Source: Bacteroidota bacterium
Lineage (GTDB): Bacteria; Bacteroidota; Bacteroidia; Bacteroidales; F082
Length of the DNA stretch: 64,000 bases
Reading direction: 5' to 3'
Assembly: GCA_016845105.1 (NCBI GenBank)
Contig: JAERTF010000147.1
Coordinates: forward strand, 1-64,000
The position numbers were made by a program, and so were the translations under genes. Shown one piece after another: positions 1 through 64,000 of this stretch (position 1 is its first letter; every line of letters begins with the position of its first letter). Below the pieces are notes generated by a model. It saw nothing but the letters and a program-made list of their open reading frames with translations, had not been told where the DNA came from and made no database searches.

Positions 1-1373
1 ACTATAGATGATGTTGTAGCAATGATAATAATAAGAGTTATATGCCTTAGAAATGTGTCGTTAATATGTCTCCAAACGAATAGTTTTAATGTTACAATAG
101 TAATTGTTAATATAAGAGTTGTTATGGCAAGGAAAACCGGAATTTCCAATAATACATAAGTTATAGTTAATCCAAAGAATGTAATTATGAATGGACTTAG
201 AATTGGTAATTTGCGATTATCAGTTGTATCCAGAAAAGCAACAAATAGATAATATATACTAATACCTATACCTACGAGTATAACAAATGGAAAGGCTATA
301 TTATTTAACTGGAAGTTGGGATCTACCATAAAGGATAAGCTGCTATCAGTTGATGCGAAATACAATATATAAATAGGCACCAATGTAAACATCCAAAGAA
401 TTGAATATCCAAGAATGATTTTTATGGGTGTATGTGTTATTTTAGTTTTGCTTAAATAGTTATATGAGGCTATTGACAGCACCACTAGTTGAACAATATT
501 AATCAGAAGGTCGCCCAAAGAATTTGTAAGTGGTATATTGGAAATTGAAGCACTAAATAACGTTGAGTTTTTGAGTGCAAACGGAATTTGAAAGTAGTAT
601 AGTAATATCCATAGAATGGATGAAATAAACACAAAAAGTAATGGCTTAAATAAAGTCCTATTACCTGAATATGATATACCAAGTATGAAATAGTATAGAG
701 TTATAGAGATTGTAATATAGCAAAGGATAAAAATGGAAAATTCCAGAATAGATGCAGTTGTAGAGTCATTATAATCGGTGATAATATTTATCCCCAATAA
801 AAACTGGTTAGCGTTATTGTAAGTCTTATGTTGCGATTGATCTTCATCAAGGGTTAGTTCAATATTATTATTAATGTAATATTTTGGTTTAAAACCAGAG
901 ACCAAAAGATCATTACGCATTATGTAATCTGTTTTGATCAAATCAAATAAGTAAATCGTGCTTTGTCCTTCTTTTAAGGCTGTGTATATATACCACCCTG
1001 ATGGTAACTTAATACTATGAATTCTGTAATCTGGCACTAAACCCGATATGGAACTAGGATCGATTTGATTGTTATTCCAATATGAAAGGCTATCACCTGA
1101 GACAACATAACATAAAAAATCAGAGCTCTGTAAAGTACTATCCAGTTGATCCCATATGTTATTCGATTCTAGTTTGATGAATTCAGACACAACACCTTCC
1201 AGGTTTAGCATTTTAACAGACTGAATATCAAGCAGATGGCCCAATCTCTCAGCGTCTTTTTCTGTAGATTTTTTTGAGTTGTGGGTTAATTGGGTTACAA
1301 TGAATGTAAGAACAAGAATTACTGAGATTAGAAAGAATAAATTTGTTTTTTTTGATAAAGTTCGCCAAAACAT
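1..1373 (-). CDS. Large multi-pass membrane protein, N-terminal part (possible sensor kinase)
   Basis: An open frame starts at the ATG at 1371-1373 and stays open to the left edge, so the protein is cut after about 457 residues. It begins MFWRTLSKKTNLFF and has a transmembrane helix at about residues 9-27. An extracytoplasmic region of roughly 190 residues follows, then a run of hydrophobic segments that I read as six to eight helices. This layout, one helix plus a periplasmic sensor and then a multi-pass membrane block, is seen in large Bacteroidota sensor histidine kinases. No kinase or catalytic motif lies inside the window, so that role is inference. A TAnnTTTG promoter element lies about 38 bases upstream of the start, so the gene may be transcribed separately from the mnmG operon. 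Confidence in the gene is high; confidence in its function is low. Confidence 0.7.
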   Translation of the reverse strand, partial: MFWRTLSKKTNLFFLISVILVLTFIVTQLTHNSKKSTEKDAERLGHLLDIQSVKMLNLEGVVSEFIKLESNNIWDQLDSTLQSSDFLCYVVSGDSLSYWNNNQIDPSSISGLVPDYRIHSIKLPSGWYIYTALKEGQSTIYLFDLIKTDYIMRNDLLVSGFKPKYYINNNIELTLDEDQSQHKTYNNANQFLLGINIITDYNDSTTASILEFSIFILCYITISITLYYFILGISYSGNRTLFKPLLFVFISSILWILLYYFQIPFALKNSTLFSASISNIPLTNSLGDLLINIVQLVVLSIASYNYLSKTKITHTPIKIILGYSILWMFTLVPIYILYFASTDSSLSFMVDPNFQLNNIAFPFVILVGIGISIYYLFVAFLDTTDNRKLPILSPFIITFFGLTITYVLLEIPVFLAITTLILTITIVTLKLFVWRHINDTFLRHITLIIIIATTSSI

Positions 1374-1410
1374 TAATGAAGTGTATTTGTCATTAAGAGC
1401 AAAATTGCCA

Positions 1411-1418
1411 CAAATATA
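1411..1418 (-). promoter_or_regulatory. -7 promoter element for the left-edge membrane protein
   Basis: On the minus strand this reads TATATTTG, an exact match to the Bacteroidota -7 consensus TAnnTTTG. It lies 38 bases before the ATG at 1373. No clear -33 TTTG was identified, so this is a candidate by position and motif only. Confidence 0.45.
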
Positions 1419-1439
1419 GTAGTCAAATATAGGACTATT

Positions 1440-2345
1440 TTATTTTCCTTTTTGTACAACAAATATCATGCTGGAATAATTATTGTTTTTCCTTGCTTTA
1501 AAATTAGAAAGATACCCCCCAATTATTGCTGTTAATAATGGGAATCTATTTTTCTTATATTTCTCACTTAACATGCTTACATAATAAGCATCAAGTTTCA
1601 TGGGTTCAGCATGAATTAATTTAAGATCATGTTTCTCCAATAGTTTGTTAAATGTTTTTTGTGTAAAATGGTATAAATGCCTAGGTACATCCAATGCAGA
1701 CCAATATTTCTGATATTTATTTGCATCTGGAGAGTTTAAATTTGGTAATGCAAAAATTAGAGTTCCATTTTCTTTAATCAAACGTTTTACTTGCATAAGT
1801 CTGTTGTTTAAATTTGAGACATGCTCAAGAACATGCCACATGGAAATTACATCAAAATATTCGGGCTGTAGAGAATCTAATTTGTCCTCATCATAAATAT
1901 CAAGTGAATACTCTTTTTTTGAGAAACTACGTGCAGTAATATTTGGCTCTATACCTGTGGTTTCCCAAGAATTTGTATTGAAGTAGTTCAGCAGTTCACC
2001 CGATCCAGATCCTATGTCTAATATTTTACCTGATTTACAAAAGGATGAAACCAGATTGTATTTTCTTTTTATATTAATTGATCTTAACAGTGAATACAAA
2101 CTAGCTATTGGACCACCATCTTTTGTGTTGTGCGACAAGTATTCATCAGTTTCATAATACCTTGCTAGGTTTTTGGGTACGGGGTTAGTGAAAACAAATT
2201 CACATTTATTGCATTTTGTAATTGTAAAGTCCTCTTGTGTATAAAAGTAATCTTTTGTCTCCATATAGAGAGAAAGGTCGTTACTTTCACATATTGGACA
2301 TTGAACTACTGGAATGAGATTTGAGTTTTGTTTCACGTGAAACAT
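1440..2345 (-). CDS. Zinc-ribbon SAM-dependent methyltransferase
   Basis: This 301-residue class I methyltransferase has an N-terminal Cys4 zinc ribbon: CPIC at about 17-20 and CNKC at about 45-48. Motif I (LDIGSGSG) is at about 109-116, and a WHVLEHV segment typical of the Methyltransf_23 group follows. The fold predicts transfer of a methyl group from SAM; the substrate is unknown. Zinc-ribbon members are often linked to surface glycan or small-molecule modification. The only plausible ATG lies inside a parS site, so the first six codons (MFHVKQ) are parS sequence. The next Met is past the first zinc-ribbon pair, so the start is probably real. It is the last gene of the ybeY-mnmG operon, with a 3-base gap from mnmG. 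Confidence 0.85.
   Translation of the reverse strand: MFHVKQNSNLIPVVQCPICESNDLSLYMETKDYFYTQEDFTITKCNKCEFVFTNPVPKNLARYYETDEYLSHNTKDGGPIASLYSLLRSINIKRKYNLVSSFCKSGKILDIGSGSGELLNYFNTNSWETTGIEPNITARSFSKKEYSLDIYDEDKLDSLQPEYFDVISMWHVLEHVSNLNNRLMQVKRLIKENGTLIFALPNLNSPDANKYQKYWSALDVPRHLYHFTQKTFNKLLEKHDLKLIHAEPMKLDAYYVSMLSEKYKKNRFPLLTAIIGGYLSNFKARKNNNYSSMIFVVQKGK
2329..2344. other. parS centromere-like site 1 (ParB/Spo0J binding)
   Basis: TGTTTCACGTGAAACA is a perfect 16-bp palindrome that matches the conserved bacterial parS consensus. It overlaps the methyltransferase start: its first base on the minus strand is the T of the ATG. ParB binding here would nucleate chromosome segregation and SMC loading. 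parS sites cluster around oriC in most bacteria, so this suggests an origin-proximal locus. Confidence 0.85.
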
Positions 2346-2348
2346 TTT

Positions 2349-4217
2349 TTAGCGACCAATGAAAACTGCAATTACACTTATATCAGATGGTGAAATTCCA
2401 CTAATACGTGATGCTTGTCCAATGGTCGTAGGTTTAATTAATGTTAATTTTTCTCTTGCTTCGGTTGATAGCGATTTTAAACTATGGTAATCGAAATCTG
2501 TTTTCAATGGAATGTCTTCAAGTTTTGAAAGTTTTGAAACGAGCTCTTTCTCCTTTTCGATATACCCATCATATTTAATTAATATCTCAGCTGCGCTGAG
2601 TTCTTCTTTTGTGTACTTGTTTGAATCAATAATTTCACGAAAGTTAGTTGAGGCGCTAATTAGTTCATTAATTGAAATTTGTGGTCGTAATAGTACATCT
2701 GAAATTTTTGTTTTTTGTCGCAAAGGAGATGTATTCTTTTTTTCTAGTAGTGAATTTGCTTCATCCGGACCAATGCTTTGCTTTTTTGTAAACTTTATTA
2801 TAGCATCAATTGCTTTTTTCTTTTTAATGACTCTATCGAATCGTTCCTTTGATGCAAGGCCTATCTCATATCCCATCGGTGTTAGCCTAACGTCGGCATT
2901 ATCTTGCCTTAATAGTATTCTATATTCGGCTCGTGAGGTAAACATCCTATATGGCTCATCAACACCTTTGGTAATTAAGTCATCTATTAGTACACCAATG
3001 TAAGCCTCATGTCTCTTTAGAATAAATGGGTTTTTGTTGACTATTTTTAAATGAGCATTAATACCTGCCATCAACCCCTGGGCAGCTGCCTCTTCGTATC
3101 CTGTAGTACCATTAATTTGCCCTGCAAAATACAAATTTGATATTAACTTAGTTTCAAGAGAGTACCCCAATTGAGTGGGGGGGAAATAATCATATTCTAT
3201 GGCATAGCCAGGAATAAAAATTTTTGCATTTTCAAATCCCGGCACTTTATGCAGCGCGCTTAGCTGTATATGATCTGGGAGTGAAGATGAAAAACCATTT
3301 ACATAGTATTCAATAGTCTCCCAACCTTCTGGCTCAACAAAAAGTTGATGCCTGGTTTTTTCAGAAAAGCGTTCTATTTTATCTTCTATTGATGGGCAGT
3401 ATCTTGGTCCGGTACCTTCAATTCTTCCAGCAAACATTGGTGAATCGTTAAAACCCAACCTTAATTCATCATGTACTATAGGTGATGTATAGGTTATCCA
3501 ACAGCTTCGTTGTTTTGTAAGCCTATTCTGCTTAAGAAATGAAAACCCTTCAGGTTCTTCATCACCTACCTGCTCTTCCATTTTTGAAAAATCAATTGTG
3601 CGTCCATCTACCCTTACAGGAGTGCCAGTTTTTAACCTATCACTTTTGAATCCCAATTGCCTTAATTGCTCTGTTAAACCAAATGAAGACTGGTCACCAA
3701 TTCTACCACCACCATAACTGTTTTTACCAATATGGATTTTGCCATTTAAAAATGTTCCATTTGTAAGTATAACAGAAGTGGCATAGATTTTCTGGCCCAA
3801 CTGAGTTTCTACACCAACAACTTTATTTTCTTTGGTAATAATATTTGTTACAGTATCCTGCCAGAAATCCAAATTGGGTGTTTTTTCAAGCATGTTTCTC
3901 CATTCGATGGCAAACTGGACTCTATCGTTTTGTGTTCTTGGGCTCCACATTGCTGGCCCTTTTGATTTGTTCAACATTCTGAACTGAATCATTGTTTTGT
4001 CTGACACGATGCCAGAATAGCCTCCCAATGCATCAATTTCCCTAACAATTTGTCCCTTTGCCACACCACCCATGGCTGGGTTACACGACATTTGAGCAAT
4101 GCGCTGAAGGTTCATTGTAATCAATAGTACTTTTGAACCTAGGTTTGCAGCAGCAGCAGCGGCTTCTGCTCCGGCATGACCAGCACCAACAACTATAATA
4201 TCATATTGCTCAAACAT
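2349..4217 (-). CDS. mnmG: tRNA uridine-5-carboxymethylaminomethyl(34) synthesis enzyme MnmG
   Basis: MnmG (GidA) is an FAD enzyme that works with the GTPase MnmE to place the carboxymethylaminomethyl group on wobble U34 of tRNAs. The N-terminus MFEQYDIIVVGAGHAGAE carries the FAD-binding GxGxxG motif. Typical family segments follow: CNPAMGGVAKGQIVREID, the SYGGGRIG region, and TGYEEAAAQG near residue 365. The C-terminal helical MnmE/tRNA-binding domain ends ASRISGISPSDISVI. The length, about 622 residues, is normal. A longer frame starting TTG at 4241 would simply translate the upstream parS site, so the ATG at 4215-4217 is chosen because it aligns with E. coli MnmG. It sits in an operon with ybeY upstream and a methyltransferase downstream. 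Confidence 0.97.
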   Translation of the reverse strand: MFEQYDIIVVGAGHAGAEAAAAAANLGSKVLLITMNLQRIAQMSCNPAMGGVAKGQIVREIDALGGYSGIVSDKTMIQFRMLNKSKGPAMWSPRTQNDRVQFAIEWRNMLEKTPNLDFWQDTVTNIITKENKVVGVETQLGQKIYATSVILTNGTFLNGKIHIGKNSYGGGRIGDQSSFGLTEQLRQLGFKSDRLKTGTPVRVDGRTIDFSKMEEQVGDEEPEGFSFLKQNRLTKQRSCWITYTSPIVHDELRLGFNDSPMFAGRIEGTGPRYCPSIEDKIERFSEKTRHQLFVEPEGWETIEYYVNGFSSSLPDHIQLSALHKVPGFENAKIFIPGYAIEYDYFPPTQLGYSLETKLISNLYFAGQINGTTGYEEAAAQGLMAGINAHLKIVNKNPFILKRHEAYIGVLIDDLITKGVDEPYRMFTSRAEYRILLRQDNADVRLTPMGYEIGLASKERFDRVIKKKKAIDAIIKFTKKQSIGPDEANSLLEKKNTSPLRQKTKISDVLLRPQISINELISASTNFREIIDSNKYTKEELSAAEILIKYDGYIEKEKELVSKLSKLEDIPLKTDFDYHSLKSLSTEAREKLTLIKPTTIGQASRISGISPSDISVIAVFIGR

Positions 4218-4224
4218 ATTTATT

Positions 4225-4240
4225 TGTTTCACGTGGAACA
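4225..4240. other. parS centromere-like site 2
   Basis: TGTTTCACGTGGAACA; its reverse complement, TGTTCCACGTGAAACA, is the classical B. subtilis parS sequence. It lies in the 33-base gap between ybeY and mnmG, about 1.9 kb from the first parS. Two sites this close make a chance match very unlikely. Confidence 0.88.
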
Positions 4241-4250
4241 ATTTCGAAAA

Positions 4251-4670
4251 TTAAGACTGCAAATTTAAATAATAATCTTCTTTGCTTCTCATTTGTTTTT
4301 TTTCAGTAGGAGTGGAGTCATTATATCCAAGAAGGTGAAGTACACCATGAACTATAACACGATTAAATTCATTCTTGTATGTTGTGTCATGTTTTTTCGA
4401 ATTTTCAAAAACCCGATCTATGCTAATGTATATTTCACCAGAAACTACTTCTTTGTTCTCGGTTGTTGGGAAGGTAATGATGTCTGTGAAAGTGTCGTGA
4501 TTAAGGAACTTCACATTAATCTGGTTCAGCATACGATCATCACAAATTATATATTGTATATCTCCTACTTTTTTGTTTTCATTATTAACGACTGCCTTAA
4601 TCCAACTTTTTGTCAATAATTCATTTATAGTATCAAAGGGAGTTTTTAATTGATATGTAAAGCTAATCAT
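4251..4670 (-). CDS. ybeY: rRNA maturation endoribonuclease YbeY
   Basis: YbeY is a zinc-dependent endoribonuclease involved in 16S rRNA 3'-end maturation and ribosome quality control. The protein carries the family signature HGVLHLLGYND, which provides His ligands, and an upstream DIITFP segment. The start at 4670 (MISFTYQ) matches the length and N-terminus of Bacteroidota YbeY. The in-frame Met seven codons upstream (4691) would lengthen the overlap with the upstream gene from 8 to 29 bases. The ATG...TAG overlap with the preceding gene suggests translational coupling. About 139 residues, normal for the family. The next position of the classic His triad is Asn in place of Asp or His in GYND, which is also seen in other family members. 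Confidence 0.93.
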   Translation of the reverse strand: MISFTYQLKTPFDTINELLTKSWIKAVVNNENKKVGDIQYIICDDRMLNQINVKFLNHDTFTDIITFPTTENKEVVSGEIYISIDRVFENSKKHDTTYKNEFNRVIVHGVLHLLGYNDSTPTEKKQMRSKEDYYLNLQS

Positions 4671-5151
4671 CTTCCCTTTTAACTTTTTCAAGCACCGGAT
4701 GCTTGCTAAAATACTTGGCTAACAAAGTTGATCTCTTTTTGTATATTTCGTTATGAAGGGCACTAATATCAAACTCCAAGGATATCATGTTATCATCTTT
4801 TGTGCTTATCTTGTCAACCAAAGAGTGAATAAGAAATAATTTTCTGTCACCATCTTTTTTCATTATATCTTCAAAATCAAATTTTTCAGAAAAAAGAGTA
4901 ACAACCTGATAATCAACCCCATGAAATGATATTGTGATGTTTTTGTAGTCGGAATGATAGCCAATGCTAATATTTTCATTCGGATAGTTTTCGAGCAGAT
5001 AATTAAACAATTCACTTACTGATATAAGAATGTTTCCGTAATACGTATCATTGATAAAGAGCTGATCGCAAACTGCATCAACAAAAAATTCAATATCTCT
5101 TATGGATTCTGGTTTAAGATTAATAGTAACAGACTGATTGTTATTTACCAT
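4663..5151 (-). CDS. Small HATPase-like (anti-sigma/GHKL fold) ATP-binding protein
   Basis: This 162-residue soluble protein is recognised mainly from context and its N-terminal pattern. It starts with a beta-strand and then a helix pair (residues about 15-60) resembling the N-box region of RsbW-type HATPase_c_2 proteins (ISVSELFNYLLENY). In Bacteroidota an RsbW-like ATP-binding protein commonly precedes ybeY. The usual DxGxG nucleotide loop is not clear, so ATP binding is uncertain here. It overlaps the upstream DUF4175 gene by 11 bases and ybeY by 8 bases, so all are likely co-translated. Its cellular role is unknown. Confidence 0.7.
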   Translation of the reverse strand: MVNNNQSVTINLKPESIRDIEFFVDAVCDQLFINDTYYGNILISVSELFNYLLENYPNENISIGYHSDYKNITISFHGVDYQVVTLFSEKFDFEDIMKKDGDRKLFLIHSLVDKISTKDDNMISLEFDISALHNEIYKKRSTLLAKYFSKHPVLEKVKREDD

Positions 5152-8100
5152 CTTTATTTTCTTTTTCTAGTTTATAAAGATATTCTTTAAGCAGCTTTTT
5201 GTAATATGGAGCAACCTCAATGGGTGTCGTGATTAATATCTCCTCTTGTATATCTTTTGTTGGTTTATACTCAATTTTATTGTTTAGGTTACTAGATTTT
5301 CGATTTTTACCCTCCTTCGACTCTCGCTTTTTCTCCTTTTCCCTTTCTTGTAAGGCTTTTTGTGATTTTAACAGTCTTGTTTCGATGTTTTTTTGCCTTT
5401 CGATGGTTTCCATTGTCACCCTTCTGTTAACTACATCGTCTTCTGTTTTTTTCATTTCTTCTACAACCTTGTTTAAAGCACTTCCATTACCACCTTCTCC
5501 TTCTAGTTGCTCAATAAATTCCTGAAGCATTCTTCTAATTTCACTTTGTGCGGCAGCCATCCTGGCCAATTCCTCACTTTTCTTATTAAGTCCATTTTCA
5601 CCATCTAAACCATTTTTTTTCGCTTTGCCTTTTAAACCTTCACTCATTCCTTTTTGTTGATTTAATATTTCAGACATCGACGGTGATTTACCTTTGCCTG
5701 GGTTTTTACATTTGCTTCCTCCTTTTTTGCTACTTGACATTTGCATTGCTTTCTTCATTTGTTCCAATGATTCACTAAGCATTAATGAAAGATTATTCAT
5801 AGATGTCATTGCATATTGTTGCTCTGATGATGCAGGTCCTTTTTTCTGTTCCTGTAGCTGTGATAAGGCATTTTCAATGTGCGCCACAATTTTTCCAGAT
5901 TCTTTTATAATAAATGGTTTTATGGCGGCCTGTCTTTTACCCATTGCTGATAACGAATCGTTAATAATCATAAAGTCATCCTTTAAATCAACTTGCTGAT
6001 CTCTGATTTCAGCATTTTTGGGATCGTTTTTGGATGTGATATGAAGAGTTTTTATTAGGCTTTCCTGGGCAAAACTTAAATCCAGAAGGTTGTCAAGCAT
6101 ATTTTTAATTTGATCAACGTCTTCTCCCATGCGCTCTTCCATTTCAGATTGCATCATCATAGAAAGGCCGTTTGCCATTTTCTGCATTTTATCGCCAGCG
6201 TTTTTTTGATTCTCTGAAGCTTTGTTTTTCTTTCCTTTTGAGATATTTTCCTGAGCATCCTCCATTTGTTTATTAATCTCAGTTGACATTGCAGTATCAA
6301 TTTCCATTTTATATGGATCCTCAAGCTCCTTGTTTAATTCATCTGCATTATCAAGGTCTTTCATCAATTCATCAAACTTATTCTGTATATCACTCTGTTT
6401 CTCTTTTGCCTCATCCTTGCTGTTTTCCTTGTTTTTCGTTTGATTACTAAGCTCTTTCTCTTCTTTTGCAAGCTTATTAAGCTCTTCGATAGACTCTTCA
6501 ATCAACCTTTCAAACTCCAACTGTTTATATAACTCTAGGTTTTGCTCAAGTTCATCTTTCAAGTCTTCATTTTGTTGTTTCATTTTATCCAAAAAATCCC
6601 CAACCTTTTCTTTTTCCAACTCTTCTTTAAGCTTTTCAATCTCTTTCTCAAGGTCTTTATTAAAGAGGTCGTTAAACAGTTCTTCCAGCTGTTTTAATTT
6701 TTCCACCAGATCAGGACTTAACTTATCCTTAAGAAGCTCCTCAAGTTCCTTAATGTCTTCATTTAACTTCTTAATTTCATCCAATTTATTTTTAATATCC
6801 TCTTCTTTTTTCAGCAAGTCAGACAGTTGTTGTTTATCAGCCCAGCTTAGATCTTTCTTCTCAAAAAGATTAAGTCTCGTCTCATCCAATTGTTTGTCTA
6901 AAGCATTGATTTCTTTAATGGATTCATTAAGCTTTGACTTCATCTGATTTGAGCTATTCTCAATCTTATTTTCTATTTCTTCTGCATCAGGTAACTGGAA
7001 AGAATACATTTCCGATTTAGAGCGTTTATACCAATTAACACCATCGTTATCTCTAACTTCAAAATAGTAATGTAAAGCATCTCCGGGCAACAACCCATAA
7101 TCCATGGCGAAAAGCATATAATCAAAATGTTGCTGAGATATTGAATTATCAATTATGAGCTTATTTTTTTTCCAGCCAGATTCAGGAATAGTATCTTTAC
7201 GATAATAAAAATACAATGATGAAAACCCATGGTCATCACTAATTGTACCGGTGAAATTAATTAACCCATAATTATTTTCATCCTTAAATTCATTGGCAGT
7301 AATAATGGGATATTCATCCTTAATTACTTGTACATTGAACGACATGGTATCATTGCTAACCATGTAACTATTATCAGAGCTTAATGAATAATTAAAATTG
7401 CTTGATGCAATCAAGTTATGCTTGAATACGTTCGACTCCTTATATTGTAAAATTGATATACTATCCTTAATAATAAAATGTACATTTCGGGTGTCACGGG
7501 TAAAAATACTCCAGCTTAACTTTGTTCCTTCTGGAACTATTAAATCGCCTGTGTTTTCAATAATATCAGCTTGTTTATTCAGGTATTTTGGGTAATCCAA
7601 AAGCACACTAAAGTTAAAAATTACAGGTTGTGGATATACTTCAAGATGGTATTTCGAACTGGTGAACTCGTCTGTTGCTATGGAAAAGTATTTATCGGAT
7701 AGAACATCCTTAAAGACATATTCAAAAATTCCCGGATTAATTTCTTGCATGTAGTAATTATAGCCATTTTCAACCACCCACACCTTATTTGGAATTTCGT
7801 CTCCAATCAACCTAAGTTTAATTGAATAATTATTGTGCTGAGCACACGTAAAGTTACTATTTAATAGCTCGATAGTATAGGGTAGGGGTTTTGCAAATTC
7901 TGTTGAGTGATTTATTATTCGATCAGTTGGGTTAAAAATAAAACCTGGAGATATGATTAAAATTACAAGTAATATTGCTAAAGGCGGGGCAAGGAATTTT
8001 ATATATCTGATATTTGTTCTGTATTTTATCGCACTTTTAAAAGGTACAGGACTGAGTGCTTCAGATTTCTGTTCAATGCTAGCCAGCAATAACTCCATAT

Positions 8101-8467
8101 TTGAATCAGTAGCCTTGTTGTGTAATTGCAACGTATTTAAAAGCTTATCGCTTACTTCAGGAAAATGTATGCCAATAATCATTGCAGCATCCTCATGTGA
8201 AATCATTTTTCCTAGCTTAATAATCTTCAAGGCGGGGATTATCACAAAATAAACTAGGATGACAAAAACAGCAGTTAGAAATAAATAGAAAATTATAGTT
8301 CTTGTAATTGTGTCAGACCAGGAAAGATGTTCAAAAAGACTAATTATCAAAAATAATACAGCAATAAGAGTAATGCTTAAAATGGCACCCTTGATTATTA
8401 AATTCTTGTAATACCTTCTAATGAAGTTGTTTAATTTTGATATTAATATGTCAAATGCAGAACTCAT
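5141..8467 (-). CDS. DUF4175 family membrane/coiled-coil protein
   Basis: About 1108 residues. Two helices near the N-terminus (about 23-45 and 52-77) and one at about 155-177 anchor it in the inner membrane. A beta-rich periplasmic region of roughly 300 residues follows. The rest is very long, charged coiled coil: Lys/Glu-rich heptads at about 500-780, and Met/Gln/Lys-rich helices to about 1040. The arrangement is that of the Bacteroidota DUF4175 family, whose function is unknown; a role in envelope architecture is only a guess. I chose the ATG at 8467 over the frame's first Met at 8521, because a TAnnTTTG promoter element at 8519-8526 covers the upstream Met. It is the first gene of the operon leading to mnmG. 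Confidence 0.85.
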   Translation of the reverse strand: MSSAFDILISKLNNFIRRYYKNLIIKGAILSITLIAVLFLIISLFEHLSWSDTITRTIIFYLFLTAVFVILVYFVIIPALKIIKLGKMISHEDAAMIIGIHFPEVSDKLLNTLQLHNKATDSNMELLLASIEQKSEALSPVPFKSAIKYRTNIRYIKFLAPPLAILLVILIISPGFIFNPTDRIINHSTEFAKPLPYTIELLNSNFTCAQHNNYSIKLRLIGDEIPNKVWVVENGYNYYMQEINPGIFEYVFKDVLSDKYFSIATDEFTSSKYHLEVYPQPVIFNFSVLLDYPKYLNKQADIIENTGDLIVPEGTKLSWSIFTRDTRNVHFIIKDSISILQYKESNVFKHNLIASSNFNYSLSSDNSYMVSNDTMSFNVQVIKDEYPIITANEFKDENNYGLINFTGTISDDHGFSSLYFYYRKDTIPESGWKKNKLIIDNSISQQHFDYMLFAMDYGLLPGDALHYYFEVRDNDGVNWYKRSKSEMYSFQLPDAEEIENKIENSSNQMKSKLNESIKEINALDKQLDETRLNLFEKKDLSWADKQQLSDLLKKEEDIKNKLDEIKKLNEDIKELEELLKDKLSPDLVEKLKQLEELFNDLFNKDLEKEIEKLKEELEKEKVGDFLDKMKQQNEDLKDELEQNLELYKQLEFERLIEESIEELNKLAKEEKELSNQTKNKENSKDEAKEKQSDIQNKFDELMKDLDNADELNKELEDPYKMEIDTAMSTEINKQMEDAQENISKGKKNKASENQKNAGDKMQKMANGLSMMMQSEMEERMGEDVDQIKNMLDNLLDLSFAQESLIKTLHITSKNDPKNAEIRDQQVDLKDDFMIINDSLSAMGKRQAAIKPFIIKESGKIVAHIENALSQLQEQKKGPASSEQQYAMTSMNNLSLMLSESLEQMKKAMQMSSSKKGGSKCKNPGKGKSPSMSEILNQQKGMSEGLKGKAKKNGLDGENGLNKKSEELARMAAAQSEIRRMLQEFIEQLEGEGGNGSALNKVVEEMKKTEDDVVNRRVTMETIERQKNIETRLLKSQKALQEREKEKKRESKEGKNRKSSNLNNKIEYKPTKDIQEEILITTPIEVAPYYKKLLKEYLYKLEKENKDGK

Positions 8468-8518
8468 GAAAACAATTGCGATCCTTTTTTTGTCTGTAAT
8501 AAGTATATTTGTAATCGG

Positions 8519-8526
8519 CAAAGATA
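8519..8526 (-). promoter_or_regulatory. -7 promoter element of the DUF4175-ybeY-mnmG operon
   Basis: The minus strand reads TATCTTTG, an exact TAnnTTTG match. Transcription starting a few bases downstream gives a leader of about 45 bases to the ATG at 8467 and excludes the upstream in-frame Met. Confidence 0.55.
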
Positions 8527-8612
8527 TAAATTCGAGAACTCAATGCAGATATAGTTAAATAAGGGTGTTTAATATTATACATCCAAATGTCTAACAAATA
8601 AATCTCTGGACT

Positions 8613-10589
8613 ATGAAACGAATAATAGCACTGTTTATTTTAACATTATTAACAACCGTTATATATGCCCAATGGAATAAGTCGCACAGTACAGAAGGCT
8701 ATTGCTCACATCTTAAATCAATAAATAACAATATTGTGTTCACAACTGACTATAGTTGGCAAAGTAAGTTCCTGTTTGATTACGATGTTACTTCATATAT
8801 GCTTGATATAGTTGTTAGCGATACAACAACATATGTGGAAGGAAACGCAATAATTAATTGCAGGGCTATTGTACCGATTGATACATTTGCATTTGAACTA
8901 ATTATTGAACAGAATATCGATAGCATAATTATTAATGGCAATTTATATACTAACTATTCACGTGATGGAGCTAATGTGCTTGTCCCTGTGGTTGAGTTTA
9001 GTCAGGGAAGTGATATTTCGGCTCAAATATACTATCATGGACAACCACCCGAGGGTGGATTTTTTACCGGAGTAAATAACGATTCATCCACGGCATTGCA
9101 TAAAAATGTAACCTGGACTTTATCCGAGCCTTTTTCTGCAAAACAGTGGTTCCCGGTTAAACAAGATCTGCAAGATAAGGCGGATTCGGCATGGTTATTT
9201 TTTACAACATCATCTGGCAACATGGTTGGATCTGAGGGATTACTTACTGATGTTGTAGATGTTGGAAACAATATGTTGAGATACGAGTGGAAGACAAATT
9301 ACCCCATAGATTATTATCTGATATCATTTGCTGTGGCTGATTATGCAGATTATAGCATTTATGCTCATCCCACACAGATGGCACCAGACTCGCTTTTAAT
9401 TCAAAATTTTCTTTACAATAATCCAGCACATGTGGAATCTAAAAAGGCATCAATTGCAAAAACTGCCGACATGATGGTTCTTTTTAGTGATCTTTTTACA
9501 CTATATCCATTTTATGAGGAAAAATATGGACATTGCGAAGCCCAAATAGGAGGGGGCATGGAACACCAAACCATGTCAACAATGGCAAATTTTAGTTTTC
9601 ATCTTGTTGCACACGAGTTAGGACATATGTGGTTTGGTGATAATGTAACTTGCGCGACATGGAGCGACATATGGATTAATGAGGGGTTTGCAACATATTC
9701 GGATTATTTAGCAAATGAATTTTTAAATGGAGAAGAAGCAGCTACAAATTTTATTGTTGGAGCTCAACAAGATGCAATGTCGGCTGATGCAGGAAGTGTT
9801 TATATACCTGAAGAATATATTTTCCCAGGAAATGAGTGGAGAATTTTTTCTGGTAGATTGTCATACAATAAGGGTGCTGCAATAATTCATATGCTTAGGC
9901 ATGAAATACAAAATGACGAAAAGTTTTTTGAGGTTCTAAAAACCTTTCAGATAAATTTTGCTGGAGGAACCGCTACAGGTGAAGATTTTAGAAATACTGC
10001 TGAAACAGTAACAGGAATGGACTTTGAACAGTTTTTCGGGCAATGGTATTATGGCCATGGGTTCCCTCGTTATAACTTTGTATACTGGAATGATGACCAA
10101 AACATATTTAACCTAAGCTCAACTCAAACAACATCATCGGAACAAACTCCAATTTTCAATATGTTACTTGATTTTAGGTTGGTGTTTGATGATGGAACAG
10201 ATACAATAGTGCGTTTTAAACAAACTGATAACCAGAATGTATTTTCCAAGGATTTTGGCAAGAAGGTTATACATATGGTAGTTGATCCAAATAATTGGAC
10301 CTTAGAAGAGGTAAGAGGTTTATCATACGTTAAAGAAACAAATGTTTCGCCCATTTATTTTACCATCGGCCCAGTTCCGGCCCTTGAAAAACTTAATATA
10401 TATTTTCTAAATCCTGATACAGTTTTACGTGACATAAAAATCACAAGCATTAGTGGCCAAATAATATTTATTGGTGAAACAAAGGCAAGTTCATTTGAAT
10501 TGAACACTATTGATTTTGAGTCGGGGATTTATTTTATTACTGTTTCAGACGGGCAGAATACAATTACAAAAAAGTTTATTGCACATTAG
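8613..10589 (+). CDS. Secreted M1 family metallopeptidase with T9SS sorting domain
   Basis: This zinc aminopeptidase of the M1 (gluzincin) family should remove N-terminal residues from peptides outside the cell. A signal peptide (residues 1-19, cut after VIYA) is followed by the M1 beta domain. The exopeptidase-type motif appears as GGMEHQ, where the canonical form is GAMEN. The zinc site HELGH is at 334-338 with the third ligand E357 in NEGFATY, exactly 18 residues later. The C-terminal 75 residues (about 583-658) form a T9SS type A (Por) sorting domain ending in KKFIAH, so the enzyme is probably exported across the outer membrane and anchored or released. It is divergent from the DUF4175 operon and convergent with the permease; the peptides it releases could feed that permease. 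Confidence 0.93.
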   Translation: MKRIIALFILTLLTTVIYAQWNKSHSTEGYCSHLKSINNNIVFTTDYSWQSKFLFDYDVTSYMLDIVVSDTTTYVEGNAIINCRAIVPIDTFAFELIIEQNIDSIIINGNLYTNYSRDGANVLVPVVEFSQGSDISAQIYYHGQPPEGGFFTGVNNDSSTALHKNVTWTLSEPFSAKQWFPVKQDLQDKADSAWLFFTTSSGNMVGSEGLLTDVVDVGNNMLRYEWKTNYPIDYYLISFAVADYADYSIYAHPTQMAPDSLLIQNFLYNNPAHVESKKASIAKTADMMVLFSDLFTLYPFYEEKYGHCEAQIGGGMEHQTMSTMANFSFHLVAHELGHMWFGDNVTCATWSDIWINEGFATYSDYLANEFLNGEEAATNFIVGAQQDAMSADAGSVYIPEEYIFPGNEWRIFSGRLSYNKGAAIIHMLRHEIQNDEKFFEVLKTFQINFAGGTATGEDFRNTAETVTGMDFEQFFGQWYYGHGFPRYNFVYWNDDQNIFNLSSTQTTSSEQTPIFNMLLDFRLVFDDGTDTIVRFKQTDNQNVFSKDFGKKVIHMVVDPNNWTLEEVRGLSYVKETNVSPIYFTIGPVPALEKLNIYFLNPDTVLRDIKITSISGQIIFIGETKASSFELNTIDFESGIYFITVSDGQNTITKKFIAH

Positions 10590-10624
10590 AGGTTTACAAA
10601 TAGGAACTTATATACGATCATCCA

Positions 10625-12013
10625 CTATTTCACTTTTCGAAATATTAAAATGGCAATTGGCACTAATAATATTGTTAGTACACTAAATACCATAATTAAT
10701 TCATATTTAATGATAGGCATTCCCGTTGGAATAAACCCTATACAAAAACAAGCGAAAACAGTAATTAATCCAATTCCAGCCACTACCCACATGCCAAAAT
10801 TACCACCAGGAATTTTATAAGGTCTTTCTGTATTGGGTTGCTTATACCTAAGCTTAATTGCCGAAATAAACATTATGCAATACATAATTGAATAGAGCAG
10901 TACAGCAATTCCTGTTAATATTAGAAATGAAGTGGTTACATTTGGTAGTACCAGAATAAATAGGCCAACAAATGAAATAACAAAAGCTTGAAAAATAAGA
11001 AGATTAGCAGGAACACCTTGCGGATTTAGTTTTTTAAACCTTTTTGGAAGTAAACCTTCTTCTGCAGCGGCACGGAGTCCTTTGGCCGGGCCTGTAATCC
11101 ATGTGCTAACTTGTCCTATTGCCCCAAACCCAATTAATGTTGCACTCAATGGGATTAACCATGGTAGATTATATACCTTGGAAAAAACACTAAATCCCTG
11201 AACCGCTCCCGAAACAAGATTTATATTTTTAACCGGCAATACAAAAGAAAGAGAAAAACCAGCAAAAAGAGTAAGTAAAAATCCAAGTAATACAGCAACA
11301 AAAATAGCAAGAGGGTAGTTTTTACGAACATTTTTAATTTCTCGGGCATGTGATGCAGAGACTTCTATTCCAACAAAACCAAACACAAAACTAAGTAGCA
11401 TTATTAAATTTTTTGATTCTGCAATACTTGGAAACATGTTTCCAATGCTAGTGTTATAGTTTAAATTAATTGTATATCCCTTTGCCGCATAAACAACACC
11501 CATAATAATTAGAACTATAATTGGAATAAAAACTCCGGCTATAACGCAAATTGAACTAATGATGCCCGATAACCTTGTGCCTTTGAAATTGGCAAATGTT
11601 GCAATCCAGTATACTGCAACAATAATTGAAAATATATATATCTTATTGTTAGCTAATTCGGGGTTGTAAAGGTATGCTAGCGTTGCTGCAATATATGCTA
11701 ATATGGAAGTCATACCAAACATCGATTGTGCCCATTGTAGCCATACGGCAATAAATCCAAGTTTAGGGTTAAAAGCCTCTCTAACCCAATGAAAAACTCC
11801 ATTGTGTGGCCATCCGGTGGCAAGTTCTGCCGAAACCAATGCAACGGGTATTAAAAAAGCAAATGCAGCAATAATATTAAAGAATATCATCTGCATACCT
11901 GTTTCTGCCATCATTGGAATATTTCGCAATGTTAAAAACAGGGCCGAAGTAATCATAACAAGAGTAAAAAAACCAATTGTACCTATCTGATTTTGATTAG
12001 TCTTATTATCCAT
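10625..12013 (-). CDS. APC family amino acid permease (glutamate/GABA antiporter-like)
   Basis: A 462-residue integral membrane protein with about 12 hydrophobic helices throughout. The N-terminal segment (FFTLVMITSALFLTLRNIPM, then GWPHNGVFHWVREAF) resembles the GadC glutamate:gamma-aminobutyrate antiporter branch of the amino acid/polyamine/organocation superfamily. Substrate specificity cannot be read from sequence. It lacks an obvious long C-terminal plug such as the one in E. coli GadC, so acid-resistance function should not be assumed. It is monocistronic, between a secreted aminopeptidase and an S9 peptidase, which suggests uptake of amino acids from peptide breakdown. A 17-bp inverted repeat lies 36 bases upstream of the start. 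Confidence 0.9.
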   Translation of the reverse strand: MDNKTNQNQIGTIGFFTLVMITSALFLTLRNIPMMAETGMQMIFFNIIAAFAFLIPVALVSAELATGWPHNGVFHWVREAFNPKLGFIAVWLQWAQSMFGMTSILAYIAATLAYLYNPELANNKIYIFSIIVAVYWIATFANFKGTRLSGIISSICVIAGVFIPIIVLIIMGVVYAAKGYTINLNYNTSIGNMFPSIAESKNLIMLLSFVFGFVGIEVSASHAREIKNVRKNYPLAIFVAVLLGFLLTLFAGFSLSFVLPVKNINLVSGAVQGFSVFSKVYNLPWLIPLSATLIGFGAIGQVSTWITGPAKGLRAAAEEGLLPKRFKKLNPQGVPANLLIFQAFVISFVGLFILVLPNVTTSFLILTGIAVLLYSIMYCIMFISAIKLRYKQPNTERPYKIPGGNFGMWVVAGIGLITVFACFCIGFIPTGMPIIKYELIMVFSVLTILLVPIAILIFRKVK

Positions 12014-12048
12014 AACACATTGTTATTTATTAATTGTCAATTTATATT

Positions 12049-12065
12049 CACAAAATACTTTTGTG
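12049..12065. promoter_or_regulatory. Inverted repeat upstream of the APC permease
   Basis: CACAAAA-tac-TTTTGTG is a perfect 7-bp inverted repeat with a 3-base spacer. It sits 36-52 bases upstream of the permease ATG, where a promoter or operator would be expected. No protein partner can be named. AT-rich palindromes can arise by chance. Confidence 0.35.
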
Positions 12066-12181
12066 CCTACAACTAAAAATGGAGCTCAAATATCCGCAAT
12101 TCGAACTCCATTTTCTAAGTAACTAGTCGTACATATACAGCACAAATACTAGTCACCATATATGTAATAATTATATACTAA

Positions 12182-14107
12182 TTATTTATCTTTTTTAATA
12201 TCAAGTTGTTGATTTAAGAAAGCTTCCATGGCGCGATAAAAGTCGAATCTATTTTCTTCGTTTCTAAAACCATGTCCTTCATTATCTTTAACCATATATT
12301 CAACCACAACACCTCTTTTTTTCATGGCTTCAACAATTTGATCCGACTCATCGATATTTACACGTGGGTCATTGGCACCCTGTGCGATAAATAATGGCGC
12401 AACAATTTTGTCAACATGATATACAGGAGAAACTTTTCTCAATAGTAAGCTATCATCAACGGGATTTCCTACCATTTCATACATCATTGCCAACAGAGGC
12501 TCCCAATATGGAGGTATGGTTTTCATAAATGTAAACATGTTAGATACACCTACATAATCAACTCCTGCTGCATATAATTCGGGTTCTTTAACCATGCCCA
12601 TTAATGTTGCATATCCGCCATAACTGGCTCCATATATTGCAATTTTTTCTGGATCAGCGATACCTTTTTTAATAAGCCAGTTTGTTCCATCGGTGATGTC
12701 GTCCTGCATTTCAAGACCCCACTTTTTAAATGAAGACTCCCAGAATCTTTTACCATATCCGGTTGAACCCCTGAAGTTCATTTGAAATACTGCAAACCCT
12801 CTGTTTGCCAAAAACTGAACCTCTGGATTAAAACCCCAACCATCGCGGGCCCATGGGCCACCATGAGGATTAATTATTGTGGGAAGATTTTTTGCTGTTT
12901 CAGGTGTATAGCCTAGGGGCAATGTTAAATAAGCATGAATTGTAAGCCCGTCGCGTGTTTTGTATTTAACAGGATAAACATTTGCCATATTATCTTCATC
13001 AATCCATGGGCTTACATCTGTAATTTTCTCGATTTTATCAGTCGACATATCATATATATAATATGCACCCAATGATCGATCGCTATAGGTTCTGATAATA
13101 TAAACATCTTCATTTTTATTCATGCCGGTAATGGCAATCTCATAGTCACCAAGATCTTTTTCTAAGCGTTTGTATAGGTCTTCGTATTGTTTATCAAAAA
13201 AATGCTTTTCTCTTTTCGATGAAGTATAATTTGCAGATGTCATTACCTTCCGTTTCTTGGAATAACTAACGCTACTTACATCAAAATCAGGGTTTTCATA
13301 AAGTTTTGCAACTTCTTTACCATTGGCAATGTCAAATTCAACAACAGCACTTTTGTCACGACCAAGATTTGAGGTTGCTATAACATTCTTATTATCAAAT
13401 GTAAAAAACTCAGGGCTTACATTGTCTTTAAAGCTTGTTGTAAGAACCGTTTCCCATTCATCGGCTTCTGTTTCGCGATAAAGAAGACTTATGTTAACCC
13501 CATCAACAATTGCAAAAGCAACACGAAGTTTTCCATCATGGTCAAACATCCAGCCCTGTATATTTCCGGGGTTTTCTGCTAACATCTCCTTTTCACCAGT
13601 TTCCAAATTAAGGCGATAGGGGTCAAAAACCTGAGGGTTTCGTTCGTTTAATCCAATAATTACTTCGTTTGGTATATCAGGTAAATCATCAATAATTTGT
13701 GTTCTAACACCCTCAATTTCAGTATATGCTATTGGGTTTGAGTTGTCAATATTAACACCATAAAGCTTATAGTTTTCATCACCACCAGTATCTTTTAAAT
13801 AAAGAATACGTTCATTATTTGGCCAAAAGTAGCCAGATATATCCCTGTCTGTTTCTTTGGTAAGCTGAATTACTTCCTCCGAGCCCCTCTTTTGAACAAA
13901 AATATTCATACGATTTTCATATGGGGCTAAAAATGAATAATAATCACCATCAGGTGAAATCTGATAACTTGTTTGCTCAGGATTCTTAAAGAAGTCCTCA
14001 AGTGGAATTTGTTTTGCTGTCATTGGCTTTTTTTCTGTATTAGTACAACTTGCAGCCAGCAAAATTATACCAATCATCGTAAAGATGAAAAATAATTTTC
14101 GTTTCAT
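12182..14107 (-). CDS. S9 family prolyl oligopeptidase-like lipoprotein peptidase
   Basis: A 641-residue alpha/beta-hydrolase serine peptidase that cuts short peptides, probably at the cell envelope. A lipobox (LLAASC, Cys21) indicates a lipoprotein. A seven-bladed-propeller-type N-terminal half (about 40-370) is followed by the catalytic domain. The nucleophile S495 sits in GASYGGYA, the Asp is D580 in GANDPR and the His is H612 in EGHGF. An HGGPW oxyanion-hole segment is at about 415. These match the acylaminoacyl peptidase/dipeptidyl peptidase branch of S9. It has its own promoter element (TAGATTTG at 14160-14167) and lies just after the H-NOX operon on the same strand. Its role is probably peptide turnover together with the nearby M1 enzyme and permease. 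Confidence 0.93.
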   Translation of the reverse strand: MKRKLFFIFTMIGIILLAASCTNTEKKPMTAKQIPLEDFFKNPEQTSYQISPDGDYYSFLAPYENRMNIFVQKRGSEEVIQLTKETDRDISGYFWPNNERILYLKDTGGDENYKLYGVNIDNSNPIAYTEIEGVRTQIIDDLPDIPNEVIIGLNERNPQVFDPYRLNLETGEKEMLAENPGNIQGWMFDHDGKLRVAFAIVDGVNISLLYRETEADEWETVLTTSFKDNVSPEFFTFDNKNVIATSNLGRDKSAVVEFDIANGKEVAKLYENPDFDVSSVSYSKKRKVMTSANYTSSKREKHFFDKQYEDLYKRLEKDLGDYEIAITGMNKNEDVYIIRTYSDRSLGAYYIYDMSTDKIEKITDVSPWIDEDNMANVYPVKYKTRDGLTIHAYLTLPLGYTPETAKNLPTIINPHGGPWARDGWGFNPEVQFLANRGFAVFQMNFRGSTGYGKRFWESSFKKWGLEMQDDITDGTNWLIKKGIADPEKIAIYGASYGGYATLMGMVKEPELYAAGVDYVGVSNMFTFMKTIPPYWEPLLAMMYEMVGNPVDDSLLLRKVSPVYHVDKIVAPLFIAQGANDPRVNIDESDQIVEAMKKRGVVVEYMVKDNEGHGFRNEENRFDFYRAMEAFLNQQLDIKKDK

Positions 14108-14159
14108 AATAATATGTTTTTTGTAAGACTAATAAGAAATGATTTTGCGATTCTAATAG

Positions 14160-14167
14160 CAAATCTA
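14160..14167 (-). promoter_or_regulatory. -7 promoter element of the S9 peptidase gene
   Basis: The minus strand reads TAGATTTG (TAnnTTTG), 52 bases upstream of the ATG at 14107. The spacing is compatible with a leader of about 45 bases. Confidence 0.4.
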
Positions 14168-14212
14168 TATATTTTAATCTGATTTAGAGGCTTAAATAAG
14201 AAATAATTAATA

Positions 14213-14662
14213 TTATTCACCCATACTTTCTGTATCGGATTTTGAATCGGTTATAATGACAAGTACATGTGGGTTCTCACCTGCGGAGATTCTGATAGTT
14301 GTAAAACTAATATACTGAAAAACGACTTCATCACTTAAGCGAAAGTCTCTTACTATTTGTTTTACAACACTATTCTTTTTGCTTGTAAGACAAGATTTTA
14401 GCGCATCACGAATCGCACAAAGCTGACAATAATAATTCCCGCCACAATCCTTTCCATCTTTTTCTATATACATACAACCCATTACATTACCATAAGGCTG
14501 GTTAAGGATTTCACTTTGAGATTTTTGGACAAAGCTTTCGAAGGCCTCATTGGCATAGGTTATAATATAATCCTGATTTGAAATGAATACCGGATTTGTT
14601 ATATTTTCATTCAGTACCGTAAACAGGTTAACAAGTTCATTATGTGATAGGTTAAATAACAT
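14213..14662 (-). CDS. Stand-alone PAS domain protein with Cys4 motif
   Basis: A 149-residue cytosolic protein with one PAS domain (about 10-125). Inside the PAS fold it carries Cys63, Cys73, Cys79 and Cys82 (C-x9-C-x5-C-x2-C), followed by AIRDAL. This Cys-rich insert recalls the CGxxxxCxxCG pattern in many uncharacterised PAS proteins and could bind a metal or Fe-S cluster, or act as a redox switch. It has no output domain. Its ATG is immediately adjacent to the histidine kinase stop codon, so it is the third gene of the H-NOX operon. It may modulate the kinase or relay a second input. The PAS assignment is reasonably sure; the ligand is unknown. Confidence 0.8.
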   Translation of the reverse strand: MLFNLSHNELVNLFTVLNENITNPVFISNQDYIITYANEAFESFVQKSQSEILNQPYGNVMGCMYIEKDGKDCGGNYYCQLCAIRDALKSCLTSKKNSVVKQIVRDFRLSDEVVFQYISFTTIRISAGENPHVLVIITDSKSDTESMGE

Positions 14663-16036
14663 CTAGCTGTGTGTTTTATCCGGAATTATTGACTTGATCT
14701 CATTGAATAATTTATCAGGGTTTACCGGTTTTGTAATAAACCCATCCATCCCCGAATCCATTATTTCCTTCTGTGATTCTTCAAAAGCATTGGCAGTGAA
14801 AGCGATAATTGGTAACTTGCGAACATTCTCAAATTCCTCATCAGTTCGGATTATTCTGGTGGCTTCAACACCACTCATTTCAGGCATCTGTACATCCATC
14901 AAAACCAAATCATATTGCTTTTGTTTAAGAAGATAAAGAGCCTCTTTACCACTTGAAGCAATGTCTACCGAACAATTCCATTTACTCAATATTTTGGAAA
15001 CAACAAGCTGGTTTATCTTCACATCATCCACAACCAAGATGTGTGCGTCAACTGATTTGTTTTCAAACGGATTGCTTTTTTCCTTAAAAACAGGAGCGTC
15101 TTTTTGATGTTTATATGGCAGTTCAAAAATGAATGTGGAACCTTTTCCATACTTACTTTCTACCTTTATTGAACCACCCTGAAGCTCTATAAAATTCTTG
15201 GTAATTGTTAACCCAAGTCCGGTTCCCCCAAATTTTCTGCTAATTGTAGTATCACTTTGCATAAAACTGCCGAAGATGTTATTAATTTGGTCTTCTTTTA
15301 TACCAATTCCGGTATCCTTTACCTTGAAGGCTATGGTAACTGTCTCTTTTGATTCGTTATAATAACTTAGCTTGCATGTTAGTTTTACATACCCATGTTC
15401 GGTGAACTTCACAGCGTTACCAACGATATTATTCAAAATCTGATTTAGTTTTACTGGGTCACCTTTCAATGATTGAGGAATCGACTCATCATAATCAAGT
15501 ATGAAATCGACACCTTTCTTTTTAGCCGATTGACTTAGGTTCTTATGTGTGTTTTTGACCAGCTCAGGCAGATCAAACTGAATATCTTCAAAGGTAATTT
15601 TCCCGGCTTCAATTTTTGAGAAATCCAATATTTCGTTAATTACCTGGCTAAGGTGATTCGCTGAAAACTTAATGTTTTCTAGCATATCCCTTACATTCTC
15701 ATTCAGATCTTCATTTAGCACTATTTCTGATAATCCGATAACACCATTTAATGGTGTTCTTAGTTCATGAGTCATATTTGACAAGAACTCTGATTTAGCC
15801 CGAGTCGCTTCTTCTGCAACCTTCTTCGCCTTAAATAGATCTTCCTTAGATTTTTCTATATCGCGGGTTCTTTTTTCAATGATGCTCTCCTGGTTTTTGT
15901 TGGTTTCCAGAAGTTGTTGATTTGCGTAATATAACTCAAGGGCTTTCTGTTCAATAATCCTTTCTGCTTCCTTACGAGATTTTCGTTCTCGTTCAAAAGC
16001 TTTTTTTAACTTGTTATATTTATCCGTATCGATCAA
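14663..16036 (-). CDS. H-NOX-associated hybrid histidine kinase/response regulator
   Basis: This 457-residue cytoplasmic kinase has no transmembrane segment. A coiled coil (about 1-80) leads to the HisKA domain with the phospho-acceptor His90 in MTHELRTPLNG. The HATPase_c domain follows, with the N box around Asn207 and G boxes DTGIGI (241-246) and GGTGLGL (270-276). A C-terminal receiver domain has DDV near 337 and the acceptor Asp381 in LMDVQMPEMSG. Lying directly downstream of an H-NOX gene (3-base gap), it fits the HnoK class whose autophosphorylation is controlled by NO-bound H-NOX. The receiver on the same protein implies a phosphorelay; no separate output regulator is seen in the operon. 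Confidence 0.93.
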   Translation of the reverse strand: MIDTDKYNKLKKAFERERKSRKEAERIIEQKALELYYANQQLLETNKNQESIIEKRTRDIEKSKEDLFKAKKVAEEATRAKSEFLSNMTHELRTPLNGVIGLSEIVLNEDLNENVRDMLENIKFSANHLSQVINEILDFSKIEAGKITFEDIQFDLPELVKNTHKNLSQSAKKKGVDFILDYDESIPQSLKGDPVKLNQILNNIVGNAVKFTEHGYVKLTCKLSYYNESKETVTIAFKVKDTGIGIKEDQINNIFGSFMQSDTTISRKFGGTGLGLTITKNFIELQGGSIKVESKYGKGSTFIFELPYKHQKDAPVFKEKSNPFENKSVDAHILVVDDVKINQLVVSKILSKWNCSVDIASSGKEALYLLKQKQYDLVLMDVQMPEMSGVEATRIIRTDEEFENVRKLPIIAFTANAFEESQKEIMDSGMDGFITKPVNPDKLFNEIKSIIPDKTHS

Positions 16037-16039
16037 GAT

Positions 16040-16579
16040 CTACTTTTTTGTAAGTCTAAATTTCACTTTTGAGCCATCTTCAAAAATTAACTCTTTTTCA
16101 ATTTTAATTTCTTCATTAAAGAACTCAATTGCACCAAGCAGAAGTCCATGGGCAAAATCACCAAATTTTCTATTTGAAGTATAGATTATTTCTATCATGT
16201 TTTCATTCATTCCCACGGTTTCAACCTTAGGAAGCTCTGCATCAGGATACAGCTTTTTAACCTCAACATGTATATAATTATCAATCTTACTTATAAAAGC
16301 AAATATGGTGATGTCTTCCGGAAAGAAATGAGGATAGAGTTTGGTGAATCGTAAAAACAAATGCTTACCATATGTAACAAGTAGATCTGGGATTTTTGAG
16401 CCAGTTAATTCCGAAAGTTTAATTACCATGGCAACAAGCTCTGAGGAATCGTAAGTTCCTACTCCGGTATATGCCCCATCGTTTGTAAGGTTTGCACCAT
16501 TAATCATATTCTGGGCGGTATCGAATCCAAAAGTGTCTTCTACAAATTCAATGTATTCGGTAAATACCATTCCTTTCAT
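16040..16579 (-). CDS. H-NOX family haem nitric-oxide sensor
   Basis: This 179-residue H-NOX (haem NO/O2-binding) protein senses nitric oxide. It starts MKGMVFTEYIEF, like the family. The proximal haem ligand is His104 in YIHVEVKKLYP, and the propionate-binding YxSxR motif is Tyr133, Ser135, Arg137. From memory of the T. tengcongensis protein, the O2-stabilising distal Tyr140 aligns with Phe142 here, which predicts NO (and CO) rather than O2 binding. I chose the ATG at 16579 over the frame's first Met at 16645, because it matches the family N-terminus and a TAnnTTTG element lies between them. It is the first gene of the H-NOX, kinase, PAS operon and is divergent from gltX. Confidence 0.95.
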   Translation of the reverse strand: MKGMVFTEYIEFVEDTFGFDTAQNMINGANLTNDGAYTGVGTYDSSELVAMVIKLSELTGSKIPDLLVTYGKHLFLRFTKLYPHFFPEDITIFAFISKIDNYIHVEVKKLYPDAELPKVETVGMNENMIEIIYTSNRKFGDFAHGLLLGAIEFFNEEIKIEKELIFEDGSKVKFRLTKK

Positions 16580-16607
16580 AATAGTAGTCTTAAGTTTATA
16601 AGTGATC

Positions 16608-16615
16608 CAAAAATA
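16608..16615 (-). promoter_or_regulatory. -7 promoter element of the H-NOX operon
   Basis: The minus strand reads TATTTTTG (TAnnTTTG). It lies 29 bases before the ATG at 16579 and downstream of the alternative Met at 16645, so it decides the start. Confidence 0.5.
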
Positions 16616-16698
16616 ACCTTTATTCCAATAATTAACAATAATCATCTATCGTTTTAAGGGTTTAGAGCTTTTATTACACAGGCTCAGCTAATCTTAAT

Positions 16699-16706
16699 TA
16701 TATTTG
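16699..16706 (+). promoter_or_regulatory. -7 promoter element of gltX
   Basis: TATATTTG matches TAnnTTTG and sits 20 bases before the gltX ATG, giving a short leader of about 12-15 bases. No strong -33 TTTG was found. Confidence 0.5.
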
Positions 16707-16725
16707 CAGCCTTAAAAATATTTAT

Positions 16726-18255
16726 ATGAGTAACAGCAATATAAGAGTAAGATTTGCTCCAAGCCCAACCGGACCACTACATATTGGCGGAGTACGCACG
16801 GCATTGTATAATTATCTGTTTGCCAGAAAGAACGGAGGGAAATTTATCCTTAGAATTGAAGATACTGATCAAAACAGGTTTGTGCCTGGGGCCGAACAAT
16901 ATATAATTGATTCGTTTAAGTGGTGTGGAATTACCTTTGATGAAGGGGTAACGATTGGTGGAGAATATGGACCATATACCCAATCGGAGAGGAAAGAATT
17001 ATATAGTGAATATGCAAAACGGTTAATTGAAAACGGACATGGATATTATGGCTTCGACACGGGTGAAGAATTAAACAAGGTTAGAAAAGAGTATGAGTCT
17101 CAGAAAAAGACCTTTGTGTATAATGCAGAAGAAAGAAAGCGCCTTAGAAACTCATTAACCCTATCCGAAGAAGAAACAAACAAACTGTTGGAAGAGGGTA
17201 CCCCATATGTTATCCGTTTTAAGATGCCGGAAAATGATATTGTTGTAATGAATGATATGATTCGTGGTAAGGTTGAGGTAAACACTTCGGTGCTAGATGA
17301 TAAGATTTTGTTTAAATCAGATGGTATGCCCACCTATCATTTGGCAAATATTGTTGACGATCACTTAATGAAAATTAGCCATGTAATACGTGGCGAAGAG
17401 TGGCTTCCATCACTGCCATTACATGTATTGTTATATGAGGCCTTTGATTGGGATAAGCCCGAATTTGCACATTTACCATTGTTACTTAAACCCGATGGCA
17501 ATGGAAAATTAAGTAAGCGAGATGGTGACAGGCTTGGTTTTCCGGTATTCCCTCTTGAGTGGACTGATCCCAAAACAGGTAGTGTATCATCAGGATTTAG
17601 GGAAGATGGATATTTTGCAGATGCATTTGTTAACATGCTTGCAATGCTTGGTTGGAACCCTGGTGATGATAGGGAGTTATTTACCATAGAGGAGTTATCA
17701 AAGGAATTTTCAATTGATAGAGTGGGTAAGTCCGGGGCGAAATTTGATCTTGCAAAAGCCACCTGGTACAATCACCAATACTTAGTTAAAAAGGATAATG
17801 CGGAGCTTGCTGGTTTATTTATGCCAATAGTTGTTAACGAGGGTGTTTTAGTTGAAATAGAATATCTTGAAGAAGCAGTATCGCTTGTAAAAGATAGAGT
17901 TAACTTCGTACATGAACTTTGGGCACAAACAGATTATTTCTTTAAACGCCCCGAAACCTACGACCCAAAGGCCGTGAAGAAAAGGTGGAAAAAGGAATCC
18001 TTTGATCATATTAGTAAGTTAAAAATAGTGCTTGCAGAAATCACGGAATTTTCATCAAGTAATGTTGAGTCTATTGTAAAACAATGGATCGAAGAGAATG
18101 AATATGGTATGGGTATGGTAATGAATGCACTTAGGCTTATTATTGTTGGTGCTCTAAAGGGCCCACACCTTTTTGATATAATTGATTTAATTGGTCAAGA
18201 AGAAACCCTTGAGAGGATTGATCAGGGTTTACATGAAATAGGCCGAAAAGAATAG
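16726..18255 (+). CDS. gltX: Glutamate--tRNA ligase
   Basis: This class I aminoacyl-tRNA synthetase charges tRNA-Glu (and, in many non-proteobacteria, tRNA-Gln for later amidation). The HIGH motif is HIGG at 19-22 within PSPTGPLHIGGVRTALYNY. The KMSKS motif is KLSKR at 261-265, followed by DGDRLGFP. The 509-residue length and the C-terminal anticodon-binding helices are normal. It reads LFARKNGGKFILRIEDTDQ after the HIGH region, as family members do. Downstream are folB (63-base gap) and a small Cys-rich gene, all on the plus strand and probably co-transcribed. Confidence 0.98.
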   Translation: MSNSNIRVRFAPSPTGPLHIGGVRTALYNYLFARKNGGKFILRIEDTDQNRFVPGAEQYIIDSFKWCGITFDEGVTIGGEYGPYTQSERKELYSEYAKRLIENGHGYYGFDTGEELNKVRKEYESQKKTFVYNAEERKRLRNSLTLSEEETNKLLEEGTPYVIRFKMPENDIVVMNDMIRGKVEVNTSVLDDKILFKSDGMPTYHLANIVDDHLMKISHVIRGEEWLPSLPLHVLLYEAFDWDKPEFAHLPLLLKPDGNGKLSKRDGDRLGFPVFPLEWTDPKTGSVSSGFREDGYFADAFVNMLAMLGWNPGDDRELFTIEELSKEFSIDRVGKSGAKFDLAKATWYNHQYLVKKDNAELAGLFMPIVVNEGVLVEIEYLEEAVSLVKDRVNFVHELWAQTDYFFKRPETYDPKAVKKRWKKESFDHISKLKIVLAEITEFSSSNVESIVKQWIEENEYGMGMVMNALRLIIVGALKGPHLFDIIDLIGQEETLERIDQGLHEIGRKE

Positions 18256-18318
18256 AGGCTTCAGTATAATAGAATTTGTAATTGCTACTGGAAAAAATAA
18301 TAACTGAAACTAGATAGT

Positions 18319-18669
18319 ATGTCAATAATATCAATAGAAGGGATGGAGTTTTTTGCTTATCATGGTTGTTTTAAAGAGGAACAGATGATAGGCACAAAAT
18401 TTATTGTTGATTTGTATTTGACTGTAGATACCAGCAAGGCTGAAAAAACAGATAACCTTGTTGATACAGTTAATTACCAGCAAGTTTTTCGTTTGGTAAA
18501 AAAAGAGATGGAAATCACATCTAAATTGCTTGAACATGTTGGTCGCCGAATATTAGATAATGTTAAATCAACATTCCCCCAAGCTGAAAAAGCAACACTT
18601 AAAATAAGGAAAATGAACCCTCCTTTGGGTGGAAAAATGAACTTTGTTAGCCTTACCCTAAACTACTAG
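18319..18669 (+). CDS. folB: Dihydroneopterin aldolase
   Basis: FolB converts 7,8-dihydroneopterin to 6-hydroxymethyl-dihydropterin and glycolaldehyde in folate synthesis. The 116-residue length and the order of segments fit the family: GMEFFAYHGCFKEE near the start, the VDTVNYQQV pterin-site region at about 48-56, the LLEHVGRRI helix and the C-terminal LKIRKMNPPLGG strand. The conserved catalytic Lys corresponds to one in the KIRK segment (inferred). It ends one base before the next gene. Confidence 0.93.
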   Translation: MSIISIEGMEFFAYHGCFKEEQMIGTKFIVDLYLTVDTSKAEKTDNLVDTVNYQQVFRLVKKEMEITSKLLEHVGRRILDNVKSTFPQAEKATLKIRKMNPPLGGKMNFVSLTLNY

Positions 18670-18670
18670 T

Positions 18671-18862
18671 ATGAAGTTAATAGAAGACGAAGTTTGTCCG
18701 AGATGTGGCGCCATGTTTAATTGTAGTAAATCAAGCAAGTGTTGGTGCTATGAAATTGATGTTTCGCCAAAAGTACAGGAGGCCATAAATAAGAAATACT
18801 CAACATGTTTATGTCCAGATTGTCTAAAATTACTTGCATCAAACCCAAAACTTGAAGTGTAA
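18671..18862 (+). CDS. Small cysteine-rich CWC-type protein
   Basis: A 63-residue protein with seven cysteines: CPRC (9-12), then a CSKSSKCWCYE segment and a CLCPDC cluster near 47-52. The CWC signature and size match the cysteine-rich CWC family, presumed to bind zinc; function is unknown. It begins one base after the folB stop, so it is translationally coupled in the gltX-folB transcript. Confidence 0.85.
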   Translation: MKLIEDEVCPRCGAMFNCSKSSKCWCYEIDVSPKVQEAINKKYSTCLCPDCLKLLASNPKLEV

Positions 18863-18866
18863 TAAT

Positions 18867-18888
18867 AAAGTAGGATATTATCTACTTT
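18867..18888. terminator. Weak hairpin between convergent genes
   Basis: AAAGTAG pairs with CTACTTT across an 8-base loop, between the end of the gltX-folB operon and the end of the minus-strand cadherin-like protein gene. There is no T-run of note, so this is at most a weak terminator. Confidence 0.3.
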
Positions 18889-18933
18889 GTAATTAATCAG
18901 CACAAAACAGAATGTGACAATAAGATTAAGAAT

Positions 18934-21861
18934 TTATTTTTTCACAAACTTTAGAGATGTAGCTAATCCATTATTATTACGAATTACCATAAAATAAACT
19001 CCTTTTTCCAAAGCCTCTGTTCCAATTATTGAGTTTTCATCAAGATTTATAGACATCACTTTTTCACCTAGGATATTAATAATATCTATATCTGCCGATA
19101 CTTCAATTCCTAAGATATGCAATTTATTAACAACAGGGTTGGGATATAATGAAACAGATAGTTTTCCATTTTCATCAATTCCTGTTATTAATTTGAAAGC
19201 TACTATATATGTCATCTGAGTAATACCATCCTGTGCTGTAACCATAATTGTTCCATCTCCTGGTACATTTGTTGCCTGTACAACACTAGTAGTTGCAAGC
19301 GGGTCTGTTGGTGTACCATCTATATTTGGTATAGGTTGCCCTTCTAATACATCAAATTCATAACTTAAAACTAGAGGGTCAAAACCAGGAATTGTTGTGC
19401 CATTTACTGTTAAATCAGCTAGAGTAGCATCAGATGCAAGTATGTAAAAGTGTACTGTATAAGTTAGCTCTGTGACACCATCTTCAGCAACTACTTTAAG
19501 CGTAGCATCACCAGGTATCGAGGTGGCTTGTGTTAGCATAAGGGTTGCCAACGGGTCCGTTGTTGTTCCATCTACAACAGGAATTGGATTTGGGTCGGCA
19601 ACAGCATATTGGTAATTTGTAATATTTGGATCAAATCCAGGAATGGTAGTTCCATCAACAGTTAAATCTGATAGTGTGGCATCCCATCCATTATAATAGA
19701 AACTTACAGTGTAGGTAAGTTGCGTAACTCCATCTTCTGCCGTAACTACCAAAATAGCATCCCCGGGAATCAATACACACTGGGTATCATCAACTGTTGC
19801 CAAGGGATCGTTAGGAATACCCACAACATAGGGTGATGATCCTGGATAAACTACGGCATAGGTGTAATTATAAATTCCAGGGTCGAAACCATCGATAGTT
19901 ACTCCTGCTACCTGAAGATCAGCAAGGGTGGCATCTGTACCTGGAATATAGAGGAAGTTTACCGTATATGTATTAATTGTTAACCCATCTTCCGAGGTTA
20001 CAACAACTGTGCCTGATCCGGGTAATGCTGTTGCCTGATTAATTACCATATCTGCCAAAGGATCACTAAGTGTAGCCCCAATTGTTGGAATGGGATCTCC
20101 CGTTGTTACGGAATAATCATAAGTGAAAATATTTGGGTCGAAACCAGGAATTGTAGTTCCATCAATGGTTAAGTCGCTTAATGTAGCGTTGGTTCCTGCT
20201 ATGTAGAAATCAATTACATAGGTTAATTGTGTAACTCCATCTTCGGCAGTAACTACAACACTGGAAGCGCCCGGAACACTTGTTGTTTGGTTAATTACCA
20301 TTGTTGCTGCGGGGAAATTTGTTGTTGCTCCTGTTATGGGTAATGGATCACCGGTGGGTATTGGTACATTATAGCTATAGTTTGTGGGACTAAAACCATC
20401 AACTGTTGTTCCATTAACTGTTAAATCGCTTAATGTTGCGTCCGTACTAATTGGAGGGTCACCCATTGAGCCATCGGTATATATATTTTGCATAAATATA
20501 TCCTCACCGTTTTCTTCCCACACAACAATCATCTGATTACTATGTAACTTTGAGCTTAATGCATGAACTTTACTTGTGGACCGACCAGCCATAAAGGTTA
20601 TTGTTGGCGACCAGATTAAAGTACCAGCATCATCAACGCCAAGTGCCTTAATATGAGAGGATGATCCACCTACTGATTCATCATAAGCTATAATTGCATT
20701 TGATCCTGTGTAAACAACGCCCCCAATAACACCTCCTATATCTGCACTCATTGGTACAAATTCAATTCCATCGGTAGTCCATTGTTGCACGCCGGAGGGA
20801 GAAAACTTTTGACCCGCAATCGCGGTTTGACTTTGTGAACCATTTTTCTTACTCCATGTAACTAATACTTCATCATTTGCATTAACACCTAATATTTGAG
20901 GGTTTTGGTTGCTATTGGATGTGGAGGTCATTACAGTTGCTCCATTTGATGGCCAATTTATACTTCCATCACTAAGTACCCGCTGAACAGCAGCATTAAT
21001 GTTATTATCTCCGTTTCTGTCGTCTGTCCAGGCCAGTACAATACCAAAGGCATTATCTGATGCAATGGTGAAGTTGTTAAATGCCGATATTCCATTTGCA
21101 TTACTTGCAAGTGCATCCGACGACCAAACTGCTGTTCCGGATCCATCAAACTTCTGAACATAAATATGTCGTGTTAGGGCAGGAAAGTTTCCTGTTTCTC
21201 TGTAATAGCCCATGAGATAATTATCACCATCAACACCAAGTACACGTGCACCAGTATAGCTTTGAGTACCACTATAAATTATTCCGGCACTACCCCAACT
21301 TAATGTTCCCGAAGGAGTGATTTTTTGCATTACAATTTCATTATTACCCGAAGTTGGTCGTGACCATGCCACAATAGCATTGTTTGAAGATGTAACACTT
21401 ATGCTAGGCACAAATTCATCTTGAGAATCATTGGTTAGTTGAATACCGTCAGCACCCCAAAGAAATGTGCCCGAAGGAGATATGGCATAAGCATATACAT
21501 TAGCATTTCCATCACGAACATCGTTAAATGCCATAACACAGTTTCCGCTATTATCTACTTTCAAATCCCAGTCTGTGATCCAACTATTTTGAGGATGGCT
21601 ACTTACTAATAAACCATCTGAGGCCCATTGTGCTACTCCATCAAAGGTGTAATACTGGAGTCGTATATCGTAATTTCCGGCATCGTTTGAATAATAACCA
21701 ACGTAAAAATTACCCGATGCATCATAGGCAACATGTGGTACAGCCTGAGAACCAGTCATATTATTAACAACACTGTTGATTAAAGGGTCATCTGTCCATT
21801 GAGCAGAAGCAGTATAATAAGAAACTAAAAGGATAATTACAATAAGAATATTTTTTTTCAT
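18934..21861 (-). CDS. T9SS-exported surface protein with five cadherin-like repeats
   Basis: About 975 residues. The signal peptide (MKKNILIVIILLVSYYTASAQ) begins at the ATG at 21859-21861; a Met nine codons upstream would put MNFAFKFKI in front of it. The N-terminal half (about 30-470) has beta-propeller-like repeats containing DGDNY/WSSDAL-style turns. Then five consecutive repeats of about 83 residues, each starting ATLSDLTVDGTTIPGFDP or a close variant and ending LTYTVxF, match cadherin-like beta-sandwich domains. The last 75 residues are a T9SS type A sorting domain ending LKFVKK. It probably forms an extended adhesive or scaffold stalk on the cell surface. Ligand unknown. Confidence 0.85.
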   Translation of the reverse strand: MKKNILIVIILLVSYYTASAQWTDDPLINSVVNNMTGSQAVPHVAYDASGNFYVGYYSNDAGNYDIRLQYYTFDGVAQWASDGLLVSSHPQNSWITDWDLKVDNSGNCVMAFNDVRDGNANVYAYAISPSGTFLWGADGIQLTNDSQDEFVPSISVTSSNNAIVAWSRPTSGNNEIVMQKITPSGTLSWGSAGIIYSGTQSYTGARVLGVDGDNYLMGYYRETGNFPALTRHIYVQKFDGSGTAVWSSDALASNANGISAFNNFTIASDNAFGIVLAWTDDRNGDNNINAAVQRVLSDGSINWPSNGATVMTSTSNSNQNPQILGVNANDEVLVTWSKKNGSQSQTAIAGQKFSPSGVQQWTTDGIEFVPMSADIGGVIGGVVYTGSNAIIAYDESVGGSSSHIKALGVDDAGTLIWSPTITFMAGRSTSKVHALSSKLHSNQMIVVWEENGEDIFMQNIYTDGSMGDPPISTDATLSDLTVNGTTVDGFSPTNYSYNVPIPTGDPLPITGATTNFPAATMVINQTTSVPGASSVVVTAEDGVTQLTYVIDFYIAGTNATLSDLTIDGTTIPGFDPNIFTYDYSVTTGDPIPTIGATLSDPLADMVINQATALPGSGTVVVTSEDGLTINTYTVNFLYIPGTDATLADLQVAGVTIDGFDPGIYNYTYAVVYPGSSPYVVGIPNDPLATVDDTQCVLIPGDAILVVTAEDGVTQLTYTVSFYYNGWDATLSDLTVDGTTIPGFDPNITNYQYAVADPNPIPVVDGTTTDPLATLMLTQATSIPGDATLKVVAEDGVTELTYTVHFYILASDATLADLTVNGTTIPGFDPLVLSYEFDVLEGQPIPNIDGTPTDPLATTSVVQATNVPGDGTIMVTAQDGITQMTYIVAFKLITGIDENGKLSVSLYPNPVVNKLHILGIEVSADIDIINILGEKVMSINLDENSIIGTEALEKGVYFMVIRNNNGLATSLKFVKK
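19190..20442 (-). repeat. Five tandem ~250-bp cadherin-like domain repeats
   Basis: About 1.25 kb encodes five tandem units of 83-84 residues. The conserved core is ATL-[SA]-DL-x3-G-x-T-I-x-GFDP, then an SxxYxY/F segment, and later PGxxxxxVxAEDG and LTYxVxF. Units 2, 4 and 5 are the most alike, so units may have been gained by recombination. The DNA between units diverges at third positions. Confidence 0.8.
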
Positions 21862-22109
21862 GATTTTGAATTTAAAAGCAAAGTTCATTATCTTAATTAC
21901 AGTTTAAAAGTATAAACAATTACAAAAAGACAGACATTTATTTTAATATGCTTCGGTTGTTATATATGTATTATACTGAGAAATATATTATAACAGTTGT
22001 ATTATTAATACAATCGCATATAATTGACACATCAATAGGCCATTAGTTTTTAAAAACCACATAGGTTGTAACGTGCAGCAATGCCATGTTTCTTAATAAA
22101 CCACTTAGC

Positions 22110-22483
22110 CTATGTTTTTTCATTGCGTAATATTTTCTCCATTTTTCGTCCTTTTGCTAATTCATCAACCAGCTTGTCTAAAAACCGTACTTGTTGGGTT
22201 AATGTATTGTCTATTTCCTCAATTCGATAACCACATATTACCCCCTTGATAAGATGAGCATTAGGATTTAGTTCTGCATATTTAAAGAACTCCTCAAATG
22301 TTACTTTTTGTTTAATAAGTTCTTGAATTTTTAGTTCATCGTAACCCGTGTTAACCAACCAATTACCTGATGCAGCTCTTCCTTTGTTCTTCCTTTCTTT
22401 TCCACCTTTGTTAAGTAATGTGGGTAAACTGAGGCAAATGTCATTTTTGCCATTCGTTTATTGTGTTCTGGTGTAACTTTCAT
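22110..22483 (-). pseudogene. DUF2200 family gene with 2-bp frameshift
   Basis: The frame starting at ATG 22483 reads [20 protein letters not shown], then [20 protein letters not shown] and VIGWLT, and then hits a stop. From about 22358 the next frame continues with [20 protein letters not shown] and the ending ELAKGRKMEKILR, both typical of DUF2200. Removing one copy of a duplicated AC dinucleotide (GTGT on the plus strand at 22348-22351) restores WLTGYDEL exactly, so this is a 2-bp tandem-duplication frameshift. Function of the family is unknown. It lies 10 bases downstream of the SRPBCC gene and would be co-transcribed with it. It could also be an assembly error. Confidence 0.8.
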
Positions 22484-22493
22484 CTGTATAGAT

Positions 22494-22943
22494 TTATTTA
22501 TTTTCAGCTTTCCTCATAAATTCAAATGCTCCTATGCGAAGTTGTATTCCATATTCAAGATAGGCTTTCAGACAGGCAAGAAAGTTTGCCCAACCCGCGG
22601 TGTTTTCCACAAGCCAAGCCAGGTTTTGGTCGTTAAATTCCTTTCCGGCTTCGGTTACTTTTACCAAGGTGCTTTTGTCAGGTAAAGATTTAAGTACTAT
22701 GTTCACAATAGTTTCCGGATCCCAAACAAAAGAAATAGAGCTATTGGATTCAATCTTTATATCTTTCACAAGATACCGATCATCAAATTCAGGAAACCTC
22801 CAGTATACTTCTATTCCTGATTCCAATCGTGCGGTACTTTCTGAAATGAAATACTTGGTCATCGATATTGGATTTATAATACCTTCAAAAACTTCTTCAA
22901 TGGGCTTTTGAATTTGTAATGATGCTTGGGAAATTAGTTTCAT
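22494..22943 (-). CDS. SRPBCC (AHSA1-like) domain protein
   Basis: A 149-residue protein with the helix-grip fold of the activator-of-Hsp90-ATPase/START-like superfamily. It has the N-terminal beta strand, [12 protein letters not shown], and the [15 protein letters not shown] segment; it ends with a long C-terminal helix ([17 protein letters not shown]). Family members bind hydrophobic ligands or act in stress responses; the ligand here is unknown. The frameshifted DUF2200 gene follows after 10 bases. These two families are often found near each other in Bacteroidota, but I cannot confirm that here. Confidence 0.85.
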
Positions 22944-23155
22944 CTTTTTTTTTATTATTTATGTGCTATTTTATTGCTAATCGGTATGATGTCAAATTGT
23001 AATAGACGGTTTGATAAAAGTAATGGAATTAATTTTAATGATTGTATAATGGTTACTAGTAAGTATGTTGGTGAAAAAACGATTCATTTTTATAGGTTTT
23101 TGTACCAAATAGGAATTAATTGTGCTTGGAAACGCAATAGTACAAAATGATTTTG

Positions 23156-23163
23156 TAATTTTG
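23156..23163 (+). promoter_or_regulatory. -7 promoter element of tRNA-Cys
   Basis: TAATTTTG matches TAnnTTTG and lies 19 bases upstream of the mature tRNA 5' end, in the right place to start the precursor. Confidence 0.45.
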
Positions 23164-23182
23164 CAAACCAATTTTTGTATAA

Positions 23183-23253
23183 GGTACCGTGGCCGAGCGG
23201 CTAGGCGGTGGTCTGCAAAACCATAGACAGCGGTTCGAATCCGCTCGGTACCT
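23183..23253 (+). tRNA. tRNA-Cys (anticodon GCA)
   Basis: A cloverleaf can be drawn by hand. The acceptor GGTACCG pairs with CGGTACC, followed by discriminator U. The D-arm is GCC...GGC, the anticodon arm TGGT-CTGCAAA-ACCA with anticodon GCA, and the T-arm is GCGG-TTCGAAT-CCGC. There is no encoded CCA. The length of 71 nt is normal for a short variable loop. Confidence 0.95.
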
Positions 23254-23267
23254 CAAATTAAATCAGA

Positions 23268-23306
23268 AACCCGTTAATTGTCAATTAGATAGTTAACGGG
23301 TTTTTT
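23268..23306 (+). terminator. Rho-independent terminator after tRNA-Cys
   Basis: AACCCGTTAA (23268-23277) pairs with TTAACGGGTT (23293-23302) over a 15-base loop, followed by a run of T. It sits 15 bases after the tRNA, exactly where the transcript should end. Confidence 0.8.
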
Positions 23307-23465
23307 GATGAATGCCAATTATGTGCCAAACACCCTTTCAAATATTAAATACTAATTATGGTATGAATGCTGTTAAGATCATCTAAATTTTTAACATAAC
23401 TATTTAACCAAAACTATAATTCTATTGAAAGGAATAATAATGAATTATAGAATAGAAATTAAGCC

Positions 23466-23473
23466 TAAATTTG
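23466..23473 (+). promoter_or_regulatory. -7 promoter element of the eight-haem lipoprotein gene
   Basis: TAAATTTG matches TAnnTTTG, 25 bases before the start at 23498. The T-rich flanks contain no clear -33 motif. Confidence 0.4.
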
Positions 23474-23497
23474 AAACTTGATGAATGAAACTATTTA

Positions 23498-25792
23498 ATG
23501 ATGGTTATTTCAATTTCCTTTTTAAGGATAATTCTTTTTAGCATTTTACTTTCTGTTGTTTTTTCTTGTAACAGAGTTGAACATTTTAGGGTTGTAGACC
23601 CTCAATTTGAGGGCAGTAAGTCGTGTATTGAGTGCCATGAAAAGGAGTATGCCTTGTGGGTTGGATCTGATCATGACAATGCAATGGATACAGCAATTGC
23701 AGAAACTGTACTAGGAGATTTTAACAATGCAGAGTTTACAAGAAATGGATTTACCAGCCGGTTTTATTCCCGAAATGGAAAATACTATGTTTATACAAAA
23801 GGTCCGGGGGGGGTACCTGGTGAGTTTCAAATTGCTTACACATTTGGAGTAAGGCCTCTTCAACAATATCTAGTTCCCTTTCCAGGAGGAAGACTCCAGT
23901 GCCTCCAAATAACATGGGATACGGAACAAAAGAGATGGTATCATCTTGCAGACTATGTTTACAGTGGTCAGGATATACCTCCTGATGACTGGCTTTATTG
24001 GACCAATAACGGTCAAAACTGGAATGCAATGTGTGCTGAGTGCCACTCCACAAATCTTAGAAAGAATTTTGATCCCCACACTAAAATATACAATACAACA
24101 TGGTCTGAAATCGATGTCAGTTGCGAGGCTTGCCATGGGCCTGGTTCGGAACACAGTAGATGGGCTGATATTGATGAGAAGAAGCGTCCGTATGTTAATA
24201 ATTATGCACTGATGGTACCTACGTCGAATATAAGCTCCCAAAAGCTTGTTGATCAATGTGCCTATTGTCATGCCAGGAGAACATCACTAGATAATCTTGT
24301 TTACCCAAGGGATCAGGTTTTTGATATTATTAGTCCCCAGTTGCCCATAGCCCCTTATTATTATCATGATGGACAGATACTTGAGGAAGATTACGTTTAT
24401 GGATCCTTCACACAGAGTAAGATGCATAAGCAAAGAGTTCGTTGTACCTTTTGTCATGACGCACATAGTTTAAAATTGAAGTTTGATGACAATCGCCTCT
24501 GCTACCAATGTCATGTTAAAGAAAAGTATAGTGGATACAAACATCATTTTCATAAATTACCCGGTGAAGAAGGGGCAGCTCTTGTGATTGAGGATGGTAA
24601 TAAGATAGTTCCTGTAGGAGAAGGTTCCAAATGTATACCATGCCATATGCCAGGGAAGCATTTTATGGGAGTTGACTATCGCCGTGATCATAGTATGAGA
24701 ATCCCACGCCCGGATTTAAGTGATAAACTGGGAACTCCAAATGCATGTGTTCATTGTCATACTGATCAAACCAATGCATGGGCCGCAGAATATACTCAAA
24801 AATGGTATGGCAAGCCTACCAGGTATCATTTTGGTGAAACGATGTTTCGGGCTGCCAACAATGATACAACCGTAGTTACTGACTTACTCTGGTTAATTAA
24901 TGATGAAAATGCCGGGGGGATTGTAAGAGCTGCAGGAGTTTATTACCTGGGTATGTATCCGGGAAATAATAATAAATTAAGGGAGAAACTTTCTGATGAA
25001 AATCCAATAGTCCGCCGAGAAGCAGTTCGTAACTTTACTCCAGAGAGCATTGAAGACTTGGTAACATCCGTTGCACCCTTGCTTAAGGATACCACGAGGA
25101 TGATCCGAATTGAAGCTGCATACAAACTAAGTGGTGTTCCGATGGATAACTTCGATACGACAGATCAAATTCTAATGAAAAGAAGTATTCAGGACTATAT
25201 TAAGGCAATGGAATATTCTGCTGATTTTTCCGCAAGCAGACATAATCTTGGTAATATATATTCAAATATTGGTCAGACCGATAAGGCAATCGAAAATTAC
25301 AAGGAAGCCATTAGAATAGATAGTTTGTTTTACCCCTCACTTATGAATTTGGCAATGGTTTATAACCGAACTGGGAGTAACAATAAAGCTCTGAAATTAC
25401 TTCAGCATGTTGTTCAATATAACCCTGAATTAGGTGATGCATGGTATTCACTTGGACTGTTGCAATCGGAGATGGGAGACTATGATAATTCGATTAAAAG
25501 CCTTGAAATGGCTGCAGAGCTTATGCCCGATAGGCCACGAATTTGGTTTAATTTATTCAGGCTTCATGATTTTAAGCAAGAAAATTATAAAGCCGAAAAC
25601 ACATTGAACCGCAGTCTCGATCTTGAACCTCAAAACATAGAATTTTTATCTGCAAAGGTAGAGCTCCTTATCAAATTAGGAAGGGAAAAGGAAGCTGTAG
25701 ATGTTGCAAAAAAGATTCTGGAGTATCATCCAAATATCAGTGACAAGGATGTAGTGGAAGACTTTATTATAAGGGTTGAGGAGATGTTTTAA
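23498..25792 (+). CDS. Eight-haem c-type cytochrome lipoprotein with C-terminal TPR repeats
   Basis: A 764-residue envelope protein. The lipobox VFSC (Cys24) indicates a lipoprotein. Eight CxxCH haem motifs start at Cys43, Cys179, Cys209, Cys254, Cys316, Cys335, Cys379 and Cys417. A helical stretch follows, and then TPR repeats from about residue 560 (ASRHNLGNIYSNIGQTDKA, and similar at 610 and 645). The haems are grouped in the first 420 residues like cytochrome c554/multihaem redox proteins; the TPRs may dock a partner. Electron acceptor and pathway are unknown. It appears monocistronic. Multihaem cytochromes with TPR domains are found in anaerobic or microaerobic Bacteroidota. Confidence 0.92.
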   Translation: MMVISISFLRIILFSILLSVVFSCNRVEHFRVVDPQFEGSKSCIECHEKEYALWVGSDHDNAMDTAIAETVLGDFNNAEFTRNGFTSRFYSRNGKYYVYTKGPGGVPGEFQIAYTFGVRPLQQYLVPFPGGRLQCLQITWDTEQKRWYHLADYVYSGQDIPPDDWLYWTNNGQNWNAMCAECHSTNLRKNFDPHTKIYNTTWSEIDVSCEACHGPGSEHSRWADIDEKKRPYVNNYALMVPTSNISSQKLVDQCAYCHARRTSLDNLVYPRDQVFDIISPQLPIAPYYYHDGQILEEDYVYGSFTQSKMHKQRVRCTFCHDAHSLKLKFDDNRLCYQCHVKEKYSGYKHHFHKLPGEEGAALVIEDGNKIVPVGEGSKCIPCHMPGKHFMGVDYRRDHSMRIPRPDLSDKLGTPNACVHCHTDQTNAWAAEYTQKWYGKPTRYHFGETMFRAANNDTTVVTDLLWLINDENAGGIVRAAGVYYLGMYPGNNNKLREKLSDENPIVRREAVRNFTPESIEDLVTSVAPLLKDTTRMIRIEAAYKLSGVPMDNFDTTDQILMKRSIQDYIKAMEYSADFSASRHNLGNIYSNIGQTDKAIENYKEAIRIDSLFYPSLMNLAMVYNRTGSNNKALKLLQHVVQYNPELGDAWYSLGLLQSEMGDYDNSIKSLEMAAELMPDRPRIWFNLFRLHDFKQENYKAENTLNRSLDLEPQNIEFLSAKVELLIKLGREKEAVDVAKKILEYHPNISDKDVVEDFIIRVEEMF

Positions 25793-25878
25793 GACGTATT
25801 ATATCTTCCAAATAAAACTGTCTTGAAAAGATCAATACGACAAAATTATAATTATCTACATAAAACACCATGATTTAG

Positions 25879-27282
25879 TTAGAGCCTCACATTTGCAGTT
25901 TGTTTAGTTAGCCGACTTTTTTCGGCCATAAACCCCATTATATGGCTTTCGATGGATGCATCTATGGTAGAGGTTAGCAGATTTGGATCTTGTTTTTTCA
26001 TGGCATTTATCCAATCAGATACCAGTGCCCAGTCACCACCACCATGTCCACTATTTTGGTAATTGTCAACATCTTCAACACTAATATCCCATTTTGTAGT
26101 TTTATTTGTTAAAAAATCGGTATGAATAAAATTATCCATATCACCCGTGATATCTCCCATCGACCCCATTATTCTGGTTCTCCTGCCATGATAGGATGTA
26201 AATGCCTCCATGGAAAAGTTTGCTGTGATATTGTCTTCAAATTCTATCGAAGTTATGTAATGGTCAGGCTGATCATTTTCCATTTTATACACACACCGTC
26301 CGTAGTTTGTTGTTTTTAACTGTTGTAGAATAAAATCATCATGAAGAGAACTATCATCAGGAAAATCAAAAACATAAGTCCAGCTGCGATCTCTATAATA
26401 GATCTTTAAAGCAGAATACGGACAGGTTGATTCAACCAAACATCCATCTGTACACCTATTTGTACTTCCTTCGGGAGCATTTGAGCTATTAAACCATTTT
26501 AAATTGCCATAGGCAGAAATGCTTTTACATGGTTTTCCTATCATCCACCTAAGAATATCCAGGTCATGACATGATTTGGCAAGTATAATTGGTGTTGTTT
26601 GCTTTGAGTTATGCCAATTACCACGCACATAAGAATGCGACATATGGATGTGTTGAATGGGTTCCATATGCTGAATACTAATTAATTCACCAATTTTACC
26701 CGAGTCGATAAACTCTTTTAGTTTTATGAAATACGGAGCATAACGTAGCACATGACAAACAGCTACTATGCGTCCTGTTTTTTTTGATAATGCCAATATA
26801 TCTCTACACTCTGATTCTGTAGGTGCTATCGGTTTTTCCAACAACACATCATAACCTAGCTCAAGAGCTTTCATGCATGGGCCATAATGTAGTTCATCGG
26901 GAGTTGTTATTATAATGGCATCGGCAAATTTTGGCTGTTCAAACACATGTTCCCAAGTAATAAACCTGTTTTCATCAACAATATTATGTTTTTTTGAATA
27001 GCGGTCGTTTCTTATATTAATTGGTTCGGCAACCCCAATAATATCGAGTTCGTTCGGAAACGAAATAGCATAATTTCCATATACATTGCCCCTTGCTCCA
27101 GCTCCCAAAGTAATTGCTGTAACAGGTTTTTTAATATCGCTATTACCAAGCTCTTTTGCATAAACCTGCTTTATTTCGATGTTTGATTTGGCAAGGTGTG
27201 ATAATGAGCTGGATGTTAGGGGAATCGCTCCTATTCCTAAAGCCAGATTTTTTAGTACTCTTCTCCGGTTTATCTTTTTCAT
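25879..27282 (-). CDS. Gfo/Idh/MocA family oxidoreductase, Tat-type signal
   Basis: A 467-residue NAD(P)-dependent dehydrogenase-like protein. The N-terminus NRRRVLKNLALGIGAIPL looks like a Tat signal, implying periplasmic export with a bound cofactor. The Rossmann GAGARGN motif is at about 57-63, followed by the EKPIAPT motif at about 148. Conserved HDLDILRW near residue 238 is common in sugar- or glycan-acting members. Family substrates include sugars and inositols, and several exported Bacteroidota members cleave glycosidic bonds by oxidation/elimination. The actual substrate is unknown. It is convergent with the cytochrome gene. Confidence 0.9.
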   Translation of the reverse strand: MKKINRRRVLKNLALGIGAIPLTSSSLSHLAKSNIEIKQVYAKELGNSDIKKPVTAITLGAGARGNVYGNYAISFPNELDIIGVAEPINIRNDRYSKKHNIVDENRFITWEHVFEQPKFADAIIITTPDELHYGPCMKALELGYDVLLEKPIAPTESECRDILALSKKTGRIVAVCHVLRYAPYFIKLKEFIDSGKIGELISIQHMEPIQHIHMSHSYVRGNWHNSKQTTPIILAKSCHDLDILRWMIGKPCKSISAYGNLKWFNSSNAPEGSTNRCTDGCLVESTCPYSALKIYYRDRSWTYVFDFPDDSSLHDDFILQQLKTTNYGRCVYKMENDQPDHYITSIEFEDNITANFSMEAFTSYHGRRTRIMGSMGDITGDMDNFIHTDFLTNKTTKWDISVEDVDNYQNSGHGGGDWALVSDWINAMKKQDPNLLTSTIDASIESHIMGFMAEKSRLTKQTANVRL

Positions 27283-27446
27283 AATATCTATGATTTTTCC
27301 ATTATGATAAAAGTACTTTATTTTGTTGAGAATGCTATTCCAGAATTGTTTTACCTGGGTTATTGGCTAATTTTTTTAATGTAGATGAAACATCCTTTTA
27401 AAAATCAAAATATTGTGAATTTATTGAGTTATCCAATTGCTATTGA

Positions 27447-27694
27447 TTATTTTAGTTTTCGTTCTTTTAATAGTTTTTCCAAGGGTTTGTTTTTTTTGGA
27501 ATTTGTAATTAGTTTATATGCAAGGTACAAAGGTATTAATGTAAAAAATCCCACGTTATTTACTGCAATGCTGTATATGATGATTCCAATTAAGAAACCA
27601 ATAAACAAAGCATTAGTTATGGAGTTTGATTTATATTTTTTGCTTCTTCTAACAGTTCTTGATCTGTTAGTTCTGATAGATTTTTTTGGTTCAT
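27447..27694 (-). pseudogene. Small two-helix membrane protein gene, frameshifted at an A-run
   Basis: Starting at ATG 27694 the frame reads MNQKNLSELTDQELLEEAK and then runs into a stop. In the next frame it continues YKSNSITNALFIGFLIGI, then helices IIYSIAVNNVGFFTLIPLYL and a Lys-rich tail ending EKLLKERKLK. The switch is at a run of six A (plus-strand T-run 27636-27641); a seventh A would restore one frame of about 82 residues. The product resembles a small Bacteroidota membrane protein with a TDQELLEE head and two helices; its function is unknown. Its start lies 2 bases after the upstream gene's stop. Sequencing error, phase variation or true loss are all possible. Confidence 0.65.
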
Positions 27695-27696
27695 TA

Positions 27697-28266
27697 TTAT
27701 TCAGTTTTTATATTTCTTTCAATTAAACCTTTATAAATTTGTAATAATTGGTGTTCACTATTCAATACATCGCTTAGATAAAGGATAACTATTGTTTTGC
27801 TTTCTTTTGAATCAGCATTGAGGTTTAAATACACAAAATCAGAAAGCCTTTCTAATTTAATTTCAATAAGCTCTGATAGCGACCTAATATGATATAGTGT
27901 CGACATAATTTCGAAATCAATCAAATTAATATTATTTCTTGTATAAAACTCTAGTCCGGTATTGCTCAATGTTGCGAAACGCACACCATTTACCTTCTGA
28001 AATAAGTTGTTAATAGATATATTATCTTCATCATACTTGCTAATTGTGTCTACCAAATTAGTATGGTTTTCAATTACGCCTTGTAATGAAGAATAGTTTG
28101 ATTCAGCTTCATTATACATGGTTTGGATTGAAGTATTGTAATAATCTTTGGCTTGATTATTTTCTTTATGATTACTTATCAATAATGCAATAAGTACTCC
28201 TGCTGTTACTATTGTTAGTTCCATTATATAGGTTCTAACTTTTGCTAGTATTGTGTTTTTTTTCAT
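27697..28266 (-). CDS. Single-helix membrane protein of unknown function
   Basis: A 189-residue protein. One hydrophobic helix near residues 16-32 (ELTIVTAGVLIALLISNH) is followed by a long, mainly helical, Asn/Ser-rich extracytoplasmic region. The short N-terminal tail plus a helix with the VTAGVLIALLISN pattern recalls the DUF6090-type family of Bacteroidota membrane proteins; the match is not firm. A frameshifted small membrane gene begins 2 bases after the stop. The two are probably one small operon. No function is suggested by context. Confidence 0.65.
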   Translation of the reverse strand: MKKNTILAKVRTYIMELTIVTAGVLIALLISNHKENNQAKDYYNTSIQTMYNEAESNYSSLQGVIENHTNLVDTISKYDEDNISINNLFQKVNGVRFATLSNTGLEFYTRNNINLIDFEIMSTLYHIRSLSELIEIKLERLSDFVYLNLNADSKESKTIVILYLSDVLNSEHQLLQIYKGLIERNIKTE

Positions 28267-28317
28267 TCCTTGTGCTCTTTCTAAGAATAAAATCAGTAAT
28301 AAGGATTGTTGATTATA

Positions 28318-30369
28318 TTATGAGTTGATATTTTGTATGATGTCAAGTAATTTCTTCTTGTCTATGGGTTTAGAAATGTATGCATCGCAGCCTGCCTCAC
28401 TAACTATTTTATCATAACCTTCGTGTGCATATGCTGTTTGAGCAATTATATACACTTTCTTATTAAACTTTCTAATTTGTTTTGTTGCTTCAAAACCATC
28501 AAGTTTAGGCATTTTAATGTCCATTAGTATGATATCAATATCTGCAAATTTCTTTGCCATTTCAACTGCATGAACTCCATCTTTTGCATGTATTATAGTT
28601 TCTGCTATATCTGACAAGGCTATTTTTAAAAAATAATATGATGTTTCATCATCTTCAGCAATTAGGATTTTATATTTTTTTGCTTCTTCAGGTTGTTTAA
28701 CTACTTGTTCATGATCTTCAGCCTTTTTTATCTTATCACTCACATTATTAGGGATACGCACATAAAATGTTGTCCCGTTATTTAATTTTGATTTAAGACT
28801 AATATCTCCGTTAAGTAGTTTAACATATTCTTTGGAAATAGATAAACCAAGCCCCGACCCTTCAAAACCGCTGGAATGTGAAAAATTGGCCTGAACAAAA
28901 TGATCAAATATGGTTGACTGTTTATCGGGCGCTATGCCAATTCCCGAATCTGATATCCAAAATTCAGCGAATGAATCAGTAACTAAATATTTAATGTCAA
29001 TAAAGCCTTGCTTAGTAAACTTAAGTGCGTTTTTAATAAGATTAGTAAGGATGGAATTTATTTTGTATTCATCCGTATAAAATTTATGATTTGTAGTTGG
29101 TTTGTCATTGCTTAGAGTTAGGTTTAAACCCTTACTAGATGCTTCTTGCTTGAAAAAACTATAAAGCTCGCCAATCATAATATTAATATCAACTTCCTTT
29201 ATTTGGTTTTCCTCAAGTCCTGATTCCAGCTTGGAAACATCAATAATATTGTTGATGGTTCCCAGCATTCTGTTTCCACTTTGTTTTATTATTTGTATAA
29301 AATGCGCCTTTTTTTCCAGTGAGTAATCGGCTGATTTCAGTAAATCAGTAAATCCCAGAATCCCATTCATTGGGGTTCTTATTTCATGACTCATATTCGC
29401 CAAAAAAGCAGATTTCATTTTATCACTTTCTTCTGCTTTTATTTTTTGATTCTCAAGTTCCTTCATTATTTGAGAATTAAACTCAAGTTGTTTTTGCAGA
29501 TCTTGAGTTTTGCTGCGTACTTTTAATTGAAGTACCCAGTTTAAAATCAATAACAAAAGAAAAATTGCTACTATCAGTATGCTAACAATTAGTATGTATT
29601 TCAGATAATATTGCCATTTGTTATGATTTTTATTGTATTCATTAATCCATTTGTCATAAATGCGCTGGTATTCACCATTGGCTAAAATCACTTCCATCCC
29701 ATTGTTTAATAATTCAACTAATTCGGGAGAACTATTTGAAACCTTGAAGCCCATATTACGTTCTAATATCCTATGACTAAGTGGTAGTACATAATCCTTG
29801 CCTAGTTTATTAGCATAATACATACTTCCTATTCTCTGCCCAAATATGCAGGTAACATCCTCATTATCTAATTCTTTGACTAATTCTTTGTAGTTGTTTA
29901 CATATGTAAACTTGGCAGTTGGATTAATTGAAAGGACATAATAATTTAGCACATCATTTTGCCATACTCCAACCAGTGGCTCTTTTAACGATCTAAAAAA
30001 CTCAAGAGAGAAATTGGAGTGATAATTTGAATTGTATAAAAAACAATGTGATGTATTTATTGCGGATCTGGTATAACTATATTCATTATCAGGACTTCCT
30101 GGGTAGTGTGCACCACCAATAGCATTAATATCGCCATTTTCAAGAGCTTTATTGATTGCCTCCCAACTATTTCCACTTATGGATATGTCCTTATCATATA
30201 GTGCTGAAATAGCATTTAATATATCAACATTAAAACCAACAAGTTCTCCTTTTTCGTTTTCATAATTGTAAGGGGGATAATTGTTACTAAACATTACTTT
30301 GTATTGGGCTTTCAAACCAAATGGGCTGATTGCAACAGCTAATAAAATAAGTAGAACAATATATCGCAT
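28318..30369 (-). CDS. Hybrid histidine kinase with periplasmic binding-protein sensor domain
   Basis: About 683 residues. A signal peptide MRYIVLLILLAVAISPFGLKAQ leads to a type 3 solute-binding-protein fold (about 23-255, NNYPPYNYENEKGELVGFN). This resembles amino-acid-binding proteins and may bind a small ligand in the periplasm. A transmembrane helix (about 258-280) and a coiled coil lead to HisKA with His in NMSHEIRTPMNG, HATPase_c (GIGI and GSGLGLSI boxes), and a receiver domain with the acceptor Asp in LMDIKMPKLDG. I chose the ATG at 30367-30369 since a TAnnTTTG element lies just upstream, and the longer frame to 30534 has no signal-like N-terminus. It is divergent from a fucose-isomerase-like gene. 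Confidence 0.9.
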   Translation of the reverse strand: MRYIVLLILLAVAISPFGLKAQYKVMFSNNYPPYNYENEKGELVGFNVDILNAISALYDKDISISGNSWEAINKALENGDINAIGGAHYPGSPDNEYSYTRSAINTSHCFLYNSNYHSNFSLEFFRSLKEPLVGVWQNDVLNYYVLSINPTAKFTYVNNYKELVKELDNEDVTCIFGQRIGSMYYANKLGKDYVLPLSHRILERNMGFKVSNSSPELVELLNNGMEVILANGEYQRIYDKWINEYNKNHNKWQYYLKYILIVSILIVAIFLLLLILNWVLQLKVRSKTQDLQKQLEFNSQIMKELENQKIKAEESDKMKSAFLANMSHEIRTPMNGILGFTDLLKSADYSLEKKAHFIQIIKQSGNRMLGTINNIIDVSKLESGLEENQIKEVDINIMIGELYSFFKQEASSKGLNLTLSNDKPTTNHKFYTDEYKINSILTNLIKNALKFTKQGFIDIKYLVTDSFAEFWISDSGIGIAPDKQSTIFDHFVQANFSHSSGFEGSGLGLSISKEYVKLLNGDISLKSKLNNGTTFYVRIPNNVSDKIKKAEDHEQVVKQPEEAKKYKILIAEDDETSYYFLKIALSDIAETIIHAKDGVHAVEMAKKFADIDIILMDIKMPKLDGFEATKQIRKFNKKVYIIAQTAYAHEGYDKIVSEAGCDAYISKPIDKKKLLDIIQNINS

Positions 30370-30387
30370 ACAATATATACTTTGAAG

Positions 30388-30395
30388 CAAATTTA
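30388..30395 (-). promoter_or_regulatory. -7 promoter element of the hybrid kinase gene
   Basis: The minus strand reads TAAATTTG (TAnnTTTG), 18 bases before the ATG at 30369 and downstream of the alternative Mets at 30408 and 30534. It supports the shorter start. Confidence 0.5.
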
Positions 30396-30474
30396 ATAAG
30401 ATTCTCATACTCGAATTAGTAATATAAATATATCTTTCCAGATATTTTAAATAATAGCATTTGTTATGAATAAG

Positions 30475-30482
30475 TACCTTTG
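30475..30482 (+). promoter_or_regulatory. -7 promoter element of the isomerase-like gene
   Basis: TACCTTTG is an exact TAnnTTTG match on the plus strand, 41 bases before the ATG at 30524. With the opposing element at 30388-30395 it makes a divergent promoter pair. Confidence 0.45.
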
Positions 30483-30523
30483 CGTCAGATATTACAACTT
30501 TATAAATCGAATAAAACTGACAA

Positions 30524-31690
30524 ATGGAAAACAAAGTATACTATATTTCCTACGATGATAAGGATAATCAACTAAGAAGTAGATCCTTATCAATTTTGAA
30601 TAGTTTCTTTGGCAATGGTAATTTCAAGATAGATGAAGAATTTAGTGGGATATTATTTGTTGCGAGCGGTGGTTCAGAGCAATATGCAGCAAAGCTCAAA
30701 AGCATAAAAAAAAGTATAATTTTATTATGCCATCGAGAAAGTAATTCCTTTGCTGCTACAATTGAAATTGCATCATATTTTAGAGCAAGAAATAAAAATG
30801 TTAGCATAATTAATATTATGAGCCCGAATGCCTACAATGAATTTGTTGAGGTTAATAAAGTTTTTCATGCTATCGAAGATTTATCAAAGCAAAAAGCTGG
30901 TATAATCGGAGAGGTTTCGAGTTGGTTAATTAATTCTGATATCGAGAATAATATTATTAAAGAAAAGCTAGGGGCCGAATTATTAAGAATCCCCTGGAGC
31001 CAGGTTGATGACTATAAGAATGCTGATATTTCGGATAAACTGATGGGTTTTTTCCCTGATTTTGATAAGAAAAAATTGATTGAAACATCAAAAGTATATA
31101 GTGTCTTGGATAAAGTTATTAAACAGCACAATTTGTCTGCAATAAGCGTTGAATGCTTTTCGATGGTAAACAGAGATAAGGTAACAGCCTGTTTGCCACT
31201 AGCTGTATTTAACACCGTAGATATTGTAGCCTCATGTGAAGGAGATGTATGTAGCATGATAGGTAGTTTAATAATAAGATCCTTAACAAACATGATACCC
31301 TGGCAGGCAAATGTTGCAGAAATAAGAGAGAACACAGTCTTACTGGCACATTGTACGGCACCCCTAACCAATTTAAAATCCTTTAACATCACAACCCATT
31401 TCGAAACAAATTGCGGAACTGCGATAGAGGGGAAATTTAATAAAGGTAAAGTTGGTGTTTTTAGAGTCAATAGCAAACTCGATAGTTATATGCTACTTGA
31501 AGGTGAAATTATAGAAACACCCAACCATTCTTTTGCTTGTCGAACTCAGGTTGAGTTTAAAACAACCAAAGAACAAGCATTATTACTTAAGAACAAAGGT
31601 TTGGGCAATCATCATTTGATATTTCCTTTAGAATTAACATCAATTGTTAAATTGATGATGAAACAGTTACGAATTGAAAGGGTGGATTGA
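30524..31690 (+). CDS. L-fucose/L-arabinose isomerase-like protein
   Basis: A 388-residue cytosolic protein with the layout of the fucose/arabinose isomerase superfamily. Its central part includes a VECFSMVN segment near 205 and DVCSMIGSL at about 240. The C-terminal part has AHCTAPL and FETNCGTAIEG, typical of this superfamily. It is shorter than FucI (about 590) and AraA (about 500). I do not know its substrate, and no sugar-kinase or aldolase gene is adjacent. It may be a divergent isomerase or a non-catalytic relative. It is divergent from the hybrid kinase gene and probably monocistronic. Confidence 0.65.
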   Translation: MENKVYYISYDDKDNQLRSRSLSILNSFFGNGNFKIDEEFSGILFVASGGSEQYAAKLKSIKKSIILLCHRESNSFAATIEIASYFRARNKNVSIINIMSPNAYNEFVEVNKVFHAIEDLSKQKAGIIGEVSSWLINSDIENNIIKEKLGAELLRIPWSQVDDYKNADISDKLMGFFPDFDKKKLIETSKVYSVLDKVIKQHNLSAISVECFSMVNRDKVTACLPLAVFNTVDIVASCEGDVCSMIGSLIIRSLTNMIPWQANVAEIRENTVLLAHCTAPLTNLKSFNITTHFETNCGTAIEGKFNKGKVGVFRVNSKLDSYMLLEGEIIETPNHSFACRTQVEFKTTKEQALLLKNKGLGNHHLIFPLELTSIVKLMMKQLRIERVD

Positions 31691-31735
31691 GAAAGACACA
31701 AGAGTCAAGACACAAGAGCCAAGGCATAGGAGTAA
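31691..31735 (+). repeat. Short imperfect direct repeats
   Basis: Downstream of the isomerase gene, AGACACAAGAGTCA and AGACACAAGAGCCA repeat with a 1-base difference, followed by a decayed copy. Such AGACACAAGA-type repeats occur in intergenic DNA of several Bacteroidota; the role is unknown. Confidence 0.35.
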
Positions 31736-31800
31736 GGATAATGGATTTTTTAATTATTTGGCATCTTCAAGCCAAAATAGCAACCCTGTTCAACCCATGA

Positions 31801-32034
31801 CTATTTTTTCTTTGGGGGTTCAGCGTTTTCATATATAAAAACTTCCTCGAGAGGAGTGCTGAACGCAGTGGCAATACGAAATGCAAGCTCCAGAGAAGGG
31901 GAGTAATTTCCCTTCTCTATGGCTATTATTGTTTGTCGTGATGCACCAACGGCATCTGCCAATTGCTGCTGGGTCATTTCATCATTATTAAATCTTAACC
32001 TTCTAATGTTATTTTTTATCTGACTTTTTCCCAT
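31801..32034 (-). CDS. XRE-family helix-turn-helix regulator (copy 1)
   Basis: A 77-residue protein that is essentially one HTH domain: TQQQLADAVGASRQTIIAIE, with recognition-helix residues ASRQTIIAIEKGNY. It starts 1 base after the stop of the upstream membrane protein, which makes a two-gene unit. A second such pair lies at 54.4-55.0 kb. It probably represses its own promoter, where an inverted repeat lies. Confidence 0.9.
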   Translation of the reverse strand: MGKSQIKNNIRRLRFNNDEMTQQQLADAVGASRQTIIAIEKGNYSPSLELAFRIATAFSTPLEEVFIYENAEPPKKK

Positions 32035-32035
32035 G

Positions 32036-32482
32036 TTAAACTCCTTTTCGATAATAATATATTTGAGAACCGTTGTCGACTATCTCAGATAATAAACCAA
32101 CTATCACAAAAGCAATGAAAATAATATATACCGGCATGCCAAAGGCCAATGCCATAACCGACATTACAAAACCACTTGAAAAAATATAATGTGAATTTCT
32201 GGTGGCTTTTAGTTTAATTAATTTATCGCGCTCATCTTCTGCTGGAATTTTTTCCTCACGAGTTGCAATGGCATTTATTATATGAAATATAATGTAGATA
32301 ATTATTCTTGCAACAATTGAAACCACAATAAATATTATAAATACCATTCCCCATGAATTGTAATCGGTTGTTAAATTAATACTTCCTTCAAGATGACGCT
32401 GGAAGACAATCCAGCCATAGATTAGTGTAATTAGTAATCCACTAATTATATTTATGATATTTTCTTTTTCTCTATACGACAT
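32036..32482 (-). CDS. Four-helix membrane protein paired with XRE regulator (copy 1)
   Basis: A 148-residue protein with four hydrophobic helices (about 8-27, 47-70, 97-117, 118-138) and a charged cytosolic loop RDKLIKLKATRN between helices 2 and 3. The size, the DERDKL loop and the adjacent XRE regulator match DUF2178-type membrane proteins. Function unknown. It may act with the XRE protein as a stress- or signal-responsive module. Confidence 0.75.
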   Translation of the reverse strand: MSYREKENIINIISGLLITLIYGWIVFQRHLEGSINLTTDYNSWGMVFIIFIVVSIVARIIIYIIFHIINAIATREEKIPAEDERDKLIKLKATRNSHYIFSSGFVMSVMALAFGMPVYIIFIAFVIVGLLSEIVDNGSQIYYYRKGV

Positions 32483-32534
32483 AATTTAAGATTTATGTAA
32501 GGTTAGTTATACTAATTGGTGAATAAATTTGACG

Positions 32535-32566
32535 CAAAGATAAATATACTTAACACAATGTCAAGT
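32535..32566 (-). promoter_or_regulatory. Promoter and putative operator of XRE/membrane pair 1
   Basis: The minus strand has a -7 element TATCTTTG at 32535-32542. Upstream, ACTTGACA-TTG-TGTTAAGT (32548-32566) is a near-perfect 8-bp inverted repeat with one mismatch. It covers the spacer and the TTG at about -33. A regulator bound there would block RNA polymerase, which suggests autoregulation by the adjacent XRE protein. Confidence 0.5.
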
Positions 32567-32703
32567 AAACTATACATATTTATTTGATTATTTTTGTTTT
32601 GATTGGGCGTTGATAATGGTATTATTCACTTAGCTAGTTAGTTAGGTGTTTTATGAACCGGGTGCGTTTGAGCTGTAAATAACACTGATTAGACCATAAG
32701 TTG

Positions 32704-32711
32704 TAAATTTG
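32704..32711 (+). promoter_or_regulatory. -7 promoter element of a nearly leaderless gene
   Basis: TAAATTTG lies just 4 bases before the ATG at 32716. If used, transcription starts at or near the ATG, giving a leaderless mRNA. Confidence 0.4.
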
Positions 32712-32715
32712 CAGG

Positions 32716-32985
32716 ATGAAAAATGCCAATTGGAAAGTAAAACTGGGGTTAGCATTGGTAATTATATCGATACCAATTTTTCTTGCTCTGCCACTAATAC
32801 CGTTTTTAGAAATGGAAACAAATGTTAAAGTTACACTAGGAACAATATTATTGGTTGTGGCTGAGGTTGTATTTTGGTCAGGCGGATTATTACTAGGTAA
32901 AGAGTTGTTTACAAAATATAAATCATATATGAATCCGAAAAAATGGTTTAAGAAAAAATCAAACTCCGAAAGCGAGAGCTCCTAA
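32716..32985 (+). CDS. Small transporter-suffix-domain membrane protein
   Basis: An 89-residue protein with two hydrophobic helices (about 8-30 and 40-60) separated by a short EMETN loop, and a Lys/Ser-rich cytosolic tail. The pattern (WKVKLGLALVIISIPIFLALPLIPFLE) fits the transporter suffix domain family, a small helical protein that may assemble with a transporter. The partner is unknown and no transporter gene is adjacent. Its stop overlaps the convergent DUF6125 gene by 4 bases. Confidence 0.75.
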   Translation: MKNANWKVKLGLALVIISIPIFLALPLIPFLEMETNVKVTLGTILLVVAEVVFWSGGLLLGKELFTKYKSYMNPKKWFKKKSNSESESS

Positions 32986-33725
32986 TCAACATAAAACCTC
33001 CAACTACAATACCAGTCTGACGGGTGTTTGTCGGGCGGGCAGCCTATGCATTGTGTTTTGATATTTGGATCAATGGCTTCCGCGAATGTTGTGTACTCTA
33101 CTAAACCGCCGGATTTGCAAGGATAGTCATCTAACCCTTTTCTTTTTCTAGCTGATTGCACCCTGCAGTCGTTCATTCTAAAAATAATGCTCTTTTCTGA
33201 TTCATCTTCAAAACTTTGTTTATTAACTGTAGCATAAAGCCTAAAGTTTAAGGCAGTTTTTAATCCTTTCAATCCTGGGTTGTCGGGCAGATTTAGAAAT
33301 TCTTTTATTGACCATGCCTCGAATGGTGAAAACTGTGCCCAAGAATTGTCGTTACACCTTTTGGCATCATTCATTCCGTTTGAAAACTCAACAGCCTGAA
33401 ACCATACACCATCAGTTGCAAGCCAGTTAACTGCAACTTTTTTCTTAAGATCTTCTATTTTATCATCAGGAAATTCGATAATGTTTTTTGGCATACCTTC
33501 TTCTACTTCAAAACCAAGTACATCCGAAAGCCGTTTCATATGAATCTTAAATGCATTACCAAAAGCTACTTTCATTATTTCCAAAGATTTTTGTCTTCCG
33601 AATTGGTGCATTACTTCTCCGTACCATATGGCATGATGCATCATCGTGCGATGCCAGAAATCAAGTATTAGCTTAACTTTTTGTGGTTTGGTAAGGTCGT
33701 TTTGGGTTAATATATCCTGTGACAT
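32982..33725 (-). CDS. DUF6125 family protein
   Basis: A 247-residue soluble protein. The helical N-terminal half has a conserved His-rich segment (WHRTMMHHAIWYGEVMHQ), and the C-terminal part has MNDCRVQSARKRKGL and CIGCPPDKHPSDWYC. These cysteines could hold a metal or Fe-S site, but the function is unknown. The pattern matches DUF6125. The ATG at 33725 is used because the Met 18 bases upstream (33743) adds only MWKTIV, and it starts MSQDILTQ like family members. Confidence 0.8.
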   Translation of the reverse strand: MSQDILTQNDLTKPQKVKLILDFWHRTMMHHAIWYGEVMHQFGRQKSLEIMKVAFGNAFKIHMKRLSDVLGFEVEEGMPKNIIEFPDDKIEDLKKKVAVNWLATDGVWFQAVEFSNGMNDAKRCNDNSWAQFSPFEAWSIKEFLNLPDNPGLKGLKTALNFRLYATVNKQSFEDESEKSIIFRMNDCRVQSARKRKGLDDYPCKSGGLVEYTTFAEAIDPNIKTQCIGCPPDKHPSDWYCSWRFYVD

Positions 33726-33845
33726 AACTATTGTTTTCCACAAATTTGGGAAGTTATTTCCAATAAAGGCATAGAACGATCAAAGTATTTTAGCAAATTT
33801 AAAATTTTATAAACGAAAGCTTTTATTTATTGCTAAAGTGGAGTT

Positions 33846-36263
33846 TTATTTTCCGAACGACTCCAAATAGAAATTACTCTTTTTCTTTTTCTTTTCTTTG
33901 CCATCTATATTATATATAAAGCTAACAATGAAATATTGTGATTCGTTTTTCCTACGATTTACCTGACTGTATTTATATCCGCTATCATCAACACCTTCCA
34001 AATCTAGGCCATAACGATATGTATTAAATAAATCAGAGATTTTAAATACCAGCCTTCCTCTATCTTTTATTATCCTTTTATTTAATGCCAGATCAATATA
34101 ATATCTCTCCATATATGTTCCCATAACATCAGGAAGTTTTGAGCGATAGTATCCGATTATTTGTAACCCTATTCCTGCCGGCAGCTTGAATTTGTTTGCA
34201 ATGTTACCAGTCCACCCTACATGTGACCTAACTATTGTATTTGGGCCATATTTCCCTTTAAGTGTTGTGTAAAAAACATTTCCGGATGTGCTGATATTCC
34301 ACCACTTTGTTGCTTTTAATGAAAAGGCAATCTCTCCTCCAAGTATTTTTGCATTATTGAGATTCATAAAGGTGACAATTAAAGCACTATCGTTTGATGC
34401 GGATTTAACTCTTGAAATGGCCTGATCAATGTTTCTGTAATATACAGATCCCGAACCAGAGAGTTTTTCGAATACAAGCCTAACTCCTGTCTCCAAAGTG
34501 TTAACATATTCTGGTTTTAGGTCAGGGTTACCAATATGCATATTTAGGATATCGGCATATTCATTGGTGTATGGGTTAAGCATTTTAATAGTTGGACGAT
34601 TTATACGCCTGTTATAGGATATGTATATACTTGTATTATCAGTATGTCGCCTTGAAATAGTAACAGAAGGGAAGATGTTAAAATAGTCATCTTTTTGTTT
34701 ATCTATCTGATGATTAGAAGTGTACTCACCCCTTAATCCAGACTGAAGATCAAAGTGCTTGAACTTTGCCTTTATGTCAATATAAAACCCATGAATATTT
34801 TGGATATAATGAAACTTATTGTTTAAGGAAGTATCACTTTTCCAAATTTCTGTGTAAGATTCATAGCTTTCCGATTTAAAATCATTTAGCAGATTTTTAC
34901 CGCTTAACTGGTATCCGGTTTCAAAAAGAAGATAATTACCGATAGATTGGGTATAGTTTAAAGAAAAAGCACCCTCTTTGTTTTTTTGTATGGATTTGGT
35001 GTTTTGCAATTGCTGATTTTCAATGGAGTATTCGGGATAATATCTATTGTCCATTTCATGCAGTTGGTTGAGTATTGAGTAATGGAAATTTGCATAAATT
35101 TTTTGACCCTCTCCACTAAATTTATATGTGTATTTAGCATTACCGTCGAGGGAATAATTATCCAGCCGTATGTCAATTTCTTTTTTTGATTCAAAAACAG
35201 ATTGGTCGTTTTCCAGCGTCACATAGCGTATATTTCTGTCTGCAGTATTGAATTTCTTAGAGCCTATCAGTGATAGCCCAAGTTGTTGATTATCTCTAAT
35301 TTGTTGATTATATCCGGCATTTAGAAAAACATCATTCAATATTTCATCCTGTCTGTCATATTGATAATAATCATGGGCATTAAAACTCTCATAATTTTTA
35401 CGAAGATGTTCCTTTGTTTGAAATTTGGTTTTGTGATTGTATCCGCCAACTACATGATAATTACACTTATCTGTAACTCCTGAATAACCAGCATTTCCTC
35501 CCATAGTTTCAGGCAGACCAGCATAAACCAAAACTGATGTTTTATTTTTTCCTTTATTGCCCGATTTCAGTACTATATTTATTATGCCAGACATACCTTC
35601 TGCATCATATTTAGCAGAAGGGTTATTAATAATCTCAATTTTTTCAATCTGGTCAGAAGGTATTTGGTCGAGTGATTTTACAAGCTCCGACCGGTTTCCA
35701 TTAAGCAACAAGGTAACTTTGTCGCTTCCACGGTACTGAAGTTGCCCGTTTATATCATAGTCAACTGAGGGCAGGGATTGAAGAACATCAACAGCTGAAC
35801 CACCAATTAAAGTAGTGTTCTTTTCTATGTTTACTGTTGTTTTTTCAATACCCTGTTGAACCAATTGCTTTTCAGCAGTTATATTAATTTCATTCAGGCT
35901 ATAGCTTTCTTTTGATAGGTTAACATTAAATTTAAGTTTTCTTGTATCAGCTAATATTGTAATTTCTTGCTTTTTATAGCCCATATATGATACGAGGAGT
36001 GTATACTCCCCAAACGGAACATCTGTAATTATATAATCCCCATTTATATCTGTAATTGCGAATGAGCTGAATTTAACACCTACTTTGTTCACAATTTGTA
36101 ACGATGCGAATGGTAGTCCTTCACCCGTAATTTCATCAGCAATCTTTCCTCTGATTTCGCATAGTTGGATATCTGAGGATTGTAGAAATCCGGTAAAAGA
36201 CATAAATAGTAATACTAGAACAATATTCCGGCCGCTTTTTTCACTAACTAACATCATAAACAA
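33846..36263 (-). CDS. TonB-dependent outer-membrane receptor, OMP_b-brl_3 type
   Basis: An 805-residue outer-membrane protein. A signal peptide (about 1-30) leads to a carboxypeptidase-regulatory-like domain (about 37-115). A plug-like segment follows (INNPSAKYDAEGMSGIINIV near 218), then a beta-barrel to the end. A related protein of this type imports unknown substrates with TonB. Unlike the SusC protein at 43 kb, no SusD partner is adjacent. The promoter at 36322-36341 includes a 6-bp inverted repeat around the -7 element, so it may be regulated. Confidence 0.9.
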   Translation of the reverse strand: MFMMLVSEKSGRNIVLVLLFMSFTGFLQSSDIQLCEIRGKIADEITGEGLPFASLQIVNKVGVKFSSFAITDINGDYIITDVPFGEYTLLVSYMGYKKQEITILADTRKLKFNVNLSKESYSLNEINITAEKQLVQQGIEKTTVNIEKNTTLIGGSAVDVLQSLPSVDYDINGQLQYRGSDKVTLLLNGNRSELVKSLDQIPSDQIEKIEIINNPSAKYDAEGMSGIINIVLKSGNKGKNKTSVLVYAGLPETMGGNAGYSGVTDKCNYHVVGGYNHKTKFQTKEHLRKNYESFNAHDYYQYDRQDEILNDVFLNAGYNQQIRDNQQLGLSLIGSKKFNTADRNIRYVTLENDQSVFESKKEIDIRLDNYSLDGNAKYTYKFSGEGQKIYANFHYSILNQLHEMDNRYYPEYSIENQQLQNTKSIQKNKEGAFSLNYTQSIGNYLLFETGYQLSGKNLLNDFKSESYESYTEIWKSDTSLNNKFHYIQNIHGFYIDIKAKFKHFDLQSGLRGEYTSNHQIDKQKDDYFNIFPSVTISRRHTDNTSIYISYNRRINRPTIKMLNPYTNEYADILNMHIGNPDLKPEYVNTLETGVRLVFEKLSGSGSVYYRNIDQAISRVKSASNDSALIVTFMNLNNAKILGGEIAFSLKATKWWNISTSGNVFYTTLKGKYGPNTIVRSHVGWTGNIANKFKLPAGIGLQIIGYYRSKLPDVMGTYMERYYIDLALNKRIIKDRGRLVFKISDLFNTYRYGLDLEGVDDSGYKYSQVNRRKNESQYFIVSFIYNIDGKEKKKKKSNFYLESFGK

Positions 36264-36321
36264 CTCTGTGTTGCCTCTTAAAATAAATTTTCTGAAAGTC
36301 CTATAATTAAGACTTGCACAA

Positions 36322-36341
36322 TGTTCGCAAAATTACGAACA
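36322..36341 (-). promoter_or_regulatory. -7 element inside an inverted repeat, upstream of the receptor gene
   Basis: TGTTCG (36322-36327) and CGAACA (36336-36341) form a perfect 6-bp inverted repeat. The 8 bases between them are the minus-strand -7 element TAATTTTG. The dyad is centred on the promoter, so it could be an operator. Confidence 0.45.
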
Positions 36342-36553
36342 ATATTGTTGTAATGGGTAATTATTTTTAATTAAAATCAGAGAATTACGATATGCTCTTC
36401 ATTTATGGTAGTTTAATTCGTTTAGGAAATGTTTATTGTTTCTTTTCGTGTATACTCTTAAAAAGGATTTTAAAATATTACAGATTTTGCGAAAGGAAAT
36501 TTATAGAAGGTAAAATCGAACACAAGCCCTATAATTAACTAAATGACAAAATG

Positions 36554-36808
36554 TTAACCATAAATTCGGAAGTTGCGAGAGTTGTTAATGGCAACAACTT
36601 TATTTTGTACTAGTTTGCAATGCTGCCGACAAGAACCACATGCAATTAGCATTTGTTCCCCATGCTTATCTGAAAGCTGATCCAGGGTTTGTGATTGTTG
36701 AAAATAGTCCTGTTGTCTGTAATTAGTAAACGGACATTGAGGATTTTCGCTGTTGTAAATACAATTGCGCATTAATCCAGATAGTTTCAACCAATTTAAT
36801 TCTGTCAT
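36554..36808 (-). CDS. Small cysteine-containing protein, unknown function
   Basis: An 84-residue protein beginning MTELNWLKLSGLMRNCIYN. Cysteines lie in the NPQCPF segment and in CGSCRQHC, suggesting a metal site. No known domain is recognised. It has a normal start codon, lies alone between two transcription units, and has few stops in its frame over 250 bases. I think it is a real gene, but evidence is limited. Confidence 0.55.
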   Translation of the reverse strand: MTELNWLKLSGLMRNCIYNSENPQCPFTNYRQQDYFQQSQTLDQLSDKHGEQMLIACGSCRQHCKLVQNKVVAINNSRNFRIYG

Positions 36809-36886
36809 AACTATTAAATATTATTTTTATAGTAATGACAAGAAAACGACCAATGGGTTACAATTATTTCCGGTAGTTATAATTAT

Positions 36887-37720
36887 TTAGTAATCTATTT
36901 CAATTATCACTGGTAAATGATCTGAAATACAGAGTCCATTTTTTCTTTTGTCATTAATATGAGTATACATTACAATGTCTAGGTTCTTTGTGAATATATA
37001 GTCGATTCTTTTCTGTGGGATAATATTTGGATCGAATGAGTTAAATGTACCCGGAATGTCTAATACACTTTTCTCTTCAATAATATTCAAAGGATCGTTT
37101 AATTCTTTGCTGAGCACTTTTATTGGGATACTATTAGGACCACAGTTTAGGTCTCCCATAACTATCACTGCAGAATCAGCAATTTTTAATTGTTTGATTT
37201 TCGATAATATTAACTTAACAGATTTATTCCTGGATTGTTTCCCCATATGATCAAAATGAGCGTTAAAGACATACATATTTTTCCCAGTTGCTTTATCGCT
37301 AAACCGACCATAGGTACATATTCTTTCCATTGATGCATCCCAGCCCACAGAAACCTTTTCCGGAGTATCTGATAACCAGAAAGTTTTTTGTGAAATTACT
37401 TCGTACTCGGTTGTATCATAATATATTGCCGAAAACTCCCCCCTATCTATTCCATCATCTCTGCCAACACCAATATAGCTGTAATTAGATGTGTTTTGCA
37501 AGATGTATTCAACCTGATCTAGCAACCCTTCCTGTATACCAATTATATCGGGCTGATAATAATCTATTAACCCCACAACCTCATTTTTTCTATTGTCCCA
37601 TGAGTTTTCATTGTCATTTGGGTTATCATATCTGATATTAAACGACATTAGTTTTATGCTTTGGCAGAGCAATTTGCCAGACCCTAACAACAAGATAATC
37701 AAGATTAACAAATATCTCAT
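36887..37720 (-). CDS. Exported endonuclease/exonuclease/phosphatase-fold hydrolase
   Basis: A 277-residue protein with an N-terminal signal peptide (MRYLLILIILLLGSGKLLCQ). The metal-dependent phosphodiesterase fold is seen as SFNIRYDNPND (27-37), IQEG near 65, GDLNCGPNS near 190, and the C-terminal ISDHLPVIIEI. These supply the family's Asn, Glu, Asp/Asn and His metal/catalytic ligands. The family includes nucleases, sphingomyelinases and phosphatases, and the protein often sits in Bacteroidota glycan loci. Here it is the last gene of the LacI-SusCD-PNGase F locus and may remove phosphate groups from glycans, an inference. Confidence 0.88.
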   Translation of the reverse strand: MRYLLILIILLLGSGKLLCQSIKLMSFNIRYDNPNDNENSWDNRKNEVVGLIDYYQPDIIGIQEGLLDQVEYILQNTSNYSYIGVGRDDGIDRGEFSAIYYDTTEYEVISQKTFWLSDTPEKVSVGWDASMERICTYGRFSDKATGKNMYVFNAHFDHMGKQSRNKSVKLILSKIKQLKIADSAVIVMGDLNCGPNSIPIKVLSKELNDPLNIIEEKSVLDIPGTFNSFDPNIIPQKRIDYIFTKNLDIVMYTHINDKRKNGLCISDHLPVIIEIDY

Positions 37721-37765
37721 AACAAATATTATTAATCAATATTAATTAAAAAAAGCAAAGGAACC

Positions 37766-39964
37766 CTATTTGGATACCACAACCTTTATTACAGAAGTTT
37801 TGTGCTGTGATTGAACCTTAAGAATATATATTCCATCCCTATAATTTGATAAATCAATATTATACACATTTGTACCCGCTAAACTAATGTTTTGTACAAC
37901 ACTCCCGTTAAGCTGATTAATAGTTATGCTTTCAATTGCTTCCCCATTAGTTGATCTGATGGTGTACAAACCTGAAGTAGGGTTAGGATATCCAATAAAG
38001 TTGTTGTCTTTCGATTGAATATTTTCAACATCAACTATATCCTCATTTGAATATTGGATAAAATATGTATGGCAGCGATAATGTGGCTCGGTGTGGCTTC
38101 CACCATTATATCCTGTGTTGTTGAAGTTTGTATATTCTTCTAGAACAAAGTCCAAAACAACCTCTTGTCCAGGGGTAAAATGACCTGCCATATCCCATTC
38201 CCAGGGTTGGACATCCTGTCCGGGGCACCATCCAGCCCTTGATAGGGTCCATGTGCCTGACTGATTGCTACAGGTGTTTTGATCACAATCATTTCGCCAT
38301 AGATTTTGCTCAAAGGTTTCTTCACCGTTAACCAGCAGGTGATGTGTGAAATTTGAGAATTCTGCAGCATTATGTGTATTTCCTTGCCCATGCCCAGTCA
38401 TTGTCATTCTTATTTTTGCTGCTTCGGTAACCTGATCAACCATAATTGCCATTTCAGGAAAATCGTATGATACTAGAGGGTCACCATATACCCAATTATT
38501 TTCACTCCAAAGCTTATCTACTTTGGTAAATGGATATTCGGGAGTTCCTTCTTGTAGTTCAATTTCGATGGAAACCAGCCAACCTGAAGCTCCCCAAACC
38601 TGAACATAACTTACCCAATCCACCTTGTCAATAAGAAGCGATCTGAAATCGGTAATATCCCAAGTCCAATCGCCACAGGCTTTTCCATATGGAGTTATAT
38701 ATCTGGCAATCTCATAAACCTCTTCATTTTTCACAATATTAACCATAGCAGGCTGGTCCCATGGGTCGCATCCTCCTGTTGGGCATTCCAAATTGATATT
38801 TAAATAAACATGGCTGTACTCACCTAAGTTTTCAGGCATATAAACAGCCTTTGTGTGCGACTGACCATATCCACCATAATTATGACGTTTTTGGTTAAAT
38901 ATCATGTGGTTAAGCGATTGTTCAATGGTTTCTGATAGCTCATCGTTGTCCGTATTTAAATCTCCCTCCAATGATGTATAACCTGTTATTTCTATTTCAG
39001 TAAAGCTACTAAGATCAACAAGTTCGGTGAAGGTGTGAATGTAAGTTTGAAAAGGTTCAATATCAACATTAATTGTTTCTGTTACTAAATCACCATTGTT
39101 TATACTGTATGAGACATCAAAATCAGTTACGGTTTCTGTTGCAAAATTTTTAATCTCTATTTTAATTTTTTCGGATGAGGTAAAACCACTTCCCAGAACT
39201 GATGGATATGCAATGCCAATTACACCAACATCCGCAGTTACAGGCTGAAATCCATCTACCCAAGCATCTTCGCTCATGTTTATTAGTTGACCATTATTAT
39301 TATTTACAGAATTGTCCGCAGTTGTATTTCCAGTCCCCTCATTCATCGGATAATATGCAACCAAACCTATTTCGGTTCCATTTAATTCATTACTCATATT
39401 TGCCTGAATTTCAGCTTCGGTACGTGCGGTACTCCAAATTCGTACCTCATCAAGTTTTCCGTTCCAAAATCTGCCAGGCCATGTGGGATTATCACCAATA
39501 TTTACAACAACTCCAGCTCCAAGAGTTAAGTCTCCAATTGCATCTTCAGTATTTTGAAGTACACCATTTATATACATTTTTAATTGTGTACCATTGTATA
39601 CACCGGCAATATGATACCATGCATTAGTACCCATTAATTGAGGGGTGGCAACAGATTTCCACTCTTCTTCAACTGATATTGTAAACTCAACGCGTCCGTT
39701 TTCTCCTGCGCTTAAGCAATATCCTTTATCGGGGTTGGTCCCTTGTTTGCTAACAATTACTCCTGCCCAAATACTGCTTTGCCATTCTTCTGCATTTATC
39801 CATGCTTCTATGGTTAGTGCTTCCGTGGGGTTTAATTCCGGGCTATCCAAAATTCCTACCTTATCGTTTAAACCATCAAAATCCAAAGCAAAATTTTGTG
39901 CTGCTACATTTAGTGTGGCTATTACTAGAGCCAACATCAGCAATATTGAATATCTTTTTTTCAT
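37766..39964 (-). CDS. Secreted PNGase F-like glycosidase with LamG and T9SS domains
   Basis: A 732-residue exported protein. A signal peptide (about 1-22, ends VAAQ) is followed by a LamG-like jellyroll domain (about 23-215) and an intermediate domain. The PNGase F-like catalytic part (about 340-640) has CDPWDQPAMVNIV, the ARYITPYGKACGDWTWDITD region, and RAGWCPG near 580, and ends before a T9SS type A sorting domain (about 655-732). PNGase F cleaves the amide bond between Asn and the first N-acetylglucosamine of N-glycans. The precise catalytic residues could not be checked here. In a SusCD operon this suggests deglycosylation of host or environmental glycoproteins. Confidence 0.82.
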   Translation of the reverse strand: MKKRYSILLMLALVIATLNVAAQNFALDFDGLNDKVGILDSPELNPTEALTIEAWINAEEWQSSIWAGVIVSKQGTNPDKGYCLSAGENGRVEFTISVEEEWKSVATPQLMGTNAWYHIAGVYNGTQLKMYINGVLQNTEDAIGDLTLGAGVVVNIGDNPTWPGRFWNGKLDEVRIWSTARTEAEIQANMSNELNGTEIGLVAYYPMNEGTGNTTADNSVNNNNGQLINMSEDAWVDGFQPVTADVGVIGIAYPSVLGSGFTSSEKIKIEIKNFATETVTDFDVSYSINNGDLVTETINVDIEPFQTYIHTFTELVDLSSFTEIEITGYTSLEGDLNTDNDELSETIEQSLNHMIFNQKRHNYGGYGQSHTKAVYMPENLGEYSHVYLNINLECPTGGCDPWDQPAMVNIVKNEEVYEIARYITPYGKACGDWTWDITDFRSLLIDKVDWVSYVQVWGASGWLVSIEIELQEGTPEYPFTKVDKLWSENNWVYGDPLVSYDFPEMAIMVDQVTEAAKIRMTMTGHGQGNTHNAAEFSNFTHHLLVNGEETFEQNLWRNDCDQNTCSNQSGTWTLSRAGWCPGQDVQPWEWDMAGHFTPGQEVVLDFVLEEYTNFNNTGYNGGSHTEPHYRCHTYFIQYSNEDIVDVENIQSKDNNFIGYPNPTSGLYTIRSTNGEAIESITINQLNGSVVQNISLAGTNVYNIDLSNYRDGIYILKVQSQHKTSVIKVVVSK

Positions 39965-39968
39965 ATGA

Positions 39969-41477
39969 TTATTTATTTCGAATTATTTTTCTAACTATTT
40001 TTTGATTATTACTTTCTATTTTGACAAAATATATTCCTGCTTTTAAATTAGTGAAATCAATTTGCTGTTGAGCATTAAATACCTCATGTTTACAAACCAA
40101 ACTTCCGCTTGTACTATATACCGATACCAATGTATTTTTTGGTATGCAGTTAATAATTAGGCTTCCTGAAACGGGATTTGGCCCAATGGTAAGGTTTCGA
40201 AAAACAGATTCAGAAACGTCATCTGGTCCCTGGATGGGGAACTCCTCTGTTGAATATCCAAGTGCATAATAACCCTCTTCAAAATCATAATTAAGAACTT
40301 GAAAAACTCCAGCAAATGGCATTGAAATAGACGATACCGCTCTAAAGTTATCCTGATCAGACGACCTATGGAGCAATGCATAATGACCAGCTGCTCCCGA
40401 GATAGGAATTCCATCATCCATTCCAGCATCCTCATACATTATTGTAAAACTTCCTGATACATCACCGCCTTTATTTATATACCATTCTCTTTTTGTTCTT
40501 ACAAAGTTTACGGGTTCTGTAGCTGGTTCAAAGGTGTTTGTTGTGCCTTCTAGTCCATTGTATCCCGACACAAGATATTTCCGAAAATCTTTCTCTGGTA
40601 TGTTTGCAATTAGAATAATTCCATAATCCGTAAGAAGCTTGTGATAGTTTTCAGAATTTCTATACCAAATTGCATCAACATCAATCATGGTTGACATTAT
40701 TTCATTACCAACCGGAGCTGATGAAACAGCCCAGCTTGTGCTTTGATGATCGTAGTTCGACAATATCCCATCAAATCCATTTATACTAACATCAGGAATA
40801 TCTTTACCGTCAGCCTCATTAAAATTATAGTAAGCTACTAAGCCTTCTTCATTGCCAAGAAGTTGATTATGCATATTGGCTTGGATTTGTTGTTGTGTTA
40901 GTGCAATATTCCAAATCCTTACCTCATCCATGTCGCCATAAAACTGAAACGACAATAAATCCCAAGGGGCATTTCCAATAATAAATGGCCTGTCGTTTGA
41001 CACAATTGGGGTGTTGGGGAACATTGTTGTTTCGCCTGCAAGCATTCCGTTTACATAACTTTTTATACTCCCGCTTGAAACGGAATACGTTGAAACAATG
41101 TGTACAAACGATGAATCGGGTGGCATGGGCCCATCTCCCGGGCGTGGCACCTCCTGTTTTGTGGGATTGAAATATTCGGCATAAACATGTAGGTTTTCAA
41201 AACCAAGTACATACCCATTATCGATGGGCTCGTTATAAAGTATCTTTCCCATAAACTTTCTGTTTTCGGCAAATGTATATGCCCTTACCCAAGCCTCTAG
41301 TGTTAACTCTCCACCGAGGTTAAAGGCATCATCGTTACCACAATCAATATACAGTGATGGTTGTCCGGTGGTGTTCCATGTGAGGTAATCGATCGACCAG
41401 CATTTATTTTCTGATTGCGCATGGATTTGACCACTTATTAGTAATAATAAGATCAATTTAAGTATCGTTTTATTCAT
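39969..41477 (-). CDS. Secreted LamG-domain protein with T9SS sorting domain
   Basis: A 502-residue exported protein. The ATG at 41475-41477 gives a proper signal peptide (MNKTILKLILLLLISGQIHAQ), whereas the frame's earlier Met at 41528 runs into the susD gene. A LamG-like jellyroll (about 25-230, GGELTLEAWVRAY) is followed by a beta-rich region and a T9SS sorting domain ending KIVRKIIRNK. The LamG domain may bind carbohydrate or protein. It lies between SusD and the PNGase F-like gene and so is probably part of the same surface complex. Confidence 0.85.
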   Translation of the reverse strand: MNKTILKLILLLLISGQIHAQSENKCWSIDYLTWNTTGQPSLYIDCGNDDAFNLGGELTLEAWVRAYTFAENRKFMGKILYNEPIDNGYVLGFENLHVYAEYFNPTKQEVPRPGDGPMPPDSSFVHIVSTYSVSSGSIKSYVNGMLAGETTMFPNTPIVSNDRPFIIGNAPWDLLSFQFYGDMDEVRIWNIALTQQQIQANMHNQLLGNEEGLVAYYNFNEADGKDIPDVSINGFDGILSNYDHQSTSWAVSSAPVGNEIMSTMIDVDAIWYRNSENYHKLLTDYGIILIANIPEKDFRKYLVSGYNGLEGTTNTFEPATEPVNFVRTKREWYINKGGDVSGSFTIMYEDAGMDDGIPISGAAGHYALLHRSSDQDNFRAVSSISMPFAGVFQVLNYDFEEGYYALGYSTEEFPIQGPDDVSESVFRNLTIGPNPVSGSLIINCIPKNTLVSVYSTSGSLVCKHEVFNAQQQIDFTNLKAGIYFVKIESNNQKIVRKIIRNK

Positions 41478-41493
41478 ATCAATAATATTTAGT

Positions 41494-43017
41494 TTATTCC
41501 TTATCCCACCACAACTTGGTGAACTCATTGTCGGGACCTTGTTTTGATACCGCGTTCAGGTAGTTTTGACGGTTAAATGTAAATTCTGAATATGGATATC
41601 TTAACCTTACAGGAAAAATATCATTGTTTATGGTATTTCCATAAAAATCCAATAGCTGTGGAAATCCTGTTCTGCGATAATCTGCATAAGATTCAAATAC
41701 ATTTTCATATGCAAAAAGGATCCATTTTTGTGTAATTATTTTTTCAAGAGTAATATCGCCAATTGAGTTTATATAATTTGTAATTTGAATATCGCCAATG
41801 GTATTATCATTATTTGGATATTGATTCATATATTCCATATGTGATCTAATACCTTGTTGTAAATGGTCATTGGCATTGCCGTCCCATAATCCCATTAGCG
41901 CTGCTTCTGCTTTTAGAAAACAAACTTCACTATGGGTAAGAATGGGGAATGGTCGCTCGTTATTCATGTACCATAAGCCAATTCGACTTACATCGCCCCA
42001 CTGACCAAGGGGATCACCCAATTGAGCGTCAAGGTTGTAGTTATCCCATGTTTCGCTATTATATGGGAGTAAATTAGGAACACCTCTATATTCATCAATA
42101 AAAGGGTAGGTTATGGAGAGGGTGGTTTTTTCAAGCAAAAATGATATTCTTGGATCAGATGTTTCAACCAACAAGTCAACCAAAAATTTACTAGGGTTTA
42201 TATAAGACGAACCTTCTTCGTACCTAATACCCCCAGCTTCGAATAGTGGCTTGTTGAAAACACTATTGTACTTAAATGATGCTATTTGGTCGTTTGACTC
42301 AATTAATGGCAATGGTTTTATATCATTTATAACAGAAGTTGACAATTCCACATCAACATTGGAAATCCTAATGGCTAAACGTAATCGCAATGAATTGGCA
42401 AACCTTATCCAGCTATCCATATTTCCTCCATAAATAAGGTCTGAATCTGAACTGAAAAAGCTTTTAGAATCATCAAATAGATTAATTGCATCTTTAAGAT
42501 CTCCGAGCATTTGTATATAAATGTCTTTCTGGGTATCATATTGTGGTGTAAACTCCAGTTCAGGGTTACCTTTTAGTGCTTCTGAATATGGTGCATCTCC
42601 CCAAAGGTCAGTAATTCGATGCATTATATAAGTTTTCCAAACTAAGGATGCAGCTTTCAGGTTGTCCATATCAGGATTGTCATTTGCCTGAACTATTATT
42701 ACCTGGACATTATTCATAGCATCGATATAGTTTTCACTCCAGAATCCATCTCCACCTGCAGGAGAAGGATATTCGTTTCCGGGCTCAATTCCGCCACGTG
42801 ACGCGAAATACATTACCCAATGTTGTAATCCAGTATACTCCAGGTGAGATGCTGTTAAGTAATTACCCATTCCTCGTTTTACTGAATATTTAAATAGCAA
42901 TTGTGGGTCGGTTGTCTGTGGATTATTCGGATCAGTATTTAGATCAGTAATTTCTTTTAAACACGATGAAAGCAAAGCCACCACACTAAACATCAATATT
43001 ATATATTTAAATTTCAT
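41494..43017 (-). CDS. SusD/RagB family outer-membrane nutrient-binding lipoprotein
   Basis: A 507-residue surface lipoprotein. The lipobox LLSSC (Cys19) follows the signal peptide. SusD-type helices include TDPQLLFKYSVKRGMGNYL and WKTYIMHRITDLWGDAPYSE near 125-145, and it ends with the family-type TKLWWDKE tail. It should bind the glycan and feed it to the SusC transporter encoded directly upstream (9-base gap). Here its partner genes suggest an N-glycan or glycoprotein substrate. Confidence 0.93.
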   Translation of the reverse strand: MKFKYIILMFSVVALLSSCLKEITDLNTDPNNPQTTDPQLLFKYSVKRGMGNYLTASHLEYTGLQHWVMYFASRGGIEPGNEYPSPAGGDGFWSENYIDAMNNVQVIIVQANDNPDMDNLKAASLVWKTYIMHRITDLWGDAPYSEALKGNPELEFTPQYDTQKDIYIQMLGDLKDAINLFDDSKSFFSSDSDLIYGGNMDSWIRFANSLRLRLAIRISNVDVELSTSVINDIKPLPLIESNDQIASFKYNSVFNKPLFEAGGIRYEEGSSYINPSKFLVDLLVETSDPRISFLLEKTTLSITYPFIDEYRGVPNLLPYNSETWDNYNLDAQLGDPLGQWGDVSRIGLWYMNNERPFPILTHSEVCFLKAEAALMGLWDGNANDHLQQGIRSHMEYMNQYPNNDNTIGDIQITNYINSIGDITLEKIITQKWILFAYENVFESYADYRRTGFPQLLDFYGNTINNDIFPVRLRYPYSEFTFNRQNYLNAVSKQGPDNEFTKLWWDKE

Positions 43018-43026
43018 TGTTGCAGT

Positions 43027-46000
43027 TTAAATTTTAACACTTAATGAAAACCCAATGCTTCTTCGGTTTGGATATGAATACAATTCGTAGCCCTGTCCGT
43101 TTCCATTGGTTAGCATGGTTTCAGGATCGAGGTTTGGAACCTTGCTATACAACAACCATAAATTAGTTCCATAAACACCTATGGAGGCACTCTTTATTTT
43201 CAGTTTATTTATAAATGATGATGGTAGCTGATAGGACAGTGACAATTCCCTTAGCTTGATAAAACTGGCATCATAAATAAAAGGCTCATGAATTTCTTCT
43301 TGCCACATGCTAACTCTTTGATAATAAACGTATGGATCAACGAAAGTTTGGTTTGTCTGTCCACTAACATCCACACCATCTATTATTGTTCCATTTTCAT
43401 AAACTCCTGTAATTAATAACCCACCTGTGGGTGTCCAGTCTTCTGGGCTGATCCCCGCAGATTCCCTTTGTTCTTCAGAGCGATACCACTCTTCACGACC
43501 TTCTAGTGTTTGTTCGAAGTTACCTGCATACCCATATCCATACATATTAGTTCCTGCAAACATATCGCCACCAAAACGACCCTGAACCAGAGCGTAAAAG
43601 CTGAAGTTCCTATATCGGAATGTATTTGCTAAGGAAAGACTAAAATCATGTGTAAAATTTCCCAGAACGATGGGGGTTTCATTTCTAATTACCATTCCAT
43701 TTCCATCGGTCAGTATCTCTCCAACATCATTTCGCATTACTCCATACCCAACAATATCACCATATGGATTACCGGGTCTTGCCTCTATATTTAGTCGCCA
43801 GTGTTCGTAAAGAATAGCACTTTCTACATTTGGAGCCAATTCAACAACATCCGATTTGTTTCGTGAGTATCCCAAATTTATATCCCAAACAAACAATGGG
43901 CTTTTTATGGGCGTAGCGTTCAATTGAATTTCCCATCCTTTGTTAGAAATAATACCGGAATTTATAATTGCATGTGAATAGCCTGATGCTGCCGAAATAG
44001 GCATTTGAGTTATTTGGTTATGTGATCGGGTATTGTAATAAGTGATATCTAAACCCAAACGATTCATATAAAACTTCATATCGGATCCAATTTCAAATGA
44101 GTTTACTAACTCGGGAAGTAGGCCAAGGTTTGATACAGTTCGATCTATGAAAGCCATTTCGCCATATCCTTCATTATTGATTATCTCAAAAGTAGTTTCA
44201 AGCTGGTATGGATCAGCATCATTCCCCACGCCGGCATATGATGCCCTAAGTTTTCCATATGAGAATACATTTTCACTTATAAAATTTTCTGAGAATAATT
44301 CCGAATACACAAAGCTTGTACTGATGGATGGATAGAAGAAAGAATTTTTCCCAACGGGTAGGGTTGACGACCAGTCGTTACGGCTGGTAATATCAATAAA
44401 AAGAATGGTACTATAATTAATTTGGCCAAATGCATATAGTGAATTTTTTGCGGCCTCCAATTGGTAGGGGCGATAATAAATAGGGTTTTTACTATTCTCT
44501 AAAGAGTAATCGTATGGGATTTTTAAACCACCTTCGGTATTGGATGTTACTGTATTTCTTTTATAATACATTGCATTGCCCCCAATATTAAAGGTGTAGC
44601 CGAAATTTTCATTTATAACATTTGTATAGGTGGCTAGAAAATCGCTGTTGATAAGAAAGTGCTCATCGCTTTTTTCTCCATATCTTCCCGGACTATATAT
44701 TAATCCTTTCATAGCATCGATATAGAAAAACTCTGTTTTCGAGTAATCGGGGGCAGTTCTGACCATAATTTTTAATCGGGGAGTTATGTCATATGTGAGT
44801 GATATATGCCCAAAATATCTATTGCGTGTATCACCATTTTTTTGGTATTTAATATTCCAGTAGGGGTTTGTCATCCAATTCCAATTCTCATACCAGGTTA
44901 CCTCATTTCCATTTGCATCTTCATAGTAATCACTCAATGAGCTAGTGCTGATATTGCGTGGCATATGAATATAGTTTCGGTTAGGGTTGTCATGTGCATC
45001 AGATAGTCCGGGCCGATTTTTTGCTTTTTGATAAACGTAGTTTCCATAAATAGTGAATTTTAGGTTTTTAATTATGTTTCCGTCTAAACTAACTCCAATA
45101 TTAGTTCTATTTAAAGTTGCTCCGGGAACAATATCTCTGGTTGCCACATTTGAGGCAGAGAGACGATAATTGATATTATTATTACCACCATCTAAACCTA
45201 TTGAGTTATTGCTGGTAATACCATTCTGAAAATAATTACTATAGTTATTATTTTGTGGAAGATATTGCCGCTTTACTCCATCCCATCCAATAATTGTTTG
45301 GCCTTCCATTTTTGGTCCCCAACTACCTTTGGCAAAATCATATGAGGTATTAAAAACGGGAATGTCGTCAATTATGTCCCACGCACCCTCAAACTTACCA
45401 TTGCGTCCGGCACCATAAATATTTTGGAGTTTGTAATGGATATATGGCATGTCGATAGTTGTATTAGAATTGAAACTTACTCCAATACCTTTACGTGCAG
45501 AACCCTTTTTTGTAGTAATGAGTATTACACCATCCATTGCTTGTGATCCGTAAAGAGCAGATGCACTTGCCCCCTTTAACACAGAAACACTTTCAATATC
45601 TTCAGAACTAATATCGCTAACTGTATTACCAAAATCACGACCTCCCCATTCAGCTCCTGAACTGCTTGTTGTAGAATTATTTATGGGGACTCCGTCTACC
45701 ACAATGAGAGCCTGATTATTGCCTGTTATTGAATTATTTCCCCTAAGTATAATTCGACTTGATGATCCTGCTCCTCCATTTGTTGAGCTAATATCCAGCC
45801 CGGCAACCTTTCCGGTGAGTTTATTAATTACACTAAAATCGTTAGTCACCTGAAGATCATCACCTTTAATTTCAGTCATCGCATATCCAAGGGAGCGTTT
45901 TTCCCGCTTTATTCCAAGTGCAGTAACAACAATTTCATCCAATTGTTGAGATGATGGTTTCATTTCGATATCGAGCATGTTATTGGATATCTTAACTGTA

Positions 46001-46236
46001 TCTTGATGATAACCTATTGCGCTGAAAACTAAATGGGTTTCTGTTGCTGGAAGATCAATTGTATAGTACCCATCCATATCTGAACTAGTGCCAATTTTGG
46101 ATATAACCCCAATAATGTTAACATAGGGTATAGCCGACCCATTTTTAGATGAAGTAATTGTGCCACTTATTTTTTGCTGGCCAACCATGTTTCCACTTAT
46201 TAATAGTAATAGTATGATAAATATTGGTTTATTCAT
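43027..46236 (-). CDS. SusC/RagA family TonB-linked outer-membrane protein
   Basis: A 1069-residue TonB-dependent transporter. Signal peptide (about 1-19), carboxypeptidase-regulatory-like domain (about 23-95), then plug with GKVAGLDISSTNGGAGSSSRI and SVLKGASASALYGSQAMDGVI, followed by the beta-barrel ending in an aromatic residue-rich strand. It imports glycans or oligosaccharides with its SusD partner. It is 4 bases downstream of lacI, so the regulator and transporter are in one transcript. Confidence 0.95.
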   Translation of the reverse strand: MNKPIFIILLLLISGNMVGQQKISGTITSSKNGSAIPYVNIIGVISKIGTSSDMDGYYTIDLPATETHLVFSAIGYHQDTVKISNNMLDIEMKPSSQQLDEIVVTALGIKREKRSLGYAMTEIKGDDLQVTNDFSVINKLTGKVAGLDISSTNGGAGSSSRIILRGNNSITGNNQALIVVDGVPINNSTTSSSGAEWGGRDFGNTVSDISSEDIESVSVLKGASASALYGSQAMDGVILITTKKGSARKGIGVSFNSNTTIDMPYIHYKLQNIYGAGRNGKFEGAWDIIDDIPVFNTSYDFAKGSWGPKMEGQTIIGWDGVKRQYLPQNNNYSNYFQNGITSNNSIGLDGGNNNINYRLSASNVATRDIVPGATLNRTNIGVSLDGNIIKNLKFTIYGNYVYQKAKNRPGLSDAHDNPNRNYIHMPRNISTSSLSDYYEDANGNEVTWYENWNWMTNPYWNIKYQKNGDTRNRYFGHISLTYDITPRLKIMVRTAPDYSKTEFFYIDAMKGLIYSPGRYGEKSDEHFLINSDFLATYTNVINENFGYTFNIGGNAMYYKRNTVTSNTEGGLKIPYDYSLENSKNPIYYRPYQLEAAKNSLYAFGQINYSTILFIDITSRNDWSSTLPVGKNSFFYPSISTSFVYSELFSENFISENVFSYGKLRASYAGVGNDADPYQLETTFEIINNEGYGEMAFIDRTVSNLGLLPELVNSFEIGSDMKFYMNRLGLDITYYNTRSHNQITQMPISAASGYSHAIINSGIISNKGWEIQLNATPIKSPLFVWDINLGYSRNKSDVVELAPNVESAILYEHWRLNIEARPGNPYGDIVGYGVMRNDVGEILTDGNGMVIRNETPIVLGNFTHDFSLSLANTFRYRNFSFYALVQGRFGGDMFAGTNMYGYGYAGNFEQTLEGREEWYRSEEQRESAGISPEDWTPTGGLLITGVYENGTIIDGVDVSGQTNQTFVDPYVYYQRVSMWQEEIHEPFIYDASFIKLRELSLSYQLPSSFINKLKIKSASIGVYGTNLWLLYSKVPNLDPETMLTNGNGQGYELYSYPNRRSIGFSLSVKI

Positions 46237-46240
46237 AGTA

Positions 46241-47254
46241 CTAAGAATCGCGTATTATCAGTTTAGTATTAAGAACTTTTCGCTTATTAATCAAATTTCC
46301 GGTTTTGAGTTGCTCCAATATAATAGATACAGTCTGTTTTCCAATATCTTCAATTGGTTGAGCAATTGATGATAGTGCTGGAGATGTAAACTTGAATAAC
46401 TCAACATCATCAAAAGTTATAAGTGAAATGTCTTCAGGAATTGAAAGTTTTAATTTACGAAGTACTTCCATACAACCAATGGCAATACTGTTATTTGTCG
46501 TAAAAATGGATGTTGGCTTTGAATTAGTTATAAAACTTTTAATTGTGGAATAGTCTTTATTTTTTAGATTTTCATAATCAATCTCAAGAAAGTTTTTTTC
46601 TGTTATGGTAAGGTCAGCTTCATACATGGCATCAATATAGCCCTGCTTACGATCCATTAGAGAGCTGATATATCCAGGTGTTAAGGTTATTAAACCAATA
46701 TTTGTGTGACCATTTTTGATGAAGTGCTTAATAGCATTTTTAGATGCATCCCGATTATCAACCCCAACATAATTGGTTTCTACACCCTCAAAATATCGAT
46801 CCATTAGAACCATAGGAACCTTATCTGCAACTAATTGAATAATAATATCAGGGTTATCAAGTGTTGATGTCATAATTATTCCGTCTACCTGGCGGTTTAA
46901 CAACATATTGATTAGTCTTATTTCCCTATCCTTATCTTCATCCGAACTACACACAATCAAACTATAACCTTCTTTTTCGGCATAGTGTTCTATTGTTCGG
47001 GTGATTCTGGCAAAAAAAGGATTTGAAATATCGGCTACCAAAAGACCCAGAGTTTTTGTTTTTCCCATTCTCAGTCCACGAGCCACCTGATTTGGTATGT
47101 ATTTTAGCTCTTTTGCTTTATTAATAACTTTTTGCTGAGTGTTTTTATTGATGGAAGTACTGTCACCCTTCCCATTAAGAACAAGTGAAACAAGCGTTTT
47201 GCTTACACTCAACTCATTGGCAATATCAGCAATTGTAACTTTCTTGATTTTCAC
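46241..47254 (-). CDS. LacI family transcriptional regulator
   Basis: A 337-residue repressor. The N-terminal HTH is VTIADIANELSVSKTLVSLV followed by an LNGKGDS hinge segment; the C-terminal part is a sugar-binding periplasmic-like domain (LGLLVADISNPFFARI at about 70-85). It is the first gene of the operon with susC, susD, LamG, PNGase F-like and phosphatase genes and should respond to a sugar from the imported glycan. The putative operator at 47264-47277 overlaps its promoter, suggesting autorepression. Confidence 0.95.
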   Translation of the reverse strand: MKIKKVTIADIANELSVSKTLVSLVLNGKGDSTSINKNTQQKVINKAKELKYIPNQVARGLRMGKTKTLGLLVADISNPFFARITRTIEHYAEKEGYSLIVCSSDEDKDREIRLINMLLNRQVDGIIMTSTLDNPDIIIQLVADKVPMVLMDRYFEGVETNYVGVDNRDASKNAIKHFIKNGHTNIGLITLTPGYISSLMDRKQGYIDAMYEADLTITEKNFLEIDYENLKNKDYSTIKSFITNSKPTSIFTTNNSIAIGCMEVLRKLKLSIPEDISLITFDDVELFKFTSPALSSIAQPIEDIGKQTVSIILEQLKTGNLINKRKVLNTKLIIRDS

Positions 47255-47258
47255 AACA

Positions 47259-47277
47259 CAAAACTAAATCGTTTTAG
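47259..47277 (-). promoter_or_regulatory. Promoter and LacI-type operator of the SusCD/PNGase operon
   Basis: The plus strand holds CTAAATCGTTTTAG (47264-47277), an imperfect palindrome with a central CG as in LacI-family operators. The minus-strand -7 element TAGTTTTG at 47259-47266 overlaps it. Transcription would start close to the ATG at 47254, so the mRNA may be leaderless. Binding of LacI would block the promoter. Confidence 0.55.
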
Positions 47278-47454
47278 CAACATATGCAATAATTATATAT
47301 AGAACATTAATAATTTTATGTGTGAGCAGTACAGAATACTAATGTGTAGATGGATTATCAGATGTTTTGGCATGGTTATTTAGAATTAAAACAAATAACG
47401 AGGTTATATGATAAAATTTGTATTATTTTGCAGTATTAAAATATACCCTCAACT

Positions 47455-47883
47455 ATGTATAATATAATCCAACATTCTCATTCAGGAATAATGTGGCTTG
47501 TGGTAGTCATGTTAACAGTAAGTGTATTAATTAGCCTATTCAAACTTATAAAAAAGGATGAGTCGGCAACTGCTTATTGGCGTAAGTTTTTTTCGTATAC
47601 AAAGTGGCTTATGTATATTCAGGCACTACTGGGAATTACTTTAATGTTCATTAGCCCCTTGGTTCATTATGGAGAAGGGTTTATGAAGAATGAAGAGCTA
47701 CGATTTTATGGCATGGAGCATCCATTAATGATGCTTATTGCAATCGGCTTGGTATCCATTGGGCTATTTAAATCAAAAAAGAAAGCAACAGCTGTAAAAA
47801 GAAACAAAACGATTTTTATTTATTACGCAATCGCACTTGTAGTAATGGCCACAATGATTCCTTGGGCAACAGTGATGTCATAG
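47455..47883 (+). CDS. Small four-helix membrane protein with conserved His residues
   Basis: A 142-residue integral membrane protein with four helices. The start MYNIIQHSHSGIMWLVVV has His7 and His9, and a later GMEHPLMMLIAI segment at about 86 adds a third His. These positions recur in a Bacteroidota family sometimes called cytochrome b-like. Haem binding is a reasonable guess, not shown. It is monocistronic, divergent from lacI. Function unknown. Confidence 0.7.
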   Translation: MYNIIQHSHSGIMWLVVVMLTVSVLISLFKLIKKDESATAYWRKFFSYTKWLMYIQALLGITLMFISPLVHYGEGFMKNEELRFYGMEHPLMMLIAIGLVSIGLFKSKKKATAVKRNKTIFIYYAIALVVMATMIPWATVMS

Positions 47884-48363
47884 AATCCTGAAATTAGACT
47901 TTTATTGCGGCTAAACGGGCTTTCCATTTGTAGTTGTATTATGCTTGCTGTTTTTTGTAAACAGTACGTGGGCTTGCTTTGTCTGCCTCCGCCTGTCAAC
48001 AAAATAGTCAGCAATCATTTCAACAAGCTACCATTTCAATCCCTGCCGTACTCAAATTACAATGTCCTTGTTATGCCATGGTAATTCGTAATATCATCAA
48101 ATAGCATATTTATTTTTTGACACCTTAAAACCCTAGTTATCATGTGCTATCTTTCAGTTAGTCATAAAATACTTCTGTAGAATTATTACAGATCATCACC
48201 AATAATACTTGCTTATTTTTAAATAAATTTTGATGGATTTGCTCTGTGCAACATTCCTGCTTTTTTAGACAGGTTTTCATAATGGTCTCCCAATTGTTCG
48301 TAATTTTAATTTTTAAGATTGAGTACAACTTTTAGGAAATAATCTACGTCTACTCTTCGAGAG
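47884..48363. other. 480-bp intergenic region without a clear gene
   Basis: Between the His-rich membrane protein and the sigma-factor gene I see no coding region of length, no tRNA and no strong hairpin. The GC-rich patch at about 47965-48060 is unlike its surroundings, and could be a relic. A readable minus-strand stretch (KASPRTVYKKQQA then stop then YNYKWKARL) exists, but I cannot link it to a family. It holds the promoter region of the sigma-factor operon. Confidence 0.3.
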
Positions 48364-48930
48364 ATGATTAATAACGAAAAGGAACTTATTAGGCTTTGCA
48401 AACGTAAGAATGCAAAGGCCCAGAAGTGGCTGTATAACAATTACTACGGCATACTACTGGGGATTTGTATGCGATATGCCAAAAGCAAAGATGAGGCGGA
48501 AGATATTTTGCAGATGGGTATGATACGCATATTTAGTACCATTGATTCATTCAAATCAGAGGGCTCTTTTGAGGGTTGGATGAAACGAATAATGGTGAAT
48601 ATTTCTATTGATAACTTTAGAAGAAACAACAAGTTCTATTTTCATCAGGATATTGATGAAATCAACGGAGAACCATATTATACAAATGAACTACCAAATA
48701 ACCTTGAAGTAAAAGAAATTTTACAAACCATACAGCAACTGCCAGTTGGATACAGGATTGTATTTAATCTTTATGCTATAGAAGGCTATACACATAAAGA
48801 AATAGCAATAAAACTTGACATAAGTGAAAATACATCAAAAACTCAACTATTTAAAGCACGAAAAAGCCTTAGAAAAAAACTACAGTACTTGAACAAAGTA
48901 CCGGATCAAAAAATTTTGGAAAATGGATGA
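48364..48930 (+). CDS. ECF RNA polymerase sigma factor
   Basis: A 188-residue sigma-70-family factor. Region 2 (about 20-90) has ICMRYAKSKDEAEDILQMGMIRIF and GWMKRIMVNISIDNFR. Region 4 (about 125-175) has PVGYRIVFNLYAIEGYTHKEIA followed by a helix-turn-helix (LDISENTSKTQLFKAR). It overlaps by 8 bases the next gene, which encodes a membrane protein with a short cytosolic N-terminus that could act as an anti-sigma factor. Targets are unknown; the downstream secreted proteins are likely. Confidence 0.92.
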   Translation: MINNEKELIRLCKRKNAKAQKWLYNNYYGILLGICMRYAKSKDEAEDILQMGMIRIFSTIDSFKSEGSFEGWMKRIMVNISIDNFRRNNKFYFHQDIDEINGEPYYTNELPNNLEVKEILQTIQQLPVGYRIVFNLYAIEGYTHKEIAIKLDISENTSKTQLFKARKSLRKKLQYLNKVPDQKILENG

Positions 48931-50209
48931 TAAACTTAAAAATATAGATTCATATTATAGAGATAATTTGGCAAATTATAAGGAGGAAACTGACAGAGAT
49001 ATTTGGAAAAATATGAGGTGGACTTTGTTTTGGTTACGATATCGATGGTATTTGGGGATCGGCTCAATTGTTCTCCTTTTCGGACTTGGTTTTTTTATTT
49101 ATACAGGATCGAATATACTACCAGAGATATCCATAAATGAAGAACTTGCCTTGGTTAATATTTCTGACACTCCTGAAGCTAAACAGGAGCAATTGAAAGA
49201 TATTAAGCTTGTGGAAAAAGATACACATATGGAAACAAAACAAACTTTCTCAAATAACTCAACAATTGTATCCAATTCAGGAAAAGCAGAACTACAAATC
49301 AAAGATTATAGTATAACCGAAATTGTTGATGTGGATATTGAAGATTCAAAACCAAATTTACAAAGGGACAAATTATTATTGTCGCTCATTGATATCAATC
49401 AACAAAATATATCTATTGCTACCAATCCAGATACAAGTTTTGGGTATAATAGACGAAAAAATAATAAGCGGCCAAAAAACAATTCTAATTTTTTTTCAGT
49501 TAGTATTTTTATGGGGCCTGCATATTCACAGGCGGATATTTCAGGTCATAACCCTGAATATCTTTCAATCAGAAGAGATAATGAAGCTAATCATAGCAGT
49601 TGGACAATTGGGGCTGATATTAAACTGAATCTAAAAAACTGGATAATTACAACAGGACTTAACTATTCAGAATACTACCAAAACAGATCATATAAAAATA
49701 GTTACCTGGAATATTCACCTGAAAATAGTTATTATAATTACGACACAACGTGGGCATGGTTTTTTGATCCTCCCGATATAGGTGTTCCTGTTGTTGCAGG
49801 TATCGATAGTAATTGGGTGGAAGTTTATAATGATATTACCATTGACAATTCGGGATTAAATAGATTGAAATACATTGAGGTGCCGTTGTTGGTAGGATAT
49901 AGGTACAATGCCAATTTGATCTCCATTGAGTTAAATACAGGTATATATATGGGGTTTTTAATGTATTCAAGTGTTAAGGTTCCTGATGTGGTTAACAATG
50001 ATGAAATTGTTAATATGAGACATACAAACAAAACAATGCTAAGTTATACTGTAAATGCTTCCGTATATTTTCATGTTGATAGAAATATCAGTTTATTTGT
50101 TTCACCTTATTTTAAAAACAATTTGAACTCAGTTTTCAATAGTAATTATCCTGTTAAACAAAGGTTCAATAGTTACGGATTGAATTTTGGAGTAAACTTT
50201 CGTTTTTAG
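48923..50209 (+). CDS. Membrane-anchored protein with C-terminal beta-barrel, sigma-factor partner
   Basis: A 428-residue protein. Cytosolic N-terminus (about 1-36; KEETDRDIWKNMRW) and one inner-membrane helix (about 38-59, YLGIGSIVLLFGLGFFIYTG), then a low-complexity linker (about 60-185). The C-terminal 230 residues have alternating beta strands ending GLNFGVNFRF, like an outer-membrane beta-barrel. The 8-base overlap with the sigma-factor gene suggests an anti-sigma role. A fold that spans both membranes would be unusual; similar Bacteroidota proteins are annotated as outer membrane beta-barrel. Confidence in the gene is high, and moderate in the split architecture. Confidence 0.8.
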   Translation: MDDKLKNIDSYYRDNLANYKEETDRDIWKNMRWTLFWLRYRWYLGIGSIVLLFGLGFFIYTGSNILPEISINEELALVNISDTPEAKQEQLKDIKLVEKDTHMETKQTFSNNSTIVSNSGKAELQIKDYSITEIVDVDIEDSKPNLQRDKLLLSLIDINQQNISIATNPDTSFGYNRRKNNKRPKNNSNFFSVSIFMGPAYSQADISGHNPEYLSIRRDNEANHSSWTIGADIKLNLKNWIITTGLNYSEYYQNRSYKNSYLEYSPENSYYNYDTTWAWFFDPPDIGVPVVAGIDSNWVEVYNDITIDNSGLNRLKYIEVPLLVGYRYNANLISIELNTGIYMGFLMYSSVKVPDVVNNDEIVNMRHTNKTMLSYTVNASVYFHVDRNISLFVSPYFKNNLNSVFNSNYPVKQRFNSYGLNFGVNFRF

Positions 50210-50232
50210 TAATTTTGATTGATTTTTAACCC

Positions 50233-52071
50233 TTGCTACTTACTTTGAGATCAACAATAATAATAATGCTATTTGTTATTTGGGCAATTGTTGGCCATGG
50301 TCAGGAAAGAGCGAATGTTTGGTATTTTGGCAGTTATGCAGGCATTGACTTTTCCAACGATGATCCTCATATTCTTTCAGATGGATCAATGATAGCAGAG
50401 GCAGGCTGTTCCAGTATTTGTGATTCGATTGGTAATCTTCTTTTTTATACCAATGGAAAAAAGGTATGGAATAAAAACCATCAGCAAATGCCATCAGGTG
50501 ATAGTTTAAATGGGAGCCAGATACTAAACCAAAATAGTATTATTTTACCTCTTCCGGAATCCGATTCGATTTATTTGTTATTTACAATAAGTGATATTGA
50601 TACCGTACGAGGATTCAATTATTCGATTGTGGACATGAGTCTTGATGGGGGATTGGGAGATTTAGTTGAAAAAAACATTTCTATTTCAAATAATGTATTA
50701 GAAAAAATTACTGCTATCGAACATTGTAATGGGGTAGATTATTGGATTATTGTCCATGGTCATCAAAATGATTTTTATAGCCATTTGGTTACAGAAAACG
50801 GACTTTCTGATATGATAGTTGAAAGTAGGATTGGAACCAAACCAAAAGCCGACATAGGCTACATGAAAACTTCTCCCGATTCGGATAAAATTGTATTGCC
50901 GATTAATGATGAAAATTTATTGGCAGAAATTTTTTCATTTGATAATAAAACAGGAGAAATTGGTAACCCCTTTAAAGTATTTTCAAAAATAGACCTTACT
51001 TACTGTTATGGTATAGCATTTTCACCCAATGGTAAAGTATTGTATCTTAGTACAAGAGGCATGGACTACCAAATTTGGCAGTATAATCTGGAAGAGACCA
51101 ATGAGAATCAGCTTAATGATGAAGCTGTTTCAATAGCATCGGGAAACAACTTCGCAATGCAACTTGCTCCCAACAGAAAAATTTACATTGCCAGCGAGAA
51201 TCGCCCATATTTAAATTCAATTAATAATCCAAATACTTTAGGAGATGGATGTGATTATGAGTCAATGGCCATAACTTTTACACAAAGCAATTCTTTAATG
51301 GGGCTTCCAAATTTTATGCAATCATGGTTATATCAACCTTCAATCAAAGTACAAAATACATGTTTCCTCGATTCCACATTGTTTTCATTTAATGAAACTC
51401 AGAATATTGATTCTTGTCGTTGGAATGTTTATGAATTATCAACCGATAAGCTCTGGACCTCCAATAAATTTACTGATTATAATATATTTGAAGATGTTGG
51501 CCTTTACAATGTTGAGCTTAATATTTATCATTGTGGTAGTGTTGACAGGGTAGAAGAAGTGATGGAAATTTTTTCGTATCCTATATCAATTCTTCCATTG
51601 GATACTTCAATGTGTAATGGATGCAACCTGATATTGGATGCTGGTAATGGACATGATTCATATTTGTGGAGTGATGGAAGTACTCAGCAATTTTTATCCA
51701 TTTATAAAACTGGTTTGTACAGTGTAGAAATTGGTAAAAATGGATGCCTTACATTCGATACGGTAGTAGTTAATGAAATACAACCCAGTATATACCTCCC
51801 CAATGCCTTTACACCCAATGGTGATGGAATTAATGATGTATTTAAAGTTGTTAATCCTGCCAATGTTGTTAATTATAATATACACATAGTTAACCGCAGA
51901 GGAACTATAGTATATCAAAGTAATGATATTTATGATGGATGGGATGGTAAGTTCAGTGGGCAATTGTGCCCTCGAGATACCTTTTTTTGGCTTATTAGTT
52001 TGAGTTATTATAATGAAATGGGGAATCTTGTAAGTGAATCAAAAAGAGGAATGGTCACTCTCATTAGATAG
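50233..52071 (+). CDS. Gliding-motility C-terminal-domain (T9SS type B) surface protein
   Basis: A 612-residue exported protein. A hydrophobic N-terminal segment (about 8-22, ends VGHGQ) acts as the signal. The start is TTG at 50233 and the first ATG is at 50266, which would lack the N-terminal positive charge, so the start is not certain. A propeller-like domain (about 25-370) has the ICDSIGNLLFYTNGKKVW signature, and a PKD-like region follows. The C-terminal domain (PNAFTPNGDGINDVFKV, near 525, ending RGMVTLIR) is the CHU_C-type signal of T9SS type B. It follows the sigma operon by 23 bases and is probably co-transcribed. Confidence 0.85.
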   Translation: MLLTLRSTIIIMLFVIWAIVGHGQERANVWYFGSYAGIDFSNDDPHILSDGSMIAEAGCSSICDSIGNLLFYTNGKKVWNKNHQQMPSGDSLNGSQILNQNSIILPLPESDSIYLLFTISDIDTVRGFNYSIVDMSLDGGLGDLVEKNISISNNVLEKITAIEHCNGVDYWIIVHGHQNDFYSHLVTENGLSDMIVESRIGTKPKADIGYMKTSPDSDKIVLPINDENLLAEIFSFDNKTGEIGNPFKVFSKIDLTYCYGIAFSPNGKVLYLSTRGMDYQIWQYNLEETNENQLNDEAVSIASGNNFAMQLAPNRKIYIASENRPYLNSINNPNTLGDGCDYESMAITFTQSNSLMGLPNFMQSWLYQPSIKVQNTCFLDSTLFSFNETQNIDSCRWNVYELSTDKLWTSNKFTDYNIFEDVGLYNVELNIYHCGSVDRVEEVMEIFSYPISILPLDTSMCNGCNLILDAGNGHDSYLWSDGSTQQFLSIYKTGLYSVEIGKNGCLTFDTVVVNEIQPSIYLPNAFTPNGDGINDVFKVVNPANVVNYNIHIVNRRGTIVYQSNDIYDGWDGKFSGQLCPRDTFFWLISLSYYNEMGNLVSESKRGMVTLIR

Positions 52072-52245
52072 GAAAGCTAAACGCCAATATTTTACCTTAA
52101 AACGAATAGTGCTTTATTACAACAATCGAAATTCAAAAACTACTAAAGTATAACCTTCGGACAACCAAATAATCAGCAACTACGTCTGAGGTTTGAAAGG
52201 CCTTAAATGTAACACAATGATTATTAACTAAAAAGATTTAGAAAA

Positions 52246-54312
52246 ATGAAACGAATTATACTATTCTTATTCGTAATCACATTTGTCAGCTCAATGTCAG
52301 CACAAAATGCTCCCATTGCAAACGATGATTTTGCACATGGACAGCTTGGAGAATCAGTTACCATCAATGTAATAAATAACGATACGCATCCCGATGGCTT
52401 AAATTTTAGAGTTTTTATGTCAACTGAGGCAAACTCGTTTACCGATAGTACAATAACCTTTAATCTAGAATATGAAGATTATTATCACTATGGTGAAAAT
52501 GATACTATTGCGATACCATATACCTTGATGGATGAAAATGGAAACATAGGTTTTGAGTCGGTAGCGGTTCTTTTTTTAACGATTACCGACAATAACTATT
52601 TCGATTTTCTGGATGTAAACAACATTAGAGCAAGGATACAGGCCAGTGGCCTACAGTTTTGGCCCGGCCCATTGGGTGATAATCCTACACCTCCAGGATA
52701 TGTATCAAACAATGTTTTTGAGTTTCCAAAGGAAAGTGGAAAACAGACGATTTTTAACTCAACAATGTGGATCGCTGGAAAAGATGAATCAGGAAATTTA
52801 AAATTGGCAGCCGAACGTTATCGTCAGGTAGGAATGGATTATTGGCCCGGCCCCCTGAGTAGTAATGGTACTGAATTAAGTATAGAGGAATCTACTGTTA
52901 TTGAATGGCAGAACGTTTGGAAACTATCTAAGGATCAAATAATTTACCATAAGTTTAACTGGTATAAAGATGATTATGAACCAATTGAAAATATAGCAAC
53001 ATGGCCAGCGCATGGTGATGCTGAGTTGAATCAGGCAGAATTTTTAGCTCCATTTATAGATATCGATGGGGATAGTATATATGATCCAATGATGGGAGAT
53101 TATCCACTTATCCGTGGAGACCAATGTATATACTTTATTATTAATGATGTACGTGATCACAAAGAAACTTCTGGCGAAGCTCTTGGGCTAGAAATTCATG
53201 GTATGGCATATGAGTTTTTGAGCCCTGAATCACTGCCAATTAACAATACCTTATTTTTAAGTTATAAAATATTTAACAGATCTTCTCTTAATTATGTTGA
53301 CACTTATATCGGGTTATTTACTGATTTTGACATTGGCTTTGCAACCGATGATTATGTTGGTTGTGATGTGTCCAGAGGGGCCTATTATGGGTACAATGGC
53401 AATTCAGTTGATGGAAATGGTGAGCCAGGAACATATGGAGAGACAATTCCTGCACAGGGAATTGTAATACTTGGTGGACCACTCATGGATGCTAATGGAG
53501 TAGATGACCCCGATGACCAATGTGATGAAAGTATAAATGGAGTTGGATTTGGCGATGGCATTGAGGATAATGAACGCCATGGAATGTCGAAGTTTCTATA
53601 TTATAACAACGACAATTCGTCTGTTGGAGACCCACAAACAGCATTCGATTATTATAATTATTTAAATGCTATTTGGAAAGATGGTACTCCGATGGAATAT
53701 GGCGGAAATGGACATGTAAGTAGTGGTGCATATGGGCCATCTGCAAACTTTATGTATCCGGGATTAACTGATCCATGTTTCTGGGGTACCGATGAAGAAG
53801 AACCTTATGGCCCAATTGATTGGACCGAAGAAATTGTTGGGAATGAGCCAGGTGATCGTAGAGGGTTAAGTGTTATGGGACCATTTACCTTTGAGCCCGG
53901 GACCATGGAAAGGGTAGATATTGCATTTGTAAGCGCTTTTCCTGATGGTGATAAAACAGATGTTGAGACTCTTATGCAATATATTGATGTAGTTAAAAAT
54001 GATTATTACGAAGATCCAACTTATTTTGGTTATCAGTGGTTAGGGGTTGATGACAGGGAAATGGTAATAACAAAGAGCAATATTAGTGCTTATCCAAACC
54101 CTGTTAATAATATATTAACATTTAGCTGCGATAACATTATCGGAAACTCAGTTTATGGATTACTTAATATGATGGGAGAAGTGGTTGTTAATGGAACTAT
54201 GGAGAAAAATGAAACCACAACAATTAATATGGAAAGCCTATTGCCAGGTATTTATGTGCTTTCGGTAAGGGATGAGAATAATACATACTCAACTAAGATT
54301 ATCAAGAATTAA
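52246..54312 (+). CDS. Secreted T9SS type A protein with Ig-like N-terminal domain
   Basis: A 688-residue protein. Signal peptide (about 1-19, ends SMSAQ), then an Ig/cadherin-like domain (about 22-115, ANDDFAHGQLGESVTINVIN). A large domain then starts FDFLDVNNIRARIQASG with repeated WPGPL segments (178 and 205), common in T9SS surface proteins of unknown function. The C-terminal 80 residues are a T9SS type A sorting domain. Function unknown; probably a cell-surface or extracellular structural protein. Separate from the preceding gene by 174 bases. Confidence 0.85.
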   Translation: MKRIILFLFVITFVSSMSAQNAPIANDDFAHGQLGESVTINVINNDTHPDGLNFRVFMSTEANSFTDSTITFNLEYEDYYHYGENDTIAIPYTLMDENGNIGFESVAVLFLTITDNNYFDFLDVNNIRARIQASGLQFWPGPLGDNPTPPGYVSNNVFEFPKESGKQTIFNSTMWIAGKDESGNLKLAAERYRQVGMDYWPGPLSSNGTELSIEESTVIEWQNVWKLSKDQIIYHKFNWYKDDYEPIENIATWPAHGDAELNQAEFLAPFIDIDGDSIYDPMMGDYPLIRGDQCIYFIINDVRDHKETSGEALGLEIHGMAYEFLSPESLPINNTLFLSYKIFNRSSLNYVDTYIGLFTDFDIGFATDDYVGCDVSRGAYYGYNGNSVDGNGEPGTYGETIPAQGIVILGGPLMDANGVDDPDDQCDESINGVGFGDGIEDNERHGMSKFLYYNNDNSSVGDPQTAFDYYNYLNAIWKDGTPMEYGGNGHVSSGAYGPSANFMYPGLTDPCFWGTDEEEPYGPIDWTEEIVGNEPGDRRGLSVMGPFTFEPGTMERVDIAFVSAFPDGDKTDVETLMQYIDVVKNDYYEDPTYFGYQWLGVDDREMVITKSNISAYPNPVNNILTFSCDNIIGNSVYGLLNMMGEVVVNGTMEKNETTTINMESLLPGIYVLSVRDENNTYSTKIIKN

Positions 54313-54330
54313 TCAAACAATAGCCCATGC

Positions 54331-54366
54331 AAACCCGTAGAATGAAGATATGTTCTACGGGTTTTA
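54331..54366. terminator. Bidirectional rho-independent terminator
   Basis: AAACCCGTAGAA pairs with TTCTACGGGTTT over a 10-base loop. It has flanking A and T tracts and sits between the convergent T9SS gene and the XRE gene at 54364, so it can work for both. Confidence 0.75.
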
Positions 54367-54558
54367 TTCTTCAAAAACAAATACATCTTCAATGCTCAGA
54401 TTAAATACCTGTGCGATATCATGAGCAAGTTTAAGAGAGGGGTTGTATTTCCCCTTTTCAAGAAATACAATTGTCTCTCGTCGTACATCAACAAGTTTTG
54501 CCAAATCAAGCTGAGTTAGGTCGTCTCTTGCACGAAGTTCTTTTATTCTATTCCTCAT
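54364..54558 (-). CDS. XRE-family helix-turn-helix regulator (copy 2)
   Basis: A 64-residue protein consisting of one HTH domain, [20 protein letters not shown], followed by [14 protein letters not shown] and a C-terminal EDVFVFEE end resembling copy 1. It overlaps the upstream membrane gene by 11 bases. The two XRE copies share the pattern QTI/ETI...EKGxYNPSLxLA. It is probably an autorepressor of the pair. Confidence 0.9.
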
Positions 54559-54958
54559 TTAGTTTTCGTTTTACCACAAGTTTTGTAATATAGAATATAA
54601 GCGCTGACATTAAAATTCCTCCTCCCAGCATTGTTTCTGTGTTAGGAAATTTGTCTTTAAAAATAAAGATAAATAGCCACATGTACATTGAGATAAGAAA
54701 AGCATGATATCCTGATTTGTATTTTATCAAGTCACTCAACTCATCTTCTGTTTTTAATCCCATTTTTTCTTCCTTATCTTTTTTGAAGGCATTGTAAATA
54801 GCAATTCCTCCAAAAATTACGATTAGTGCAAAAATGTAAATGTCAATTCCCTGTAATAGATCGGTTCCTTTTTCAACAGCAATAAACCCCCAAAAAGCCG
54901 CCATGACAAGCACTGATGTGACCATTAATGTTATTCTATTTCTTTTTTTCATAACCAT
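54548..54958 (-). CDS. Four-helix membrane protein paired with XRE regulator (copy 2)
   Basis: A 136-residue protein with hydrophobic helices at about 9-25, 38-54, 89-107 and 111-128. A charged cytosolic segment ([24 protein letters not shown]) lies between helices 2 and 3, like copy 1's DERDKLIKLKATRN. It overlaps the XRE gene by 11 bases. Function unknown; the second copy of this two-gene module in the window. Confidence 0.78.
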
Positions 54959-54977
54959 ATGTTATATAAATCTAACA

Positions 54978-54985
54978 CAAAGATA
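54978..54985 (-). promoter_or_regulatory. -7 promoter element of XRE/membrane pair 2
   Basis: The minus strand reads TATCTTTG, 20 bases before the ATG at 54958, identical to the -7 element of pair 1. A TGTTATATA ... TATATAACA inverted repeat flanks this region. A second TATCTTTG at 55062-55069 is further upstream. Confidence 0.5.
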
Positions 54986-55198
54986 GAAATATATAACATG
55001 CGGCAAGAAAATCGAGAAAATTATTTTAACCTTTATGGTTTGTTTAATAAAACTATATTAACAAAGATAAACGACAACAGGTTAAGGGACCAATATTAAA
55101 TATACCCGTCAAATAATTAAATATAATATAAGGTTTTGCATTTCAATTAAAAACTTAATCAACATTATTTAAAGCCTGAGTGCCTGAAACACATAATA

Positions 55199-57432
55199 TT
55201 AGAAGTTATATCCTACATTTACAGCAAAGGAAATCGATGGATCATGTTTTGCTCCCATTACAGTAAATTCTATTGGGCCGATAAAACTATTATAAGCAGC
55301 AGTTAAACCATAACCTAGTTTTGAATTGTCAATATCGAAAACATCTTTGATTTTGTATTCAATATTTCCAAAATCAGCTCTGGCAATTAGGTATAATTTT
55401 TCGTAAACATTATACTGCAACTTTAATCTTGCAATAGCAGCATAATAACCAAAAGCCTGAATAAACCTATATCCTGTAAAAGGAACAAATGTGCTGATGT
55501 AATTAATATCATTTATACCACCAAATGCATATTGATATTGTGGAGCGGGATTATCATTTTCCCTCATTCCACCTATAAAAATACCTGGGTTTATTGTTAG
55601 TCTTTTATGTAATTTTGAATAATGATCATATTTAAGATACATCATAAGAATATCTGTCGAAAGCTTTCCCCAACCCTCGGTTGATGTTGGTTTAACATAT
55701 TGACATTTGAGTTCGGTATTAAAACCTCGCGTTGCAAAATATAGTTTCTCTCTCGTGTCAGCCTTAAACCTGGCAAAAAAGATGGCAAACTCATCATTTG
55801 CTGAAAAATCAAAATCCTCAAGACCCACTATTTCTTGATTTATGCCTGAAAACTCATATTCAAAACCCAATCTGAAATTGTAGATATTTGCAATTGTAGA
55901 TGTTACAAATGCGGATGGTTTAAAACTCGAGATAGAATATGATGTTGTTTTTTTAAATGTTTCAATATTATAATCATCAAAGTGGAATCTAAAAAGGTCA
56001 AACTCTATTCCAAAACTAGGTTTGGCTCCGTTAGATATTGTGTATAGCGTTTTTAAACGTGGGTTAGATCCCATAACCAACTCGGTTAATAGTTTGCTTC
56101 TATTACCAAGTATATTTCTAAAGATTCCATTTAATCTAATACTACCATGATAATCTAAATCATAATGAATTGATGCAGATATATATCCAGTGGGAGCTTC
56201 TTCAAGCTTAATTATTAGGTTTACTTTACCGTCAGGAGCTTTTCTAACCTCATAAAAAACATGCTTAAAAAACTGGGTCCCATACACCCTGGTAATTGCC
56301 AACTCTAATTCATTAAGTGATATTTTCGAATTTCTGAATTTACCAAAAAAGTTGTTTAAATATATCAGTGACATTTGTTTGTTACCTTCATAGATTACAT
56401 CTGCAATATCCAATGAGTCCAGTGGTTTTGTAACATATTCCTTAATGGGCATATTTTCTATTGCATTTAAACTGTCGGCAAGCTGTTTAATTTCGTTGTA
56501 ATATAGCCTTGCCTGTGCTTCTCCATATGCAATTGTTTGTTCATACTTGTCAAAATCAAGCATCCCTGCTTGTACATCAAGATGAAAGTTTAAATCAAGT
56601 GCTTTATTAGTTTCTTCGTTGGCTTCTACTCCATGGAAGAATATGATCTGACTTATAATCTCGGCCAAAGAGCTTAACTCAGATATTGTATCGGACAGAC
56701 CCGATTGCAAATCACAACCAACTAACAATTGTGCTCCCATTTCCTGAACAGGAATAGCAGGATAATTATTTACAATTCCCCCATCAACTAAATACATTCC
56801 GTTATAATGAGTAGGAGTAAAATAACCTGGTATCGACATGCTTGATCGAATTGCCATTGGTAAATATCCCTCACGAAGTATTTCAGCATCTCCATTAAAA
56901 AGGTTTGCTCCAACGCATAAAAATGGAGTTTGTAATTCATTGAAATTTGTAATTTCCCATGCGGGGGAGAAGTATTTGTTTAATACTAAGTTTATTTGTT
57001 GTCCTTCGAACATTGCCTGTTTAAGACCAACTTTCCTTTTTTTAATGGAAGTGCTATTATTGAGTTTTCCATAAATTCTCGCTCATCAAATGCAATGTAT
57101 TTGCGAGGAATCTTATCTTTTAACAAAGCATCCCAGTCTTGGGAACGCACCATTTTTTCAATTTCATCAGGGCTATAACCAATTGCATATAATCCGCCAA
57201 TAATACTACCAATACTTGTTCCTCCAACATAGTCAATTCTAAGGCCTACTTCCTGGAATACCCTCAGCATTCCGATATATGCAAAGCCTTTTGCACCACC
57301 ACCACTTAACACCAGCCCAACTTTTGGCCGTTTTTTGTTGGTTTCTGAAGGCGGAGTTATTCCTAAAATCAGACTAGATTGTAATAATATTAAGATTGAT
57401 AACAATAATTTAATTTGGTTTTTGAAAGTCAT
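55199..57432 (-). pseudogene. Patatin-like phospholipase/Omp85 surface protein, frameshifted
   Basis: Two adjacent frames form one gene of about 745 codons. The first (start 57432) has a signal peptide, then the patatin oxyanion loop GLVLSGGGAKGFAYIG and the nucleophile motif GGTSIGS; it ends KKGKLVLNRQCSKDNK. The second (from about 57013) carries on MFEGQQINLVLNKYF, the catalytic Asp in VDGGIVNNYP, a POTRA-like region, and an Omp85-type barrel ending AVNVGYNF. One missing A in a run of three (plus 57020-57022) would restore one frame: KLVLKQAMFEGQ. This matches PlpD-type type Vd autotransporters. It is either a true frameshift or an assembly error. It would be a surface-exposed phospholipase A if intact. 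Confidence 0.8.
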
Positions 57433-57461
57433 AATTATTGGTTTTAAGTTAAAAAGTCAAC

Positions 57462-57469
57462 CAAATTTA
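57462..57469 (-). promoter_or_regulatory. -7 promoter element of the patatin gene
   Basis: The minus strand reads TAAATTTG, 30 bases before the ATG at 57432, compatible with a leader of about 24 bases. Confidence 0.45.
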
Positions 57470-57517
57470 ATAAGATTTTCCAGAAATTAAACATGCTAAT
57501 CGGAGTGAATTGAAAAC

Positions 57518-57667
57518 ATGTATGTATTATTGATAAAAGCACAAAACGGAAATTGCTTTTTCATCAATCAGGAAACAAATAACCTGTGTACTAATCCAGA
57601 AAAATTAGTCCCCATATTCAGAAATGAAAAAGGAGCAAACAATAAGAATGAAATGGTATTTCGATAA
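57518..57667 (+). CDS. Possible small ORF of 49 residues
   Basis: An ATG-initiated frame (MYVLLIKAQNGNCFFINQ...) is open for 49 residues and ends just before the convergent GNAT gene. In DNA this AT-rich, chance survival is a few percent. No family is recognised. I list it as a candidate only. Confidence 0.2.
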   Translation: MYVLLIKAQNGNCFFINQETNNLCTNPEKLVPIFRNEKGANNKNEMVFR

Positions 57668-57673
57668 ATAAAA

Positions 57674-58186
57674 CTATTGTACTTTCAGCCCATAAATTAA
57701 ATGATCATGAACTTTTTCATCAATATTAATTGTAGAAGGGAGTCTGCCCCATTCTTCAAACCCGTATTTGGTAAGAAGTTTAACACTTTCAAAATTTACA
57801 TCAAGAACAAAAGCCAATAAGGTGTTTTTGCCAATTCGTGGGCAATCTTTAATAACATGTTCGAGTAGTGCCGATCCAATGCCTATTCGTTTATGTTCTT
57901 CATCAAGAAAAAAGCTAACCTCACCAATTTTGCTCATCGCCTCTCTTCCTGGTCGATATTGAGTTAGGTTTACATATCCAACCACCTCTCCTTTTATTTC
58001 TGCAACGTAAATAGGAAAAGTATCGGAGTTATGTTTTTTAAACCACTCAACCCTTTCCTTAACGGTAAATTCCCACATGTTGCCAGTTGCTCGTCGGCTT
58101 CTAATAGCTTGGTTATAGATGGTTACAATTGAAGTCAGGTCTTCAAATAAAGCAGGGCGAATTTCTATATTTTGTTTCATTTGCAT
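57674..58186 (-). CDS. GNAT-family N-acetyltransferase
   Basis: A 170-residue acetyltransferase that moves an acetyl group from acetyl-CoA to an amine. The acetyl-CoA-binding segment is KRIGIGSALLEHVI near 95-108, with strands such as YPIYVAEIKGEVVGYVNL and the late FESVKLLTKYGFEEWG. The phosphinothricin acetyltransferase (Pat/YncA-like) subgroup is likely from IYNQAI near the start. The substrate is unknown. The start may be Met1 or Met3. It stands alone, convergent with a possible small ORF. Confidence 0.9.
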   Translation of the reverse strand: MQMKQNIEIRPALFEDLTSIVTIYNQAIRSRRATGNMWEFTVKERVEWFKKHNSDTFPIYVAEIKGEVVGYVNLTQYRPGREAMSKIGEVSFFLDEEHKRIGIGSALLEHVIKDCPRIGKNTLLAFVLDVNFESVKLLTKYGFEEWGRLPSTINIDEKVHDHLIYGLKVQ

Positions 58187-58255
58187 TTCAATAATAATAA
58201 GGAATAAAATTTATGATGTAAAATTATAAATTTTGATATTAAGAATGGTTCAAAA

Positions 58256-58500
58256 CTACTTGATGACTCCAATTGGGCATACTAATTGGCAGTCGGTTCA
58301 GACTATACGTTCGGAATGATTAATCTTTTTACTCTGGCTGATATATCTCATAGCATCAAAATCCAATGTACAAATTTTATTACAAGCACCACATTCGATG
58401 CATTAATTTTGGAAGGGCTTAATTTTAATAGGTCAAATTGTTGCTGTTGGAATCATAACCAAAGCAACATAAGTGTTTACAAAATGCTTTTTTGTCGTTT
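58256..58500 (-). pseudogene. Decayed remnant of a [4Fe-4S] ferredoxin-type protein
   Basis: The minus strand, read in a frame ending at the TAG at 58256-58258, shows CIECGACNKIC (C-x2-C-x2-C-x3-C), then TLDFDAMRYISQSKKINHSE, then RIV-stop-TDCQLVCPIGVIK. Changing one Arg (CGT to TGT) would help restore the second cluster motif, and an in-frame TGA and an upstream TAA break the frame. A second frame upstream reads NDKKAFCKHLC, like the membrane-side Cys motif of polyferredoxin membrane proteins. Several lesions mean decay, not a single error. The parent resembled the C-terminal half of a [4Fe-4S]-binding membrane protein; the family is a guess. Confidence 0.65.
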
Positions 58501-58707
58501 AAGGCAAATCAAGGGTGGTTTAGAATGTTAAAATAGATTGCATTACCCACAAACATCCATAACATTTCGTTTTACTAATGTAATTTTTCCATACATCATA
58601 GCTTAGAGCAAACCACTATACATCACTTTAAACAAAAATTCAATTAATGTTTTTAATAATTATCATCAATATTATTCAGTATAAAATCCGTTAATTCTAA
58701 CCTTTTC

Positions 58708-58715
58708 TATCTTTG
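58708..58715 (+). promoter_or_regulatory. -7 promoter element of the AbgT transporter gene
   Basis: TATCTTTG matches TAnnTTTG, 18 bases before the ATG at 58733. Leader about 10-15 bases. Confidence 0.5.
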
Positions 58716-58732
58716 CTCCTTATTTTTCAATT

Positions 58733-60271
58733 ATGGAATCATCAAAAACTAAAACAGGCATCCTCCAAAAGATGCTAAACTGGACCGAGAAGGCAGGAAA
58801 TGCTCTTCCACATCCTGGAACTTTGTTTGCACTGTTTGCAATTGGCACCTTAGTATTATCGGCAATTGGAGCCTATTTTGGATGGGAAGTTATTCATCCT
58901 GGAACCAAAGAGATAATACAACCAGTTAATCTACTTTCTCATGATGGAGTTCATAGGATTATCCTTGAGATGGTTGATAATTTTACTGGATTTGCCCCAC
59001 TGGGCATCGTAATGGTGGCAATGCTGGGAATTGGAATTGCAGAGCAGAGTGGATTAATAAGTGCTATTATTAGATTGTTGGTGCTTAACTCACACAAGCA
59101 ACTTCTAACTTTCATAATTGTATTTTCAGGAATCTTATCAAATGTTGCTTCTGATGTTGGTTATGTGTTGTTAATACCCCTTGCCGGGGTTATATTTATT
59201 GCGGTAGGGCGACACCCGATTGCAGGTATGGCAGCAGCTTTTGCAGGAGTAAGTGGAGGTTTTAGTGCAAACCTTGTACTTGGTACTGTTGATCCTCTGT
59301 TGGCCGGACTTTCAACTGAGGCTGCGGAAATTCTTGATCCCACATATGAAGTTAATCCCACTGCAAATTATTATTTCATGGTGGCTTCCACCTTTATTAT
59401 TGCCTTTACAGGTACGTTTATAACTAACAAAGTTGTTGAACCAAGACTTGGAAAGTATACCGGTAAGGTAGATGAGAGGGAAAGCTCCGTTGAACACCTC
59501 TCAAAACTTGAGAAAAAGGGTTTATGGATGGCTGTTCTTACAATGGTAGTTATTGTGGTAATTACAATTATTGGTATTGTTCCGGATGATGGTTTTTTCA
59601 GAGGAGCAGATGGTGGTATTTTAACATCCCCATTAATAAAAGGTGTGGTTGCTATGTTATTCTTTACAGCAGGAGCAACAGGGCTGTCTTATGGAATTAC
59701 AACTGGTGCTTTTAAGAATGATACAGATGTAATGAATGGGATGGCAGCATCAATGAGATCGTTAGCAACATATTTTGTGCTGGTATTTTTTGCTGCTCAG
59801 TTTGTGGCATATTTTAAATGGAGTAACCTGGGAATTATTTTGGCTGTTGAAGGTGCTGATATGCTTATGTCGGCTGATTTGGGGCTGATTCCATTGATGA
59901 TATTGTTTATAATTTTATCGGCTTCCATAAATATGTTAATGGGAAGCGCATCTGCAAAATGGGCTATTCTTGCGCCAATATTTATTCCCATGTTTATGAT
60001 TATGGGATACTCACCCGAGTTGTCTCAGGTTGTTTATAGAATTGGCGATAGCGTTACAAATGTAATTTCGCCTATGATGAGCTTTTTTGCGCTGATAATT
60101 GCCTTTGTTCAGAAGTATGATCCTAAAGCCGGAATAGGGACAATTATTGCCACTATGATTCCTTACTCAATTGCATTCTTCCTTGTATGGGTATTGCTGT
60201 TGGTAGGATGGCTGTTGTTTGGGCTACCTTTGGGACCAGATGCAGGTATTCATTATGTAATGCCACAATAG
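58733..60271 (+). CDS. AbgT family transporter
   Basis: A 512-residue integral membrane protein with about 11-13 hydrophobic helices. The segments ALPHPGTLFALFAIGTLVLS near the start, SNVASDVGYVLLIPL and AAAFAGVSGGFSANL in the middle and INMLMGSASAKWAILAPIF near the end are typical of AbgT. Characterised members import p-aminobenzoyl-glutamate or export sulfonamides, coupled to ions. The substrate here is unknown. It is monocistronic. No folate-peptide hydrolase (AbgA/AbgB) gene lies next to it, so the folate link is open. Confidence 0.93.
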   Translation: MESSKTKTGILQKMLNWTEKAGNALPHPGTLFALFAIGTLVLSAIGAYFGWEVIHPGTKEIIQPVNLLSHDGVHRIILEMVDNFTGFAPLGIVMVAMLGIGIAEQSGLISAIIRLLVLNSHKQLLTFIIVFSGILSNVASDVGYVLLIPLAGVIFIAVGRHPIAGMAAAFAGVSGGFSANLVLGTVDPLLAGLSTEAAEILDPTYEVNPTANYYFMVASTFIIAFTGTFITNKVVEPRLGKYTGKVDERESSVEHLSKLEKKGLWMAVLTMVVIVVITIIGIVPDDGFFRGADGGILTSPLIKGVVAMLFFTAGATGLSYGITTGAFKNDTDVMNGMAASMRSLATYFVLVFFAAQFVAYFKWSNLGIILAVEGADMLMSADLGLIPLMILFIILSASINMLMGSASAKWAILAPIFIPMFMIMGYSPELSQVVYRIGDSVTNVISPMMSFFALIIAFVQKYDPKAGIGTIIATMIPYSIAFFLVWVLLLVGWLLFGLPLGPDAGIHYVMPQ

Positions 60272-60272
60272 G

Positions 60273-60446
60273 CTATAGAGTTTGATTTATAGAAAAATGT
60301 CTTTTTAGTTTTAAACTAGGCTTATTTAGTAGGTTTATTGTAAAGAACAGGCATTTGGTCTTTCCAGTTATTCTAGTATTAAAAACAGCACTTCTTATGG
60401 GTGAAGAATAGATTTCATCTTCTGTTACTTCATCTTCATTTCCCAT
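60273..60446 (-). CDS. Possible small ORF of 57 residues
   Basis: ATG at 60444-60446 opens a 57-residue frame beginning MGNEDEVTEDEIYSSPIRS, ending INQTL. The acidic start and Lys-rich end are unlike random AT-rich translation. No family is recognised and there is no promoter motif. It may be a relic. Listed as a candidate only. Confidence 0.2.
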   Translation of the reverse strand: MGNEDEVTEDEIYSSPIRSAVFNTRITGKTKCLFFTINLLNKPSLKLKRHFSINQTL

Positions 60447-60479
60447 ATTATCAGGCCTAACAACTACCCCTTAATAAAA

Positions 60480-61019
60480 CTATTTATTCCGTTTGTAGTG
60501 ACTTTGAACAATTTGATTCAAAAGAACCACAGTGTTCAGGTGTTTGAACTGTAATGATTTTGGTAATTGTCCAAACAATGAAATTCCATCGCCCAATAAA
60601 ATAGGAATGGTGGAAATTCTAAGCTCATCAATTAGATCTTCTTTTAAGAAATGTTGAACAGTTTTTCCTCCATCAATGTATAAACTATGGTGCCCCTTTT
60701 TGTATATCTTGCTAAGAATTTCTTTTGGAGTACCATTTAGAATAGATACCTTTTCAATAAGTTTTTTAGGAATTTCACCAAGCGAACCGCTTAACACAAA
60801 CACATGTTTTTTGTAAGGCCATTCACCATCAAAGCCTGATACAGTTTCAAAGGTTGTCCTCCCCATAACTATTGCATCAACCTCATCCATGAGGCTATTG
60901 TAACCCATATCATTATTTTCGGGGTTTGGTATTAAATTCAACCAATCAAGCTCTCCGTTTATTCCAGCAATATATCCATCTAAACTCTTTGCAACAAAAA
61001 CGATGTTTCTATTTTTCAT
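60480..61019 (-). CDS. Dihydrofolate reductase family protein (RibD C-terminal-like)
   Basis: A 179-residue protein with the DHFR/RibD-C fold. The first strand and loop (IVFVAKSLDGYIAGINGELDWL), the nucleotide-side VMGRTTFETV at about 50-59 and YIDGGKTVQHFL near 114-125 match stand-alone RibD-C family members that reduce pterin- or pyrimidine-like substrates with NADPH. Substrate is unknown, and no folate or riboflavin gene is adjacent. Stands alone on the minus strand, 40 bases before the GH36 gene's end. Confidence 0.88.
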   Translation of the reverse strand: MKNRNIVFVAKSLDGYIAGINGELDWLNLIPNPENNDMGYNSLMDEVDAIVMGRTTFETVSGFDGEWPYKKHVFVLSGSLGEIPKKLIEKVSILNGTPKEILSKIYKKGHHSLYIDGGKTVQHFLKEDLIDELRISTIPILLGDGISLFGQLPKSLQFKHLNTVVLLNQIVQSHYKRNK

Positions 61020-61058
61020 AATGGTATTTATTGTAGATAGGCTAGTGTAATAAATATA

Positions 61059-62936
61059 CTAATTATTTGATGCTTTCCTAAGTAAAGCTATCCCTGACTG
61101 AGGTATATCAATACGGTTAACACCTTTCTTAAATGAGACAGATTGTTTTGTAATTAGGTTTCCGGTACAGTCATTAACCACAAGCATACCATGAAATGAT
61201 GATTTAAAATCGACTACAACTCTTGTTGTATTTTTTGCATTGATTATATCAAGTTGATTTATTTCACTACCAATTGAAACAATCATATCTTCATATGTGG
61301 TTGTTATTTGATGATTTTTATTAATTGCTGTTAATACTGGATAGTTTGCTCCTGGGTTTGATGGTATAAAAGTTCCACCAAGTAGGATATGACTATTGTT
61401 GTTCCAGTATGCGAACCAATATCGTATCATATCCAGATGTGAATCAGGTACCTCACCCAGTTTAACAGAAAGTTGAGGTACACTATATAGTATGTTCAAA
61501 ATTTGTAATGCAGCTTGTTCAACAGACTCTTCATGTCGCCAAATAAACATATCACTATGAACTGCTGTATTTTGGGAAAGAATTCTTAGGTTTGTTGTTT
61601 CCAATCGATTTGCCACAGCATTATTAGGACAATCTACACCACGAAACATATTACCGTATTTTCGCATTAAGGGACCTATGTATGGTTGCCTAAATTCAAT
61701 AAGAATATTAGGTCTTGCGGCTGTTAACCTTTCAGTTATTTCAGTCATTAAAGCATCAGTGGCATCATTAACACTTGCATAATCACGACCGTTCTCTTCT
61801 GTGAGTTGGGTATCCTCACTTGCTGTAAACCACCCCATGAAATCAAGTTTAAAGCCATCCAAATTCCAGTTATTTAGTGCCGTCATATATGTATTAATTA
61901 TAAATTCCCGTACTTCAGGATATCGTGGATCAAGTATATATGCTCCCTGGGATTCCCAATAACGTAGATATTTCCCAATAAACCTTGGGTAGTTTTTTGC
62001 CTTTTCTCCAATAAATGGTAGTGAATACCAAAGTAATAATTTCATATCTTCATTGTGTACAGCTTGAACAAAATCAACCATATTAGGTATTCGTTCAGGG
62101 TACCAATCACCAGTATATCTATAGCCTCGGTTACCATCAACTGTTTGCCAGCCATCATCAACAATGACAGCATCACAACCCAAGGACCGGGCAATTTTAC
62201 ATTCATTCACTATTTCATCCATACTAATATTCTGATGGTAACTGTACCAAGTTGAATACATTGGTTTTTTCGCATCTTCGGGCACATTCAGTGGTTTATA
62301 TTCAGGTTTTTTTGCCCACCATGTTGCCACATCATCGATGGATTCATAGTATGGAAGTGAACGAGTATCAATTCTCAGGGTGATTGAATAATTTTTTGTA
62401 AGAGGCATTTTTTCTTTAAAAAGAGATATTTTTGGATGGAAACTAACATCTTCCTCTTTTAAATAACTAACAATTTCACTTTTGTTCAAAGCATCAGATA
62501 ATGAGATGGTTATTCGATTATGTAATGCGTTATTATAGAATGATAATATTGGTGCATACCTTGTGGCCTTTGAAGTAATACCACTACTATAAAAATTTAC
62601 TTTATCCGCTGACATACTAGGGTTCCAGAATCCCATAATATCAATAGATGGGAAATGAAATTGTATCGAAACTGGTGTTAGTTCAGATGGTGTTTTTGCC
62701 GTAAATGAAAATGTAATTAACTTAACACCTTCTTCTGGATTAAAAATTGTTTTTTCAACGGAGAAATTTCCAGTCTCACCTACAATTTTAATACTATCTG
62801 TATTTATTTCAAGCGGAGGTATTGGTTTTGTATCAGTAACTTCATAAGTTTGAACAGGCGTGTTGTTACATGATATAGAAGCAAACATCAATAAAGATGA
62901 AATTAAGCAGGTGAATATGTATTGCGATTTATTCAT
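61059..62936 (-). CDS. GH36-type alpha-galactosidase-like lipoprotein
   Basis: A 625-residue envelope lipoprotein (lipobox Cys23 in ASISC). A beta-sandwich (about 40-200) precedes a TIM barrel. The VDDGWQ segment near 257-262 and nucleophile D365 in GFKLDFM are typical of the GH36 clan D, which hydrolyses alpha-galactosides with retention. The acid/base may be in GVDCPNN near 425-430 (inferred). The C-terminal beta domain ends with GIALLRK. It lies 34 bases downstream of a GH10-like gene on the same strand; the two probably act on the same glycan. Substrate could be alpha-galactosyl-decorated glycans. Confidence 0.82.
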   Translation of the reverse strand: MNKSQYIFTCLISSLLMFASISCNNTPVQTYEVTDTKPIPPLEINTDSIKIVGETGNFSVEKTIFNPEEGVKLITFSFTAKTPSELTPVSIQFHFPSIDIMGFWNPSMSADKVNFYSSGITSKATRYAPILSFYNNALHNRITISLSDALNKSEIVSYLKEEDVSFHPKISLFKEKMPLTKNYSITLRIDTRSLPYYESIDDVATWWAKKPEYKPLNVPEDAKKPMYSTWYSYHQNISMDEIVNECKIARSLGCDAVIVDDGWQTVDGNRGYRYTGDWYPERIPNMVDFVQAVHNEDMKLLLWYSLPFIGEKAKNYPRFIGKYLRYWESQGAYILDPRYPEVREFIINTYMTALNNWNLDGFKLDFMGWFTASEDTQLTEENGRDYASVNDATDALMTEITERLTAARPNILIEFRQPYIGPLMRKYGNMFRGVDCPNNAVANRLETTNLRILSQNTAVHSDMFIWRHEESVEQAALQILNILYSVPQLSVKLGEVPDSHLDMIRYWFAYWNNNSHILLGGTFIPSNPGANYPVLTAINKNHQITTTYEDMIVSIGSEINQLDIINAKNTTRVVVDFKSSFHGMLVVNDCTGNLITKQSVSFKKGVNRIDIPQSGIALLRKASNN

Positions 62937-62970
62937 GATTTTGAAGGTTTCATATGGTGTAGTAAAAATA

Positions 62971-64000
62971 TTAGCGATGTTTTTTTGTGAAATTCTTAAT
63001 TTGAACTATTGTGTTCTCATTCAGGTTTCCATAGCTGAAAAATGAAATGCCATCTGCTCCACCAGCCAAAGCTGCATTAATTGCCTTTGATACACTATTT
63101 TGACCCTGAAGACTAGGCAGGTATAGGCCACAAAAAATCATTGAATTATCCCCAATGGCTTTTCTGTCTTCTTCGATGACTTCCCTTATCCAGTCAATAT
63201 CTTCATTATAAAAATTATGATAAACCATCGGAAAATAGCAATCCAGATTCCAGTCTTTCCAATCTTGCCTTACCATATCAGCCGACATTTGTGGAGTTGG
63301 GAATACCGCTGCTGTAATTTTCATGTCCTTTCCTTTTACATGATTTCGAAGTTCATCAATTGTAAGATTAAGTTGATTTAACCTGAAATCTATCCAGCTT
63401 TTATTATTCCCTGGATCCTTAAGTTCGATGGGGTCAACTCCATATTTATCCTTGTATAATCCTCTCATATATGGGTGATATCCATAATCAAATTCAGGCA
63501 TAATATGATCTTGAACAAGACCATATTTTGGTTGTAAGCCAACAGGTAGAATTACATCCACATAGCGGATATAATCCATATGAATTCCTTCCAGTCCATC
63601 CACCTCAGCCAAATCATCCATTCCTGATTTAATAAATTCCTGTACCTCAGGGAGGGCGGGACACATAAATTTATAATAGTCTACATATGCCTTTTCGTAG
63701 GCAAGTGAGTTGCCCAGCTGATTATAACTAAGCCAATGTGGTTTTGCATCGCCTCTGTTCATAGTCCAATACCATGCATGAACTTTAATATTGTACTGCT
63801 TTGCAATTTGTATTACTTTGTTTAACAAAGTTACATTACCTCCAAAAAGAAAACCCCTTATTCCGGCATCATCCATTTTTCGCATGATCCTTTCCCAGTC
63901 ATAACGTTCATTATTTGAATTACCACCCATCCATGTCCAATATAAGGGAAGACCACCTTTTGACCATTGATTTTGGTTTACCTGAGGTAATTCGTTGATA
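62971..64000 (-). CDS. Family 10-like glycosyl hydrolase (GHL10 type), N-terminus beyond right edge
   Basis: The frame is open from 62971 through 64000, at least 342 residues; the first Met inside is at 63930 but the frame continues upstream without a stop. It is a TIM-barrel protein with IKVHAWYW, EGIHMDYIRYV and DCYFPMVYHNFY segments, as in putative GHL10 (glycosyl hydrolase-like 10) family proteins. The reaction is not known for many members. It is directly upstream of the GH36 gene (34-base gap), so together they may form a degradation unit with genes outside the window. Confidence 0.75.
   Translation of the reverse strand, partial: INELPQVNQNQWSKGGLPLYWTWMGGNSNNERYDWERIMRKMDDAGIRGFLFGGNVTLLNKVIQIAKQYNIKVHAWYWTMNRGDAKPHWLSYNQLGNSLAYEKAYVDYYKFMCPALPEVQEFIKSGMDDLAEVDGLEGIHMDYIRYVDVILPVGLQPKYGLVQDHIMPEFDYGYHPYMRGLYKDKYGVDPIELKDPGNNKSWIDFRLNQLNLTIDELRNHVKGKDMKITAAVFPTPQMSADMVRQDWKDWNLDCYFPMVYHNFYNEDIDWIREVIEEDRKAIGDNSMIFCGLYLPSLQGQNSVSKAINAALAGGADGISFFSYGNLNENTIVQIKNFTKKHR

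Follow-up and report, generated by a model that had tools for sequence, protein, structure and literature searches.

A three-gene operon encoding a haem-NO-binding (H-NOX) protein, a hybrid histidine kinase and a small PAS protein with four cysteines (Cys4-PAS) is present in the window, a stretch of 64,000 nucleotides from a Bacteroidota bacterium (contig JAERTF010000147.1), and the same three genes form complete triads in eight loci from five families of a single Bacteroidota order. Among bacterial NO sensors, H-NOX pathways have received much study. Across the 20 complete loci carrying this type of H-NOX, PAS input is supplied either in cis, within the kinase, or in trans, by the separate third gene. 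With moderate confidence, we propose that two trans-acting sensors, a haem H-NOX responding to NO and a metal-holding Cys4-PAS protein, would converge in the triads on one sensorless kinase.

The operon lies on the minus strand from position 16579 to 14213 and runs in the order H-NOX, hybrid histidine kinase, small PAS protein, with intergenic gaps of 3 nt (H-NOX/kinase) and 0 nt (kinase/PAS). The features assigned to it are as follows.

16040 to 16579, minus strand: H-NOX (haem-NO-binding protein), 179 aa, zero Cys, assigned by its Pfam HNOB match, PDB relatives and residues.
14663 to 16036, minus strand: hybrid histidine kinase, 457 aa, TTG start, assigned by Pfam and residue positions.
15911 to 15991, minus strand: N-terminal segment of the kinase, approximately residues 16-42, a putative helix and candidate H-NOX docking segment, assigned by pattern comparison.
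14213 to 14662, minus strand: small PAS protein, 149 aa, Cys4 type, assigned by its Pfam PAS match, relatives and Cys conservation.
14417 to 14476, minus strand: predicted metal/redox site comprising Cys63 (14474-14476), Cys73 (14444-14446), Cys79 (14426-14428) and Cys82 (14417-14419), assigned by position and conservation.
16608 to 16638, minus strand: candidate Bacteroidota promoter TTG-N20-TATTTTTG, 28 nt ahead of the H-NOX start, assigned by pattern search.

The H-NOX start was taken as 16579 (MKGMVF); the open reading frame (ORF) list starts further upstream, at an ATG at 16645. The promoter pattern, which we take to represent the Bacteroidota consensus, has five matches in the window vs 2.37 expected by chance, a weak excess of approximately twofold, and was dropped as evidence for an operon. 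A plasmid or phage cassette was also rejected, the PAS protein of the window having no match in plasmid and phage collections. The three-gene operon described in the initial annotation is borne out by the ORFs, the Pfam domains and the short gaps, and it goes beyond chance because the identical three genes occur in identical order in seven other genomes.

The H-NOX protein matches Pfam HNOB (PF07700) with 124.1 bits, above the cut-off of 25.5, and its nearest solved relatives by sequence are PDB 6ocv and 6bde/6bdd; haem and NO binding are assigned from knowledge of the family. The proximal His104 and the motif Y133-x-S135-x-R137 stand exactly where they had been placed initially, and both, together with Pro117, are invariant in all eight triad H-NOX proteins. 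A distal Tyr motif marks the O2-binding H-NOX proteins. Position 142 is Phe in six of the eight triads, including the window, Leu in two and Tyr in none, which supports the earlier assignment to the NO type; with Phe142 replacing the distal Tyr, the window H-NOX is predicted to favour NO over O2, and an O2-sensing H-NOX was ruled out by the absence of this Tyr. Cys residues are likewise scarce, with none in six of the eight triad H-NOX proteins (the window included), one in G792 and two in G856. The H-NOX proteins of Vibrio cholerae, Shewanella oneidensis and Caulobacter carry a 3-Cys zinc/redox site, which sets a precedent for H-NOX receiving a redox signal directly through Zn and Cys (PMC7108781, PMC12329717). 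This site, as described for groups 2-4 in PMC7108781, is absent from the H-NOX proteins of the window and the other triads; the window H-NOX is not of that kind because it has no Cys, and a zinc/redox site in cis on H-NOX was thereby ruled out.

The HnoK-type kinase partner initially suggested beside H-NOX was confirmed, with the adjoining gene, the phosphoacceptor His and the ATP-binding domain all found. The kinase is laid out as an N-terminal helix, HisKA (His90), HATPase_c and a receiver (Asp381), and Pfam detects just HisKA, HATPase_c and Response_reg, with no sensor domain. The receiver stands at the C-terminus without an output domain, an arrangement that calls for a separately encoded Hpt protein and regulator. 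Against the NahK/ErcS C-terminal model the kinase scores 198.7 bits, under the cut-off of 400. The NO sensor NosP has the FIST fold, and no FIST match was found by Pfam in the three window proteins, which rules out a NosP pathway in the window.

The recurrence of this arrangement was followed from both ends of the operon. Among 61 relatives searched with the PAS protein, 12 gave a match, one of them being the genome of the window itself, and the two close matches, G007 and G022, both carry the whole triad. Named near relatives are uncultured Bacteroidetes MAGs (contigs CALCGQ010000304.1 and JAERTD010000077.1). A family-wide search detected H-NOX in 5 of 173 genomes, namely the window's (two copies), G007, G022, G459, where the triad is present, and G582, where a MYG-type H-NOX adjoins a 1287-aa kinase. 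Order-wide, a four-row PAS profile matched at least 71 of 393 genomes, the counts from PAS-profile searches being lower bounds obtained by scoring at most 9 or 10 candidates per genome; only two of the 28 places fetched from this search fall in a triad, G905 and G921, which represent two further families. An order-wide H-NOX search yielded 24 loci in 22 of 393 genomes, and the 20 newly fetched loci contained two more triads, G792 and G856, from further families. In G708 the contig ends within the kinase, with HisKA close after the helix at residue 85, and this locus was left out of the triad count.

Gaps within the triads range from -11 to +10 nt (-17 in G459 if the earliest ORF start is used), and the flanking genes are common to the window and G007, which belong to the same genus. 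Other genes flank the triad in G022, in G459 and in the four loci from other families. The initial annotation had suggested surveying this gene order across the phylum, and the survey locates the triad in eight loci of one order among 57 H-NOX loci, comprising 6 from the family, 29 from the phylum sample and 22 more in the order. It had also regarded the third gene as no standard part of such a pathway, a view that does not hold within this order, in which the PAS gene is regular (8/8 complete loci). Since the genomes are kin, counts from the triad loci are dependent on one another.

In the phylum sample, H-NOX was detected in 27 of 395 genomes, and the 29 loci that do not belong to the genome of the window were retrieved. 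ORF picking followed by profile search recovered the H-NOX in 56 of the 57 loci, and that of L108 (G238), masked by an overlapping frame, was visible only in the ORF listing. One H-NOX type, scoring at least 196 bits against an eight-row profile, accounts for 21 loci: the eight triads, G708 and 12 others, of which 11 belong to other orders of the class and one to another class. In all 12 of these non-triad loci, the kinase contains one or more PAS domains situated between the helix and HisKA, and none has a small PAS gene behind the kinase; the third gene encodes a FIST protein in four, a protein of approximately 106 aa without a Pfam match in three and a response regulator in two, and three have no same-strand third gene. 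All eight triad kinases contain HisKA, HATPase_c and a receiver as their sole sensor or kinase domains and are followed by the small PAS gene. The probability of this split is 1/C(20,8) = 7.9e-6, a figure that ignores kinship. The earlier claim that PAS input goes beyond the standard system therefore stands for the separate PAS gene, which is confined to the order, and fails for PAS input as such, which is regular inside the kinase elsewhere (12/12).

When the cis PAS domains were compared with the Cys4-PAS profile at E 10, none of the 12 kinases matched, and because of this the trans PAS is not simply a detached cis domain, unless altered past recognition. The split would also agree with a structural adaptor, in which the PAS protein would hold a structural zinc, dimerise or stabilise the sensorless kinase and serve as a spacer replacing the cis PAS, with NO as the sole signal; we regard this as rather unlikely. 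It is highly improbable that the PAS gene is a mere passenger, co-transcribed by history and outside the NO pathway, for it lies behind the kinase in every complete locus of the five families despite changing neighbours and is present only where the kinase lacks a cis PAS; the fast divergence of the PAS protein, the commonness of Cys4-PAS genes in the order and the weak PAS similarity of the G792 and G856 proteins would nevertheless agree with such a passenger.

The kinases of this H-NOX type share a further feature. A helix of the form RERxxRxxAExxxExKxxEly is found on the kinase behind 21 of 21 H-NOX proteins of the type (20 by pattern search, the window kinase separately). It is behind none of the 35 other H-NOX proteins recovered, a set in which 29 are followed by a gene on the same strand and 6 are not, the pattern having been composed only after the sequences were inspected. 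As a control, 13 of 37 kinase-like ORFs (narrow regular expression) were seen to carry the pattern; six of these kinases, from the window, G905, G007, G022, G309 and G250, were left unpaired by the script, and H-NOX adjoins them in other fetched stretches. Kinases next to MYG-type H-NOX carry another N-terminus, and the one tested matches HNOBA with 64.1 bits. The N-terminal helix is most likely the docking segment for H-NOX and is retained here as a candidate.

The small PAS protein of the window matches PF00989 with 27.6 bits (cut-off 22.6) over residues 18-58, which is the N-terminal part only, and no convincing solved relative was found by sequence (best phmmer E 0.17). Its Cys residues at 63, 73, 79 and 82, along with a further one at 91, yield C63-x9-C73-x5-C79-x2-C82, precisely the motif reported initially for a conserved Cys4-PAS third gene, and all four Cys are kept in six of the eight triads. 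They lie within the PAS region, as in Fe-S PAS domains of the NreB kind, and the Cys spacing of NreB differs from that of the window protein. This conservation stands in a background of rapid change, the PAS protein being the fastest-changing member of the triad: its identity to the window across the seven other triads is 38, 35, 37, 28, 24, 20 and 15%, the first five values belonging to triads with all four Cys, vs 43-69% (H-NOX) and 43-70% (kinase), and within the family it is 38, 35 and 37% vs 57-70% for H-NOX and the kinase. The Cys codons in the triad PAS genes alternate between TGT and TGC.

Among the seven other triad PAS proteins, those of G022 and G792 pass the Pfam PAS threshold, that of G459 falls below the cut-off, and those of G007, G905, G921 and G856 have no match. 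Because the G792 and G856 proteins reach only 17 and 27 bits, respectively, against the four-row PAS profile, they are taken as PAS by weak similarity and position. In these same two triads Cys73 is replaced, by His at equal spacing in G856 and by Glu in G792, where three Cys are left; the triads that depart from the Cys4 pattern are those with the weakest match to PAS. In G738, a small relative is without Cys73 and has a Cys at position 58 instead. Replacement of Cys by His is usual for zinc sites, and the His swap in G856 and the shifted Cys in the G738 relative would suit a metal site. The G856 change is also in keeping with a structural zinc in an adaptor, as is the fast change of the PAS protein outside its Cys. 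An improbable reading is that the four Cys act as a metal-free thiol/disulphide switch, resembling the two Cys of the ArcB PAS domain, a precedent described in PMC4601167; the lack of Cys in H-NOX in six of the eight triads would permit redox input to have moved to such a switch, but the His of G856, the shifted Cys of G738 and the three Cys of G792 suit ligands better than disulphides. The input of the Cys4-PAS protein is probably metal or redox, and the site may hold either Zn or an Fe-S cluster, two occupants that are inseparable by sequence.

The Cys4 motif is not special to this operon but defines a widespread PAS subtype, and its rarity was refuted by its spread in both the phylum and the order searches; the phylum sample alone contained at least 28 matching genomes besides the window's, all outside the window's class. 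Non-triad matches with a known frame are mostly proteins of approximately 385 aa, longer proteins or small proteins of approximately 140-245 aa; almost all of them carry the motif, and the ~385-aa proteins are kinases where tested. When 81 stretches, those of the triads among them, were aligned, 77 had all four Cys in the equivalent PAS region, a tally that favours Cys4, the profile having been built from four Cys4 sequences; the other four comprise two partial matches, one stretch with His and one without Cys73 but with Cys58, and a Cys at position 58 is present in 5 of 81.

No H-NOX was seen beside a non-triad Cys4-PAS gene in the neighbourhoods scanned. Twenty regions were fetched from the Cys4-PAS matches of the phylum, in one of which (L116) ORF picking missed the PAS gene. 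In G216, NfnA- and NfnB-like genes are lined up with that of a Cys4-PAS kinase (Pfam); in G115 and G311, of one genus, a small Cys4-PAS gene lies between NfnB-like and butyrate-kinase-like genes (G115 by Pfam, G311 by eye); and in G417 and G303, 2-oxoacid:ferredoxin oxidoreductase-like genes are nearby (one G417 gene by Pfam, the rest by eye). Redox-enzyme neighbours in 5 of the 20 loci, chosen post hoc, offer a hint of a lead to ferredoxin or redox state. These neighbours weigh weakly against the structural adaptor, as does the finding that Cys4-PAS is the only other domain in two tested kinases elsewhere, which is expected of an input domain.

The history of the triad was approached through trees of both outer genes. 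The H-NOX tree contains 25 of the 59 rows collected, three of them triad duplicates; in it the four triads from the family of the window cluster together (97/94), and a larger group, with unresolved internal order, unites the triads with G708 and three of the cis-PAS loci (81/81). A single clade of the eight triad H-NOX proteins is not rejected (p-AU 0.24, or 0.40 with G708). The PAS tree was built from the eight triads plus 47 further stretches, with a minimum length of 100 aa for inclusion. Five triad PAS proteins form one clade in it (100/91), the remaining three, on long branches, fall elsewhere, and again a single clade is not rejected (p-AU 0.235). One gain of the PAS gene and repeated recruitment are both possible.

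In the proposed mechanism of two sensors converging on one kinase, H-NOX would bind NO at its ferrous haem and, as in known H-NOX/HnoK pairs, would bind the neighbouring kinase and alter its activity, most likely via the N-terminal helix. The PAS input, which kinases of other orders contain in cis, would be supplied by the separate protein of the next gene. The four-ligand site of this protein would be occupied by Zn or an Fe-S cluster, and through it kinase activity would follow the metal, the O2 or the redox state; from the position of the PAS in the cis kinases, the trans PAS is predicted to bind between the helix and HisKA. Phosphate would pass from His90 to Asp381 and from there to separately encoded partners, namely a regulator and an Hpt protein. 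That the kinase integrates two separate sensors is suggested by an H-NOX without Cys or zinc site and a Cys4 protein encoded by a third gene. With a FIST third gene in 4 of the 12 relatives, the pairing of H-NOX with another trans-acting sensor would seem to recur. A more tentative extension is a coincidence detector, in which a PAS protein with an Fe-S or otherwise redox-labile metal site, together with H-NOX, would distinguish NO without oxygen from NO with oxygen, the redox input having moved from the H-NOX zinc site to a third protein.

The genome, assembled to 4.5 Mb in 210 contigs with 94.9% completeness, carries a cbb3-type oxidase, a second COX1-family gene and a hybrid-cluster protein beside a divergent Crp-type regulator, on account of which the host probably meets low oxygen and reactive nitrogen. 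For some H-NOX proteins, whether the true signal is NO or redox is under question (PMC12329717). Here the two possible inputs would be split over two proteins, so that each can be removed or mutated singly. The exchange of a cis for a trans PAS constitutes a natural experiment on the role of PAS in such kinases, and the helix common to the 21 kinases of this type provides a testable docking site. Neither the PAS subtype nor the triad was found described in the titles and abstract openings of the open-access papers retrieved by searches on Cys- or metal-containing PAS domains, H-NOX kinases and stand-alone PAS proteins.

Several known systems resemble parts of this arrangement. The H-NOX/HnoK systems of S. 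oneidensis, V. cholerae and Caulobacter share an H-NOX beside a histidine kinase, with the proximal His, the Pro and YxSxR, whereas the window differs in its sensorless hybrid kinase and third Cys4-PAS gene. NO-bound H-NOX inhibits the neighbouring kinase in S. oneidensis (PMC8846402), and the Caulobacter kinase is inhibited by oxidation of the Cys/zinc site rather than by NO (PMC12329717). The H-NOX/HqsK system of Vibrio parahaemolyticus is similar in that H-NOX acts on a hybrid kinase, but a separate PAS protein is unmentioned in the available part of its description (PMC8738867). NosP/NahK also places a second trans-acting sensor beside a kinase, although the window's sensor is PAS rather than FIST and a FIST partner occurs only in relatives of other orders. 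NreABC of staphylococci is a precedent in which a Cys4 PAS domain, which in NreB binds an O2-labile [4Fe-4S] cluster, and an accessory sensor, NreA, act on one kinase (PMC4601167). The PAS there is in cis and the accessory protein is a GAF protein. Within Bacteroidota, the 12 cis-PAS loci are like the window in H-NOX type and kinase helix and differ in having PAS inside the kinase and in the third gene, and the Cys4-PAS domains of ~385-aa kinases and small orphans have the same four Cys but occur in cis of a kinase or as orphans. The component kinds are thus known, and the combination of H-NOX, sensorless kinase and Cys4-PAS is new to the H-NOX/HnoK pathway.

Among the H-NOX loci compared within and outside the Bacteroidota order of the window's genome, the N-terminus of the associated kinase is, as judged from sequence, predicted by the type of H-NOX that precedes it. 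Kinases located directly after an H-NOX of the MYG type carry an FPFYIL-like N-terminus (loci L083, L085-L091, L105, L109, L110 and L214), and the one such kinase tested matched HNOBA, while those behind the other H-NOX type bear the RERxxRxxAE helix.

Small proteins of about 160 aa containing the Cys4-PAS subtype (C-x9-C-x5-C-x2-C) constitute a family found across many families of the order (loci L168, L172, L173, L175-L178 and L180-L184), at which no constant neighbour gene was seen. Separately, two lineages have Cys4-PAS proteins encoded alongside NfnA/NfnB-like genes in one row, at the following loci:

L114, 3024-6469: Cys4-PAS and NfnA/NfnB-like gene row
L115, 4621-7785: Cys4-PAS and NfnA/NfnB-like gene row
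L031: Cys4-PAS and NfnA/NfnB-like gene row

The Cys4-PAS protein is a kinase in one lineage and a small protein in the other, the latter adjoined by a butyrate-kinase-like gene. In this setting Cys4-PAS may sense the state of ferredoxin or of NAD(P)H.

Several additional genes were noted in the window:

23498-25792: 764-aa protein in which TPR repeats come after a cytochrome c554/c7-like part
28318-30534: further hybrid histidine kinase, its sensor domain being of the solute-binding type (SBP_bac_3)
37766-39964: protein combining a Laminin_G_3 domain, PNGase F-like domains and a Por secretion tail, a candidate deglycosylating enzyme
5141-8521: 1126-aa protein with no Pfam match at 1e-5

The window's genome also encodes a second H-NOX, at L017 (contig G000:C127):

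43-600: H-NOX (HNOB, 111 bits)
764-1531: gene resembling dimethylargininase (404.8 bits against the NCBIfam DDAH model, below the cut-off of 450)

No kinase gene lies behind this H-NOX, the contig beginning just before it so that only the downstream side is visible. The pairing is curious because DDAH acts on NO synthesis in animals.

In other Bacteroidota orders, a FIST protein follows H-NOX and kinase, as the third gene at L098, L100, L103 and L104, and also at L085. The NO sensor NosP has the FIST fold; at these loci two candidate NO sensors share one operon.
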